Positions 1 through 64,000 of a DNA stretch of 64,000 nt are shown here, in pieces. The first letter of the stretch is position 1. Every line of letters starts with the position of its first letter. The position numbers were made by a program, and so were the translations under genes. Location: the NCBI RefSeq assembly GCF_029784135.1, contig NC_073746.1:50056393-50120392 (forward strand), read 5' to 3'. The DNA comes from Toxorhynchites rutilus septentrionalis (taxonomy: Eukaryota; Arthropoda; Insecta; Diptera; Culicidae). The notes beneath the pieces were generated by a model. It had not been told where the DNA came from. It made no database searches and was given only the letters and a program-made list of their open reading frames with translations.

Positions 1-113
1 TGCATTCAAGGCGTGTTACTTGGCATAGAAATCTCAACTAAGTACTAATAAAAATGACGCAAGTAATACTACGTTGAGACGGCGAAGTTCCTCTAGGAAC
101 GTTAGTGCCATTG

Positions 114-136
114 AAGAAGAAGAAGAAGAAGAAGAT
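114..136. repeat. GAA trinucleotide microsatellite
   Basis: A run of consecutive GAA units sits just beyond the 3' end of the mariner remnant that follows it on the opposite strand. It is seen directly. No function is implied. Confidence 0.9.
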
Positions 137-150
137 ACACTGTTTTGTTG

Positions 151-427
151 TTAAATTTGTGGCCATTCTAATAGTAACTTCAAAATGTCTCTATCATAAA
201 AATCATCATTGGCGAAATGACCAAAAAATAGTTGTTTGGTGCGGGGTCCGGACTATATGGTGGATGCATTGAACCATCCCAATCAAGCTCTCGAAATTGT
301 GTGGCCTTGCGTTGTCCTGATGGAACACAACGTCTCTTCTCTTGGCAAATAATGGACGTTTCTGGTCATTCGCTAGCTTCAAACGGTCCATGTTACCAAT
401 GATTAGTAAATTTTTGCAATACGAATT
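151..427 (-). pseudogene. mariner transposase fragment (catalytic core)
   Basis: This encodes part of a Tc1/mariner DDE transposase, the nuclear enzyme that cuts and pastes its own element. Reading leftwards on the minus strand, the segment DRLKLANDQKRP leads into HQDNARPH, which is the block around the second catalytic Asp of mariner transposases. Directly after NARPH the frame is lost. A second frame (residues HFANDDF, then LLLEWPQI and a stop at 151-153) resembles the C-terminal part of the family. N-terminal helix-turn-helix domains and terminal repeats are not visible, so only an internal to C-terminal scrap of a roughly 345-residue protein survives. It is certainly non-functional. Assignment to mariner is firm; the subfamily (irritans-like) is a guess. 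Confidence 0.8.
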
Positions 428-1008
428 ATTCGTACATATTACGCGATAAAAATGGTAAAAAAAGTTTCAAATCGGCCAGTTTAACCCAGTATAAGCAGTC
501 GGTTCAACGATGGTTTAACATATACCGTTAACATGTTATGTGAACCCAACTTGTATGCATGTATTGTATTGAATTTATTTAGTAATTATTGAGCTATATT
601 TATTCATTTATTTACATTAGCGCAAGTGCACCAATTATGCAATTATGGAGGACATATGTCACCAACTTGCAGAAATTGCCGGATAAATACTCTATTTTAG
701 ATCAAAAGTATACAAAAGTATACTTTTTCTAGCAGTTTGAACTCTCTTTTTGAAGATTCGCACTGATATTTCGATGATTAATTGACTAAATTGTATAAAG
801 AAACATGTTTGAAAATGCCACTTTCATATACCCATTATGGTAATAGTGTTCCTAGTGTTTCGTAATAAGTGTACCTATTATGGCAATGGTCGGTGTTACA
901 TGGAAAAAGTGTTTATAGGATTCTGATAAAACTCCAACAATAATTTTTTAAATAAAAGTATGTCTTTAAATCTTATTCTTAGTATACAATACTATGCCGT
1001 TGATTCTA
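428..1008. other. no gene seen; AT-rich intergenic DNA
   Basis: No coding pattern or paired terminal repeat was found. A phrase close to ACCAATTATGG or its complement recurs near 631, 830, 873, 1366 and 1684. This suggests a very old DNA-transposon remnant, but its ends could not be located. Confidence 0.4.
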
Positions 1009-1245
1009 CACTCGACAAAAATTATGGGAACGGAGCGCGAAGCCGATTTTTAAGTGATTTTAGAAACGATGTAACTTTGTGAAAAACCAACGCATGAAGA
1101 TGGGATTTACATCATTTTAAAGTTTCATTGAAAGCTTCAAGTTTTGAGATGTAATACTTGAATGCTTCTATCTTTTTGTGTGTAGATATAGTGAATAACA
1201 ATACTGAAAAGAAAAAAAAACGATTTTTTCTGTTTTCTACAACGT
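1009..1245 (+). repeat. partial copy of the CTCGACAAAA palindromic MITE
   Basis: The stretch starts with TACACTCGACAAAA and runs through a GTAACTTTGTGAAAAA-like block and a TTTTGTGTGTAGA block. It matches the left half of the palindromic element at 52057-52402 in the same order. The right arm is missing, so this is a truncated copy. It carries no coding capacity. Confidence 0.6.
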
Positions 1246-2600
1246 ACAACCATAATAGGAACATAGCAGCTCTGATTTTCAGTTTTGTAGCGATTTCGTA
1301 CAACTATGATAGGAACAAGCTAGCTTTCGATATTGCGATAATTGGCACGTAGATGTAAAAATGTACCAATTATGGTAATACAAAGATACATGCTTATTTC
1401 GAAAAACTTGTATAAATTGGTCGAATCACAACATCAAGAAGGTTGTAATGTATGCGTCTACAGTGTGTTTGCATCAAAACAGCCACTTCACAGCAAATAA
1501 ATCTCATTATTTTGATCACATATTCCTTACCAAATGCTAAGAAGCAAGCATCAATGGGACACACTATTTTGAAACAAAACTTTTCAACAAAAGACAAAGA
1601 AGATTTCTGATGTTTATAAATCATATTGAAGCCTTTAAAAATAAGGCATGTTTTCTAAAGTTATAAAAAACTCACTCGTATTATCATAATAGGTACTATT
1701 GCGATGATAGGTTCTTCTACCCTAGATTTATATACAACACATTCGGGAAATATCACGAATATGACAAAGCCCAGGCGGCATTATGTGAGGCCGGCGCTAT
1801 GCCCCTTGCAACATTGGCTTGAAGCCCTGTGTCAATTGAAACGTCATGATGGATCCGGAAAACATTCAATTGATCGAAACATCGATCACAATCGTCCACA
1901 GAACGTTTATGAAGTTGCCCTCGACCAAATCCGATAGCGTAACGATGGAATCGTCAGATCAAAAAGTAGTCAATTATCAGCACGGCAATTTGGTTAATAA
2001 TATGATGATTACATTTTCTTCGCGGGTGCCAGTTATGACAATTATCAAAGTTATCGATACCGCGTAGTAAAATGTACCAATCGTTGGTAGGGATATGTAA
2101 TACATCATTTTATTCATTTTAAATACAGTTGGTAATATTTACAAAAAAACATGTACATTCTACTCGTGCCGTAATCATTTGCATTCAATATGAAATGTAT
2201 ATAGAAGAAACAAAACAATGTTGGAAGTACTCACGGTTACATGATATTTGATCGAAAATTCTCATGAAATCATTCAACTGTTTGTTTTTTAACAGATGAT
2301 AATTGTATCGTGGCTTATTCCGATTATTTATATGGTAAAAAGGTCCAGAGAGCAGTATGCTTAGTTCTCGAAAGCAGTGACATTTTCGGTAAAATTTTGA
2401 TCAATTGGCGATTATTATAAAAAATATTTTTTTTAAAATTTCGTACGCGGGTGGAAATTTGTGTCAGGGGGAAGTAGAAATGTGGATTGAAGTTAGTTGA
2501 ATGAAGATGCAGATTTGTATTCATTAGTCCCGTCAATTAGATTATTCTAATAATTGATTGTCATCCTCGCTCATACACGCTCGTCAATTCATTTCTAGGC
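1246..2600. other. no gene seen; decayed intergenic DNA
   Basis: Only short frames without recognisable domains occur here. The frames around 1704-2067 have no start context, splice sites or motif that I would defend as a gene. Confidence 0.4.
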
Positions 2601-2675
2601 AAGTCAATGCATGTTGACGACGATTGCCGAAGTAGTGCTAATTGAAGCGAAGCGACTGAGAAAAGAGTCGATATT

Positions 2676-3053
2676 TATGTTTCATCTTCGAAGATTTCGG
2701 GCCCTGGTCGTGATAACTTCCTGGGAAGATGCTTGGGAGGCTTCACACAAAATGCAAATGAGAGCTTCAATGCTTGTATTTGGTCGATGTCTCCAAAAAT
2801 CATTCATTGTAGAAAGAAAATTTTGGAAATTGCAGCAAACATAGCAACCCGTAACTTCAATGATGGTCTACAAGGCATTTTGGAGGAAATGAAAGAACTT
2901 AAGCTTGAAATTGGACCGGAGTACAACAACTTCTGCGGAAAATCGGTCAAAGAACAAATCGATCGAGCAGAGATGTGGACGTCAGAAGCAACTAGAGAAG
3001 CCCGTAAGTCCAATTTGACAACAAAAAAGGGACAGAAAGATCATCGCGTTTAA
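2676..3053 (+). pseudogene. Mutator-like transposase C-terminal fragment
   Basis: The frame beginning GRCLGGFTQNANESFNA is the signature of a transposase-type protein common in arthropod genomes (TQNxNESFN motif, Mutator-like as far as I can tell). It continues with the expected KILEIAANIATRNFNDG helix, a YNNFC segment and a charged tail rich in EAR and RK ending at 3053. About 110 C-terminal residues are readable. Upstream coding (from about 2611) is out of frame and the catalytic N-terminal half is missing. No paired terminal repeats were found, although the AT-rich DNA to about 3370 may be the element's own 3' end. The motif is seen directly; the superfamily name is from memory and moderately sure. 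Confidence 0.6.
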
Positions 3054-3369
3054 AACGCGTTTTTCTCGAAACCATGTTATGCAAACTGGTGGGAGTTCTA
3101 CCTCCGGAACCGTCCATCCGATTTTGATGAATTTTTTTTCAGATTCTCCACTAAATTTCCACAAAATCGTACGTAGGATTTTTTTGATATTTTGAAAAAT
3201 AAAATTTTGGTGAATGATTCCGCCTCGATTTTTGAGGCAAAAACGTAATTTTATTATAAAAAATGTCGTCATTTCGTCAAAAATCAATTAATCCAAAAAA
3301 TCCTACTAACGATGACAGGAACTATATCCAAGATTACGTAAAAAAAGATTGGTTTGAATATGTTTGAAT

Positions 3370-5034
3370 TTTGCTGTCAAAACAAACAACCAAACAGAAC
3401 CGGCTATCAAACAGGAGACATTCCATGTAAAATTTCGCTCGTGGAATTTAAGTGTTTAAGTCGGAAAATTTTGGAATATTCGATACTTTCATGAGCTTAA
3501 TTCATCGTAGATAATTGTTCAGTGTAGTTTGTGAGACGGTAGGTGGTGTTGTTGCTTATCAATGCTCGAAAAAAATTTTGAAATTTCGAGCCCATTCGGG
3601 GTAACACCGACACCTTCAGTCACACAGTAACGACACCTGGTTAGTGTTACGCAGACAGGAAAAAAATGCGTTCTTACTTTTTGTAGATGCCTCGTGTTTA
3701 TATACCAAAGACATGTCATCAAAAAAGCCTGGCAGAGCTCATGGTATCCCTTCATTCAACGTTCATCGGCACGTATCACGTGTCACATTTTCACATTCCA
3801 CCCAAGTTGGGATCATAAAGTGTCCACATAGTATATAGATAACCTCTTAATAATTTGAAATTATTGTAACAAGTTTTCATTCTTTTCTTCAAAGGTGTCA
3901 GTTTTATCCGACAGGGTGTCGATCTCACCCGCACTCCCATTTATTTCACCTGAAAACATTAATTTTTGTATTCTATCAAAATTCGAGTTCTACTCAAAAA
4001 ATGATCAACAGATCCTGTAGAATGGCTCATGAACAGTTGAAGGGAGGTTCTGTAACGAATACAAGTCGAATACACATGGTACACCTTGGGAACATGTGGA
4101 AATCCTTAGGGTGTCGGTTTTACCCTGATTTCCCCTACCTAATGAAACTATTATATCAGATTAATCATAGTAATTTATTTTCTCGTTGAAAACAATCGAA
4201 AATCACATGCTTTTTTTGGTATTCATAGTGTACTACCCCCTTAACGGCTGTTACAGTTTTTTCTGCAGCTCCTAGATAAAACTTATTCAGGTTCTGATGA
4301 ATTTTTGAAAAAAAAAAAATGACTGATATTCAAACTCATGACCTTTGCATCGATGATGCTCCATTAAAAATTTAATGACAAACAAACGAACGTTAGCTTA
4401 AAAAACGCTTACGGCATATGCTCATTTCAGTAGTTCGTCGTGTGTTGTACAAAAGCTGTATGCGGTTGAATAAACTTTTTCAAAAAGTTTTTCTGGTATA
4501 TTATCCAGGTAAATATTAAGGGTTGAACATAAGCTTCAATTTGGTCAAAATGAACCTTTATACCATTTATAGTTCAGAATATCATACTCGATGCTATTAT
4601 TTGACCATTATTGAACCTTGTTGTGATATGTTTTCAATGATTTAACCAATATCATTCAATGAAATGATTTAATCTATAATGAAATAATAAATCAATAATT
4701 CGTCTAAGATCCCATAGAACCTTAACCAAAAAAATCATTACCTTTATTTGAGCAGAAGAGTCTACGCGAAAATATACACGCAACCCAGATATGCGTGTTC
4801 AAAATTCTCACTAACCAATATATATTTCATATGATGTTTCTGATAAGGCGAAAAGCTTGTTTCGAAGTAAAATCATTTTGAGTGCTTAAAGACCAGAGAA
4901 ATGAACAAAGTTTTCGGCAAAGGATGACTAGAAGATCGTATATTTCCATGAATTTAAATTACGTACGATAGGGATGCGAATGTGTTCCATCGAGATGGAA
5001 CCCATGGACACACAAAGACGAAAAAATAAAGACC
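3370..5034. other. no gene seen
   Basis: This is an AT-rich stretch with short chance frames. The phrase GGTGTCGGTTTTACCC (near 4110) is echoed by GTGTCAGTTTTATCC near 3895, and the simple (A)n run near 4308 is unremarkable. Nothing is annotatable as a gene. Confidence 0.4.
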
Positions 5035-5384
5035 CTGATGACCAGGGTTGCCACATATACAGAATATTCTGTATTTCACAGATTTTTCGCCAAATTTCAG
5101 ATACAGCATCTGTATATACAGCATTACAGATTTTCAGCAAAAATACAGAATTTACAGATTATTTTAAAATTCAATTTTAAATATTAAATTTATAACATTG
5201 AATACATAGATACCTGAGTTAAGTAACATAGAATTCCTAAGTTATGTATGACCATAATCAATCCGCCAATCGTATATTGACTAATTTAAACGATCTTATG
5301 ACTAAACCGCTTATACTGTTCCTAAACATTGTTTTACGCCATTCGCACTTTTCAATCAAAAAGTTCTCAATTTTGCGAACTTTA

Positions 5385-6441
5385 TCTATATATATATAAA
5401 TGGATTTCTGTCTGTCTGTCTGTCTGATTCTTATAGACTCGTCGGAAACTACTGAACCGATCTACACGAAAATTGGTGGGTAGGGTTTTTTGGGGCCGCG
5501 GAAGGTTTTCGTGATAGTTTGAGACCCCTCCCTCCTCTCTCAGGGGGGGCTGCCATACAAATTGAACACAAATTTCTACATTACTCGAGAATTATTCAAG
5601 CAAATAAAACCAAATCAGGCATGTGGAGGTTTTAGGGGGCAAGGAACATTTCTTAGGTGGTTCAACACTCCACCCACCTTTCTGAGGGGGGCGGGAGAGG
5701 TGGTGTGCCATAGAAATAAATCACAAATTTCTGCATAACTCGAAAACTAATCAAGCACAATTTGGGATGTGAGTGTTTTTGGGTATGAGAAATTTTTCTG
5801 TGATGGTATGACACCTCTCCCTCCCTTGGAATGGAGAGGGGGTCCCATAAAAATATTACACATAATTCAACCAAAAATATTCCAATCAAACATGACAATT
5901 GAAAATTTTCGGAAAACTCTGAAGGAAAAAGGGAAAATTCGGAAATTTAAATTCCCATATGTTTTATAATTGCATAGTGACAAGTGCTGTTAGTCCATTT
6001 GATGTTTACGCTAGCGAAATTGATCTTTGTTCGAAACTGGAAATGGATTTTAATGTGATGGAACGCACTCCTATATCTTCTTCTATCTATACTAATAGAA
6101 AAGTATCGCCGAATGTGTTGATAAGAGAAAAACTCGAGAAAGGAATTATCGGATTTAGGGCTGCCTTCATTCTATCACATTTTCTGTATAAAACATTTAT
6201 CCCATGTAACGGATAAGCATGTTGTGGTTGAAGAATCTTTTACGAAAATTGTCTCTGAAAATAATCTGATATTAGAATGATAGTAAAAGGTAAATTCAAC
6301 GGGGTCAATTAGAAGATCAATCAATGAACAGTTCTGTGATTGGACCCATGAACTTGCTCATAGTAGGAAAACGTGAATGGTTGAAGGTATTTATAACAAA
6401 AAACTAATTTTGGGCGGGTCGAAGCTTGCCGGGTCAGCTAG
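5385..6441 (+). mobile_element. non-autonomous Helitron, complete (copy 1)
   Basis: It begins with TC in a TCTATATATATA stretch and ends with GGGTCAGCTAG. It lies exactly between a host A (5384) and T (6442), as Helitrons insert without target duplication. The 5' part carries TCTGTCTGTCTG and ACTACTGAACCGATC, and the 3' part ends in the CCGGGTCAGCTAG terminus. Between them are three G/C-run blocks (near 5527, 5669 and 5816), a short version of the minisatellite in copy 2. There is no Rep/helicase gene, so it must have moved in trans. Copies 2 (11302-14400) and 3 (63477 onward) share both internal and terminal sequence in opposite orientation. Confidence 0.85.
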
Positions 6442-6442
6442 T

Positions 6443-6860
6443 AATGAGATAAAACTGTTATTGTTTATCATGTTGGGTAACTTACGTTTGGAGAGCTTCA
6501 TGCAACGATTCGTTGATGCTGACCTTGATGTGAATGATTTTGAAGACTTTCTGAAGAAGCCTGAGGATGTTTGCGTTGGTATCGATGCAGAAGAAGTTGA
6601 AAAAGGATTGGATGCAGCTAGGAAGTTGATCTTCAAATCGTTTTTTCATGACTTCTATATTGAACTGGTGAAACAGAACTGCAGACTTGATAAACCCTCA
6701 AGATTACGTCAAGCTACTCTACCTTAATGATTTAATGCGCCAATTTTCTTAATTCGTCGAAACAGGTAAAAAACAAGGCTTGGATTACGAATTCAGGCTA
6801 CTCAAGACGAATCTTATGGGTCATAAATTGAGTGAGTTGATTAGATATAACAGCTGGGGT
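6443..6860 (+). pseudogene. decayed coding segment inside the hAT-like element
   Basis: Directly after the Helitron 3' end, a frame of about 94 codons reads NEIKLLLF, then a strongly acidic block (VDADLDVNDFEDFLKKPED) and FFHDFYIELVKQNCRLDK, with a stop at 6725-6727. A second frame continues with LLKTNLMGHKLSELIRY to about 6846. The coding character and position inside hAT-type ends suggest the remains of its transposase. I cannot identify the catalytic or C-terminal dimerisation motif, so the assignment rests on context alone. The frame upstream of 6442 belongs to the Helitron and is not part of this gene. Confidence 0.4.
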
Positions 6861-6943
6861 TGAATGCCAAAAGGCGTGATGGGAAATTTTTGTATACATT
6901 GCCATTGCTAAAGTAGTTTGTAAGACATTTTTGATGACATTCA

Positions 6944-6979
6944 TCAACATGTGTTGACCATTCATCAACATGTGTTGAG
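6944..6979. repeat. tandem duplication of an 18-21 bp word
   Basis: CATCAACATGTGTTGA occurs twice in immediate succession, separated by CCATT. The unit is itself nearly palindromic (CAACATGTGTTG). It is a local duplication inside the hAT-like element. Confidence 0.8.
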
Positions 6980-7040
6980 CTTTACCAACAAAACAAACAA
7001 AACTGCAACATCCCAATTATGAGAATCTTCGTAATACTAA

Positions 7041-7178
7041 CCTCGAGCCAACCGCGAGTAATCGGTTACATGTTACTAACATAGTCGTAAGACAAAAATT
7101 GTCAAAATATTGAACTCCCGGCCCCGTCAGGCTAACGCCATATGTGCCTTAATAAAATATATATTTTGGAAAAAAAAA
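7041..7178 (+). mobile_element. 5'-truncated 3' end of the I-clade LINE
   Basis: From CCTCGAGCCAACCGCGAG to a terminal A run, this segment matches the last 140 bp of the LINE at 54639-59156 (59019-59158) at nearly every position. That pattern is expected of a dead-on-arrival insertion made by target-primed reverse transcription, which commonly stops after a short 3' stretch. It lies inside the hAT-like element and so post-dates it. No unambiguous target-site duplication was found around it. Confidence 0.85.
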
Positions 7179-7629
7179 GTCCGGAAATCGGTTGGCTCCC
7201 ACAATTATGAACTCTATTTTAATAGCGAAGAACTATATATCACCTAATTTAGTTTTTGCTAACGTAAGAACAATTGTCACCACTCACGCGACACGAGACT
7301 AAGACAAACTATGTATCAGCTCAAGGAAGAGCGTCAAGTATGAAGTTGAAGGAAAATTTGAAGACGCAGTTCAACAAAACCATGTAAAAACATCATACAA
7401 ATCAGAGGCGAAAAACTATTTTATGATTTATTTTGTTGTATTGACACGGCTTCAACAACCCATAAATAAATAATAAAAAAAGTTTAAAGTGAAAATAGAC
7501 CTTTATTTTCATTGTTTTCCCTCAAATTTCGGATACAGATTTTTTATACAGATTTTTTGGCTAAAAATGCAGGTATACAGTTTTTTCAGAAAATTATACA
7601 GAATCAAATGTGGCAATCCTGCTGATGAC

Positions 7630-10600
7630 GAACAATACTCCGAAATTTGGGTCTAAAAGGTTTGGCCATCAAAATAAAAACGATTAAACATAGATAAGAT
7701 TTAAGTGAAATTAGCAATTAGAGCTCGGCAGTTATTATCTAGACAAAAACTGTCTTCGACAAAGTTGTTGTATTTGATAGAGCGCTCATTTTTATTGTGT
7801 TGTGAAAAGTAGGGTGACCAAAATTTTCGATGAAATGAAAAATTTAACTTTCTTATCTTTATAGATAGAGGTGGGCATAGTTCGACAATGTTGAGCCCCA
7901 GTTATTGTAAGCAACTTTGTTTTCTTCTTACGACTTTTAGAGCTTATGAAGACCAACGTTTTGCGATGCAGAACATGTCAATATCCTACTTAATCATATT
8001 CAAAGTTATTGATGGTTTTCACTCATTTTTAATTCACTCAAATATGAAAATAACATAGTGTTGAAAATTTAACATTTTGTATAGTGAATTATGCTTTTTC
8101 AAATGCCGCCAAAAAAAATTTTTTTTTATGGTCGTCTCAGAACCTTTTTTTTGTGAAGAAATATCAATAACATTGATTAGAGTTGAGATATTCACAAGTT
8201 CTACAGCGCAACATGTTTGTACATTTAAGCTCGTGAAGTTTTTCGGAGACAGTTTGCTTTTCGACCGTAAAGGTTGCTCAAAACAAGATGGAACACAACA
8301 AGAAAGCTATAAGCTGCAAGAAAAAATAGGGTACCGAAACCAACAAAACGAACCCAACAATGCCGAGTAATCTAAAGTGCGCGACAATCGCATTTGCATG
8401 CAAAATGTGCTTTCACCGTACCGAAAAGGGCCAATTTGTGTACGATAGACGCACAAAGTGTAGCATCGCAAAGGTATAATCTTCTTTGATGTGTGAAATG
8501 TGAGCAGCTTCCACTGCAATCTTCTCTCTGTTGGGTCTCTGTGCGCTGACCGAACTACGAATGCGGATGCCATGTGCTCCCACTCGGGTAGGCTAGCCAG
8601 GAATAGTCTTAACTTTCCCTTCTTAAAAGGGTGTTTCCGCATCATGTTGGTTGCCGGAACTGCAGCTACTATAGATGTTGGGAAAATTTTGCCGCATTCT
8701 CACATAGTATTGAGTAATATGCTTTCTACCTTTGCGGACGGTACGACTGCTGCCCTAGAACAAAACGTCCGCTTTTAGGTGGACCGAAGTGAAGTCTGTC
8801 TGGACGTTAGAGGGAATTAAATTAATTCTCCTGGGAGTGGGGAACAATTCTGGTTGACGCAAAAACGTGGCAATTAGGTGAGCCTTGCTCAGGTGTGAAT
8901 GACTGCTTGTAATTCATTGCATAGCTGGAAATGTATTTTTGTTGATGCAAATATGCGTTCAAACCACGATTTTTTCTTTTACTGCTAGCTCAGCAAAATT
9001 TCACAAGTGACGCCCCAGCAATTGGCATATTCCAACTTAGAATGCCGAGGACTTTGGGGAGTGGTTCGCATCGTTTAAAGTACCTATAATATAGCCACAA
9101 AGCATTGGCAAGCATATTTTTTGGGTTTATTGAGCACGGCAGCACATTGGCAGCCCACTCTACTTGGAACAGGTTAGTCATAAAATTCCTTGCCTCGAGA
9201 TTAGCGAAAAATAAAAGAAACAATAATCGTAAAAAAATCGAATCTATTACTGTGGCAAAGCCACATAAATTGGGCTCTGTTGCCTGCCTGTGGGCGATCC
9301 GCGATCCGTCTCATCGAGCGGCAGCCATCCTTCTCAATCGCTACATAATGGATGCTATAAAATCTGGGTGGATACCTGTAATTTAAAACAATTTCTACAC
9401 GTAGAGAGCATACGCACACACCGTTGGAAACACCGGGAAGCAATTTGAAACGCATTATCCCCGGTACTTGGGGATGCTTGATTGATTGAATTCGTAATGA
9501 ATTGTTTCTTTTTTTTGCTACTCAACTCGGGCTTGCGGAAAATCCGATTCGACATGAGGATAATTAGATTTGTGCAGGTGTATTACATTAGCGAACTGAT
9601 ACTGTTGGCGGTTTTTTTTAAATCCGATTCTAAATCGTTGTTATATCCACTAAAGCTAGATATTGTTCGACAGGTCGGTTTAAAGATAATAGTTATCCTA
9701 CTAATCCCGGATTATATTGCAGTGGCATAAATGAATTAGAACCACTAATTGCATTCAATCTAAAAAGAGGAAACCACTCAGCAATAACGAAATGCATCAG
9801 CGCGTATTTGTTAACGTCATATTATCGAACGAGAGGATCACTCACAATTGCATCAATAAATCGAAAATGCCCATTATCTGATATTGCAAGGAAACAAAAT
9901 TCTAATTTCACCCGATTATGCATTCATCACGGTCTGATGTGTTCGGTATAATGTGTTCCCATTCCATTGGATTCGTTCGATAATATTTGGTTTGTTTCTT
10001 CTTCCGACTATTTGCATAACACTAGCATCTGTTAACGATTAGCGAAAGCGAACAATGATTCAATTTCGAAAATCTAGAATCTCAATTTGTACGTGAATGT
10101 TTCAATATATGTACGTAACATAAATGCACTTCAAGATTTTAAAATATTGTGCCACAAAATAAAACGAAAAATCGATTCTCGACTCTTTTGTTCTAAATAC
10201 GGAACGAAATTATGAAGTGACACTTCTACTCTATTTCGAAATAAAACAAAAACCACCATTCGAAACACTTCAAGATAAGGTGCAATACTGTGGGTTTGTT
10301 GGAACCGGAAATGCTGCAGCTCAACCTTGAGAGGTAAAAGTCGAAAGGATAATCCATCAGCAGGATCGTTAAGCACAAGAGTCACAACTACTCAACCGGC
10401 ACAGCACTCACAAGAAATAAACCATTACAAATTTCCAAACGGAAAACGGAGATTAAATATAAATTTAATTACAGCAACCAACGCTCCACTTATCCCCGGC
10501 CCTCATGGTAAGCGAGAGTTCGTAGCCTAGCACATAAAACACACCAAATGAAGAGCATGGGATCGGTCATTACATTTTATGCTTTCGGCCACTAGAAACA

Positions 10601-11300
10601 TGGCCAAGCACAAAGGACGGACAAAATGAGCTGATGCAATTCATCCGTCGGCCACATCCAACTGGTTGAACGCTGTACACTTGACATTATGCTTTTATAG
10701 ATACTGTAAACTAGCACACAGCATTGTTTGCGTCATTAGGGATAAAGTGGAAATGTTACTTATCCTTCAGGGCTCTCACAGTACCATTAGAGAAATAAAT
10801 TCCACAAGTCGGATGATTCTGATCCCGTTTATATGCTATCACTTACACTGTAAATGTGATGCAAAATACGTTCATGTAATAGTATACAGCAACAGTTTTC
10901 TGGTTTGGATTTCATAATTGATTTCTGTTCATCACATAACCTAATTGAAATGAATGATTACTCCAACTATTATAGACATCAAATATTACGAGAAATTTTC
11001 GAAAGGATAATAAATCTGCAACTATTCTTACATATTTATGCATTCTCAATGTTGAATGGATCTTTAAATGTAATTTGCACAACTGATTACGTTTATGTGT
11101 TTCACAATATCTTCAATTTATTCCATTTCGAGCTTGGTGTATGTGTGTGGAATCAACATTAGGCATGAATGTCCGCTCCTTGAGTTATCCATTTTTGTTT
11201 TTGAGAAGGCTTAAACTTCATCAGTTCAACTATGTTTCTCCGATGATCACCAAACGAGAAGTGGTGTGGTTTCAAATCGTGAATGGCTTATTCAAACCAA
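7630..11300. other. no gene seen
   Basis: About 3.7 kb of AT-rich DNA with short overlapping frames on both strands. None has a recognisable domain, a signal peptide with supporting promoter, or paired splice sites. No transposon ends were paired here. A host gene with short exons could be missed by eye. Confidence 0.35.
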
Positions 11301-11609
11301 ACTAGCTGACCCGGCAAACTTCTTCCCGCCCAAAATTTGTTGTTTGTTATCAATATCTTCAAACATTCACGTTTTCTTACTAAGCGCAAGTTCATGAGTC
11401 CAATCGCAGAAGTGTTCATTGATTGATCTTCTAATCGAACCCGTTGAATTTATCTTTTACTATAAAATTCCTAGTACTTCTACCAAAACTCATCATTATA
11501 ATATCAGATTATTTTCAGACACAATTCTTGATCAAGATTTTTCAACCACTTGCAAATAACATGTTTCTCCGTTACATGGAATAAATGTTTGATACAGAAT
11601 ATATGATAG

Positions 11610-12735
11610 AATAAAGACAGACCCCTCCCCTCTTCTCCCTTTAGAGAGGGTGGAGGAGTGTCTATTCACCATAGAAACGTTTCGTGCCTCCTAAAATCTT
11701 CACATGCCAAATTTGGCTCCATTTGCTTGATTAGTTTTCAAGTTATGCAGAAAATTGTGCTTCATTTGTATGACAGCCCACCCTAAGAGAGGGGGAGGAG
11801 TATCTAACCACCATAGAAACATTTATTGCATCCTAAAACCTCCACATGCCAAATTTGGTTTAGTTTGCTTGATTAGTTCTCCACTTATGCATAAATTTGT
11901 GTTTCATTTGTATGGAAGCACCCCCCCCCCTTGGAGAGGGGGAGGAGTGTCGAGCCACCTTAGAAATATTTTTTCCCCATAAAACCTCTACATGCCAAAT
12001 TTAGTTCCGTTTGATTAATTAGTCCTTGAATTATGCGGAAATGTATACGTCATTTGTATGGCAGCACTCTCCCCCCTCAGAGAGACGGGAAGAGTGTCTA
12101 TTCACCATAGAAACGTTTTGTGTCCCCTAAAAATTTCGCATGCCAAATTTAGCATTTTCTTGATTAGTTGTCGAGTTATGCAAAAATTTGTCTTTCATTT
12201 GACGTTTTTGATTTTTTTTTTTGAGGCGTTTTGATTTGAGACGTAATTCTACGTCAAAAATAATAACATTCCAATATAAGTTGTGACTTAATATTGAGAA
12301 GGCTATTTTCTAGTGCAATTTCTCCCTCACCGATTTCATTCTGTTCCACCTTATATGCTTCTTTCATCGTAGCGCTCAAACCTGTTTGAATCCAACAAGA
12401 AAGAAAACGTTGTATGCCAGCTCCCCCTTAGGGGTGGGGGTGGCGTGTCTAAACACCGTGAAAACATTTATTGCGCCCTAAAACTTCCATATACCTAATT
12501 AGGTTGCGTTTGCTTGATTAATTCTCGAGTAATGCAGAAATTTGTGTTTCGTTTGTATGTCAGACCCCCCTCCCCTAAGTGAGGGGGGAGGAGTATCTAA
12601 CCATCATAGAATCATTTATTGCACCCTGAAATCGCCACATGCCTAATTTGGTTTCATTTGCTTGCATAAATGTTGTGTCTCATTTTTATGACAACCCCCA
12701 TTAGAGAGGGGGGAGGGGTCTCGAACTATCATAAG
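11610..12735. repeat. Helitron-borne minisatellite, ~145-bp units
   Basis: Seven G/C-run blocks of the type CCCCTCNNNAGAGAGGGGGAGGAG start near 11628, 11774, 11921, 12066, 12420, 12564 and 12696. The usual spacing is about 145 bp. Each unit contains AGAAACRTTTNTTGC, ACATGCCAAATTTGG and TTGATTAGTT words. The irregular gap between 12066 and 12420 is explained by the insert at 12206-12410. Copy 1 of this Helitron has only three blocks, so the array varies in number between copies. Confidence 0.85.
12206..12410. mobile_element. ~205-bp insertion ending ACGTTTT...AAAACGT
   Basis: The minisatellite unit is broken between CATTTG and TATGCC. The inserted DNA starts ACGTTTTTG and ends AAAACGT, weak inverted ends. 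From 12239 it is identical by eye over about 172 bp with 14697-14868, including the palindrome GACGTAATTCTACGTC. The element class is unknown. Confidence 0.6.
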
Positions 12736-12865
12736 AACCTTCACCGTCCCCAAAAACCCCTACATACCAATTTTCATGTCGATCGGTTCAGTAGTTTTCG
12801 AGTCCATAAGAATCAGAAAGACAGAAAGATAGAAAGACAGAGACACAAAATTCTATTTTTATATA

Positions 12866-14390
12866 CAGCCATTCCATGCCAAACCGATATAGTGATTCTC
12901 CGATTTTCGTGAAAAGTGGTAATTTTGGTCTTTATCGCAAAACATTAGACCAGTATTTTTTTATTTTTTCATTAGGGTAACCATTTCCAATTTAGGATTG
13001 TCCGAAAAATCAACTTTTTCCTCTTTTTTCAAAAAATTACTTTTTTCAAAAATTCATAACGTTTGAACTACTGAACCGATTCAGATGACCGATAAATCAA
13101 ATTAAAGCCAATCACCTGGACTTTCTTGAAAAAATACTACACCTGTTATTATTGATTGTATTCGTTTTTTATTGTTTTCATATTTTCGGGACCAAGGGCG
13201 CTATATTTTCCTATATTTTGCCTGAAAAGCTGAGGATTTTTCTCGAAACCAGGAATGCGTTTTTTTTCGTTTTTGAGATTTTTCAAAGTGAACCGACGGT
13301 CTGAAAAAACTTTTTCTCCCCATTTTTTCCACTATAAAAAATCATAACTTTTGATCTACTAGATCGATTCAGATGATCGATATATCAAAGCCAATAAACT
13401 GTTCTTGTATGAAAAAATATTACACTTTGAACAAAAATGGATTTTGTTTTCGTAATTATTGATTATATTTGTTTTTTTATAGCTTGCATCGTTTCGGGAC
13501 CAAGGACGCCATATTTTTTATGGAAAGCTGAGCATATTTCACATAATACACCTCGTTTTTTTCGTATTAAGTTATGATTTTTCAACGTTAACATATTTTC
13601 AGTTTTCGTTCAATATTTCTATGCGACTAGACTGGATGTATGTGACTATAATCCAATTAATTGGCAAGTGTGTTATTTTTTCAAAAAAAGCAAGGCTAGT
13701 AGGCTCTAATTTGATATGTAGATCATTTGAATCGGTCCAGTAGTTCAAAAGTAATAAATTTTTGAAAAATATCATTTTTGGGAAAAAAGCCATCCATCGG
13801 GTTCCATCGGGTAACTTTGAAAAATCATAACTCAAAAACGAAAAAACTCCCTGGTTTCGAGATATGTTACGTGAAAAATCCTCAGCTTTTCAGAAAAAAT
13901 ATAAAAAATTATAGCGCATTAGGTCCCGAAACCATGTAAGCTATAAATAATAAATACAATGAATAATTACCAAATAATTACGGTAAACTTCGAAAAATCA
14001 TAACTTAAAAACAAAAAAAAGTGCCTCTCTGGTTTCGAGACATACTATGTAAAATATTCTCAGCTTTAAAAAAAAAATAAAATAATATAGTGCCTTTGGT
14101 CCCGAGATCATCAAAACTGTAAAAAACAAATACAATCATTAATAGCGAAACTCTGGTATTTAAAAAAAACAGCTAATTGGCTTCAATGTGATATGTCGAT
14201 CATTCAAATCGGTTCAGTAGTTCAAAAGTTATGAATTTGAATTTGATTTTTCGGACCACCCTAAAATGGAAATGGTCTCCCTAACAAATAAATAAAAAAA
14301 TACGGGTCTAAAGTATTGCGACAAAGAACAAAATTTCCACTTCCCACGAAAATCTGAGAACCACTATATCGGTTTGACATGGAATGGCTG
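12866..14390. mobile_element. foldback (long inverted repeat) transposon, gene-less copy
   Basis: The ends are CAGCCATTCCATGCC and its inverse GGAATGGCTG, flanked by TATA on each side. Almost the whole 1.5 kb is two inverted arms. Each arm carries repeated modules: the CCGATATAGTGGTTCTC end, the ATTTCCATTTTAGG block, the ACTGAACCGATTCAAATGATCGA block, and the TTTCGGGACCAAGGGCGCTATATT block, which occurs about twice per arm. The arms meet near 13600. There is no coding sequence. It shares ends and arm modules with the 3.4-kb copy at 17554-20941, which does hold a gene, so this looks like a deletion derivative moved in trans. It sits in the TATA tract at the Helitron 5' end. Confidence 0.85.
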
Positions 14391-14485
14391 TATATATAGA
14401 TGTGCATAGTAATTTTTTTCGAATTTTTCTAATCATCTCAAATATTTTCCAAATACTCTATCATTTTAATTTAGGTGAACGCTTT

Positions 14486-14714
14486 TGACGGTACGGGTAG
14501 GTAAGCACCCGAAAAATGGGAATGAGAAGAATGGGAATACTTCCAGAATTCCATCAATTTGAACTGTTTAGGGATTAGGGAATTGTAATGTATAGGATTG
14601 GTATCATCAGAATTCGCTCACTGTGAAAATAGTTATTAACGTTAACTACATTTCATAAAAACGTGACCTGTTTTCTGATTAGGCACCCTTCCTGGAAGAC
14701 GTAATTCTACGTCA
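14486..14714 (+). repeat. TGAC...GTCA dispersed repeat, copy A
   Basis: It starts TGACGGTACGGGTAGGTAAGC and ends in the palindrome GACGTAATTCTACGTC. Three further copies exist in the window (15942-16194, 44748-45020 inverted, 54408-54560 truncated). Shared internal words include TTTACGGATTAGGG-like, GTTAACTTTATTTCATAAAA and CGTGACCTGTTTTCTGAT. TG...CA ends and a length of 230-270 bp would fit a solo LTR, but I found no 4-6 bp target duplications, so the class is open. Confidence 0.7.
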
Positions 14715-14868
14715 AAAATAATAACATTCCAATATAAGTTGTGACTTAATATTGAGAAGGCTATTTTCTAGTGCAATTTCTCCCTCACCGATTTCATTCT
14801 GTTCCACCTTATATGCTTCTTTCATCGTAGCGCTCAAACCTGTTTGAATCCAACAAGAAAGAAAACGT
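14697..14868. repeat. 172-bp block identical to 12239-12410
   Basis: From GACGTAATTCTACGTC to AAAGAAAACGTT, I see no difference from the copy 2.4 kb upstream. The flanks differ on both sides. It overlaps the last bases of dispersed repeat copy A. Confidence 0.85.
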
Positions 14869-15941
14869 TCTCTACGAAATTATTCTTATTCTAAGCACAA
14901 GGCTTCATAGAATTTTTATGTGTTGACTGCCATCCATCTTTTACGAATTGTTACTTTGCTATGATACCTTTTAATCTTTTTTGTATACTAGAAAAATATC
15001 ACAATAAGGATATTCACGTAGCACAGCGTAAAATAATGTGATCTGTCAATTAGTTAAGCTTCCATTAAACTACTATAGAGCAGTGTATTTTAATACAGTG
15101 TAAATGCTTATTAGCACTATGGGATTATAATCAACTTCGCTATATCATTTTGCTCAAAAAAATGGATGGGTTATATATATATGATATAACCGCATGGTTG
15201 ACGTTGGACTTCCGTTGGCTTAGCAATTATTTGTTTGTATTGATTATTTGATTAAATGAAACAATTTATGAGCGATTCAAAAAGCAATAAAAAGCCAATT
15301 TGAGCAAATAGACAAATTAATGCCCATCATTAACATTTTCTATTGACTGTTTGCGGTCTAGAGTGATCAAGAAAATGCGCAACAAATCGATAGTAAGATG
15401 GCGGCGACGGCGGAGACAGCAACCGTTGCGGAACAAGCTTTCAGTTTAAGTTTTCACCGAAGAACACCACTGGAAAATACCTTCTTCACACACAGTGCAC
15501 GTTGCCGCCACTATTCACCTGGAAACAATGTTTCAATTCACGAAAATTTAATAAAATGAAGCAATCTTTTTCGCAAGTGGCACATTATATTACAGGCGAT
15601 TATATATTCGTTCCCCCAGCACCATTATAGGGCATTTCTCAACCACTTGAATCCAATTTTGCCAACACGATTGAAAATTGATATGATGCTTCCATCGAAC
15701 TAAATTGTAGCGCTTTTTGCTTTTTTCCGTTTGTGCAGTGTTTCTATATATCGTGCAAAATCTCTCAGTATCAAGATAGAATGTTGTCTCTCCGGTCGCT
15801 GGATTGCGACTGTTATTTTAAATCGCGAATGGGTTATTTATGCTCAGTTAAAAACAGGCGGAGCTCACATTGGAATATTTCGTTTCACCACATTGCCCGT
15901 AGAATGAACGTTGCATTTGATTCGCAGTGACAGTGACTTAT
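14869..15941. other. no gene seen
   Basis: AT-rich DNA with a short TATATATATATA tract near 15172. The phrase CGCATGGTTGACGTTGGACT at 15192 recurs in related form at 25700 (CGCATAGTTGACGTAGGATT), which marks another dispersed repeat whose ends I could not define. Confidence 0.4.
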
Positions 15942-16194
15942 TGACAACACGGGTAGGTAAGCACGCAAATGTATGGGAAAATGAGAATGCTTCTATTTTT
16001 CGTTGATTTAAACCTTTTACGGATTAGGGAATCATAATGTATCGAAGCATATCAAACAAATCTTAGAAATTTTCTGATTGTATTGGTGTGCAAATCATCA
16101 CAATTCATTCGAAGCAGAAGTGGTTATCGACGTTAACTTTATTTCATAAAATCGTGTGATTTGGCACCTTACTGAAAGGTGTAAACATACGTCA
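15942..16194 (+). repeat. TGAC...GTCA dispersed repeat, copy B
   Basis: It begins TGACAACACGGGTAGGTAAG and ends ACATACGTCA, colinear with copy A. The terminal palindrome is degraded here. There is no coding content. Confidence 0.7.
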
Positions 16195-16474
16195 ATAACA
16201 TCATAACATCATAACATCAAAATATTACAAAATCAATCATTCTATTATGGCTACATATCAGGCCGTTTTAGAAGAAGTGCCGCTTGACAAGTACATGCTC
16301 TATCGACTCTTATATAGCAATGATTCATGATTTTTCAGGATTATATACACTTTTTGACAAGTTTCCTCTTATACAAAAAAGTACCCCCTCTGTCTGATTT
16401 TCTGAAAAAGTCCTCATTTCTCTTGATTCCATTTAATACATCAAAGTACAATTTATGGGATTTGAGTAATTCTA

Positions 16475-16968
16475 CGAGGTATGGCTATTAAATATCGTGA
16501 CTGCGCGCCTGGAGGGCGTCCTAGAGGGGTGGGGGAAAACACGAATAGTGCGTTCGGTAGCATGAAGTGTCTGCTATAACCGTACGAAAACACGAACAAC
16601 AGCGCACCTGCCCATAACGCGCTGTCGGTGAAGCAATTTTTAGCCGATAAGGCCATTCCACTGCTCGAACATGCCCCGTACTCGCCAGATCTAGTCCCAT
16701 GCGACTTTTTCTATTCTCCAAGATCAAATCCGTGTTGAAAGGTACCCGATTTCAGTCCGTAGAAGAGGCGAAGGGAAAAGCGACGCGGCTTTTGAACGCC
16801 ATCACAAAAGAAGAGTTTCAGCACTGCTTCGAACAATGGAAAAAACGTATGGAAAGGTGTGTGAGGAGCCAAAGGAAGTATATTGGAGGGGAGCATATCG
16901 TAGTACCGTAATTTTTAAAATATAACCCTTTTTCGTAACCAGTCTCGTTATTTAATAGCCATACCTCG
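16475..16968 (+). mobile_element. internally deleted mariner element
   Basis: Inverted ends CGAGGTATGGCTATTAAATA face each other and are flanked by TA on both sides (16473-16474, 16969-16970), as Tc1/mariner elements duplicate TA. After about 28 bp the arms diverge. Only the C-terminal half of the transposase lies between them, so the 5' half was lost by internal deletion while both ends were kept. Confidence 0.9.
16592..16911 (+). pseudogene. mariner transposase, C-terminal half
   Basis: The frame reads SAPAHNALSVKQFLADK, then HAPYSPDLVPCDFF, the block carrying the third catalytic Asp in mariner DDD enzymes. After a one-base loss in a T run near 16707 it continues LFSKIKSVLKGTRF, FQHCFEQWKKRMERC and a stop at 16909-16911. 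These are the usual C-terminal blocks. At the second catalytic site the expected D-N-A-P-A-H reads N-S-A-P-A-H, so the Asp appears lost. The N-terminal DNA-binding domain is absent. The protein cannot be made intact. The mosquito mori/rosa mariner group is my best guess for subfamily. Confidence 0.85.
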
Positions 16969-16974
16969 TACTAC

Positions 16975-17549
16975 ACTTGCTAATCAGTTTCAAAACAGAA
17001 ACAATTTTGATGCAGGATGTGTTTTCGAAAGAGTATTTTTCGTTTCAAGATAGAGCATACCAACAGAGTAAAAATTAGTGTCTGGTGTTCAAGATAATTT
17101 CGTGCAAAAACTGGCCGCGGTAGCGCTTGGAGAAGGCCATGCAAAAGGTAAATTTCGCATAATTTTTCGGACCATTTCAACGGTTATCCGACAGTCATTC
17201 ATGGCCTTAATTGTTGTTGATTGTGTCGTTTAGTTTAGGTAATAGACCTTAAACGCAATTTACAGAAATGCCTCTCCTGTTGTTTGAATGGTTCGCTCAC
17301 TAGGCTGATTATAACGAGCATAAAATGGTCTATCTTTGTGAATCACATTTTCCACAGAGCACGAGCTTTGATAATCAATCAAATCAAATGATTGTTTGGG
17401 AATAATTGTGTAAATAAATATTATTTTTGAGGAACGAACCTCCAAAAAGTCACCATGCAGTTATGAGAAATACATTCGAATGACGGCCAATCTGGAAAAT
17501 AAAAATAAAAATCTGCCCTCCAACCATTGCTATGTTTACCTCATTTACT
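16975..17549. other. no gene seen
   Basis: Short frames only. There are no paired repeats or motifs that I can support. Confidence 0.4.
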
Positions 17550-18553
17550 AATTCAGCCATTCCATGTCAAACCGATATAGTGGTTCTCAGATTTTCGTGG
17601 GAAGTGGAAATTTTGTTCTTTGTCGCAAACCATTTAACCCGTTATTTTTTTGTTAAGGTGACCATTTCCATTTTAGGGTGGTTCGAAAAATCAAATTTTT
17701 CCACTTTTTCCAAAAAATGACTTTAAAAAAAAAAATTATAACTTTTTATTTACTGAGCCGATTTGAATGATCAACATATCAAATTAAAGCCAATTAGCTG
17801 ATCTTTCTTGAAAAAAATACCAGAGTTGCACAAAATTTCAATTTTGGTTTCGTTATTAATGATTGTATTTGTTTTTTATAGTTTTCATGGTTTCGGGACC
17901 GAAGGCACTATATTTTTTAATATTTTTTACAGCTTTCCAGAGATTTTTTTTACATAACATATCTCGAAACCAGAGAGACGTTTTTTTTCGTTTTAAAGTT
18001 ATGCTTTTTCAAAGTTTACCGTGATTATTTCGTAATTATTCATTGTATTTATTATTCATAGCTTACATGGTTTCGGGACCAAGGGCGCTATATTTTTTAT
18101 ATTTTTTCTTGAAAGCTGAGTTTTTTTCACATAACATATCCAAAAATCAGAGAGGCGTTTTTTTAATTTTTAAATTTTTCAAAGTTTAAATGTTTTTTTT
18201 GCGCAGGTAGCTTAATGGGTAGAAAATAGGAATAGGTATAGTTATCGGTAGAGATTAAGGACAATGAAAAACATGTATCAGGTAAAGGCAAGAGATGTAG
18301 AAATGTAGAGCCGACTAGTGTGTAGGAATTAGAATTGTATACAGACCGGAAAACTGACGAACAAAAATCACTTGAAATACCGACCGCAGTAAAAAAAGTT
18401 GTTTTTCTCAAAATAAAACACACAGCTGAAGCCAAGATGTTTTGAACTTTTATCAGGTTGTAGTTCAATTCCCTTTTGCCTCCAATTACTGTTCTCAGAG
18501 CCACACGCTCTGTTCATCTAAATATATCCTGTACAGCCAGTATTTTATAAAAG

Positions 18554-19686
18554 ATGAAATTCAAGTGTTCGTGGTGTGGTTTGTGGTTTAAAAAGATGTT
18601 CATCAGAGAACTTACTCATGCTCTTCAAGATCATACAGTGAAGAAAAAAGTGAAATTAGATGACAGCATTTCCAACATTTGCAGAAATTGCCACTGGAAA
18701 CTGTATAAGTACACACCCGAAGAGCCCATCGCTGGACCATCCGAAGTTCCTGCTGTCGGCAGCCAAGGTAAGCTTTAGGTTTCAATAAACTGACTTGAGT
18801 GTATTAGTGGATAGGAATGTGGAATCCTTATAATTTAAACAATGGCGTCAAGCTGACCGTTGCATCATGGATTTAGTGGAATTAGAAACTCAAGAATTCA
18901 TAGACATGTTTCTGGATAAATTATCTGATTTATCACCACATCATTTCATAGCTGAACAACAAGGGAGATATTTGAAATATGTGAACACTAACTTGAAAGT
19001 GACGGCATGTGTAATAATTTGTGATTTTTCTGAAAATTTTTCATTTGTTGTACAAGACGCTGAGGTTTTCATTGGGCAAATGCACAGTGCACTATTCACA
19101 CATTTGCTATTTATTATAAGGATGATCATATTTCAGATTTAAAGTTTACCAGTTTCACTGCAATCGCGAAGTCTTCCAAGCTTAACCACGTTGCAGTTCG
19201 TTTATTCATTGTAGATTGTGTTAATTTTATCAAAAGGAAGTTACCTGATCTTAAGAAAGTTCACTTTTTCTCAGATGGATCAGGTAGTTAGTACAAAAAT
19301 AAGATGACAGCCTTTATTTTTTGCCAAATGAAAAATAGGTTTGGTATAGATGCGGGGTGGAACTTTTTCGCCACATGAGATGGGAAAGGTCCATGTGACG
19401 CTTTAGGAGGAGTTTTTAAGCGGAATGCTGCTAAAGCAAGTTTACAGGGTCATCACATTACAACTGCAGAAGAACTTTATACATCCAGAACAGATTCGAA
19501 AATGCACTATGGTTTTTTTCAGAGACAAGTTATAAAGCAATAGAAAGAAAACTTAAAACCCGTTATAATCATGTGAAGCAAATTTCCGGAACTCAGTTAT
19601 ATCATAGTTTTAGACCGGAAAATGAAAATTATATTATCGTAAAACGATTCTCGTTCTCGGAAGAAGAACATTCTGCGAAACTGTAA
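18554..19686 (+). pseudogene. transposase-like gene of the long-arm transposon
   Basis: The start ATG at 18554 opens a small zinc-finger-like domain (CSWCGLWF near residue 5 and CRNCHWKLYK near residue 47) ending at a possible splice donor, AAGGTAAGC near 18766. A later frame from 18867 covers MDLVELETQEFIDMFLDKL to VVQDAEVF. A one-base slip in a T run near 19065 then shifts to HWANAQCTIHTFAIYYKDD, KLNHVAVRLFI and KKVHFFSDGSGS, a stop, YKNK, WNFFAT, a stop, and GKGPCDALGG. Finally a third frame gives YKAIERKLKTRYNHVKQISG to the stop at 19686. The FSDG...YKN...FFAT..GKGPCD pattern belongs to a DDE-like protein family I recall from arthropod genomes. At least two nonsense codons and two frame changes make it a pseudogene. 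Confidence 0.65.
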
Positions 19687-19964
19687 AAGTAGCTTTAAGC
19701 ATGCTTTATACCTAGAATAAAAAATATGAAAAATATAACAGATGAATTTTAATTCCTACCCACTAGTCGTCTCTACATTTCTTGCCTTTACCTGAGATAT
19801 CTTTACCTGATACATGTTTTTCATTGTCCTTAATCTCTACCGATAACTATACCTATTCCTATTTTCTACCCATTAAGCTACCTGCACAAAAAAAACATTT
19901 TAACTTTGAAAAATCATAACTCAAAAACTTAAAAAAAACGCCTCTCTGATTTTTGTACATAATA

Positions 19965-20398
19965 CAGGAAAACTTCGATATAACGTACCCTCGTTATAAC
20001 GCACCCTCGATATAACGTACATTTTACCTCGATATAACGTACACATTTCCAAAGTGTAAAGAAATTTTTTAAATTTTTTTTCTGATAGAACAATTAATTA
20101 TCTGTATTGTGATGCTAAAACAAGTTTTGTACCTTCAATCAATCCCGAAATACAGTTGGTTTTGTAATTTCGGATTCTAAATGAATCAAGTTTTAATCAA
20201 CAGTACGAAGGGAAACATCATGAGGAAGGCTGGCTTCGTTTTCTGATTGAAGTTGTTCATTAACTGTACTAAAACAGCAACACAATAATGTATTATAGAC
20301 TACGTTTGTGAGTACTTTATTATGCTTCAATTTAACGTACAATTCGGTACAACGTACAATTTTGAAAGTGAAATGTAGGTTATATCGAAGTTTACCTG
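19965..20398. mobile_element. pogo/Tigger-type MITE
   Basis: The inverted ends are CAGGAAAACTTCGATATAACG and, read inwards from the right, CAGGTAAACTTCGATATAACC. They are flanked by TA (19963-19964, 20399-20400). A CAG-start terminus with the TTCGATATAACG word is typical of pogo/Tigger elements. Further subterminal repeats of GATATAACGTAC occur near the left end. There is no transposase. It inserted into the right arm of the long-arm transposon and so post-dates it. Confidence 0.9.
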
Positions 20399-20945
20399 TA
20401 TGTGGAAAAAATTCAGCTTTCAAGAAAGAATATAGCGCCCTCGGTTCCGAAACCATGTAAGCTATAAATAAAAAATACAATGAATAATTATGAAATCATT
20501 ACGGTAAACTTTGAAAAATCATAACTTAAAAACAAAAAAAACGCCTCTCTGGTTTCGAGATATGTTATGCAAAAAATTCTCAACTTTACAAAAAAATATT
20601 AAATAATATAGCGCCTTTGGTCCCGAGACCATGAAAACTATAAAAAACAAATACAATCATTATTAACGAAACCAAAATTAAAATTTTGTGCAACTCTGTT
20701 ATTTTTTTCAAAAAAGATCAGCTAATTGGCTTTAATTTGATATGTCGATAATTTAAATCGGCTCAGTCATTTTTTGAAAAAGGTGGAAAAATTTGATATT
20801 TCGGACCACCCTAAAATGGAAATGGTCACCCTAATAAAACAATAAAAAAAATACGGGTCTAATGGTTTGCGACAAAGAACAACATTTCCACTTCCCACGA
20901 AAATCTGAGAACCACTATATCGGTTTGACATGGAATGACTGAATT

Positions 20946-22878
20946 ATTATATTTTTTAAAGCATGAATAATGAACACCAATTTCGACGAAATAGACTTAA
21001 AAAATGCAATAAGTTTTCGGTAAAAATATGGTTGCTGGATTTTCCACTTTTTCGAATGCATATCCCATGTTTTTTTTATATTGAGTGAACGTAGACTACG
21101 AAGCAGACAAATTGAAAACAGATAATCTTCGTAAGAAATATAAAAATAGGGGCAATTCATAAAATGTATTTATTCAACATCATCATAAAAATTGCTTTTT
21201 TGATTCTGTAATTTATAATTTATAAATCACTGTTACCAAACTTCACGAAGTTCTCCCGCAGTATCTCACGCAAAAAACAACACTTTCAGATTTATGAAAT
21301 CACTCAAAAATCTATGGTTTAACAAAATCATATATCCATCAACTATTCGATACAATCATGTAGTTTTTTTTTTCAACCTTTTATATGATAGAAGGTCTTG
21401 AATTCGTTTTCTAGTGAACTGAAAACATTTTCCAAATTCCCAAACAAGAAACTGGCACCGAGTACTTACTTTGGTAGGAACTACATTGACACTCAACGCA
21501 ATCTGTATGCAAATGCAGGCTTTATATTTATCCACCTGGGTGTGTAAATGAGGAAGAACGTAACTAATCAATTCAGGACAAAAAACTAAAAAACTATTCA
21601 TAAATTTCAATAAATTCAACTATTTGTGCCACTTCCGGTTATTGTGGATAATCATAAGTGCAATCAGAAAACAAAACACGATAGTATATTATTTTCGCAC
21701 CGAATGCCCGGTCGAATGATTTATCGCAATGCATTGTATGATTTAGAATGGGTGCAAAGCAAACATTTCCGATCGCCAGGTCATCCCAGCATTCAATTCT
21801 AGAAATCAATTTGTTACACTGTCTAGAAGCCAGACAATGACAAAGCTAGGCAACATTAATTATTCATTCAAACCCTTTACACGAGCGTTTATTCAACTGA
21901 GCCCTTCTAATCCAATATATCTCCAAGCATAAATAGACAACATGTGCTGCGCTCGGGACAACAACAGGCCACATGGAGCTGTATATGCACGCAAAATTCC
22001 CGTGTCGATATTATGATTCCCCGTATTAGCATTATTAGGCAAGCCATGTTGCGTGCTGTAAATGCCCTCGAGAGTTAAGCGATAGGCTTTGTGCATCAAA
22101 ATCATCGTAGTTCGGATTGACTTTTGAGATGGAGTGCTTCAACTCTTGCCGATCGACTGATATAATCGTGAACCCCAGTAAAATCTGTCACAACAAAAAA
22201 AAAATCCGGCGAAACTCCCGGGAGAAGTCTAAGCATACTTGCGGAACAACCCACCAATCGGTATCATCGAAGTGTTGTAAAACAATCTTTCAGTTTAAAA
22301 TCTAATGAAAGCAAGGAATTAAAAAAAAGAAAACGAGCGCTCGTGAATAAACGAGTTTTTGATGGAACACAAAAAATTCCTGGCTACCAAAAACCGCCCC
22401 CACTTCCGTCTTATTTTCAAAGCCGCTTTCACCCATAATGAAAGAGGCAAAAGTCAAAGTTTCCGGCGAAGATGTTTGGGATGGGGGAAGAACTCGTTGA
22501 CGAAGAAACGAGTCGAAAACAATGTTGCGCAAAACTTGGCTTCAGCTGACTCTAGGTAAATAGCTATCAAATTCTTTTCATAATTAGTAACTTCAAAGGA
22601 TTCAAGCGAAAGCGAAGGATGCCATAAACTAAGCCGCCAAGGTAAGAAAGGGTGAATGGTGACGTTCAGCCGCTTTTTAATTTTAGTTCGTTTACAACTC
22701 TATTTCACTTTAGTTTATTTAAGCTTGATTAAAACGGGGTCTTCCATTGGAGCATTTTGAGAATTAATTAGGTTAAAAGTGTGCCATTAGTGGAAGAAAA
22801 CATATCCTTCGACTTTTATTTTGAAAGAAAGGAAACACTATGAAAAATGCAATAAGCAAAACACAGCAAATTAATACA
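20946..22878. other. no gene seen
   Basis: About 1.9 kb without recognisable coding, RNA genes or paired transposon ends. Confidence 0.35.
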
Positions 22879-22880
22879 TA

Positions 22881-23237
22881 CGAGGGTCGCTCAAAAAATA
22901 AGTTTCAGTGCCTCAGAAATCGCGGAAAAATAAAGTTAGGACAAAAAACAAGGTGATTTTCGTAATCTACGTTTTATTTTCTATTTTTCTACATAATCGC
23001 TGTAACGTTCGAGGCATTTTTCATAGCGTGGCACGAGTTTTTCTATTCCGAGCGCGAAGTGCGTAGCGTTCAACTTTTTGAAGTACGATGCAACTGCGTC
23101 ACGAATTTCTTCAGTGTTATCGAATCGTTGACCGTTGAATCGTAAAACTTAGATTACGAAAATCACCTTGTTTTTATCCTAACTTTATTTTTCCGCGATT
23201 TCTGAGGCATTGAAACTTATTTTTTGAACGACCCTCG
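22881..23237 (-). mobile_element. deleted mariner with unusually long inverted ends
   Basis: The ends start CGAGGGTCGCTCAAAAAATA and, inverted, CGAGGGTCGTTCAAAAAATA, each next to TA (22879-22880, 23238-23239). The arms stay paired for about 95 bp with few mismatches, far beyond the roughly 30 bp usual for mariner. The 162 bp between them encodes only the transposase C-terminus on the minus strand. This structure would arise if the 3' end was duplicated in inverted orientation during a deletion. Confidence 0.85.
22981..23142 (-). pseudogene. mariner transposase C-terminus (53 codons)
   Basis: On the minus strand the uninterrupted frame runs from RFNGQRFDNTEEIRDAV to YFKKLNATHFALGIEKL and on to YEKCLERYSDYVEK, then a stop at 22981-22983. 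The GI..L..R..KC......YVE pattern is the C-terminal signature of mariner transposases. All catalytic residues lie upstream and are deleted. No stop or frameshift occurs within what remains. Confidence 0.8.
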
Positions 23238-23239
23238 TA

Positions 23240-24288
23240 TTTTAAAGAATTTTCAGAACGAAAGTCGATTATCAGAAGAACACGGAACATGTGTATCGTA
23301 CTTAAATTAAACTACATTGGAATTGAGAGCTTATTAAAATTACATTCTTTCTATTCCATTATTGAATCATAGAGTATTCGTGTTGAAATGAAGGCATGCC
23401 AATTCTACTATGATATTGACTTGACCCATTTTTAGCAGCCTGATCTAGAAAAGGCACATCTTCAAATAGCTTCCGGAGCCAATATCGCCTCAAACACCGC
23501 GGGACCCATTCGCTGCCTGCAATTATCAGATAATGATCGGAAAACCCTCCGAAATTAATCTGCTTCTTTGAGCTAGAAAAGGAAAAGATTGAATGAAACA
23601 GAAAGTCTCCACTGTAAGTCCTCTCATGGGCAGGATTCTATGCTGCGCCCCACGCTCCAAATAGCTTAACTTTTAATTAATACCAGCTGCCTGTGATAAA
23701 ACTAGAATGGAATTGTTTCCAACCCGGAGCGAAGCGAACGAAATGTCAAGAAAATTTCGACCCGGAGGAAAACCCACCTTCGCACGAAATGGCCTCGTGC
23801 TCTGTAGGTGTAATAGATCTCGGGAGACATTTTTCACGATTTCTCTCGAAGTGCTCCCAAGCCAGCATGGAAGGGATGTCGAAAATTGAAATTTGAATTT
23901 TTAATTAATTGGATCAATTTGATCCCCGGTTCAAAGTATGCAGTTTTCGAGAGCTAATGACCAGGTTGAATTGTTTGTGTGATTTTGTTTTGTGAAAGGA
24001 ATGAAAATGGAATAACGAAAGAGTAAACGCTGTGTCCTTCCAGGGAATTCATGGTTGGTTAGAGACGATTGCTAATGCTAGGTAATGGTTCCGATGAGAG
24101 AACGGAATAATTGGATTCAATCCTCATTGACCGTGAGTAAACTATATTTGACTATAAAGGTATGATGCAATAAGAATTAAAACATTTCCCTTGGCATACT
24201 AAATTTTTTTTCAGTGACTGAATATTGAAAAACAAGGGTACATTATCAACCACTTCACACACGCTTCACCACAGAACAGGGTACTGAA
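23240..24288. other. no gene seen
   Basis: Short frames near 23700-23890 on the plus strand have no recognised domain, start context or splice sites. Nothing else could be supported. Confidence 0.35.
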
Positions 24289-24292
24289 TATA

Positions 24293-25661
24293 CAGCCATT
24301 CCATGCCAAACCGATATAGTGGTTCTCAGATTCTTGTCAAATGTGGTCTTTTTGTTCTTTATCGTAAAATATTTGACACGATTTTTTATATTTTTCGTTA
24401 GCGTGCCCATTTCCATTTTAGGGTGTTCCAAAAAATCAATTTGTTCCTCTTTTCTCCAATAACGACTTTTTTTCAAAAATTCAAAACATTTGAATCACAG
24501 GACCGATATAGATGATCGACATATCAAATTGAAGGCATTAGCTAACCCGGCAAACGTTGTTCTGCCATATAAATTATTTCAGGTGCTTCTCTTACCCACG
24601 GACTTGCAAATGTCCGCAAACTTCATTAACTTGCAAAACATAAATATGAACATTGAATGTTTTGCTCAGATGAGACGAATGTGCTACTACCCATCTATTT
24701 TCAATATCAATGTCAGCGTTGTTGATCTTTTTTGAGTAATTGTCCGCCATTATCACTATTTCTTTGTCGCACCTACACTTGTAGTCGTATCGTTGGTTTA
24801 ATGTTTAGGAAAACGATTTGTACATTTTCTATCTGTCATGCAAGGCGATGAAAGCTTCAGATCAACGCATGAGACATGAACCATGTTTGTCAATATTAAA
24901 CAGTAATCCATATCCCGGAATCTGATTGGTTTGGAGGTCTATCGGATTTCGCTGCTCGATCGAAATCGACTTTTGCATTCCGAACTCAAATTTTATCATC
25001 CTATGCAAATGAGGCAACCTTGCTTTGATGAAAAACAAAAGTCAAAATAATTCATCCGTAATAGTGGAGCAAGCTACTCTCTATCTGACCTGAAAGCAAT
25101 TTTAAATTGTCAACAATGTTTAGAATACATAGTCCGTACCATAACTTTACGCATTTCCATTCCGCCAAAACTTTGTTCATGATATAAAAAAAAAGTAAAA
25201 TGACATAAAAATGACATAAAAAAAAGTTCTCGAATAATGTTGAAATTTGTGTTCCATTTGTATGGCAGCCCCCCCTTAGAGAGTAGTTCCAGGAGTTCAA
25301 AAGTTATGAATTTTTATAGTGGAAAAAAGGGGAAAACATTGTTTTTTTCGAACCATCGGTTAATTTTGGAAAATCATTACTCAAAAACAAAAAAAAATAG
25401 CATCTCTGATATCGCGATATGTTATGTTAAAAATTCTTAGCTTTCAAGAGTAAGTAAAAAATATATAGCGCTCTCCAGTCTAACAATAAAAAACGACTAC
25501 AATCAATAATATCGAAAATGAAATCCATTTTTTTGCAAGTTCAATATTTTTCAATAAAGTGCAAGCTTATGGCCTTCAGTTTGATATGTAGGTTATCTAA
25601 ATCGAATCAGTGATTCAAAAGTTATGAATTTTTGAAAAAAGTAATTTTAGGAAAAAAGTCA
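24293..25661. mobile_element. third copy of the foldback transposon, truncated and split
   Basis: It starts CAGCCATTCCATGCC after TATA and runs through the first arm to about 24540. There a Helitron interrupts it (24541-25285). Inner right-arm modules (GTTCAAAAGTTATGAATTTTT, then TTCGAACCATCGGTTAATTTTGG) resume at 25286 and stop at about 25661 without the expected outer end. Confidence 0.75.
24541..25285 (-). mobile_element. Helitron fragment inside the foldback copy
   Basis: It begins with AGCTAACCCGGCAAACG, the inverse of a Helitron CCGGGTTAGCT 3' end related to copies 1 to 3. It ends in a unit of the same minisatellite (TTTGTATGGCAGCCCCCCC). The 5' TC end is not present, so it is truncated or its remainder was lost. 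It carries no gene. Confidence 0.65.
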
Positions 25662-25860
25662 CAGGAGGGTTGTGTCCGAAACACGATCGCATAGTTGACG
25701 TAGGATTCCGTTAGGCTATCTGTTGATTTTTGATATGTTTGAAGTATTACATCGTTAAACTTTTTGATAATGATTTGGTGGCCCTGAAAACGACCGTTTT
25801 GTTTGGTTGTTGGGTATTGTTTGTTCACTCCACCAAGTTATGATGACAGTAGTATGGTAA
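25662..25860 (-). other. dispersed repeat with a degenerate histone-type stem-loop
   Basis: On the minus strand, GGTCGTTTTCAGGGCC (25780-25795) followed by ACCACCAAATC resembles the histone mRNA 3' stem-loop (GGCYCTTTTMAGRGCC plus ACCA). It has one wobble pair and one mismatch in the stem. No histone coding sequence is visible upstream on that strand. The left part shares the CGCAT(A/G)GTTGACGT word with 15192. It is most likely a repeat that once captured, or merely resembles, a histone 3' end. Confidence 0.3.
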
Positions 25861-26520
25861 ACAGTCGTTGGATGGTGCGTATCAGATAAAAGACGAAGTG
25901 GAACGAAATATGATGGAAACCGCCCTCTGTGATCCTAGACGAGATCCCTCCTTTGATATGTATGGATGAAATAAAGAAAAAAAAATCACCAATGTAATAT
26001 AAGATGATTAATATTCAGATCGTAGGTAAAAACATGTTATTTCAATATAAAAAAAACATATTTGAAATGGAAAAGGCAATTTTCTTTTATAATTTTTACT
26101 TTCTGAGTGTTTATTCAATCCAATGCGAATTTTAATTGGACTAACAACACCTAATGCTATATGTAGAGCTCATTTGCTCAATCACTTTTTCTAATATTTC
26201 TTCACTTTTCCAATTTTTCTCGCCGTATAAACTTTGCTTGGGTGAAAATGAACACAATAAACAGATAGCTTAAACCAAACGACCCGTTCTCGAGCGGGAA
26301 CATACCTTTATTTATAAAATTTATTTCATCGTTTCATATATCAAGTCATTTTTAACACAACTGATACCATATACAATTTTACACTTACACTTGTGCTAAA
26401 ATTTTCACAATACACGATCGGTCATTGATATGAAATTTCACGAAGCAACCAACATTAGAGTTCCAAATTTAAATTTTATTTGCTAGAATTAATTGTATCA
26501 CTCACCTTACTTGCAATATA
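25861..26520. other. no gene seen
   Basis: AT-rich DNA with no supported feature. Confidence 0.35.
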
Positions 26521-26539
26521 AAAATGCCCCAGACCTGCA

Positions 26540-26705
26540 TATATGTATGTGCAATGCCGATTTCCCTCAGTCAGCTTGGTTTCGATGTCTCTGTTAGGGA
26601 ACACATTTCGGTAGGAACAAAAGTTCCCCCTACTTTCATGTATTTGCAATGCCGATTTCCACCAGGCAGTTTGGTTTTGATGTATCTGTTAGGGACTCGC
26701 CGCAT
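26540..26705. repeat. two tandem ~108-bp units
   Basis: The phrase TGTATGTGCAATGCCGATTTC at 26545 recurs as TGTATTTGCAATGCCGATTTC at 26639. Each is followed by a CAGTTTGGTTTTGATGT(A/C)TCTGTTAGGGA-type stretch. It is a diverged tandem duplication of unknown role. Confidence 0.75.
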
Positions 26706-27040
26706 GTGTCATCAATTTGACCAATCAGAAGTTGGTATTTCCGTTAGGATAGGGGTTGAGATTTTCCAATTGTTCGATAGTTAGTTTCATGACATATATT
26801 ATTTTCATTAATATAAAAAATTGTTATGAAGTACCGAAATCTATTGATGCAAAAATTTCATCAATCCATCATGAAATGACACAATATCAGTGTCGGGCCC
26901 AGTTTCCAAAGGTACTTATTGTATAAATAGAAAATAGTCAACAATTCGACTAGAAAGTGGTCACATTTTGTGAAACATCCGTATATACTTTTATTTTATT
27001 ATTTTATAACTGTCAGTCCCAGTCAGTCAGCACTTTCCTG

Positions 27041-27160
27041 GGGCTGTCTACATACCACGTGGACAGAAAAAGCACTATTTTAAACTCCCCCCTCCCCCTC
27101 CGTGGACAAGCGTGGACATTTTCATACCCCTGCCCTCCTTTGTCCACGTGGACATTTTTA
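27041..27160. repeat. GGGGCTGTC...GTCCACGTGGAC inverted-repeat element, copy 1
   Basis: A compact element starts GGGGCTGTCTACATACCACG and ends TGTCCACGTGGACA. It has C-rich blocks and a central CCGTGGACAAGCGTGGAC. The word GTCCACGTGGAC is a perfect palindrome containing CACGTG. A related element in the same orientation of its centre lies at 29872-29990. This looks like a small non-autonomous repeat family. Confidence 0.7.
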
Positions 27161-27330
27161 CTTTTTCAATTAAAATAATTGAGTGAATTGCGCCTAAATT
27201 CCATGTAAATTCCATTTGAGTTTATTTTATTTCAAATTTTACTTGCTGTACTCTGCTGTATCAGCTATACTGTGGCCCATTGTTGTTGTACGGTAGAGAA
27301 ATGAGTAGCATAACAAGGCACATGTTTCGT

Positions 27331-27560
27331 TTAATTTTGAAATATTTGTGTGCATATAATATATATATATTTTTTTGTTTTTCCATTATCAGCGAAGTTA
27401 TAAAGGCTATCTGATTTGAAAACACGTAAAGTACAGTTGACCAGTTGAGGAACAATCCGCATCTGAATATAAACTACACAACTTCAAAGATTGATCTTGA
27501 GCTTTACTAATTGTGATTGCATACGCCAATCGAATAAAAATGAATGAATTTAAAATTATT
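27331..27560 (-). pseudogene. Helitron helicase C-terminal fragment
   Basis: On the minus strand, FIRLAYAITISKAQDQSLKLC followed by STGQLYFTC is the last part of the Pif1-like helicase domain of Helitron Rep/Hel proteins (typically AxAxTINKxQGQSL and HGQLYVACSR). After a frame slip, FADNGKTKKYIYI and a stop at 27331-27333 match the usual C-terminus (NxKTKNIVY). The invariant GQ of the helicase motif reads DQ and the SR after the C is missing. Nothing upstream (Walker A, Rep) is readable. This is the only trace of an autonomous Helitron in the window. Confidence 0.7.
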
Positions 27561-27755
27561 TTCAAATGCAATTTCAATTCACGATTTTTCAAACAGTTAC
27601 CAAAAAATGTGCTGATATCACATAAAATACATATTTGATACGATAATGTTATTTCAAGTTCACAGCTTTGTTTCAAAAGTGTACTTATTCCATCTGAAAA
27701 TCCATTGACATCCTCGCCCGTAATAATCCAATCAACCTGATTAATTCGTTTCCAT

Positions 27756-28145
27756 TTGATTTATATGAAATTCGACTACGATCTGTTTTACAGAAATATT
27801 CTCGATCGAATGAAAAATTATCCTTTCATTTTGGATTATGATTATTTGGATTATTGGATTATGGTTATGATGACAACGATTGCACAGCAAGTTGTGAAAA
27901 CTTTGAAATGTTCTATACAAAACCCATTTATTGCTTTGACAAATGCATTGTTTTATGACAGAGTTACAGCGTTCCCAAAATCATTCAATTTTTTCGATGT
28001 CGTATTCTGGTCCTTTATTTTTTTTCTGTTTAGTGCAGTTCTCCCCACTCCGGAATATGATCGATCACATCACATTCACCTTTCGTCGGTAGCACAATAC
28101 GAAACCTTGTCCACCATAGTTCGGAGAATTTTCAGAAGGTATTAA
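27756..28145 (+). CDS. unrecognised 129-codon frame, doubtful
   Basis: An open frame starts MIYMKFDYDLFYRNIL, with aromatic-rich, AT-driven composition, a hydrophobic stretch near residue 85 (FFDVVFWSFIFFLFSAVL) and a stop just before a TA microsatellite. I recognise no family. There is no TATA box, splice context or homologous copy nearby. It may well be a chance frame in AT-rich repeat DNA downstream of Helitron material. I list it only because it is one of the longer uninterrupted frames here. Confidence 0.15.
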   Translation: MIYMKFDYDLFYRNILDRMKNYPFILDYDYLDYWIMVMMTTIAQQVVKTLKCSIQNPFIALTNALFYDRVTAFPKSFNFFDVVFWSFIFFLFSAVLPTPEYDRSHHIHLSSVAQYETLSTIVRRIFRRY

Positions 28146-28153
28146 AAGCGTAT

Positions 28154-28157
<4 letters not shown>

Positions 28158-28209
<52 letters not shown>

Positions 28210-28231
28210 ATATATATATTTTTTTTTTTTT
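28158..28231. repeat. (TA)n microsatellite followed by a T run
   Basis: About 60 bp of nearly perfect TA repeats with one C interruption, followed by a poly(T) tract to about 28234. Confidence 0.95.
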
Positions 28232-28234
28232 TTC

Positions 28235-29870
28235 AAATCCTTATCGATTATTCTGCATTGAGTGTCTAGATGACTTTCAAAGAGCTAACGGGGGAAAATT
28301 ACATCAGCAACTCACGATTCATTGATTCCTAACTAAGAAATCAAGCTCAAATCTCAACTATGAAAGAATTATTGAAAATTTCTTGAGCCCAATTTTTTTG
28401 CCTTAAGATGACCCCATTTCAAAATTACGCTTAGAGTGTGGTTCAATTGCATTCATTTGAAAGATGAGAAAATTTAGCATAACATTCTGTTGTGAAACAT
28501 TTTAGATAGTGGAAGATAACAATACAAATAACAATATAAATACATTGTGGTCTCAAGGGAAGGAATTGTAGAATGGTTGAAGAGCTTCAATTTTGATGAT
28601 AGAAACAATCAAGTTTATAATGCATTTTTGGGAGAAAAATAATAAAACCCTTAAATACAAGGAAAAATAAGTTTTTTCCGCTTCCGAAGGTATTGTAGCA
28701 TACGCATGAGTCATCCGACTACCATTTATGACTTTATGATTTTGTTGGACTTTTACGCTTAAACACTATTCAACGAAATCAGTTCATTTCCTAGACATGT
28801 GCTTACTAACATTATTCTGTTTCAATCGACATACTGAGTAAGGCGGAACAATGACTGTGTCATGTTGATTATTTTTCAATCATACTGACGCATAATTGCA
28901 GCGAAGCGCGCAGCACATACTTTACGACCATACGCGAGCATAATAAACTGACCCACTTTATGACCGTGCGCTTATACTCGAATAAACACAACAAGCGCGC
29001 ACCAAACAAACCAAACTTCTATGTTTATGTTTATGTTTATTTCTCTTACTAACTTAGGATAAAGAAACAATAATGTAAGAATTGATAAAACTATGTGTAT
29101 TGAATAAACGGAACACAGTCGAGTTCTGAACGAAACCAGAGCATGATATTATTCCTGATGACAAAACCCTCAGGCGGAACCGATGCCTTTTTGTCCACCA
29201 ATGTATTCCAATTAATCAATTCATTTTTTTTACAACTGCACTATAGGCGAAGTTTTCAGAAAAAAAATATTAGAATACTGGGTCAATTGACTAAAGTTTG
29301 ACGACTGGTGTTACATGGATCATCTTACGCAAATGTTAATATTAATTCATAGGAATTGACGAAATTCCAATACTTTGAATACAGTAAGTAATACAGAGAG
29401 AAAAGTAATACAGAAAAAATGATTTTACACGTAATTCTGCATGATAAATTATATACATTGTTATCGTATCACTAACTGTTCTCGAGATAGAACAAAATGT
29501 ATAGAAAATTATATTTGATGAAAAAATCATATGCGTAATATCATGAAAACTCAACCATTATAGTTTTTCCCTTTAAACCAAATTGCTGAATTTTTATAGT
29601 TTTTGGCTATGAACGTCTATGCTTTGCCCGTAACTATCCACTCTCTGTTATCCACAGTTTACGTGAATTATTTTCAGAGTATGGATTTCAGTGAAAAAGT
29701 TCAATAATTTAGTAAAAATATATGAAACACTCTCAGGCAGCTCAATCCGTTTAATGATAAATACGATAAACTCAGGTTGGGCGCAGTTTTAGAATTGTTG
29801 AATATGGAATAGCTTTTATTTAATTTAAAATGTATCGGTGATTATATTTGAAAAAAATATTTATTCTTCG
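28235..29870. other. no gene seen
   Basis: AT-rich DNA. A TTTATG triplet repeat occurs at 29022-29041. No domains, RNA genes or paired ends were found. Confidence 0.35.
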
Positions 29871-29871
29871 T

Positions 29872-29990
29872 GTCCACGTGGACACATTCTATATCCCTTC
29901 CCCCCTCTCCGTGGACAAGCGTGGATATTTTCATAGCCCCTACCCTCCCTAAAGTTGTCCACGTGGTATGTGGACAGCCCCCCTACAAAA
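29872..29990. repeat. GTCCACGTGGAC inverted-repeat element, copy 2
   Basis: It runs from GTGTCCACGTGGACA to TTGTCCACGTGGTATGTGGAC and AGCCCCCC, with the same central CCGTGGACAAGCGTGGA and C-rich blocks as copy 1. The end that carries GGGCTGTCC is at the left in copy 1 and at the right here. Confidence 0.7.
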
Positions 29991-30039
29991 AAGCTCAACG
30001 TCGGGCCCTAGGGACCGACACTGGGCTTAACGTGTTAAA

Positions 30040-31960
30040 GAGTATTTAAGGCTGCGAACATCGCAAGGTATTAAATAAGTGAACTGTTTGTGCTCTCGAT
30101 ATCAAAGAACTCGTAACGAAGCAAAATTATGTGTTTTTGTTCGTCGAACGATTAAGCTCAAACCCGTCCCCTTCATCCGATTGCCACGGCTGTGGCATTG
30201 AAATCAAAACAAAATTTCCTCCGATAGTCAACAAGTGCTTGGTTCAACTTTCTGGAATATTGCTGGCGCAAGAGTACGAAAACTTTGTTTTTGGACAAAA
30301 TCAAGATGAAACTAATCAACTGAAATCCATTTAAATAACAGTTGTATCTATGAATTATGGCATTGTTTACCGAATCAGGATTCTATATCACATTGTTTGT
30401 GGGTCACCATTAAAAGATACATGAAAAAAGGAAATTATATGTCATGTCTTGTGACAACGTGACAGTCTGATTAACAATCCTATATCGGTGGTAATTGGTC
30501 ACCAGATCAAATGGCAAAATTCATCATCTGTTAATGGATCAATGAATCGTTCCATTATTCTTTACTTTATCGATTATTGGGACAAGAAAACATTTTTATT
30601 GTACAATTATTATAATAGTTTTCTTGCTTGTTTATTGATCAGGATGTTGTTAAAAACGCAAACGAAAAAACTCTTCTTGCTTTGCCCTTTGCTTAGGTTG
30701 CATGATGTTGGCTAATTTTCGATTGACGTCTTTCCAATGACATTTGGTGAATCAAACACTTCTAGCTAAGTGCCTCCATCGCTCCACAGCAGGAAAACCT
30801 CCATTGATTGAGATATTGATTTTGGCTCTCACATTCGTTCTGATCCATTTACCTATCGCACCGAACGGAGCGATTGGGTGGCGCTAGAACAAAAAAAAAA
30901 CGAAAGCCTTTTAGAGAAAAGAAAATAATTGAATTTGTAATTCCCAATCAGCCACAATTTCACGCGTCAGAAATCAGAAAGATGGCGCCCTTCTTTTTAT
31001 TGCTTCACCCACGTTTGCCGCTTCATTTTCCAATCTACTTGGTTTTTTTCTGAACGTCACCCGAAAAAAAATCGAATTTACGATATCTCACGCAGATAAA
31101 CTGAGCTATATGCTGCATGCTTCCTAAATATTGGATATGCGTAATTTTTCAGTTCGCAAGAACTAGAAAGAAAACAACTTCGATATCCCATTTTTTGATA
31201 AAGCAGCGTGATCCGAGGCCCATGTCACGTTATCTCATCCCAATCAACTGCCTAGCAAAACTTTTATCCGATACACCGTGTAACACTTTCTCCAAACAAG
31301 CATGCCCCACTCACTGCGCGCCGCTCCGGGAGAATCATGTTAAACGGTTTATCAAAGGGGACGAATCTGGGGGTAATCGGGCTGAAATTGGACGAAAAAT
31401 CAACGTTGCTTCAATCATCACTAGCACGGGTAGCGCTTTTCCCCTTTTGATCCACCTTCGCTGTTTTTTTTCTTTCTTCTATGTCATTTTTTGTTTATTA
31501 TTTTCCAGCTTCATATACCTCACAAGTCACGGCAGGAAGCATTTACTGATGTGACGATGAACGATGGATCCCGCTGCTTGGGGAGGAGAAAATGGTATTT
31601 GCATTTTTCCGTGTGAACTCTCTGATTTCTACAAACAAGCTGGAACCGATTCTGAATTAGAAAGCTAAACGGCTCGGTAGGTTCACATGGCGTGAATATG
31701 TTCTCATGAGGTTTACCCGAGTGCTACGAGTAAATCAATCAGTATAAGAAAAAATGTTATAATCGATTATATAATATTATATTTCGATTATGTACGATTT
31801 TTCAAGTGCGAGGGTTCAATTTTTATTTCAATTAATAATGTACGGTCTTACGATTTTTTACTGCTTCTTCAACATGTAGAAGGGTGGATAAAAAAATATT
31901 CTCTTTTTTCGTTGTAATTTCAAAAAAATTTAATCCGAAAATATACTAGGTGTGATTAAG
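30040..31960. other. no gene supported
   Basis: A TATTTAAGG box at 30045 precedes a short frame, but the frame lacks a usable ATG and is not convincing. The plus-strand frame at 31117-31554 has no recognised domain. No transposon ends were paired. Confidence 0.3.
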
Positions 31961-31962
31961 TA

Positions 31963-33223
31963 GGGGAGAGGGAGGCAAGTTGGCGAGGGAGGCAAGATGA
32001 CGAATCGGTAATTTGACCCGTTGTAATGAAGGTAGCGCCACGTACTTTTTACTGAAGATGCATCACAACAAGGCTAAACATTGTACTCGGTAACTCTACC
32101 GAAAACGTTATCACAAAAAAAGTGAAAAATAAAAATGAGAAAAATCGTAATTTTGTTATTTTTTCCGTTTTTTCAAATTTAAATCCATTTTATGAGAAAA
32201 GTTAAAATTTCAAAATAATTCTATACATGATAAAGGTACTCTATTGTACATAATCTGTTTTTTTCCGGCGAGTTTCAATCATGATTTTTTTTCAGCTAAT
32301 TTTTTTTTATTGAAAAAGTCGCTTGGGGGCAAGTTGGCGAACTGCAACATTATGTTAATTTTTGGTTTTTTATTGCAGATGGTTAAAACTTAGAAGCGAA
32401 AAAGAGACCAATATTGGTCGGACACCAGTTTGGAGAAAGTTATGAAAGCTATAGAAGAAGGTTTGTCTGTTCTGGGTGCTTCAAAACAGTTCGGTGTGCC
32501 AGAACTAACTTTGAGACGCTATAGACGAAAATATCCAGACATGGAGGTTAGATTTTCAATTCAGAATTTGCGTTTCCATGTTTTATGCAAAAAATATTAA
32601 ATCTGTATCAATTTCAGGGTACGTCGTCCAATAAAGGCCGCTTTAAAGCCACATTCAGGTCCAGTTTCGAAGATTTGCCTATTCGTTTGCGGTTAAAAAT
32701 GGCATAGAGCACACTTTCAAAGGAACATGCGCTGGACGGACATGGGTTGAAATGTTTATGAAGGCTCATATGATACCTTTGAGAAAGCCAGAAAATACCT
32801 CAGCGGCTCGATTAATGGCGTTCCATAAAGAAAATAAAGACAACTGTGACTTTTTTTTTCGAACTTTGGGAGACATACGAGCTTAGTATCGTTTTCCTGT
32901 GTGTGACATTTACGGTGTTGATGAAAATGGCATTTCCACTGTTCCAACCAAGGATAAATAAATAATTGTTATTACATTTTGTTCATTTTTAGGTGACCAA
33001 ACCACATTCGCCAACTTGCCTCCAGGCATTCGCCAAATGGCGAATTCGACGGTTTTTGCGCAAAGCTTTTGGGTGCACAAGTTTTTTAGTTTTTTTGCCC
33101 ATCCAATAGACAATACGATAGACAACACTTCAGGCTATATGAATCAGCATCAACATAAAAAAAATAATTCCAAGATCCAGGGCTCGCCAAAGCTTAACGT
33201 CGCCAACTTGCCTCCCTCTCCCC
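31963..33223 (+). mobile_element. pogo-like DNA transposon, internally deleted
   Basis: The inverted ends GGGGAGAGGGAGGCAAGTTG are flanked by TA (31961-31962, 33224-33225). The word GGCAAGTTGGCGA is repeated near 31972, 32334 and, inverted, near 33006 and 33200, like multiple subterminal binding sites. The enclosed gene keeps the DNA-binding half of a pogo-type transposase and ends just after the first catalytic Asp. Confidence 0.85.
32433..32961 (+). pseudogene. pogo/Tigger-type transposase, N-terminal half
   Basis: Exon 1 encodes VMKAIEEGLSVLGASKQFG, VPELTLRRYRRKYP, a psq-type helix-turn-helix as in pogo, Tigger and jerky proteins. A likely 71-bp intron (GT at 32547, AG at 32616-32617) follows. 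Downstream frames give WVEMFMKAHMIPLRKPE, the second DNA-binding (CENP-B type) region, and then YGVDENGISTVPTK, the block with the first catalytic Asp (family norm: NxDETGxxTVP). Frames change around 32690 and the region near 32850-32890 contains a T-run insertion and a stop. The remaining DDE core is deleted. The gene is non-functional but clearly pogo-like. Confidence 0.75.
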
Positions 33224-33252
33224 TATTACTTTAATGAGAATATATGGCGGCT

Positions 33253-33409
33253 ATCGTACTATGTTTTTTTTTTATTAAATCGTTTATTTTTACAGGCTCA
33301 GTTACATAAGTTTAAAGGAGCCAAACTCCTATCTGTATTGTTACAAGTATATATAATCATTTTTATTAATTCTAGTGTTAATGAAGTAGAGAACCGATCG
33401 TACTATGTT
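33253..33409 (-). mobile_element. short poly(A) retroposon with 13-bp target duplication
   Basis: ATCGTACTATGTT occurs at 33253-33265 and again at 33397-33409. Between them are 131 bp that, on the minus strand, end in AATAAACGATTTAATAAAAA. A poly(A) tail directly at one duplication is the signature of target-primed reverse transcription. The body is too short to tell a SINE from a 5'-truncated LINE. Confidence 0.9.
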
Positions 33410-34240
33410 GAAATAGGCAATATACGTTTATGAAAAGCGGGTATAAACAAATGCACCATCTGTAAGCATGAGTGGTAAGTGGTTGAAACGTTCTAGATGT
33501 AATGATTTTGGATGATAATGAATATGGAATTGTCTGAAATACGCATACTTTGAATAAAATATCAGCAGTTTTATGTTTGAAAAGATTTTTTGATCAATAA
33601 AACCGTTAAGTCATACTCACACACCTCATAAATTTTAATAAAAAATCGGGTATTATATGGTATTTATTGATAATTTGAAATAAGAATAATAAAATGAGAT
33701 CATGCTTTGACATTTTTATTTGAATACTAGCAGTTTTCTTCGGAATTCATCTTAACCGGTAGTCTCCTGATGGTCATAAACTAAAGAAAGAATGACATGT
33801 TTGGCCGCCGTCATGGCACTCAGGATTTATTGAAAACTTTTCGACGAATCGAATTTAACCCCCAACAAGCACCAAAAATGGGCCTCCAACAATGAGCAGA
33901 CAAATCTGCGGATACAGATAGATGAAACATGATAATTTCGCATACATGTAGCCATTTTTCTATACAAATTTACATAAGTTTATAGTTATGATAAGTTATT
34001 CTTCGTATGGTGGAGAAGGTGAGATTTCTTTGATCAAGAGTTTAGAGGTGAACGATATAAACTTTTCACCGTTCTAAATAGCGTAAAATTTCAACCCACA
34101 ACCTAAAACTGAATCCTGAAACCTGAGTAATGAAATGCATGCATGAAGAGATTGGCGAACATTCAATTCAACAGAAAAATAAGTGTTTGAGTTTGTGTAC
34201 CCTGTGTGAGTACATAAATCATAACAAAAATTGAAACAAA
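33410..34240. other. no gene seen
   Basis: AT-rich DNA with no supported feature. Confidence 0.35.
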
Positions 34241-34243
34241 TTA

Positions 34244-34560
34244 CAGTGATGCTTCTGAAACCGGACGCTTTTTTAACCGGACACTTTTTCATTACATTCA
34301 ATATCATACCAAAACCATGACATTTTTTGCATGTTGAATTAATGTGACTGATAGTTACTATTGTGTCACTTTAGTTTAGTGTCAAACATAGTACCTAGCT
34401 GTTAACAAAAAAATGTCAAAAATCTAAAATTAATGGGAATTTCACGAACCCATGTCCGGAATAAAAAGCACATTCAGAAAATGATTTTAAATCCGGACGG
34501 TCAAAAGTTGACGATTAAATTTCTCATTGAAGGAGTTGCATAAGGGTATGTTAGTATGGA
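34244..34560 (+). repeat. CCGGAC inverted arm, left
   Basis: It starts CAGTGATGCTTCTGAAACCGG after TA (34242-34243). It continues through GATAGTTACTATTGTGTCA and TTTTAAATCCGGACGG to GGAGTTGCATAAGGGTATG. The same sequence occurs inverted at 40262-40536, clearly diverged but colinear over about 290 bp. The CAG start next to TA fits a pogo/Tigger terminus. Confidence 0.8.
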
Positions 34561-34679
34561 GTATGGAATTAGAAATTTAATTAATAGAAATTCCCTCTTC
34601 CTGTTGACCGATTGATTTGAAATTTGCAACACACCTTTATCTCTGCAGTCATTATAAAACTGCGTATTTCATGATCTTG

Positions 34680-35185
34680 GAAATCCAAAATGGCGACCGC
34701 TATAAATTGGCGGATTTCCTGTTTTTCTAAACCCAATCAATATGGGTATCAAACAAAAGGGATTGACTAGTAGAACACCGTTATTCATGCATGGAAAATG
34801 AAAATCCAAAATGGCCGCCACCACAAAATGGCGCCATATATATTATTTTCCAAACCTAATCATGAGGGTATAAAATGAAAGAGCTTGACAAGTAGAATAC
34901 AATTATTGATGAAAAATATAAATCCAAGATGGCGGTCGCTACAAAATGATGGATTACATATTTAATCAGGACCCCATCCCCCATATTATCAAACGAAAGG
35001 GATTAACTAGTTGAACACAGTTATTTACAAAAAAACGCAAATTCAAATGGCCGCCACCACACAATGGTGCCATATATTTTTTTTTTCAAAACTGCATTAA
35101 CATGTGTGTCAAATGAAAGGGCTTGAATATTAGAACACAGCTATTTATGAAAAATGCAAATACAAAATGGCCCACATCAGATTTC
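34680..35185. repeat. tandem ~120-bp units (AATCCAAAATGGC...)
   Basis: About four units each contain AAAATGGC(G/C)GCC(A/G)CCAC, an AAACCCNATCAATATGGGTAT-like stretch, CAAATGAAAGGG and ACTAGTAGAACAC. Units are diverged from one another. Two inverted units follow at 35455-35705 after an AT-rich spacer. Confidence 0.85.
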
Positions 35186-35454
35186 CATTAACTACAGTTA
35201 GTTGTTTCATTACATGCCCCACGATTTTATTTTAGCCTCATCATTATTGAAGAAAGGGGTGTGATAACTACTAACTGCTACTTGCCTAATTATATTCTAG
35301 CTTTTAGAACATCATCTGTATTATTTTTATGTTTAATGATAATGAAACCGTTAAACTTAAAAAAGTGTTTTTTACTTATTTTGTTTTTTAGTTTTTAGTA
35401 CATTATCATTAGTAAAAATAAAAATATAATAATAAAAACCATTCAACAATTTTT

Positions 35455-35705
35455 TTAAAATTTTGGATTTGCATTCTTAATAAATAACCTTGTTCTACTA
35501 GTCATTCTCTTTCGTTTGATACCCATATTGATGGGGTTTTGATCAAATATGTAATCAGCCATTTTGTAGTGGCAGCCATCTTGGATTTATATTTTTCATC
35601 AATAACTGTATTCTACTAGTCAAGTCATTTCATTTGATACCCATGTTGATAGGATTTTGAAAATATAGATATGGGGCCATCTTGTAGTGGTCATCTTGTG
35701 AAAAT
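35455..35705. repeat. inverted units of the ~120-bp repeat
   Basis: TTCTACTAGTCA, TTTCGTTTGATACCC and CCATTTTGTAGTGGCAGCCAT are the inverse of the tandem units at 34680-35185. The whole therefore forms a large foldback with a roughly 270-bp spacer. Confidence 0.8.
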
Positions 35706-35709
35706 ACAA

Positions 35710-38700
35710 TAAATAAATAAATTAATAAAAAACTTTTGTACCAAACGTGTTCTGTGATTCATAGCATAGATGAAGGCCTTCTAACTCTACAGGAATGCTA
35801 ATTTTTCATGCTATGATATGTCAATATTTTTTAGTAGTTGAAGTTATATTCGTAAGCGCTTAAGCGTCCGGATTTCGAAGCATTACTATATTCCATAACA
35901 AACTTTTACGATTATAACGCGGACGGTCGGCAGAAGATTGAAAACCACCGATCGAGATTTCCTGGAATTCGATGCTGAAAATATTAAACAATGTCATTAA
36001 GCGGCCTAAAGATAAATCACAATCCTTTAAGTGAACATGTTTTAGACTCCATTCAAGCCTCAATTTCTATATGACTTCATGTGCAATGTTATCGCTCGTT
36101 ATCGGTCGTTTGCTAGTTGCTCGTATCACGTCAACACAATGAATGCATCACATAAGCATGTCGAATATGTTCCTTCAGCTGACTGTTGCCGATGGTCCTG
36201 TTCTTGCATCAGTGCTTCGTCATTCATGGAATGATCGAGACGACGCAAAATGAGGCTAAATTGCATCTGCTGGAAGTAGGAGGGTATGAAGTCGTGAATC
36301 ATGAGTACCGTATCGATTACATGAACCACGGTATGTGGGAAGCATAATCGTACCCTGAATCACGAAAGAAAAATGTTCGTGGGTCTTAAAATTGCAGGAA
36401 ACTCCAACCTCAACGACAGAAAGAGCGAGCACGAGAACACAATTAATTTGTTCGCAAGGAACGAAAAAGGTAAATATAAATTACTTCTAAACATCCTCAC
36501 AATGTTTTGTTGTGTTTAATTCAGTGAGTCAATTCAGTCTTCAATTCCATTGAAACAGCACACGTAATGCACTTTCCTCTACCTGTTGCGAGAACAATTT
36601 ATTTTTTTCCAAACACCGAAGGAAGAAAAAAAAATAATTAGATTTTAGCAGTCAAGGGGAGAAACGTGATTGCAAGAGAAAAACGGAAACATAAGATTAA
36701 TTGCATCGCGAGACCACAATGCGAAATAAACTCAACACCACCCGACAGCGATGGATTACAGTTGTTGAGAGGAAGAACTCGGGAAATGCGCGGAAGATCC
36801 TGAAATGAGAGCGAGGATATTGGGGTGCCTTCTAGCGTACGGATGCAAAAGAGATTATGCTGCTCTCAAGTGGTTTCGCTACAAGAAACTGCTACAAGAT
36901 GAATGTGGGAAGAAAGTTTAATTGATTGAATGTTTTGTGTATTTCAGCAACCGAAGCTCTGCGCTGGTTGAAATGATGGATTCACTCTGAAGCGACGCAA
37001 AGTTTCCTAATGGAAGCGAATGCAGCATCTAGAGTTTTCATCAGTTTTGACATCCTTGTCAGTTTACGATTGATTCGATGGTCAGATTCTTCGAATCGGG
37101 CTGTTATTTGACTTCAGTGGAAATGGACGAATGATTGTAATGTTTAATGGATGTTATTCTATCTTTATAGATTTTGTTCAATAGTATTTGCGAATTGGAT
37201 GTATCAACGGGAATTGATTTTTACCTTATGTTGAAATAGCCATTTTTTATTTGTCGCAGCCATTTTTTCTAATATTTTCGCCTATGAATGCTCCACTGGA
37301 CCATAATGCATTAGAAGCAGTAATGACAGCAAGGTAGAATTCATTCACCCGTTAAACCCATTGAACACATGACTTCGAAACATTGTATTCTCAGAATAAA
37401 CATCAATTAGACAGAGGATGATAAAACAATCCCTTTTTGATTGGATTATTGTGGCTCGAGTGAAGGACACCGCATGATAAATACAATCGCGGAGTGAGAG
37501 AAGAAATAACGCAGAAATAAACGTAATATGGAATAAAAAAAAATGGTGAGACAATGTCCTCTGGCTGTAGCGATTCAGTTTCCGCTGGAATGTTGGCAGG
37601 GGCCGAAGGAGCGGCAGTTCCTCATACAATAAACATTTATTTCTTTCCCGCAAAGCTTATCCGCAGCACTCTTCGCCATGTTTATGATTCGCTTCGTGAA
37701 ATCGGCACTCCGGTTGAATGAAAGAGATTCACAGTACAGGTAGCGACGGCTCCCGAATCAATTTTCCAAATTGAATTTTAAGTGCACTTGGTCGTTTCCG
37801 TCATATTATATTTTTCATTTTTTGAATAAATCACGTATATTTGATTTGAACAACTATCCATTTGCTAAAAGCAGAATTTTCAAAATACAGAAAATGATTG
37901 TATGGCTGGCCTTGATGAATAAAATACTGATCCCTATGTGTTTTATATAACTACTTAGCACGTGATTCGGAGCCAGCGGAGCTGGAAAACTATCTGCAAT
38001 GTATCCAAAAACGTTTTTGTCACCCCGCTAACTATGCAAATGATAATTTTTCAGGAAAAGTGAAGGAATCACTCTAAACGGAACAGCAGATGGAACGAAA
38101 ACTAATGCAGAAAAATTATTGAAACTGTACAAAATAACACCGAGTAAAGTTGAGTACAATCGTGAGAATTGAAATTTTGTTTTGTTTTATCAAAATAAAT
38201 TAGCAGTAAATTGCAAACATTCTTTTGAAATATTCAGTGTAAAAATATTTCATAAATATTTTTTCTTTCCCGCAAAGCTTATCTACAGCACGTAAGATTT
38301 AAAAACTAAACTTATATTTATATCAACTCATAACATTAAAAACATGTAAGAATCGTGATTGCTATCGATTCGGAATGTTTTGACGAAACAGCCGATTTCG
38401 TTAGGGATTTTTTTCCCTGAACGCGAGGCTGACTATTATTTTCATTCGCCACTTCGTTGAAGCAGTCCCAAAAGTTGTTGTAAGTTTCGCGTGTATGGTT
38501 TGATTCAGTTTAGTCTCATTTGCTTCGTTCACAGACGTTGAGGACGGCGATGACTCTCAGAACTCTCAGAAAACTCGGTGAAAAATATTTTCTATACTCC
38601 AGTACAATTTTCAGCTGGGCTCTTTCCGTTTCAAGAACTCCTGAATAGTGAACTTCGGATCCAAAAAGGTTGCAATCAGGGAATTTGGATCCTCTCCAAG

Positions 38701-40255
38701 GTAGTTGAAATGACTTCCCAATCAAGCGTTGAAAGATTCTTTTAAGCGAAGTAAGTTCGGAGTTCTAAATGCAGTCTGATCCTTGTTCAAATATTTTTTA
38801 TACATATGATGATAGCAGATGATATTTGATGAAAAAATTCTCCTACGCATGTGTTCGAATTTCAGCAATCACAGAGTTATTAAACTTCTTTTTTTCCGGG
38901 TTCTGTTTGCTTTAAACTGGCCCTACTCCAAAAAGTACGCTACGTAGGATGATTCTGTTGTTTCTATTTGAGAGATGAAAATATTTAGTACAGGATGTAG
39001 TTGTGAAATATTAAAATTATTGAATTGAAATAACAGTTTGGAAGTGAAAAACATACAAGTTAGTTGTTCAGTTATCTCTATCAACTAAATTAAAGTTCTC
39101 TCTTACCGCTCTACAATTTGTCCTTCGACACCAAACCTCTGTATTTCTTAATTTCGTTGTAATATCGTTAAAAACAATTCCCAATTAGCCTTCAATCAAA
39201 ATATCCAAAAAACCGCGATTTACACTCACCTGTACTTATTATAGCCAATTGTCTTTCATCTTAACGTTGAAATATTGTTTCTTTTAAATAGGCCATGTTT
39301 GAAATATATATCGTAAAATTAAACTGTATATAATCGAGTTTAAATTGTATATAATCGAATCATATACAATCGGGTCTGTACATAAACGAGTCCGACCTGT
39401 ATTTCTATTTCGGTACAACTCCAACATGGATAGCAATTTTTTTCGTCAATCCAATTATTCCATTTGCTAGAGAATTTGATAATATTTTCAAAAGCACCTG
39501 CGTTGTTCCACCGCAAATGACGATTTTTTTTATAAATTTAATTTTTGTATTTTTTTTTATTTGACTCAATCTTTGCAGACCCATTCTTCGTAACCAAAAC
39601 GGACAATTTCCATAATCGGTTCTCTATTTTGATTGCAGCCTTACTTTTGAGAAGGGCCTAAAAAAAATGCTTGAAAATTTTCAAAAAAATATATATTAGA
39701 AATGGTTGATCGGATTGATTTGGTGATTTCCGCTATGTTTTAGGTTATTGAGGCTATATGGAGAAGAAATGCACAGTTAAAACAAAATGTTAATTTTTTT
39801 TATTTGAAAACATTTAATTCAATTTTCATGAAAAATGTGCAGACAACTAATGAAATTTATTTTACAGTGCATATAAAACGAGGATCAAAGAAGACATATT
39901 ATATTTAAAAAAAAACGTTGGATTTACGAAAATTGTTGAAACTGATTTTAGACCCGATTTTATGAAAGTACGCATAATTTTCAGTTAGAAAGATACACGG
40001 CAAAACTTTGCCAAATGCCACCGTGTGTGGGATACAGTGATTCTAAAATAAATTTAACTGAAAATTCTCAACTTTTGATCGTTTTCGAATTTTTTTTCGA
40101 ATCCTTTTAACCTAAATCTTGAATTCCAACACATTGTGTCAACAGTATTTCTTCGAGAGACATTAGTTATTGATTTTGTAGAGCATATTATTTAATTATT
40201 ATTCTATTACAATCTTAAGCCAAACATCAATAATGAACAAAAGTTAGGAATTTAT
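35710..40255. other. no gene seen between the CCGGAC arms
   Basis: About 4.5 kb of AT-rich DNA with only short frames. A 50-codon frame (ending in CGKKV at about 36920) contains LLAYGCKRDYAALKWFRYKK but has no supporting start or family. If the CCGGAC arms bound one element, its interior lacks any transposase I can see. Confidence 0.3.
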
Positions 40256-40261
40256 TTTATG

Positions 40262-40536
40262 ATTATTTTTCTATTAACATACCCTTATGCAACTCCTCCA
40301 AAAAAAATGCCATCGTTAATTTTTGATCCGTCCGGATTTAAAATCATCTTCTGAATGTGTGAAACACAAATATTTGATTTGATTTTTGATATTTTTTTGT
40401 CAACAACTAGGTACAATGTTTGACACTACACTAAATTGATACAATAGTAACTATCAGTTACATTCACTCAACATGTAAAATATGTTATGCTTTTGGTATG
40501 CTATTGAATAAGTGTCCGGATTCAAAAGGGTTACGG
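40262..40536 (-). repeat. CCGGAC inverted arm, right
   Basis: This is the inverse of 34244-34560. Read leftwards it starts CCGTAACCCTTTTGAATCCGG, preceded by TA at 40537-40538, and contains GATAGTTACTATTG and AAATCCGGACGGATC. The outermost bases have diverged from the left arm. Confidence 0.75.
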
Positions 40537-40901
40537 TATTGTATGGCATTAACATGTGTTTTTGTAATCACTTCGTCTTCAAATTCATATTCCCCTGATT
40601 TTTGCTTACATCATATAAGCGTTGTAGTTTTCTTGCTTGACCTGTAGTTAAGATTTATAACTAGTTACGTATCTTCTAAAATTCAAGCTCAAAAATATAT
40701 CTTTACTCTTACCATGTTAAAAACATAAATTATAAACCATAATTGAAGTCTTATTGCTATTTTTTCTGTAATTTCCATTTTTGTATTTATGTTTGTAGTC
40801 AGTGGCATCTTTGTTTTTGTTTTTTGTTGAAAAATCGAATATAAGCGTATTTGTTGAAATACTAAAGCGAACAAATAATTTTCCCGTAGGGAATAATCTT
40901 G

Positions 40902-42367
40902 GTACCTCAGGAAAGTTTATTGGGCCCTTTAATTTACAGTAAACATTCACTAACTGGGCGAAAAGGGAGGACCAGTTATCGACATTTGCGTTCTAACTGG
41001 TCCGGCAGGTTATACGTCAAATAAAATCGAGGGGAACTTCAATGAACTGTTTGATTCGCGTATATCATGAAATTGGATAAACAAAAAGATTCCAATGGAA
41101 GTTTCGCATTGAGTGTGACAACAGATAAGAAATATAATTTGAGGAAATTATTTTTCTTTAATTTAATCAATGTTTTTGTCATGCGAAAATAATATCAATT
41201 TTCATAACATTTCAAATTACATTCGAATGCCCCTCACAGCAAATCTTCCATTTGAATATGGCGTCGATTGTTTACAAAATTCTGCCTTCTAACTGGTCCA
41301 AGGACCAGTTAACGTTCGCCCAGTTAAAACGCAGACCAGTTAGCGAACGATTACTGTATTATGTACATCAATGACATGCGAAGAGTTTTACGATATTGCG
41401 ATATTAATCTTTTTGCTGATGATACTGTGTCATTTATTGCAGCTAAGAATGTATATTAAACAATCCCTGTTCACCGAGGGAAAACTGTCTATTTATTTAT
41501 CAACTGAGATTGTATTCGGAGCTAATGAAAACAGGTGTGTCACGTTTGGGAGTCGAAGTCAGAAAACTTTATTCTAAACAAATACTTTGACAGTAGTATG
41601 TTTATCAGAAGTATGTCGATTCGTGCTGAATACACGAATAAATGAAACTATCTAAAATTTATATATATATATACTCATTTCGTAGATGTTCGAAAACATT
41701 CTAAATTTCAACTAAACCAAATACTAATTCAATATACAATATATATGAGGCCGTTTTACACTTGAATGGAGATTTGCGTTCTTTAAGTATATGGTTGAAG
41801 TATGAGCAATTGAAATTGAACATAAGTGAAACTTAATATATGCTAATACCGCGAAATCGAATAAATGAAAACGTCTCTATTGTGATTGATTATGAGACCA
41901 TTGATCGCGTTTGGGAGATTAAATATTTTGGCGTGATTATTGATGATATACTTAAGTTCAATACTCACATTGGGAATGTCATCAAAAAAATTCAATCAAT
42001 TCATCAAAATTCAATCAATCATCTCTCCTCATCTGGGCTTTCCTTTTTGTTTTTGGCCAATGAAACACAAATATCAAGATTACATCGCTTGCAGAATACA
42101 ATAATGCGTTTGATTTTACAATGCAACAGGCCTCATATTTGATGCTGGACGCTCTGCAATGGTTATCTGTGAAGCAAATAATTGTTTATATGGTTTATAT
42201 GTTTATATACTACGGTGTTCATTTTTAAAGTAGTTAACGGTTTGCTGCCTCGATATTTGTTTGATCGAGTTGAAGGGGAAGTGATTTTCATAGATATAAC
42301 ACTAGAAACGCGGATGAAATAAGAACACTACATTTCTTAACATGTGCTTCACAGAATTCGCTATATT
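40902..42367 (+). pseudogene. LINE reverse transcriptase remnant (CR1/L2/jockey type)
   Basis: Reverse transcriptase blocks occur in the correct order. VPQESLLGPLI (40902-40934) is followed, after a MITE, by MYINDMRRVLRYCDINLFADDTV from 41361, where FADD is the catalytic motif. Then come LNGDLRSLSIWLKYEQLKLNI (from 41767), IKYFGVIIDDILKFNTHIG, ISRLHRLQNTIMRLIL, LMLDALQWLSVKQ and finally HRYNTRNADEI and NSLYF at 42367. The coding is broken by a 420-bp MITE (40937-41356), stops at about 41456, 41825 and 42140, and a roughly 300-bp foreign or decayed stretch (41458-41751). It is truncated at 42368 by another MITE. No endonuclease domain is visible. The clade is uncertain. Confidence 0.85.
40937..41356. 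mobile_element. pogo-type MITE inside the LINE
   Basis: The ends CAGTAAACATTCACTAACTGG and, inverted, CAGTAATCGTTCGCTAACTGG are flanked by TA (40935-40936, 41357-41358). Further CTAACTGG and CCAGTTA words are repeated internally near both ends. The terminus matches the pogo pattern CAGTA...TTCGCTTA. It sits between the GPL and YIND blocks of a reverse transcriptase, which places its insertion exactly. Confidence 0.9.
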
Positions 42368-42758
42368 TTAACCCTTTCGTCGCCCCGTCACCCAGATGTG
42401 GGTGACGCTTTCCTCATTCAAATTGAATAGGATTTTTAAAAGGAATTTGGTAGAATAGGTACAAAAATGTAACTGTAGAATATGTAGAAAAATAATAAAA
42501 TCATAACCAGATTATTATAATTTTTATACTATACTTTTCATTAATTTTCAGTACGGATGTTTTGTACTGCAGTTTTTTGCGAAACCCATATAATATGACT
42601 TTGGCATGTGTTATTGTTGTCAAATCGTCTTTAAATTATAACAAATAATGTTAGATAATGTAAAAGTTCTCTACAAACTAAGTTTGTTCTTCATTTAATA
42701 ATTTATCCGCAAGTTGGGCCCCGCAAGAAACTCAGAAACGTTGCTTTGGGCGACGAAC
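42368..42758 (+). mobile_element. MITE with CGTCGCC ends, copy A
   Basis: It starts TTAACCCTTTCGTCGCCCC and ends TTTGGGCGACGAA, giving short inverted ends. The interior includes TTTTGCGAAACCCATATAATA, ATGACTTTGGCATGTG and CTCTACAAACTAAGTTTG. An inverted copy lies at 52790-53177. It truncates the LINE remnant immediately upstream. Confidence 0.75.
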
Positions 42759-42759
42759 T

Positions 42760-44110
42760 GATTTTTTTTTTATTGACAAAGATTTTGACTGACAAAGTTT
42801 TATACGAACGGATATCTTAATGATTTTTGTTTTGTTTTTATTATTTTCAATGTATGACCTGACGAAGTTTTTTTAATAGATTATATTGTTTAGACAATTT
42901 TGAACAATTTTTCATTTATGTTTTATATTTTTTTCAATTTGTATTCGTTTCTATTGTGTCTATCATGATCTTGGTGATGATGGGCTATTTTTATTTTTTG
43001 TTGTTTTTGGTTTGGATTAGTTAAAAAAAAATTAAAGTAGTCTACAAAAGTTTGAGCGTGGCGCGCGTTGTACAGATATAAAGGATATAAAGTTGAAGTT
43101 TTTTAAGAGGCGGTCTAGCAACTTTTTTCAAATGAAAATTTCTCGACTTATCTGGATGAGTATATTCTTTGTCAATCCAAAACTGGCGGTTGGACTTGTG
43201 CTTTGGTGGACCAATTGACTGCAAGGCAACAAGTTTTTGCACTCAGTTGAACTCTCACTCCTCGTATACACATGCGCTCTGGAGAATGCCCACGCTCCGA
43301 AACACAGATGAAATGTTCTGTTGTCAACATCGTTTTTGCATCGAATTTTTGCACCGTGTTTTGTACCGTATTTTCTATACCTGTTTTACACCGCGCTTGG
43401 ATCTGGTTTGATTTCTCTTTTGAGTTATTTTTCTTCACACAAATGCTTGGTATAGATACAGCGCTGTTTTTTTATGCTTTTCTAAACCGACGCTAGATTT
43501 AATGCTTGTGCGTTTAAAATGATGCGGCATCACATGAGTGAGATGCAATGTTCGATATCTGAATTCTGCGCCGTGTTCATTCGGCGCTCTCGTGTTTATG
43601 AATTTGGTACACTTCGTACCAACAGAGAACACGTGTTTGTTATAAGAATTAAATTTAACTCAAGTGCAGCGCAGCGTATGATTTCTGAATGTCTACGGAA
43701 TCTTGGTACCTCTCGCCGTAGAACACTTCACCGCGGAAATTCGACACTTTGTCAAATCGACGTTTACAGTTCACTGTCAGATGCTGACACGTGTTCCGAG
43801 CTTGAATCGATCCAAACATTTCGGCTACTTCTTTAGATAGTTCTGACCGCTTGTGTGATGTATATAAATAAAAATGGAAGGCCAAATGTGTTGCTAAGCG
43901 CGAAACCCAAGCAAGGAATGGTCCGATTGAGTCGGCTCTATTTTTTTGAATTCTCGCGTAACTTTTGAAAAGGTTCAAGTAACAAATGTGAATAAATCGA
44001 GTTAATGGATGCACACCATTAGTTCTCAATCATTGAACACATTGCGAAAACAACCGTTCAGGTATCTATCCTTTTCACCTTTTTATCACCGATACAAAAT
44101 ATGTCCAATG
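42760..44110. other. no gene supported
   Basis: T-rich DNA to 43020, then about 1 kb with several overlapping frames of up to about 124 codons on both strands. None has a recognised domain. Since BEL/Pao gag follows, part of 43040-44110 could be the long terminal repeat and leader of that element, but I could not find a second copy to prove it. Confidence 0.3.
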
Positions 44111-44116
44111 TACACC

Positions 44117-44287
44117 CAGGTTTTTTTACGCGGTTTTTTTTACGCGGTTTTTTTACGAGGTTTTTTTACGCGGATTTTCGAATTAACGCGGTTTTTTACG
44201 TGGATTTTCCAATTAACGCGGTTTTTTTTACGCGGATTTTCCAATTAACGCGGTTTTTTTAACGCGGTCACCGCGTAAAAAAAACTG
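44117..44287. mobile_element. small MITE built of ACGCGG(T)n repeats
   Basis: The ends are CAGGTTTTTTTACGCGG and the inverse CCGCGTAAAAAAAACTG. Between them the words ACGCGGTTTTTTT and ACGCGGATTTTCCAATTA alternate in tandem. The termini look Tigger-like. The flanking dinucleotides do not form a clean TA pair. Confidence 0.7.
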
Positions 44288-44290
44288 AGC

Positions 44291-44710
44291 AATATCAAAT
44301 CTGTCCCTCATGCTTCCTGAGACCATATGACGGAACTTAGTGCTATTGACGGATATTAGTGCCGCACCTATGTGCCAGGTTCGATGCATCTGTAGCGAAC
44401 ACAGATTCAATTTGCCCGCGTTGTTCACCACCGCCTATGCCAGTTTCGATGGGAACGACCACGTCAAGTCGGAGGACAGATTTTGCAACGCAAATGCCTG
44501 ACAGAACAGAAAGAATTAGACCAGAAGCAGTTAGAGATGGAACAGAGGCAATTAGCGCTGCAGAGAAAGCATTTCCAGGAGAAATACAAGCTGGGTCGCT
44601 AGCTGATGAATCTGCAAGTGCAAGAAGAAGTATCTCGAGATAGCATAAAGCTTGTGCAAGAATGGGTTGATGAGCACACCACTGCGAAGCAGAAATCCTC
44701 CGTACGACCT
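44291..44710 (+). pseudogene. BEL/Pao-type gag N-terminal fragment
   Basis: Readable parts are CPSCFLRPYDG, then in the next frame LCARFDASVANTDSICPRC. Together they resemble the PHD-finger module at the start of BEL/Pao gag proteins. They are followed by a long coiled-coil-like charged helix (EQKELDQKQLEMEQRQLALQ, then RKHFQEKYKLG), a stop (44601-44603) and EEVSRDSIKLVQEWVDEHTT. This order (PHD, coiled coil, serine/arginine linker) is what I know of insect BEL gag. Stops and frame changes break it, and no pol follows. Immediately downstream lies dispersed repeat copy C. Pao/BEL assignment is by architecture and moderately sure. Confidence 0.55.
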
Positions 44711-44747
44711 TCGTGTGCAACGAAGAGGATTTTTATGTGACCTTTTT

Positions 44748-45020
44748 TGACGTAGAACTACGTCTTTCATTAAGGGTGGCAAATCAGAAAACAGGTCACG
44801 TTTTTATGAAATAAAGTTAACGTTAATAACTATTTTTGCCGCGAACGGATTTTGGCGATTTACATACTAAACGAGTCGAAAATTCCCTAAGATTTGTTTA
44901 ATACGCTATACATTAGAATCCCCTGGTTTGTAAATGGTTAAAATTCATGAAAACTTTAAGCGTTTCCATTTTCTCATACATTTGTTGTCAATTTGTGTGC
45001 TTTCCCGAACAGAACTGTCA
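44748..45020 (-). repeat. TGAC...GTCA dispersed repeat, copy C
   Basis: It is inverted relative to copies A and B. Read leftwards it starts TGACAGTTCTGTTCGGGAAAG and ends with the perfect palindrome GACGTAGTTCTACGTC. It is the best preserved copy. Confidence 0.75.
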
Positions 45021-45945
45021 ACTTATCGACGACCAACGAAGGGGAAATCGTAGGATTTAAAGTCTCCGTGAACAAAGGAGAAGTAGAAGAAAGAAGGGGA
45101 ATACTTGCCTAGAGTATAAACAGTGGATCTCGCTGAGGCAAACTTCGCAACACGAAGTCGCACTTCGGACATTTTGAGTTTTTGTTATTGTCGGGTGTAG
45201 ATACCGTTTTTAGTGCAATTCTACGAGTGATAACAATAAAGATCTGCTTTTAGCACGAAGTGCAAGTATTTGGATCGTTGTTCAGTAGTTATTTCCAAAT
45301 TTTCATTGTGCAACGTGATTTGTCCAATGTACAAAGCCGTCAGTAAAAACGTCCATTGTAACATTTTTCGCTCGAAGGCTTCAGTTTCAAACTAAAATTA
45401 CATTATAAAAGTTTCGATTGGTTTTCCAGAGATATAGTGGTAAAAGTAGTGATAAAGATCGATTCCTTTTGTAACAATTCGCGGAACAATGTTCCGGTCT
45501 TTAACTTCGTTTTTCTCGAGTTGATATGAATGTTACATAGGACCTTTTCAAAAGTTACGCGAGAATTCCTTTCAGCCCGTAGTTCAATGTTATGGAGAGA
45601 AAAAATTAGTTTTGGAAAAAACATTTTTTTTGCAAATAATTTAAGAATCTGGAACGAGTATTGTGTCTAATAATAATTTAATTACGAGTTTTGTTAGAAG
45701 TATCAGAGCATTTATAAAAAGAGAAAATTGTAAAACGGCCAATTAAATGGTCAATTAATGAATAGAATGTCAAAAGCTAGTTCCATCTAAAAATGACGAA
45801 TGTACTCCACCATTCCATCCTTCTTTAACTTGTTTTTCATATGAGGAAGTCTCTTTCCAGCAGCAAATTCGTAATTGTTGATTTTCAATAAACTCTTCAG
45901 AATGGTCTTTTCAACTAGACTTTTCCTTCCAGCAGCTAGAAAAAG
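45021..45945. other. no gene seen
   Basis: No domains or paired ends were found. The minus-strand frame at 45403-45624 is unrecognised. Confidence 0.35.
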
Positions 45946-45947
45946 TA

Positions 45948-46823
45948 AGGTAAATGATTTTTGTTTGTCCAGTCGAAAATATGATCATGGTTTGCCCACT
46001 TTTTTGAATGCTCTAATTCAGCGCTCCTGTGTCAAATAAGGTATTCGAATGTTTCAAAACATATGAATAAAATTGTCTTTTTCATGATTTACAGTAGTTT
46101 CATAGTATATTTATACGGATTCGCATGTTTTAAAAGATGATAAAATATACTTTCTATTGATGTCAATGCGCCCCTCATTTGAGCTTGCTTTTAAACAATC
46201 ACTAGATGATTATTTGGCACGTATCCAGACCATTTCTGGATTGTAACACTTATAAATATTGTAAACATCATTCTTGCACACCATTTGTATTAAATTTACA
46301 TAGCTAAACCATTAAATTAACGCATTTTGATGCTCAATTCTGATCATGTTATTTTGTCCACATGATTTCTATGGCAACCGCGCTGCAGTTTGTTTATTGT
46401 GTCCTTCGCGGATAGCAGAAATAAAGTTTCCCTGTGTTGAGTGTGTTGAGGGTGACACTTTTAAAATACCCAAGAACAGGAAATATTCTGAAGAAAGCCT
46501 AAATTATGAATGGATCAATATAATGGATAAATAGATGTTGCATTGTGAATTCGAAGGTTTTCATTCAGAAATGGTGATTTCTAAAACCGGACAAACCATA
46601 ATCATTTTTGGGCAAACCATGATCATAATTCCTCTTTAAGGAAAATCGTTAAAAAACATAAAAATTTGAATAATTTCATCACCTTATGGTAGTATTAGCA
46701 ACTAGAGACTTGGGGCTTTCATCAAACTCGTATCGATTTGAAGTATCGATTGAAGAAAAATCGATATGCATTTACTAATAGCGTAAAAACACCCCAAATT
46801 GGACAAACCAAGATCATTTACCC
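45948..46823. mobile_element. TA-flanked DNA transposon, non-autonomous (~876 bp)
   Basis: The ends AGGTAAATGATTTTTGTTTG and, inverted, GGGTAAATGATCTTGGTTTG, both leading into TCC, are flanked by TA (45946-45947, 46824-46825). The word ATGATCATGGTTTG or its inverse recurs near 45982 and 46610, as subterminal repeats. An internal frame (46346-46534, CLLCPSRIAEIKFPCVECVEG) contains a CxxC...CxxC pair but no recognised transposase. It is probably pogo/Tigger-related by its ends. Confidence 0.75.
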
Positions 46824-47188
46824 TACCAGTGCATTGAGTCTAGTCTCAACGTTACCTTTGCAAAGAGTTTAGCGCAAGATTTACTTCACGTAGTACATCG
46901 AACCAGGAGTATTAAATCGTAAACTGCTGGTAATAGGGACCATGTTGTATTCACAATTTTGATTCAATTTCAATTTTTGATTAGAATATACTCATCATGG
47001 TCATGGGTGTCATCCTTCTAAGGACCGACCCCGTACACTACACCACTGTTTGCAGTACACAGTTTTTGTTACAATTGTTTTTAGTTGTTCTTACCTTGGA
47101 ATCGTTGTAAAATACAAAAATCAGCAGATGATAAATCAAAGCAGTAAAAATACAATCCCCAGGATATTAAGTCGTACTTCCAGGTAAA

Positions 47189-47566
47189 TTATTTCCTACT
47201 CCATCCTTTCCACGACTCAGCAAAGGTATTCCGTCGATTGATAATAACAGGTGGGTGAATGTGGGCAGACACGCCGAGTATTAGGAATGAGATGTGTTTC
47301 CAACAGCAGATTGAGATGAAAGCTGCTTCGGGCAAAAGTTTAGTTTCGTTACTACTGAGAAGGTCCATTTTGCTAGGTAAAATATCGTTAGACTCCGTTG
47401 TATTTTTAAACTCACAGCGATCCCCTGTTAAAAAACAGAATTTTATTTCCTGAGGGTGTGGGTTTTTGGAACATTTCAAAAATGTTGCTCGTTTTGGTGT
47501 TTGGTGATCCATAAATATCATTTTGTCCGGTGAATCCATATATTCTTCTTCGTCTATTTCAGACAT
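47189..47566 (-). CDS. hypothetical 125-codon frame, doubtful
   Basis: On the minus strand an ATG at 47564-47566 opens an acidic N-terminus (MSEIDEEEYMDSPDKM) and a frame uninterrupted to 47189. I recognise no domain. Three cysteine pairs are scattered and there is one moderately hydrophobic stretch (ISICCWKHISFLILGV). A TTTTTTAACAG site near residue 50 could be a splice acceptor, so the frame may combine real exon and intron sequence. There is no TATA box. It lies between a transposon and the secreted-peptide gene. It could be a genuine unknown exon or a chance frame. Confidence 0.25.
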   Translation of the reverse strand: MSEIDEEEYMDSPDKMIFMDHQTPKRATFLKCSKNPHPQEIKFCFLTGDRCEFKNTTESNDILPSKMDLLSSNETKLLPEAAFISICCWKHISFLILGVSAHIHPPVIINRRNTFAESWKGWSRK

Positions 47567-48304
47567 ATATTTGTAAATTATAATCTACCTGAGAGGTACA
47601 AAAATTCGCTGCAGCTCGCAAATAACAACTCGAGCAGCTAAACGAACGGAAACATTTTGAAGCATAAATTCTTGACACCTCAAAGGCGACAGACCATAAA
47701 AGTTTCTTCTTTTTTTATTCCACAAGGCCTATGTAAACTGAAATTCTCATCAGTTCGTTGTCACTTATATTTCACTCCCTCTGCCATTGGTGCCTGGTTG
47801 TCGTAATGTTCGCAAGAACTCAGAAAGTTTTATCGAGTCAACGCTTTGCTACGGCGCGACTTTCCCATCCGCTTCCACAAATCAAAGTAAGAGCCTGCAG
47901 AAATTCCATTTCGAGCCGCGCTATCAAACTGTTGCTGTTGTATTTTCTCTTTGTTTTAAAACGCTCTCTCAAAGGTCACGCGGAGACGCTACAGGTGATT
48001 GGTTACATTGTTTCCACTTCGTCTCGTGGCGTTAGAATTTGTGGGAATTTGTTCGAAAATGATATCGTTTTTACTCATATTCGCATCAAACGGTTTGAGG
48101 TTTTTTTTAAGAAAACATCCTCAAGAAAAATTCAAGACTTTTTTTTATATTTCTACACAAAATTATTCCACGTCACTGTTATCTAGTTTTCCCTTACGCA
48201 CCTGTTCGAATTATGGGCTTAATCAGTTCAAATTCGCTATTTTGAATTTTCTTTTCAATGGTTAGGAGCAATGTTTTTAAATATAAAAGACAAATTTTAT
48301 GAAC

Positions 48305-48310
48305 TTTATT
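48305..48310 (-). promoter_or_regulatory. AATAAA polyadenylation signal
   Basis: On the minus strand AATAAA lies 55 bases beyond the stop codon of the secreted-peptide gene, in the sequence ATCAATAAAGTTC. Position and hexamer are both canonical, so the 3' untranslated region should end some 10 to 30 bases further left. Confidence 0.8.
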
Positions 48311-48365
48311 GATATCGGAATACTTTGGAACCATACCGACAGCTTATTGATATTATTTTGGAGAA

Positions 48366-48627
48366 TCAATATAACCCAAAATATGACCTTGGATGAGCTA
48401 CCGGCCTCTGGTGATGGTTGTTGTGGTTTCCAAGTCTTCCAAGTCGGGGACGGAGATATGATTTGATGAACTTCTTAGCCAGCAGCAGTGGCTCACCGAC
48501 ACAAAGACCGAGCAGCACCAGGGTCAACAGGAAGATGCCAGAGAACTAGCGAGAAGAGTAAGAACAGAAAGTTTGTTACAGTATAGACAAGTTATCTTTT
48601 CGCACACCTACTTCTACTTACTTTCAT
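48366..48627 (-). CDS. novel 61-residue secreted cationic peptide, two exons
   Basis: Exon 1 is only ATGAAA (48622-48627) in the context CAGCAAAATG. A 76-nt intron follows, and exon 2 (48366-48545) ends in TGA. The intron is phase 0, so splicing gives a clean 61-codon frame. Residues 1-19 (MKFSGIFLLTLVLLGLCVG) form a textbook signal peptide, with cleavage likely after Gly19 or Ala25. The predicted mature part of about 42 residues has no cysteine. It has eight Lys/Arg against one Glu, four His, and ends with HNNHHQRPVAHPRSYFGLY. Cationic Pro/Arg/His-rich secreted peptides are often antimicrobial, and RPVAHPR loosely recalls drosocin- or apidaecin-type peptides. This is resemblance only; a reproductive or salivary peptide is equally possible. 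I recognise no family. Promoter, splice sites and poly(A) signal all agree, so the gene is very likely real. Confidence 0.8.
48546..48621 (-). other. 76-nt intron of the secreted-peptide gene
   Basis: On the minus strand the intron starts GTAAGTAGAAG and ends with the pyrimidine-rich TTCTTACTCTTCTCGCTAG. A CTATACTGTAAC stretch upstream could hold the branch point. The size is typical of short insect introns. Without splicing, the ATG would lead into a different, quickly closed frame. Confidence 0.85.
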
Positions 48628-48710
48628 TTTGCTGAATTCGGTGCAAAATTTTGCTGATGTTGTACGAGAGGGAGTCAAAACAGTTCTGTGATGATAGGTG
48701 GTGTCGGTCA

Positions 48711-48720
48711 TATTTATATA
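48711..48720 (-). promoter_or_regulatory. TATA box of the secreted-peptide gene
   Basis: TATATAAATA on the minus strand lies 83 bases before the ATG. A start site near ATCATCACAG (about 48685-48696) would be at the usual distance and give a leader of about 65 bases. Upstream, GTGGAATTTC (48848-48857, minus) is a weak NF-kappaB-like match; whether it matters is unknown. Confidence 0.7.
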
Positions 48721-48729
48721 GATGAAATG

Positions 48730-49605
48730 ATGATTGCGATGAAACAGAATGAAACATGGCCCTTTGGGCGGTAATTATGTTGTGGTATTAGTGCCCAAGG
48801 TGGAACCTGTTCAAACAACAGACAATAAATGAAACCTGTTCGGTATAGAAATTCCACCGTTAGGTCACCTTCAATTTCCGTAAAATTGTACACTGTTTCA
48901 TAGCATTGTGCAAACTTAAAATCGACCTTGTAACGCAACAGCGGAACAACAAAAACTCAAATCGATTCCCACGAATTTCAAGCAATTGCTTGCATGTTCT
49001 ACGCCACATCCAGACTTCCCGGAAAAGCGTTCAACTTGTTATCCCAACTTGTTTTGTTGCGCCAGCAACGTTTCCTATGTTTTACTTCCATTAACTCAAA
49101 CCGCAAATATCTTTACGTTTGCATTGTGCTCCCCTGGCACGTGCTTCCGAAGCTCTGAAATAGGGGGAAAAAGTATCGTTGTAATATTTTGTAAGTTGCT
49201 CGTGTTGAAACCCGGCGCCCTCCGCAGGGTACAGGAAAAATGAAGAAATGAAAATAAATGAAACGGGAAAACCGGAGAATTGCATCTAAAGTTTTTTTTC
49301 TCATCTGCTGTCCGAGATACACTCTTTGTGATGAGATTTTCATTATTCTATTTGCCAGACGAAGCATTGAAACAATAGTCAGCGAATAAAAGATGTGGAA
49401 CAAAAAAAAACTTAAAAAGTAAGTTCTGTGAAAATTGAACCGTTGTTTTATGGATAGTCACATCAAGCGGTACTCGGTTGCGTTTTTAAGCGAAGCAGTA
49501 GCAGTAGTATTTCTATTTCCGACAACAGCATTCCATTTGCAGCAGTAACAAGACATAATCTGATCGACTTAAATCTCTCAGAGTAGGGAATAGGTGTTTC
49601 GGATA
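48730..49605. other. upstream region of the peptide gene; no other gene seen
   Basis: Overlapping short frames occur on both strands, with no recognised domain. No paired transposon ends were found, so this roughly 0.9-kb stretch may hold the regulatory DNA of the peptide gene. Confidence 0.35.
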
Positions 49606-49607
49606 TA

Positions 49608-50269
49608 CAGTGACACAAACTCGTAGTCGTACTCCACCACGCAGATCTCTTTTCCCATCTTTTGGAGGTCGAAAACATGGTTCCGGAACATTCTATTTAG
49701 ATGAAGTCATAGTGTCATATGAGAGTTAAAAGGTTTGCTATCTGTTTTCAGGATAATGGTTTTTATTTCTCTATGAATTGCGAATGTATGTGCGAATGTA
49801 TAAAAATTGACTCAAACTCATAATCGTACTCTGATTGAAATTTCAACTCGATTCCTAAGGTGTTGATCAATTTCAGGATTTCATCATTAGTAAGGTATCT
49901 CTTGTTCATTGCAACTATTTTTAGCTGTATTTAGCCGTTATCTGCGAGTTTTTTGGTGTATTCGGAAGGAATATTCATCCTTGTCAGAATGTTTACTTGA
50001 ACACCCTAAAGAAAAACATGTAGCTAAATGTGACCAAAATGAGATTGAATTGAGGATTCAAGTTTTACCGAGACTATGGCCCTAAGCACAAGTCACATAT
50101 AGTTCGCACATGGTCACATTATAATTGCTCAAAAGTAATTGGTACTTCTACCCATTCTCCCAGCATCAATCACAGTTTAAAAATATGGAAGTTATTTGGG
50201 TAGGAGATTTAGAAACCATCAAATTTCTAAAAATAAACGGCGGAGTACGATTACGAGTTTCTATCACTG
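49608..50269. mobile_element. TA-flanked MITE with CAGTGA ends
   Basis: The ends CAGTGACACAAACTCGTAG and, inverted, CAGTGATAGAAACTCGTAA, each continuing into TCGTACTCC, are flanked by TA (49606-49607, 50270-50271). A third copy of the motif (ACTCAAACTCATAATCGTACTC) lies internally near 49810. There is no transposase. Class Tc1/mariner or pogo. Confidence 0.85.
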
Positions 50270-50271
50270 TA

Positions 50272-50716
50272 TTTGCAGACTATTCCGTCCGTTCTAATTT
50301 GAAACAGATGCAAGTAAAGAGATTAGTAGATATACTTCGATGAGACGCCGGTTTGCTTAAGAGACCGCCTAGGCCCCAACTTACCTAAACTTGCTAATGC
50401 GAAACTATCATGTTATTTCCAACAATGAATAACATAACATATTTTTTTAGTTTATACTTGCAAAGAATGTTGTTTACTATCAATAGTTTACACATAATGC
50501 AAAACTGCGATGTGATCAGGATACCAATTAAATTATGATAATTGTGCTATTCAATGATTATTGCATAGTTGATTAATGTCAATTTTGATTTTCATCATTC
50601 AATACCCTCGCTTACAAGACAAGGTGTTCTTGAGTCGAAAGAATGTGGAAATTGAATCAAAATATATGAACTCTTTCACTTCAAACTTACAGAATGTTTT
50701 TAGAAGCACCGAAGAT
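50272..50716. other. no gene seen
   Basis: Short AT-rich spacer between two transposons. Confidence 0.4.
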
Positions 50717-50718
50717 TA

Positions 50719-52016
50719 AAGGGTGTGTCACATCAAATTGCATCACGGAAAAAACGCTGTAGAAATTTAATTTTTAGGAATTATATCTTCAGCTTTCGCT
50801 TATAATCAGATAAGAGTGTATAGATCTCGTTGGCCATGCTTCACTGTCAATTTTTCGTAAATTTGGAAAAATGTCGTCGAACGAAAAAGAGCGTCGTGAA
50901 TTAATCCTGTGCACTCATTTCGAGAATCCGGAGTTGTCACATCGGGACATCGGTAAGATGCTGGGAATCGTCCAATCCACGGTCAGCAGAGTACTAAAAC
51001 GATACTTCGAGAACCTAACCATCGACCGGAAGGTGAAGAACGGCAAAAATGGATGCTCCGTCAGTGAAAAAGATCACAAGCGCGTAGTTAAGCAGTTTAG
51101 ACGTGATCCGAGAAGTTCGGTCCGGGATGTCGCCAATAAGCTGAATTTGTAAAGTTCATTCGTCCAGCGGACCAAGCAGCGGGAGAGCCTGCGTACATAC
51201 AAGGTTCTGAAGGCTCCTAACCGCGACGAAAGGCAAAACATGGTGGGGAAGACGCGAGCCCGGAAGCTGTACACCGAAATGCTGACGAAGCCGCATTGCC
51301 TGGTAATGGACGACGAAACCTACGTCAAAGTGGACTTTCGTCAGCTGCCGGGCCTGTTGTTCTTCTCCGCAGAGGACAAATTCAGCGTTCCGGAGGAGAT
51401 TCGCAAGCAGAAACTATCCAAGTTTGCCAAAAAGTACATGGTGTGGCAAGCGATCTGCTCTTGCGGAAAGCGGAGCGCCCCCTTCGTGATGACCGGCACG
51501 GTAAACGGGCAGGTTTACCTTAAGGAGTGCCTACAGAAGCGCTTTCTACCACTATTGAAGCAGCACGAGGGCCCGACCATCTTCTAGCCGGATCTCGCTT
51601 CGTGCCACTATTCAAAGGACGTGTTGGAGTGGTACGAAGCAGACGGGGTCACCTTCGTGCCAAAGGAAATGAACCCGCCCAACGCGCCGGAGCTACGCCC
51701 AATAGAGAAATATTGGGCGATTATGAAGCAGGCCCTCCGGAAGAACCCAGAAGTTGTCAAATCGGAGGCGGACTTCAAGAGAAAATGGATTTCTGTTCAA
51801 AAAAAACTACAACCTGACGTTGTACAGAACCTTATGGACGGGGTAAAGAGGAAGGTGCGAGCATACGGGCTTGGGCTCGAAGTATGAATAAAAAGAAAAT
51901 GCCAAAAGTTGTTTAATAGTTTTTATTTTACTGTCTAAAATTTTCAAAAGGATCGGTCTACTGGGCGAATTTCTACAGCGTTTTTTCCGTGATGCAATTT
52001 GATGTGACACACCCTT
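50719..52016 (+). mobile_element. ITmD37E (DD37E Tc1/mariner) transposon, structurally complete
   Basis: The terminal inverted repeats are identical over 49 bp (50719-50767 and 51968-52016, starting AAGGGTGTGTCACATC), flanked by TA (50717-50718, 52017-52018). The 1,298-bp element holds a single transposase frame with the diagnostic spacing of 37 residues between the second Asp and the Glu. ITmD37E is known from mosquitoes. Identical ends imply recent movement or active end maintenance, although the gene carries two stop codons. Its ends remain suitable substrates for a transposase supplied elsewhere. Confidence 0.95.
50871..51887 (+). pseudogene. ITmD37E transposase with two nonsense codons
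   Basis: The ATG at 50871 starts a frame of 338 codons plus stop, the usual size for Tc1/mariner transposases. Residues about 10-45 (ELSHRDIGKMLGIVQSTVS) form the first helix-turn-helix and SSVRDVANKL belongs to the second. The catalytic Asp residues lie in CLVMDDETYV and PDLASCHYS, and the Glu in RPIEKYWAIMK, exactly 37 residues after the second Asp. All three catalytic residues survive. Two in-frame stops, at codon 94 (51150-51152) and codon 239 (51585-51587), are the only obvious lesions; there is no frameshift over the full length. The second stop directly precedes the PDLASCH block, where the family normally has Trp. The protein should not be made in full unless stops are read through. 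Confidence 0.95.
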
Positions 52017-52056
52017 TATCAATAAAACCTCCTTCGAATGGGATAACTTACAAATA

Positions 52057-52402
52057 CACTCGACAAAAAAAAAATGGAGCATAGTTTTAAGTCGATATTT
52101 TTAGGTGATTATTGAAATGCTGTAACTTCGTCAAAAATCAACGCATAAAAATTGCTCGTACATCTTTTTAAAGCTTGAATTTACAAGTTTTGGAGTATTC
52201 TGCGATAGTATTTTTATCTTGGTGTGTGTAGACGCTGTGGACAAAAATGTCGGGAAGGAATGAAAAATCGATTTCTTTCGTTTAAGTTTATACTTTAAAA
52301 TTATGTACGACCCATGTGTTGATTTTTGACGAAGTTACAGCATTTCATGAATCACCTAAAAAATTGGACTCCGGACCTGTTCCTTTAATTTTTTTTGTCA
52401 AG
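52057..52402. mobile_element. palindromic MITE, CTCGACAAAA ends
   Basis: The left part (CACTCGACAAAAAAAA, TGCTGTAACTTCGTCAAAA) is inverted at the right (TTTTTGACGAAGTTACAGCA, TTTTTTTTGTCAAG). Arms of about 110 bp flank a centre with TTGGTGTGTGTAGACGC. It is TA-flanked within a base or two of wobble. It begins only about 40 bp after the ITmD37E element. A half copy lies at 1009-1245. Confidence 0.75.
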
Positions 52403-52616
52403 TACACTGTGATTCGTGATTCGTGAGTGATTCGTGAAATGTAATGTAGAAAAATGCTCAGTTTGGAATAAATAAACAATTTGGAAACACTTACATATGA
52501 GTAACGTTTACAACGTTCGAATACCAAACCCAAACTTATAGTTTCAAATAAACATTTCAAGCATTTTTTTATGTAAATTGTGTGTTTTGTATACTAGATC
52601 CTGGCAGTGTGCTAAA

Positions 52617-53352
52617 CTAGGATTGGGCGATCTTTAGAAGAAGATCAATCTTGATGGATCGAATTTCTAAACGGCGCAGAGGTCGATTCACTAATTAAAT
52701 CGGTTCCAAAGAATCGATCTTTGGAAAATCGAATGCCTTTTTTACAATTTATTTACTTGTTCTATATAATTGTTGTTTTTCGTTTTTATTGTTTTGCGCA
52801 AAGTGACTTTTCTGAGTTTCTAGCGGCCCCAAATTGCGGATCAATTATTAAATGAAGATCAAACTTAGTTTGTAGACAACTTTTACATGATCTAGCAATA
52901 TTTTATTTCATTTGAAGATGAATTCACGACAAAAACACATGCCAAAGTCATATTATATGGGTTTCGCAAAAAGCTGCAGTACAAACCATCCCCACTATAA
53001 ATTAATAAAAGGTATAGTATAAACATTATAATGATATGGTTATAATTTTATTATTTTTCTACATATCCTATAGTTAAACTTAGGTGCCTATTCTATCAAA
53101 TTCCTTTTAAAAATCCTACTTAATTTAAACGAGGAAAGTGTCACCAATATTTGTGGGACGGGCGACGAATGGGTTAAGCATGGAATAACCATTTCACATT
53201 TATATTTTGATTCTTTTGGTTTTCAGAATGAAAGAAAAAATCGAGGGAAGAAGATCGATCTTCACGATTTTGTCGGGTACAGTTAGTCGATCCAAAAAAT
53301 CGGAGATCGAAATGTTAAAAATCGATCCAAGATCACCCAGAATCAATTAAGG
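52617..53352. mobile_element. MITE with GGGCGATC ends, hosting another MITE
   Basis: The ends AGGATTGGGCGATCTTTAG and, inverted, TGATTCTGGGTGATCTTGG approach each other. Subterminal GATCGATCTTC-like words are frequent in both arms. A copy of the CGTCGCC MITE (52790-53177) separates the two halves. No target duplication was found, so the outer limits are approximate. Confidence 0.6.
52790..53177 (-). mobile_element. MITE with CGTCGCC ends, copy B
   Basis: This is the inverse of copy A at 42368-42758. It ends GGGCGACGAATGGGTTAA at the right and contains GTCATATTATATGGGTTTCG. The left terminus has lost the CGTCGCC word. The two copies differ at scattered positions but stay colinear. Confidence 0.75.
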
Positions 53353-53684
53353 CGCACACTCGACTTTTACACACATTTTCCTAGGACTACTTACTCACTT
53401 ACTTACTTAGAAAAAAAATTGTTTTGAATAAATATGTGGTTTCTCCAAACCCACTTAGTTAATATTCTTTACCAAATTGGTTTTGGAATCGTTCTACTAC
53501 TTCAACTCTCACAGCCTATTTGAAGAATACCTATCCATGTAACCTTTTCAAGGCTGCCATTCGGATTTTTAAATCAGTTAAATTCACGAATTTCTAAACA
53601 ATTTCTATATGCAAACTAGGTGAGTGAAATTAGCCTGTTTTTGTGATTTCAAACGGAACACATATCTTAACACAATAGAACATG

Positions 53685-54039
53685 ATGGATTGAAATCGCG
53701 GATTGTTCGCCAAACGGAATGAAATCGACCCGTTGCTCAAGCGAATTGTGACTGGAGATGAGAAATGACCACATACGACAACATTGTGCGAAAACAATGC
53801 TGGTTAGAGCACGGTTAAGCAGTTGGTGGCCAAACGGTAAGGATATTTTTGTGCGTTCGGTGTTTTGCTTCCTTGCAAAATTCGGTCACCAACTAAATTA
53901 ATTCATGCTGATCAGAAATGGTAAAATTTATTCAACAGGAACCCTTTGTGACGCAAACGTGACTCTATAAATGACTCGTCAGGAATTCAGAGTCCTTATT
54001 CATTTACTATATAGTTTGGACCTAACTCCAAATGATTAC
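53685..54039 (+). pseudogene. mariner transposase remnant (catalytic region)
   Basis: The frame RNEIDPLLKRIVTGDEK contains the TGDEK block with the first catalytic Asp of mariner. It shifts to TYDNIVRKQCWLEHG. After about 150 decayed bases it resumes at MTRQEFRVLIHLLYSLDLTPN (from about 53971), the block with the third Asp. The second Asp region (HQDNARPH) is unreadable. Several stops and deletions make it dead. It resembles the remnant at 151-427 in subfamily. Confidence 0.8.
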
Positions 54040-54407
54040 TAAAGGATGTATTCGATAAAAATAGCGCACACAACATTGCAGACATACATGTTTCAACACT
54101 ATCATTATTTCATATTTCTTGTACACTTCAATTTCATCGAGTCTCCATCTTGGAATTGAAGTTACGAACAAAGTCGCACAGCGGTGTGACATCAAGTGTA
54201 TCAAGTAAAACCGCTCTGTGTGACATCATCATTAAGGTATAATATTGACTGCTCGCACGCTGGAGCAAGATTGGGTAATAGAAATTCTCTATACTTACTT
54301 ATCGCAGAATGAACACTGCATTTGCATTTCAAGCGAACAATTTATGTGCATCATATGCGCAATAGTATCTAAAAATTGTGCCTCACCGCAAAATTATTGC
54401 TCGTTAT

Positions 54408-54560
54408 TAACAGCACGGGTAGGTATGCACAGAAATGCACAGAAAAAATGTTTGAAAAGTGGGAATCCTTCCAATTTTTGTCAATTGAAACTATTTACGG
54501 ACTAGTAACGGAATCGTATCGTATGGCACATCAAACAAATCAAACAAGACGCAGTACTTG
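54408..54560 (+). repeat. TGAC...GTCA dispersed repeat, copy D (truncated)
   Basis: It starts CAGCACGGGTAGGTATGCAC and includes TTTACGGACTAGTAACGGAATC and CACATCAAACAAATC, colinear with copies A and B, then stops matching near 54560. Confidence 0.65.
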
Positions 54561-54638
54561 ATTTGGCTGGTGATTTGCACCTATGGGTTGTAAAGCAAAC
54601 TTTTCGTGACAACTGGCAACCAGTGACAACTGGCAACT

Positions 54639-55219
54639 ATCATATTCAATGCCCGGTGTACAAACAACGAGGGGAAAAACTCAAGCGTTCCTTAAAGGAA
54701 CGTTCCAAGCGGACTTTTGCAGAAATGCTTAAGAGTTCCGTGCCAACGACACAGGACAATCCCTACTCCATTCTGCAGAACGACGAGCCTGTTGCTGATG
54801 CTCCCAATGCCGGATGTTCCGGTACATCGCAGGGTGCCATCAGGAAAAGAAAAATTACTTCTTTTCCATCACTCCCCAGAAAGAATACCGAAACTTCCCA
54901 AGTTGGAATGAAGCCTCGAACTGAACGTGCTGAGAATAGGCCGAAGCAAGTACCTCCCGGTTTACGTGGTCATGCTACCAACCAGGGGTCCTCAGCACTT
55001 CCCGGAACAACAACGAACAAGTCTGTTCCATTTTCGCGGTCGAAGCAACAGCCACTACCTGGCCTGCTTGCGCTTTCAGACCTTGTGGATAACATTTTAA
55101 ATGCTTTAAATATAAATGATCCTCTTAAAAGCATAGTATTATGTTTGCTTCCGGTTGTGAGAACATTTTTGAAAGAAAAATGTGGCTTTTTAGCAGCGTT
55201 CATTTCCCTCGATGCCTAA
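54639..55219 (+). pseudogene. LINE ORF1 (gag-like), 5'-truncated
   Basis: ORF1 proteins of I-clade LINEs bind RNA and help form the retrotransposition particle. What remains starts near HIQCPVYKQRGEKLKRSLKE, the segment that normally follows the CCHC zinc knuckles (family pattern: H..CPVY...). It then has TFAEMLKSSVPTTQDNPYSIL, a low-complexity Ser/Thr/Pro-rich linker, and a hydrophobic C-terminal helix (LSDLVDNILNALNINDPL, PVVRTFLKEK). The frame is open for about 193 codons to TAA at 55217-55219. The apparent upstream ATG at 54563 lies in flanking DNA outside the target duplication and is not the native start. ORF2 overlaps the end by 8 bases. Confidence 0.8.
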
Positions 55220-58200
55220 TTCAGCGCAAGAGGTCAAGGATTTGACCACTGTCATACAGTGGAATTGCAGAAGCATCATCCCTAAACTAGACCAATTTAA
55301 ATTTTTAGTTCACAGTTCTAACTGAGATGTATTTTCTCTCTGTGAAACATGGCTTTGTTCAGCCGACGAGCTGAATTTTCACGATTTCAACATTATTCGC
55401 CAACATTATTCGCCTAGTAACGACTCGTTTGGTGGCGTACTATTGGGGATCAAAAAACGTCACTCCTTCTATAGAGTCACTATCCCATCGATTACAGGCA
55501 TTGAAGTTGTCGCTTGCCAGATACAAATCAATGGCAAAGAACTCTGCATTGCTTCGATATATATTCCTCCCAGGACTACGGTAGGCCGCCATCAGTTCTT
55601 TGATATTATCGAGGCATTGCCGGAGCCGCGGTTAATCTTAGGTGACTTCAACTCCCATGGAACAGCATGGGGGTCACTCTACGATGACAACCGTGCCACG
55701 TTGATTTATGATCTGTGCGACAACTTCAACATGACAGTTTTAAATACTGGGGAAGCAACTAGGATAGCCAACCCTCCTGCACGGGCAAGCATGCTAGACA
55801 TATCTCTCTGCTCTTCTTCATTGTCCCTGGATTGTACATGGAAGGTAATCCAAGATCCCCACGGTAGTGATCACCTACCAATAATTTTATCGATCGCCAA
55901 TGAATCAAAATCTAGTGAGTCAGTCGATATTGCGTATGACCTCACGAAGAATATTGACTGGAGAAAATTTGCAGAATTAATATCTGAAGCAATCATTTCG
56001 ATGCATGAACTTCCTCCCCTTGAAGAGTATAATTTTATATCAATTTTGATTTACGATAGCGCACTTCAAGCTCAAAAGAAACGTGTACCGGCTACCACTT
56101 TCCGACGTCGTCCTCCATCATTTTGGTGGGACAAGGAATGTTCAAAGGTCTACCTTGAAAAATCATCCGCTTTCAAAAAATTCAGGAAAACTGGATTAGT
56201 GGAATGGTTTCGAAAGTACCAAGCTCTAGAAGCCAAACTAAAAGGTCTGATTAAAGCAAAAAAGCGTGGATATTGGCGGAAGTTTGTCAATGGTTTGTCA
56301 AGGGAGACCGCTATGAGTACTCTTTGGAATACGGCTAGGAGAATGCGTGGCTGGAACCATACCAATGAAAGTGAGGAATACTCTGACCGTTGGATTTTCA
56401 AATTTGCAAGGAAGGTTTGTCCTGATTCTGTTCCTGTACAAAGCGTCGTACGCGATATTCCGCTCCAATGCGATTATGAGAATTTTTCGATGGTAGAATT
56501 CTCAATTGCCCTCCTCTCATGTAACAATTCAGCTCCGGGGTCGGACAAGATTAAATTCAACTTGTTGAAGAATCTTCCCGACTTGGCAAAACAGCGTTTG
56601 CTGAACTTGTTCAACAAATTTCTGGAGCTGAATATTGTCCCGCATGACTGGAGACAAGTGAGAGTGATAGCCATACGAAAACCCAACAAGCCGGCTTGCG
56701 ATCACAACTCGTATAGGCCGATTGCAATGTTATCCTGTATTCGCAAATTGTTAGAGTAAATGATTCTACTTCGTTTGAACAAGTGGGTCGAAACGAACAA
56801 TTTGCTGTCAAATACGCAGTTTGGCTTCCGCCGAGGTAAAGGGACGAATGATTGTCTCGCGCTGCTATCTTCTGAAATCCAAATCGCATTTGCTCGCAAA
56901 GAACAAATGGCTTCCGTTTTTCTCGATATCAAAGGGGCATTTTATTCAGTTTCCATGGAAATTCTCTCAGAGAAGCTTCATAATCGTGGACTTTCACCAA
57001 TTCTGAATAATTTCCTGTACAATTTACTGTCAGAAAAGCAACTGAATTTCTCTCATGGCAACACAAAATCTTCTCGTTACAGTTTTATGGGCCTACCACA
57101 AGGCTCCTGCCTAAGCCCCCTCTTGTAAAGTTTTTACGTCAATGATATGGATGATTGTCTAACTAAAGACTGCACGCTGAGACAACTTGCAGACGATGGA
57201 GTTATTTCCATCACGGGTACTAATCCCGTCGCTCTGCAAAAGTCGTTGCAAGATACCATGAACAATCTGTTCACGTGGGCCCTCAAGCTGGGTATCGAAT
57301 TCTCTACGGAGAAAACTGAAATGGTCGTTTTTTCTAGGAAGCACGAACCCGTCCAATTCCAGCTTTACCTATCCGGCAAAACGATCCAACACTCTATGTT
57401 TTTCAAATACCTGGGTGTATATTTCGATTCTAAGTGTACCTGGGGGAGACACATTGCGTATTTGAAACAGAAATGCCAGCAAAGAATCAATTTTCTCCAA
57501 ACAATTACCGGAACATGGTGGGGTGCCCATCCAGGAGACCTCATTCAGTTGTACAAAACAACGATATTGTCAGTGTTATAATATGGCAGTTTTTGCTTCC
57601 GATCAGCTGCCAGGATTCATATTCTCAAGCTGGAGAGAATACAATATCGTTGCTTGCGTATAGCCATGGGGTGTTTGCATTCGACACATACGATGAGTCT
57701 CGAAGTTTTGGCAGGAGTACCCCCGCTTACTATTCGGTTCACAGAATTATCCTACAGATTTCTCATCCGTTGCAAGATCATGAATCCATTGGTGATTGAT
57801 AACTTCGAAAATCTACTCCAGCTGACTCCTCAGTCAAGTTTTATGTCTTTATACCATGAGTACCTTACCCACGACGTGCACCCTTCACCAGGCATCTCCA
57901 ACCAAGTTTGCTTCCCATACTTTTGCAATTCCTCTGTCATTTTTGATCTGTTCATGCGACAAAAAATCCATGGAATACCAGATCACCTACGCTCCAATGT
58001 TATTCCGTCGATATTTTCGGAAAAATATGGGAAAGTTGGATCTGATAAAATGTTCTTTACTGACGGTTCATACATAAACGGGTCCACTGGCTTCGGCATC
58101 TTCAATGAAAATTCCAGTGCCTCTTTCAAACTCAAAGATCCTTGTTCCGTGTATGTCGCAGAAATGGGTGCGATATACTATGCTCTAGGGATCATTGAAA

Positions 58201-58874
58201 CACTGCCCATCGACCATTATTTTATTTTTTCAGACAGTCTCAGCTCAATAGAGGCAATCCGCTCAATGAAAGTTGATAAACGCTCATCTTATTTCCTAAC
58301 AAGAATAAGACATCTATTGAGTGTTTTGGTTTGGGTTCCCTCTCATTGCTCGATTCCGGGGAATGAGAAAGCGGACTCGCTAGCTAAGGTGGGCGCTTCA
58401 GAAGGCACACTTTTTGAAAGGCAAATTGCCTATAATGAATTTTTCCACATTCCTCGTCAGGACACACTCGTTAGTTGGCAGCGCATGTGGAGTGGTGATG
58501 AGTTCGGTCGTTGGTTACACATGATTATCCCTAAGGTCTCGACGAGTGCATGGTTCAAGGGATTGAATGTAGGTCGTGATTTCATTCGCGTGATATCTCC
58601 TCTTATGTCCAATCACTACAACCTAAACGCGCATCTCTATCGCATTGGGCTCGCAGCAAACAATCTTTGTGATTGTGGCGATGGCTACCACGACATCGAG
58701 CATGTTGTCTGGTCGTGTATCCGGTTCCATGCTGCTCGCTCTCAGCTCTCTAGAGCACTGAGAGCACAAGGCAGACAATCGGATATCCCCGTCCGGGATA
58801 TCTTAGGTAGCCGGGATCCTGATCTTCTGCTTCATCTATACCTGTTCATCAGAAACGCCGATGTCAACGTTTAA
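55212..58874 (+). pseudogene. LINE ORF2: endonuclease, RT, RNase H; four stop codons
   Basis: From ATG 55212 a single frame of 1,220 codons runs to TAA 58872-58874 with no frameshift. It is interrupted by stops at codons 38 (55323), 516 (56757), 639 (57126) and 790 (57579). The AP-endonuclease motifs are WNCRS (residue 17), CETWL (44), LGDFNSH (144) and GSDHLPI (about 220). Reverse transcriptase has NSYRPIAML, FGFRRGKGTND, FLDIKGAF (first catalytic Asp), GLPQGSCLSPLL and LADDG (second and third). RNase H has FTDGSY, a Glu in VAEMGA, SDSLSS and PSHCSIPGNEKADSLA, so the catalytic acids are retained. A C-terminal CDCGDGYHDIEHVVWSC knuckle follows. Canonical YADD/FADD reads LADD. Point stops without indels suggest a fairly young copy. 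Confidence 0.9.
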
Positions 58875-59236
58875 TGATGTTTCCTTCGTTGTGTCCCCGT
58901 TTCATATATATTACTTTACGTTTATTTCATATTACTTAGTCGCGGCAATACATACACACACTATTTACAGATGCACGGGCCAAAGGTTGTGCAGTCCACT
59001 GATCATTCCACTGACTGACCTCGAGCCAACCGCGAGTAATCGGTTACATATTACTAACATAGTTGTAAGACAAAAATTGTCAAAATATTGGACTCCCGGC
59101 CCCGTCAGGCTAACGCCACATGTGCCTTAATAAAAAATATATTTTGGTAAAAAAAAAACTGGCAACTGTGAACTAATATGTGAAAAGATGTTTGCAAAAA
59201 TTTGTGTTACCTTTTTCAAAGAATGCAATTATTTAA

Positions 59237-59472
59237 CCTTCCTATACTCGTGCATAGGTCTGACAGGCCGAAAATCAATGAGGTGGCTGACTCAAATTAC
59301 TATTAAAACTGAATGAAGTTGAATGAAACATATTTTCTGGAGTTTTTTCATTCAATTATATCTTTTTCTTTGAATGAATACCAACGCCTAAGAATACTCA
59401 TTAGCAATATTACAGAGACACGCACAGTCTGTGAGTATACAAGTTATGATTTTTCGCGCGAGTATAGGAGAG
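59237..59472. mobile_element. piggyBac-type MITE
   Basis: It is flanked by TTAA on both sides (59233-59236, 59473-59476). The inverted ends are CCTTCCTATACTCGTGC and, from the right, CTCTCCTATACTCGCGCG. The TTAA duplication with a CCYT-like start is the piggyBac signature. At 236 bp it has no gene. Confidence 0.85.
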
Positions 59473-59517
59473 TTAAGTAGTTCTTGACACTACGGAAGAA
59501 TCGCTCAGGAATTAGAC

Positions 59518-59728
59518 ACGCTAACAATCATAAACAAGTACAAAAACCTTCGAAACTCTCCAGAGCCGTGTTCAATTGAAAAGTGTTGGGCAGTCGTGAA
59601 ACCATACATCAAAAAACACAACTCAAAAATCAAATGGAAATGAGAAACAGCTCAAATTGAATTGCTTAAATTTGGAAGATACAACCGTGGGACACAATCT
59701 AATGGAAGCTCTTAATCGTGAAGTTTGA
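59518..59728 (+). pseudogene. Tc1-like transposase C-terminal fragment
   Basis: The frame from 59518 reads TLTIINKYKNLRNSPEPCSI, EKCWAVVKPYIKKH. In Tc1-type transposases this is the NxPExxPIExxWAxxK block carrying the catalytic Glu, retained here (SIEK). A stop occurs at 59641-59643. After a frame change EDTTVGHNLMEALNREV and a stop at 59726-59728 match the usual C-terminus. The catalytic Asp region upstream is gone, and a piggyBac-type MITE lies immediately before it. Confidence 0.75.
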
Positions 59729-59729
59729 A

Positions 59730-62700
59730 TTTAGGAGAACGGTAGCTTCAACTTCAAAAAGAAATAAAGTTTGATAATTTATACAATATCAATAATCTTC
59801 ATAATGTTTGGCCAATTTTTCACCGTTCCAGTCTTCATCCCATTTTGCTTTCAATTTGGCTGGAATCCTAAATCCCCAGATGATTCCGCAGTTGATAATC
59901 ATTCAGAGCTGTACATTTTCACAGTTGTCTTAGTTGTCGAACAGCTCAGCAGAATGCGGGAAATTAGTGTTACAAATTCGAACTGCAAAACATAAAAGCT
60001 CTGATTGAAGAACATTGAATGTTGTTGAAAAGCATCTACTTCTATATATATATATATATCTCTTTCTCTGTCTATAACCGGTAAACCAACGAGAACTGCA
60101 TTCCGATGGGAATTTCGGAGGTGTGCGGTGCCCTAGCAATTGGCAAACTAATGCAAATTGCACTCTGTAGAATTTTCAATTGATAGAATTAGGCACACTT
60201 CATGCAGTTTTCGAATCTGTTCGCTAACCATCGTTCGTGGCATATCTCGTGGCGGTGTTGATTTGGGAAGCTCACCACACCACGACTCACTCATTCCAAA
60301 CACGTTCCGTACAGAGATACAGTTGAGTAGAATTTTAGGAGCAAGTGTCTCCCAGGAGAACAAAGTGCGCCATTTTCTGAGAATTTATTTAGTATATTCA
60401 AACAAAATCTTTCATTTCTGATGCCGTCTCAGCCGCTTCCGGCTGGATTCGTTACCTGCGGCTGTTGGGACGCCCATCGCTTGCGGTGGAAAGCTCCCAT
60501 CCGTATGCGTGTCAATAAAATTAAGCACATTGAATGCGAATGTTTGAATGGTGGCAGGTTCAGACAAATTTCACCTCGAGGATGCTATATGACGAACACG
60601 GTGGTCTAGATTCTGGAGTGGTATAGATGCCCTTGCCACGTGCTGTGCCGAATGCATCGAGCGTTAGAGCGTGTGTCGTACATTTTGGAATAATTGGAAG
60701 GGTTACGACGTGAAATGTGTTTTATTGAAAAATAAAGTAGCTGTCGTGATATTCTTTCTATAAATAATGAATACTTTGATTAGCGCGTTTTCAGCGAAGA
60801 ACACTTATACTCAGCTTTTCAGTGATGATTTAGTCTACAATTTGCCCATACGCAAAATAATTGATAGTTATATCAGTTGTGTAGAAAAATGTTGCCTTCA
60901 ATCGCATTCTTTATTCGTAAGTTCTATGCCCTGCAGATAGTGGGCTAGTTACCCATACACATTTGAATCCCCTATGAACACTTTAAATCCTCAGTTCACC
61001 CAAAAATATTGAATCGAGCTGACATCGATGAACAACCAAACCTATGTAACTATTCGACTTTCTGGTCTATTTTCTGTCATCTAATCCGTTCGACAGTCGG
61101 CTGGGTGTGTTTCATTTCTATCTGGTTTTGTTAACTACAAATGGAAATCATCATCCACACATTTCCCCACGGGGGAAATATAGACAGATATGTTTCTCAA
61201 CCAGTTCCCAAAACAATTGCCTTTGGGCAGTAGCAATAGCTATTAAGAAACTTTTATGTGACCACTCCCTTCCGTCCCTTGTTCGGTGTATTCCAGCACA
61301 TAGAATAGAGGGTGGCGTAAATTATGTTTTACATACAGTTTTTTTTCCGACCATTCTACAAAAATTTGAAAATTCAGAATGAAAAACAAAAGATGAATAA
61401 ATAATTATCCATACCACCAATACGATACAATTGTGTGTTACCCACTTTAAACACCACTGAAAACATTTACCCAAGCACGATGCATAACTATATGGAAACA
61501 AATTTTCTTCAATTTCAAACAACAGTTTTATTTCCCGAGGGGCTCCACACCATAAATCTTGGGGGTAACAGTCAATCTCTGGTTTGTGCCTGCCGTCAAA
61601 AGTTCCGAGACTGGAAGGAAAAATAAAATCTTATCTCCCTGCACAACAACATATGAAGCACGATGGCTGTCGAGCTTTGGTAAAATGTTTTGTTACGATT
61701 TCCGCACCGTCCCTGCGCCCTAGCGCCCTAGTACCATCGGCCTGAGAGAAACCTCGCTTTAATCCCTTCGACAGGAACAGCCACTAAGCATTTATTATCT
61801 ATTCATCTTCATCGCTAGCAGCAGCAGCAGCAAAGCTTTTTACGACGAAAGCTGTAAAATAAAATTTCCATTAGTCTCGGATCGGAAACCAGGAGGTGCA
61901 AGGTCGAAAATTTGGAAGCAAGTGAGTCGACAAGAAAGATCACTGCATGCCATGAATCCTCATTCTTCCCCATGGCGGATGGTACGGTAGCGTGTGTGAG
62001 GGAAAGGACCAGCAGCGCTCTGTGCCAACGATTATTTTCTCTGTTTTGGCTGCGCCGTAGAAACACAACCACCGACTGTAACACATGATGCGGAGCGATT
62101 CGACATCCGACATCGGTAGGAGAGATGTGTGGGAAACGAAATTGTGTTTCTGGGAAATTTGCATCTTGTAGGGGACTTCTATTGCCCCATTTGGTCGCAT
62201 TTGGTGCGCAGGAAGTGGCAGCAGCGGTAGCAGGAACGAAGGAATATAAATAGCAAGCGTTCCATTTTGGGAAACTTGATTATGCTGGAAATAAAAAGTG
62301 TGCCATTTGAGTGTTCACAGTGGCGTTGATATGATGGAAAATTGATTAAAATGGATGTATTACGAGATGAAGGATACGAAGGATAGGGCACATTGAATTA
62401 GGGAGACGTCGTGGGAAGCTATTAAGGTTGGTGGTAAGCTTGAATTTATTGTCATTCGAGCCGTTTTATCAGTTTTTTCCCAGAAATTTATTGTTTGAAA
62501 ATTGCATCTGATTGTAGTTTATTTAATTTTATTTATTTTTTGCGTTCCGCTGAGATTGATTTTTTTTTCATTCTGTTCTGTTTACTTGATAAATTGATAA
62601 CTTTTTGAAGCACCAGTGACATTTGATTTGTACAAACATACTAATGCATCGAATTGTCCGGTTAAGCGCGTACGAAGATAACTTCATCTACCAAAATTAC

Positions 62701-63470
62701 TTACATATCATAGCATGAAAAATTACCATCTCTGATAGCAGTGTAATATTGTGGGTGTAAAGAGATTGGTCATTTAGGCAACTTTGCATATTTGAAATAT
62801 TCGAAAAAGAGTTGGACTATTTTTTGAAAGGGTCAAAAAATTTTACAAACCCTCAAAGGGTCTGTGATAATTAAATTCGTTTCGAACAAAAAAATCTTGG
62901 AAACTTCTTTGACCTTCATTCGGGTCTATTCGGAAATGTTCATGTAAAAAATGTTTCTGGGGTTTTTTGTTTTGGAAAAGGGTTACTAATTTGAGTAACG
63001 ACAGCGACTAATGTTGAGGCACGAATTTCGGGCGTTTTTTCGAGCTCTGAACAAATGAAACAAGGAATATTTTCGCTATCCATTATTTCATGACTATTTT
63101 CTTTATGTTTTACCTATAAAACAAGAAATAAACGGTACAAATATCAAAATTAAAATAGTTACAAGCTGGTGAAGTGAGGGGGCTTAAAAAAAGTTGCGCC
63201 ATGGCGTAAATGATTCTTCTGGTTATCTGAAACGAAAAACAATCGAACATATCAGTGAAGATGCCGCTATCGTATGAGCCTTGGATAAGTGAAAAATCAC
63301 TATAATTGACTAAAATTTGCTAAACGATGAAATTTACGAAAAGTCCTTTCTGAGGTATATTCTTGAATGTCTAAAAGAGTTAAAAGTAATTGACCAGCAA
63401 TTATATTTGCAGTTAATCGAATAGCTAAAGTCGCTGGGCGAATTACATTTCTAATTGTTGATTTTTTTTT
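59730..63470. other. no gene supported; simple repeats only
   Basis: About 3.7 kb with many short frames on both strands but no recognised domain, promoter plus splice evidence, or paired transposon ends. A TA microsatellite lies at 60043-60060 and an AGC run at 61813-61831. The frame at 60148-60363 (minus) has fairly coding-like composition (VFGMSESWCGELPKSTPP) but no family. This part is less repeat-laden than the rest and could hold exons or regulatory DNA that cannot be called by eye. Confidence 0.3.
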
Positions 63471-63476
63471 ATTATA

Positions 63477-64000
63477 CTAGCTGACCCGGCAAACTTCGTC
63501 CCGCCCAAAGTTTGTTTTTTGACATCCGGCGATCCTTTTTTTGGTAAAGATAGAAGAATATATAGGAGTGCGTTTCATCACATTAAAATCCATTTCCAGT
63601 TTCGAACAAAGATCAATTTCGCTAGCGCAAACATCAAAACATCAACAGCACTTGTCACTATGTAATTGTAGAACATATGGAAATTTAATTTTCCGAATTT
63701 TCCCTTTTTCCTTCAGAGTTCACCGAAAATTTTCAATTGTCATGTTTGGAGGGGTGTCATACCATCATAGAAACATTTCTCATACCCAAAAACCCTCAAG
63801 AGTCTTACGATCTAGAAACATTTATTGCCCCTTAATACTTGAATATGCCTAATTTGGTTTCATTTGCTTGAATAATTCTCGAGAAATGCAGAAATTGGTG
63901 TTCCATTTGTATGGCAGCACCCCTTTAGAGAGGGGGTGGAGAGTCTAACCACCATAGAAACATTTATTGCACCCTAATACCTCAATATGCCCAATTTGGA
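63477..64000 (-). mobile_element. Helitron copy 3, inverted, runs off the window
   Basis: It begins with CTAG (63477-63480, host A at 63476) followed by CTGACCCGGCAAACTTCGTCC, the inverse of the Helitron 3' terminus. The stretch 63560-63780 matches 5770-6090 of copy 1 in reverse (for example ATCAATTTCGCTAGCG, CACTTGTCACTATG). From about 63790 the minisatellite units start. The 5' end lies beyond the window. Confidence 0.85.

Follow-up and report, generated by a model that had tools for sequence, protein, structure and literature searches.

A probable two-gene family of small, secreted, cysteine-free basic peptides in the mosquito Toxorhynchites rutilus septentrionalis

Positions 48720 to 48305 of the window, the 64-kb stretch of T. 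rutilus septentrionalis DNA analysed here, read as a compact two-exon gene on the minus strand. It opens with the TATA box TATATAAATA (48711..48720), followed by the presumed transcription start motif ATCATCACAG (48686..48695), which occurs once in the window when both strands are considered. The first ATG past the presumed start site, at 48627 and in the context CAAAATG, begins the coding part of exon 1, which consists of ATGAAA (Met-Lys; 48622..48627). A phase-0 intron of 76 nt (48546..48621; GTAAGT...CGCTAG, with a pyrimidine-rich end) leads to the coding part of exon 2 (48366..48545), encoding residues 3-61 and the TGA stop codon, and an AATAAA poly(A) signal (48305..48310) lies 55 nt past the stop. 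Exon 2 comprises the remainder of a signal peptide (residues 3-19; 48495..48545) with a predicted cut at G19|E20, a mature core (residues 20-40, EPLLLAKKFIKSYLRPRLGRL; 48432..48494) and a tail containing His, Arg and Pro (residues 41-61; 48369..48431). Every part that the original prediction had assigned to a complete 61-residue gene, i.e. the ATGAAA exon, the 76-nt intron, the signal peptide, TGA and AATAAA, is present on this strand. The G+C content of exon 2 is higher than that of the immediate flanks (up to 0.53 in 120-base windows, compared to 0.36 for the whole window), which is weak evidence for the gene, as stretches about 600 bases away and outside of it also reach 0.47-0.50. At third codon positions of exon 2, G+C is 0.67 over the first 30 codons and 0.41 thereafter.

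The spliced product, MKFSGIFLLTLVLLGLCVGEPLLLAKKFIKSYLRPRLGRLGNHNNHHQRPVAHPRSYFGLY, has 61 residues. Its signal peptide obtained a von Heijne score of 12.4 (cut-off 3.5) with cleavage after G19. The mature form of 42 residues has no Cys, a pI of 11.0 and a charge of about +7, and contains 5 Arg, 3 Lys, 4 His and 4 Pro. The product would accordingly be a linear secreted peptide of roughly 5 kDa and +7 charge, in agreement with the secreted, cationic and cysteine-free peptide originally proposed. For exon 2 alone, AlphaFold placed a single helix over residues 2-40 of the exon-2 product and left the tail unstructured. The mean pLDDT was 72, and the confidence along the helix dropped from 91 to 62, so that this single-sequence model, calculated without an alignment, is a weak and moderately confident one.

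We then asked how often such an architecture arises by chance, using a scanner that required an ATG, a short exon, a GTRAG donor, an intron of 48-130 nt, a pyrimidine-rich acceptor, and a product of 45-150 aa whose signal score was no lower than 3.5. In the 64-kb window it returned exactly one candidate, the gene at 48305..48720; this two-exon scan is also the extent to which the original prediction's view of it as the only clean host gene of the window was covered. Order-3 Markov sequences (n = 300) held a mean of 0.09 candidates each; in two of the 300 a candidate was accompanied by a TATA box, a poly(A) signal and a start context, and none of the 300 combined these with a signal score of at least 10. 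As the criteria had been fixed after the gene had been seen, the scanner was also run on real genomic DNA. Among 20 control stretches of 10 kb each, taken from the contig of the gene (200 kb in total), it found no full candidate and a single weak partial one.

A protein search of the 902-Mb genome with exon 2 identified one convincing paralog on the contig that also carries the gene, at a distance of 199.6 Mb (C3:249658981-249659097, minus strand) and matching with 62% identity over 39 residues (residues 3-41; E 2.1e-8). On this contig the gene corresponds to C3:50104697-50105112 and the paralog as a whole to C3:249658909-249659164. The paralog reads MK|FFGILLLTMALLSLCIGEPLLLKKKLVNRYVRPRLTKLVHEQVLPAVRRLRSGPAYSSGALH and is interrupted by a phase-0 intron of 61 nt at the same codon. 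It likewise carries a TATA-type box, TATATATAAG, which lies 93 nt 5' of the ATG in both copies, as well as a TAA stop and AATAAA. Its signal peptide scored 11.7 with a predicted cut after residue 19, and its mature form is Cys-free with a pI of 11.4 and a charge of +8. When applied to 40 kb around the paralog, the scanner returned the paralog as sole candidate, with its signal score of 11.7, TATA box, poly(A) signal and start context. The paralog is an independent confirmation of the gene, which is very probably real. It retains both the open frame and the splice sites, whose lack of conservation in sister species had been named in advance as evidence against the gene, and the signal-peptide prediction proposed as a check is strong in both copies.

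The reverse search from the paralog returned only these two genes, as did a query blended from both. At the DNA level, the gene matched itself alone in the 902-Mb genome in a search that skipped very common words; with this one match and a single full-length protein match to exon 2, it does not appear to be repetitive. As an intron is retained in both, neither copy derives from a spliced transcript by retroposition. No tandem copies were found in the window (all other rows at E >= 1.1) or in the 40 kb around the paralog (other rows at E >= 0.26). Four further exon-2 matches (E 3-5) were dropped, as each covers residues 32-56 only and has an internal stop. The degenerate pattern GEPLLLxKK occurs at four places in the genome, namely in both genes and in two other frames; the latter have no visible signal peptide and were not taken as family members. 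Judged from their sequences, the gene and its paralog likely form a two-gene family with a secreted product in the T. rutilus genome.

The DNA alignment of the two copies showed that similarity is unevenly distributed. The TATA box is identical at 7/10 positions and the start-site region at 14/17, including an identical ATCATCACAG; the rest of the 5'UTR reaches 27/49 (3 gaps) and the upstream region 18/40. Within the gene, identity is 5/6 in exon 1, 39/51 in the signal-peptide codons, 43/63 in codons 20-40 (82/114 over the coding positions of codons 3-40), 27/61 in the intron (15 gaps), 28/64 in the tail (2 gaps) and 29/66 in the 3'UTR. By our own estimate, the lowest of these identities are about what unrelated AT-rich DNA reaches when forced into alignment. 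The conserved part of the mature peptide, its first 21 residues, reads GEPLLLxKKxxxxYxRPRLxxL. For codons 3-40, the Nei-Gojobori method gave a dN of 0.25 and a dS of 0.71, a ratio of about 0.36 (0.31 for the signal peptide and 0.38 for the mature core), with pN >= pS in 21 of 2000 bootstraps. LWL85 agreed over the whole span of codons 3-40 (0.26 vs 0.67); YN00 gave a dN (0.39) above dS (0.25) for the 17 signal-peptide codons and no value for the other two spans. In this one gene pair, the signal peptide and the first 21 mature residues thus appear to differ as under purifying selection.

The C-terminal tail has diverged to a point where it has no confident alignment between the copies, and nothing in the paralog, the one available for comparison, can be recognised as equivalent to HHQRPVAHPR. 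The emphasis that the original prediction had placed on this motif was not borne out, as the conserved core lies N-terminal to the tail. A frameshift origin of the tail was also considered; inspection by eye revealed no evident match in the other frames of either tail. Further upstream, both copies share the 11-mer TTAAGTTTGCA, which in the gene (48909-48919, minus strand) begins 199 nt, and in the paralog 230 nt, before the TATA box. A word of this length is shared by 39 of 1000 random pairs, which makes the 11-mer a weak lead.

The surroundings of the gene hold several other features. About 0.9 kb upstream of its TATA box, at 49605-50272, two inverted ends of 34 nt (ATACAGTGACACAAACTCGTAGTCGTACTCCACC), 88% complementary and 600 nt apart, resemble those of a DNA transposon. 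A transposase, which we take to be mariner-like, occupies two adjoining open frames at 50814-51587, the first of which gave helix-turn-helix matches. By eye, the sequence at C3:249652147-249652957, about 6 kb away from the paralog, looks like a close copy of this transposase, which may merely reflect high copy number. Several open frames at 54509-58874 share between them the endonuclease, reverse transcriptase and RNase H domains of a non-LTR retrotransposon; over its RNase H region, this element has 91% identity with a protein annotated for Toxorhynchites rutilus. On the downstream side of the gene, at a distance of about 0.7 kb, a minus-strand open frame of 131 codons from stop to stop (47189-47584) contains MSEIDEEEYMDSPDKM and matched no Pfam family at E <= 0.001.

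Relatives outside the gene pair were sought in protein, structure and sequence collections. The protein search covered proteins whose length was 0.55-1.75 times that of the query and which shared short exact words with it; in a collection that includes Toxorhynchites proteins, no protein of 34-106 residues shared three 5-residue words with the peptide, and of the 8 candidates obtained with the two-row alignment of both copies none reached E <= 10. Since a control search returned named Toxorhynchites proteins, this negative result is informative. Neither Pfam nor NCBIfam, whose models are made for bacteria and archaea, contained a family at E <= 10. The PDB contained no relative; its best E of 0.03 came from an alignment that runs into a His tag at its end, and the two-row profile reached 0.88. 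IMG/VR scans returned no relative, Rfam had 0 matches in the window, and the peptide strings tried were absent from the literature searched. The gene and its paralog apparently are unannotated, in line with the claim that the gene is undescribed. The annotation may contain a longer model in which the gene has been misjoined, other mosquitoes may have a relative that has diverged, and a described relative may be among the salivary peptides of Toxorhynchites amboinensis (Calvo et al. 2008).

With regard to its kind, the peptide fits the lineage-restricted, small, basic and secreted peptides of many mosquito glands. The gland transcriptomes, as far as cited here, contain many small secreted families of unknown function, such as HHH, hyp6.2, hyp15/17 and the 4.2 kDa family (PMC3878727, PMC4801386, PMC5307786, PMC2644710). 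The gene pair fits this gland-peptide kind but shows none of the features that were tested as definitive of HHH, hyp6.2 or hyp15. Among the closest systems is the anopheline salivary peptide hyp6.2, described as a small and very basic secreted peptide that is free of Cys, lineage-restricted and predicted to be helical (PMC11121840, PMC5307786); in its mature form it is reported to inhibit bacteria in vitro (PMC11121840). By the same accounts, the anopheline salivary hyp15 is a Cys-free basic mature peptide of 48 aa with a short conserved N-terminal motif followed by a positive region (PMC11121840, PMC5307786), and it did not inhibit bacteria in the experiments reported there (PMC11121840).

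How might the peptide work? Transcription would start from a focused TATA promoter and be followed by one splicing event. The product would be exported and cut after G19, and perhaps be trimmed of Glu-Pro by an X-Pro dipeptidase. The resulting linear 42-residue peptide would act extracellularly by binding anionic targets via its Lys/Arg core, and the tail would tune this activity without defining it. Constitutive release as an exocrine product, be it of a salivary, reproductive or gut gland, is to us the most likely role. Within this reading, a defensive, antimicrobial-type action, at a probability of about 0.35, appears somewhat likelier than a reproductive one.

Antimicrobial action, which the original prediction had suggested alongside a salivary or reproductive role, is possible and is favoured by charge, size, the lack of Cys and the hyp6.2 precedent. 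Both copies also have what we took as the working type of a linear cationic antimicrobial, i.e. a signal peptide and a Cys-free, net positive mature peptide. Proline-rich peptides of the apidaecin/drosocin type are similar in being basic, in their Pro and in the HPR of the tail, but the mature peptide has only 4 Pro in 42 residues and its tail has diverged from that of the paralog. The helical moment was equalled by 635 of 5000 permutations for the gene and by 2134 of 5000 for the paralog, i.e. amphipathicity is no better than that of permuted sequence. No kB motif or GATA site was found in the 1000 nt upstream of the gene; upstream of the paralog, two overlapping relaxed-kB matches occurred at -392/-391 (0.6 expected) together with 5 GATA sites (2.7 expected). 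Antimicrobial peptides are not all inducible. As the promoter and helix tests were negative or neutral and hyp15 reportedly did not inhibit bacteria, we prefer a constitutive gland peptide, be it defensive or reproductive, over an immune-induced one.

Among the alternatives, a seminal-fluid peptide from the male accessory gland, which would be small, fast-evolving, passed to the female and have a rapidly changing tail, is a tentative option that we regard as the best of the rivals. The present gene, a short secreted orphan with a diverged tail of which only two copies were found, agrees with the manner in which reproductive peptides evolve. The TATA core promoter retained in both copies and the lack of kB and GATA sites in the first 1 kb 5' of the gene point in the same direction. 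The purifying selection on the core (0.36) argues against it, although it is compatible with either view.

A further and bolder proposal seems rather unlikely as the joint claim it is: that the two genes are a Toxorhynchites-specific secreted family whose RPRL core is conserved and whose tail is free to change, that this family arose in this mosquito lineage with predatory larvae and without blood meals, and that it provides a new bioactivity of a gland secretion, either antimicrobial or directed at prey or mate.

That the gene might be a drifted member of the salivary HHH (His-triad) family or of a hyp6.2/hyp15-type family is improbable. The general kind is the same, i.e. small, secreted and lineage-restricted, and hyp6.2 and hyp15 are also basic and Cys-free, but in a comparison by description the specific features disagree. 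HHH peptides are small, secreted and salivary, and no member had been functionally characterised by the date of the account cited (PMC3878727). They share with the present peptide small size, secretion and His, but the His-containing tail is not conserved here, and three consecutive His are absent from both mature peptides, with HH only in the gene and no HH in the paralog. According to the description cited, hyp6.2 is anopheline-specific and has a 58-aa propeptide and an intronless gene in An. gambiae, in contrast to the introns of 76 nt and 61 nt found here. The PLPG and HSLG motifs and the Gly-rich end described for hyp15/hyp17 are absent from the Toxorhynchites peptides; in the alignment, neither peptide has PLPG or HSLG.

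Slightly less probable still is a hormone of the PRX-amide type, released by cleavage at KK and GR as FIKSYLRPRL-amide. Insect PRXamides, as described, end in PRX-amide (PMC9853942), and in the gene KK precedes and G-R follows the PRL ending. This arrangement of PRX, Gly and basic cleavage site is not conserved across the pair: the gene reads PRLGR and the paralog PRLTK, which has no glycine and would not be amidated. In addition, FXPRL is absent, with no F at its position, and there is a single putative peptide. The missing amidation glycine of the paralog leads us to disfavour the amidated hormone.

A pseudogene or chance open frame without a product would agree with the failure of any annotated protein to match. 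It is very improbable, since both copies are intact, agree in promoter, splice sites and frame, and differ as under purifying selection, and since their architecture is rare by chance.

Taken together, these findings suggest that small secreted-peptide genes can escape mosquito genome annotation, and that an old paralog can lend support from within a single genome. The conserved core is the part to make and assay. If the peptide is an exocrine product of this non-blood-feeding mosquito, it would help to separate functions tied to blood feeding from general ones; otherwise, it would be another lineage-restricted secreted peptide.
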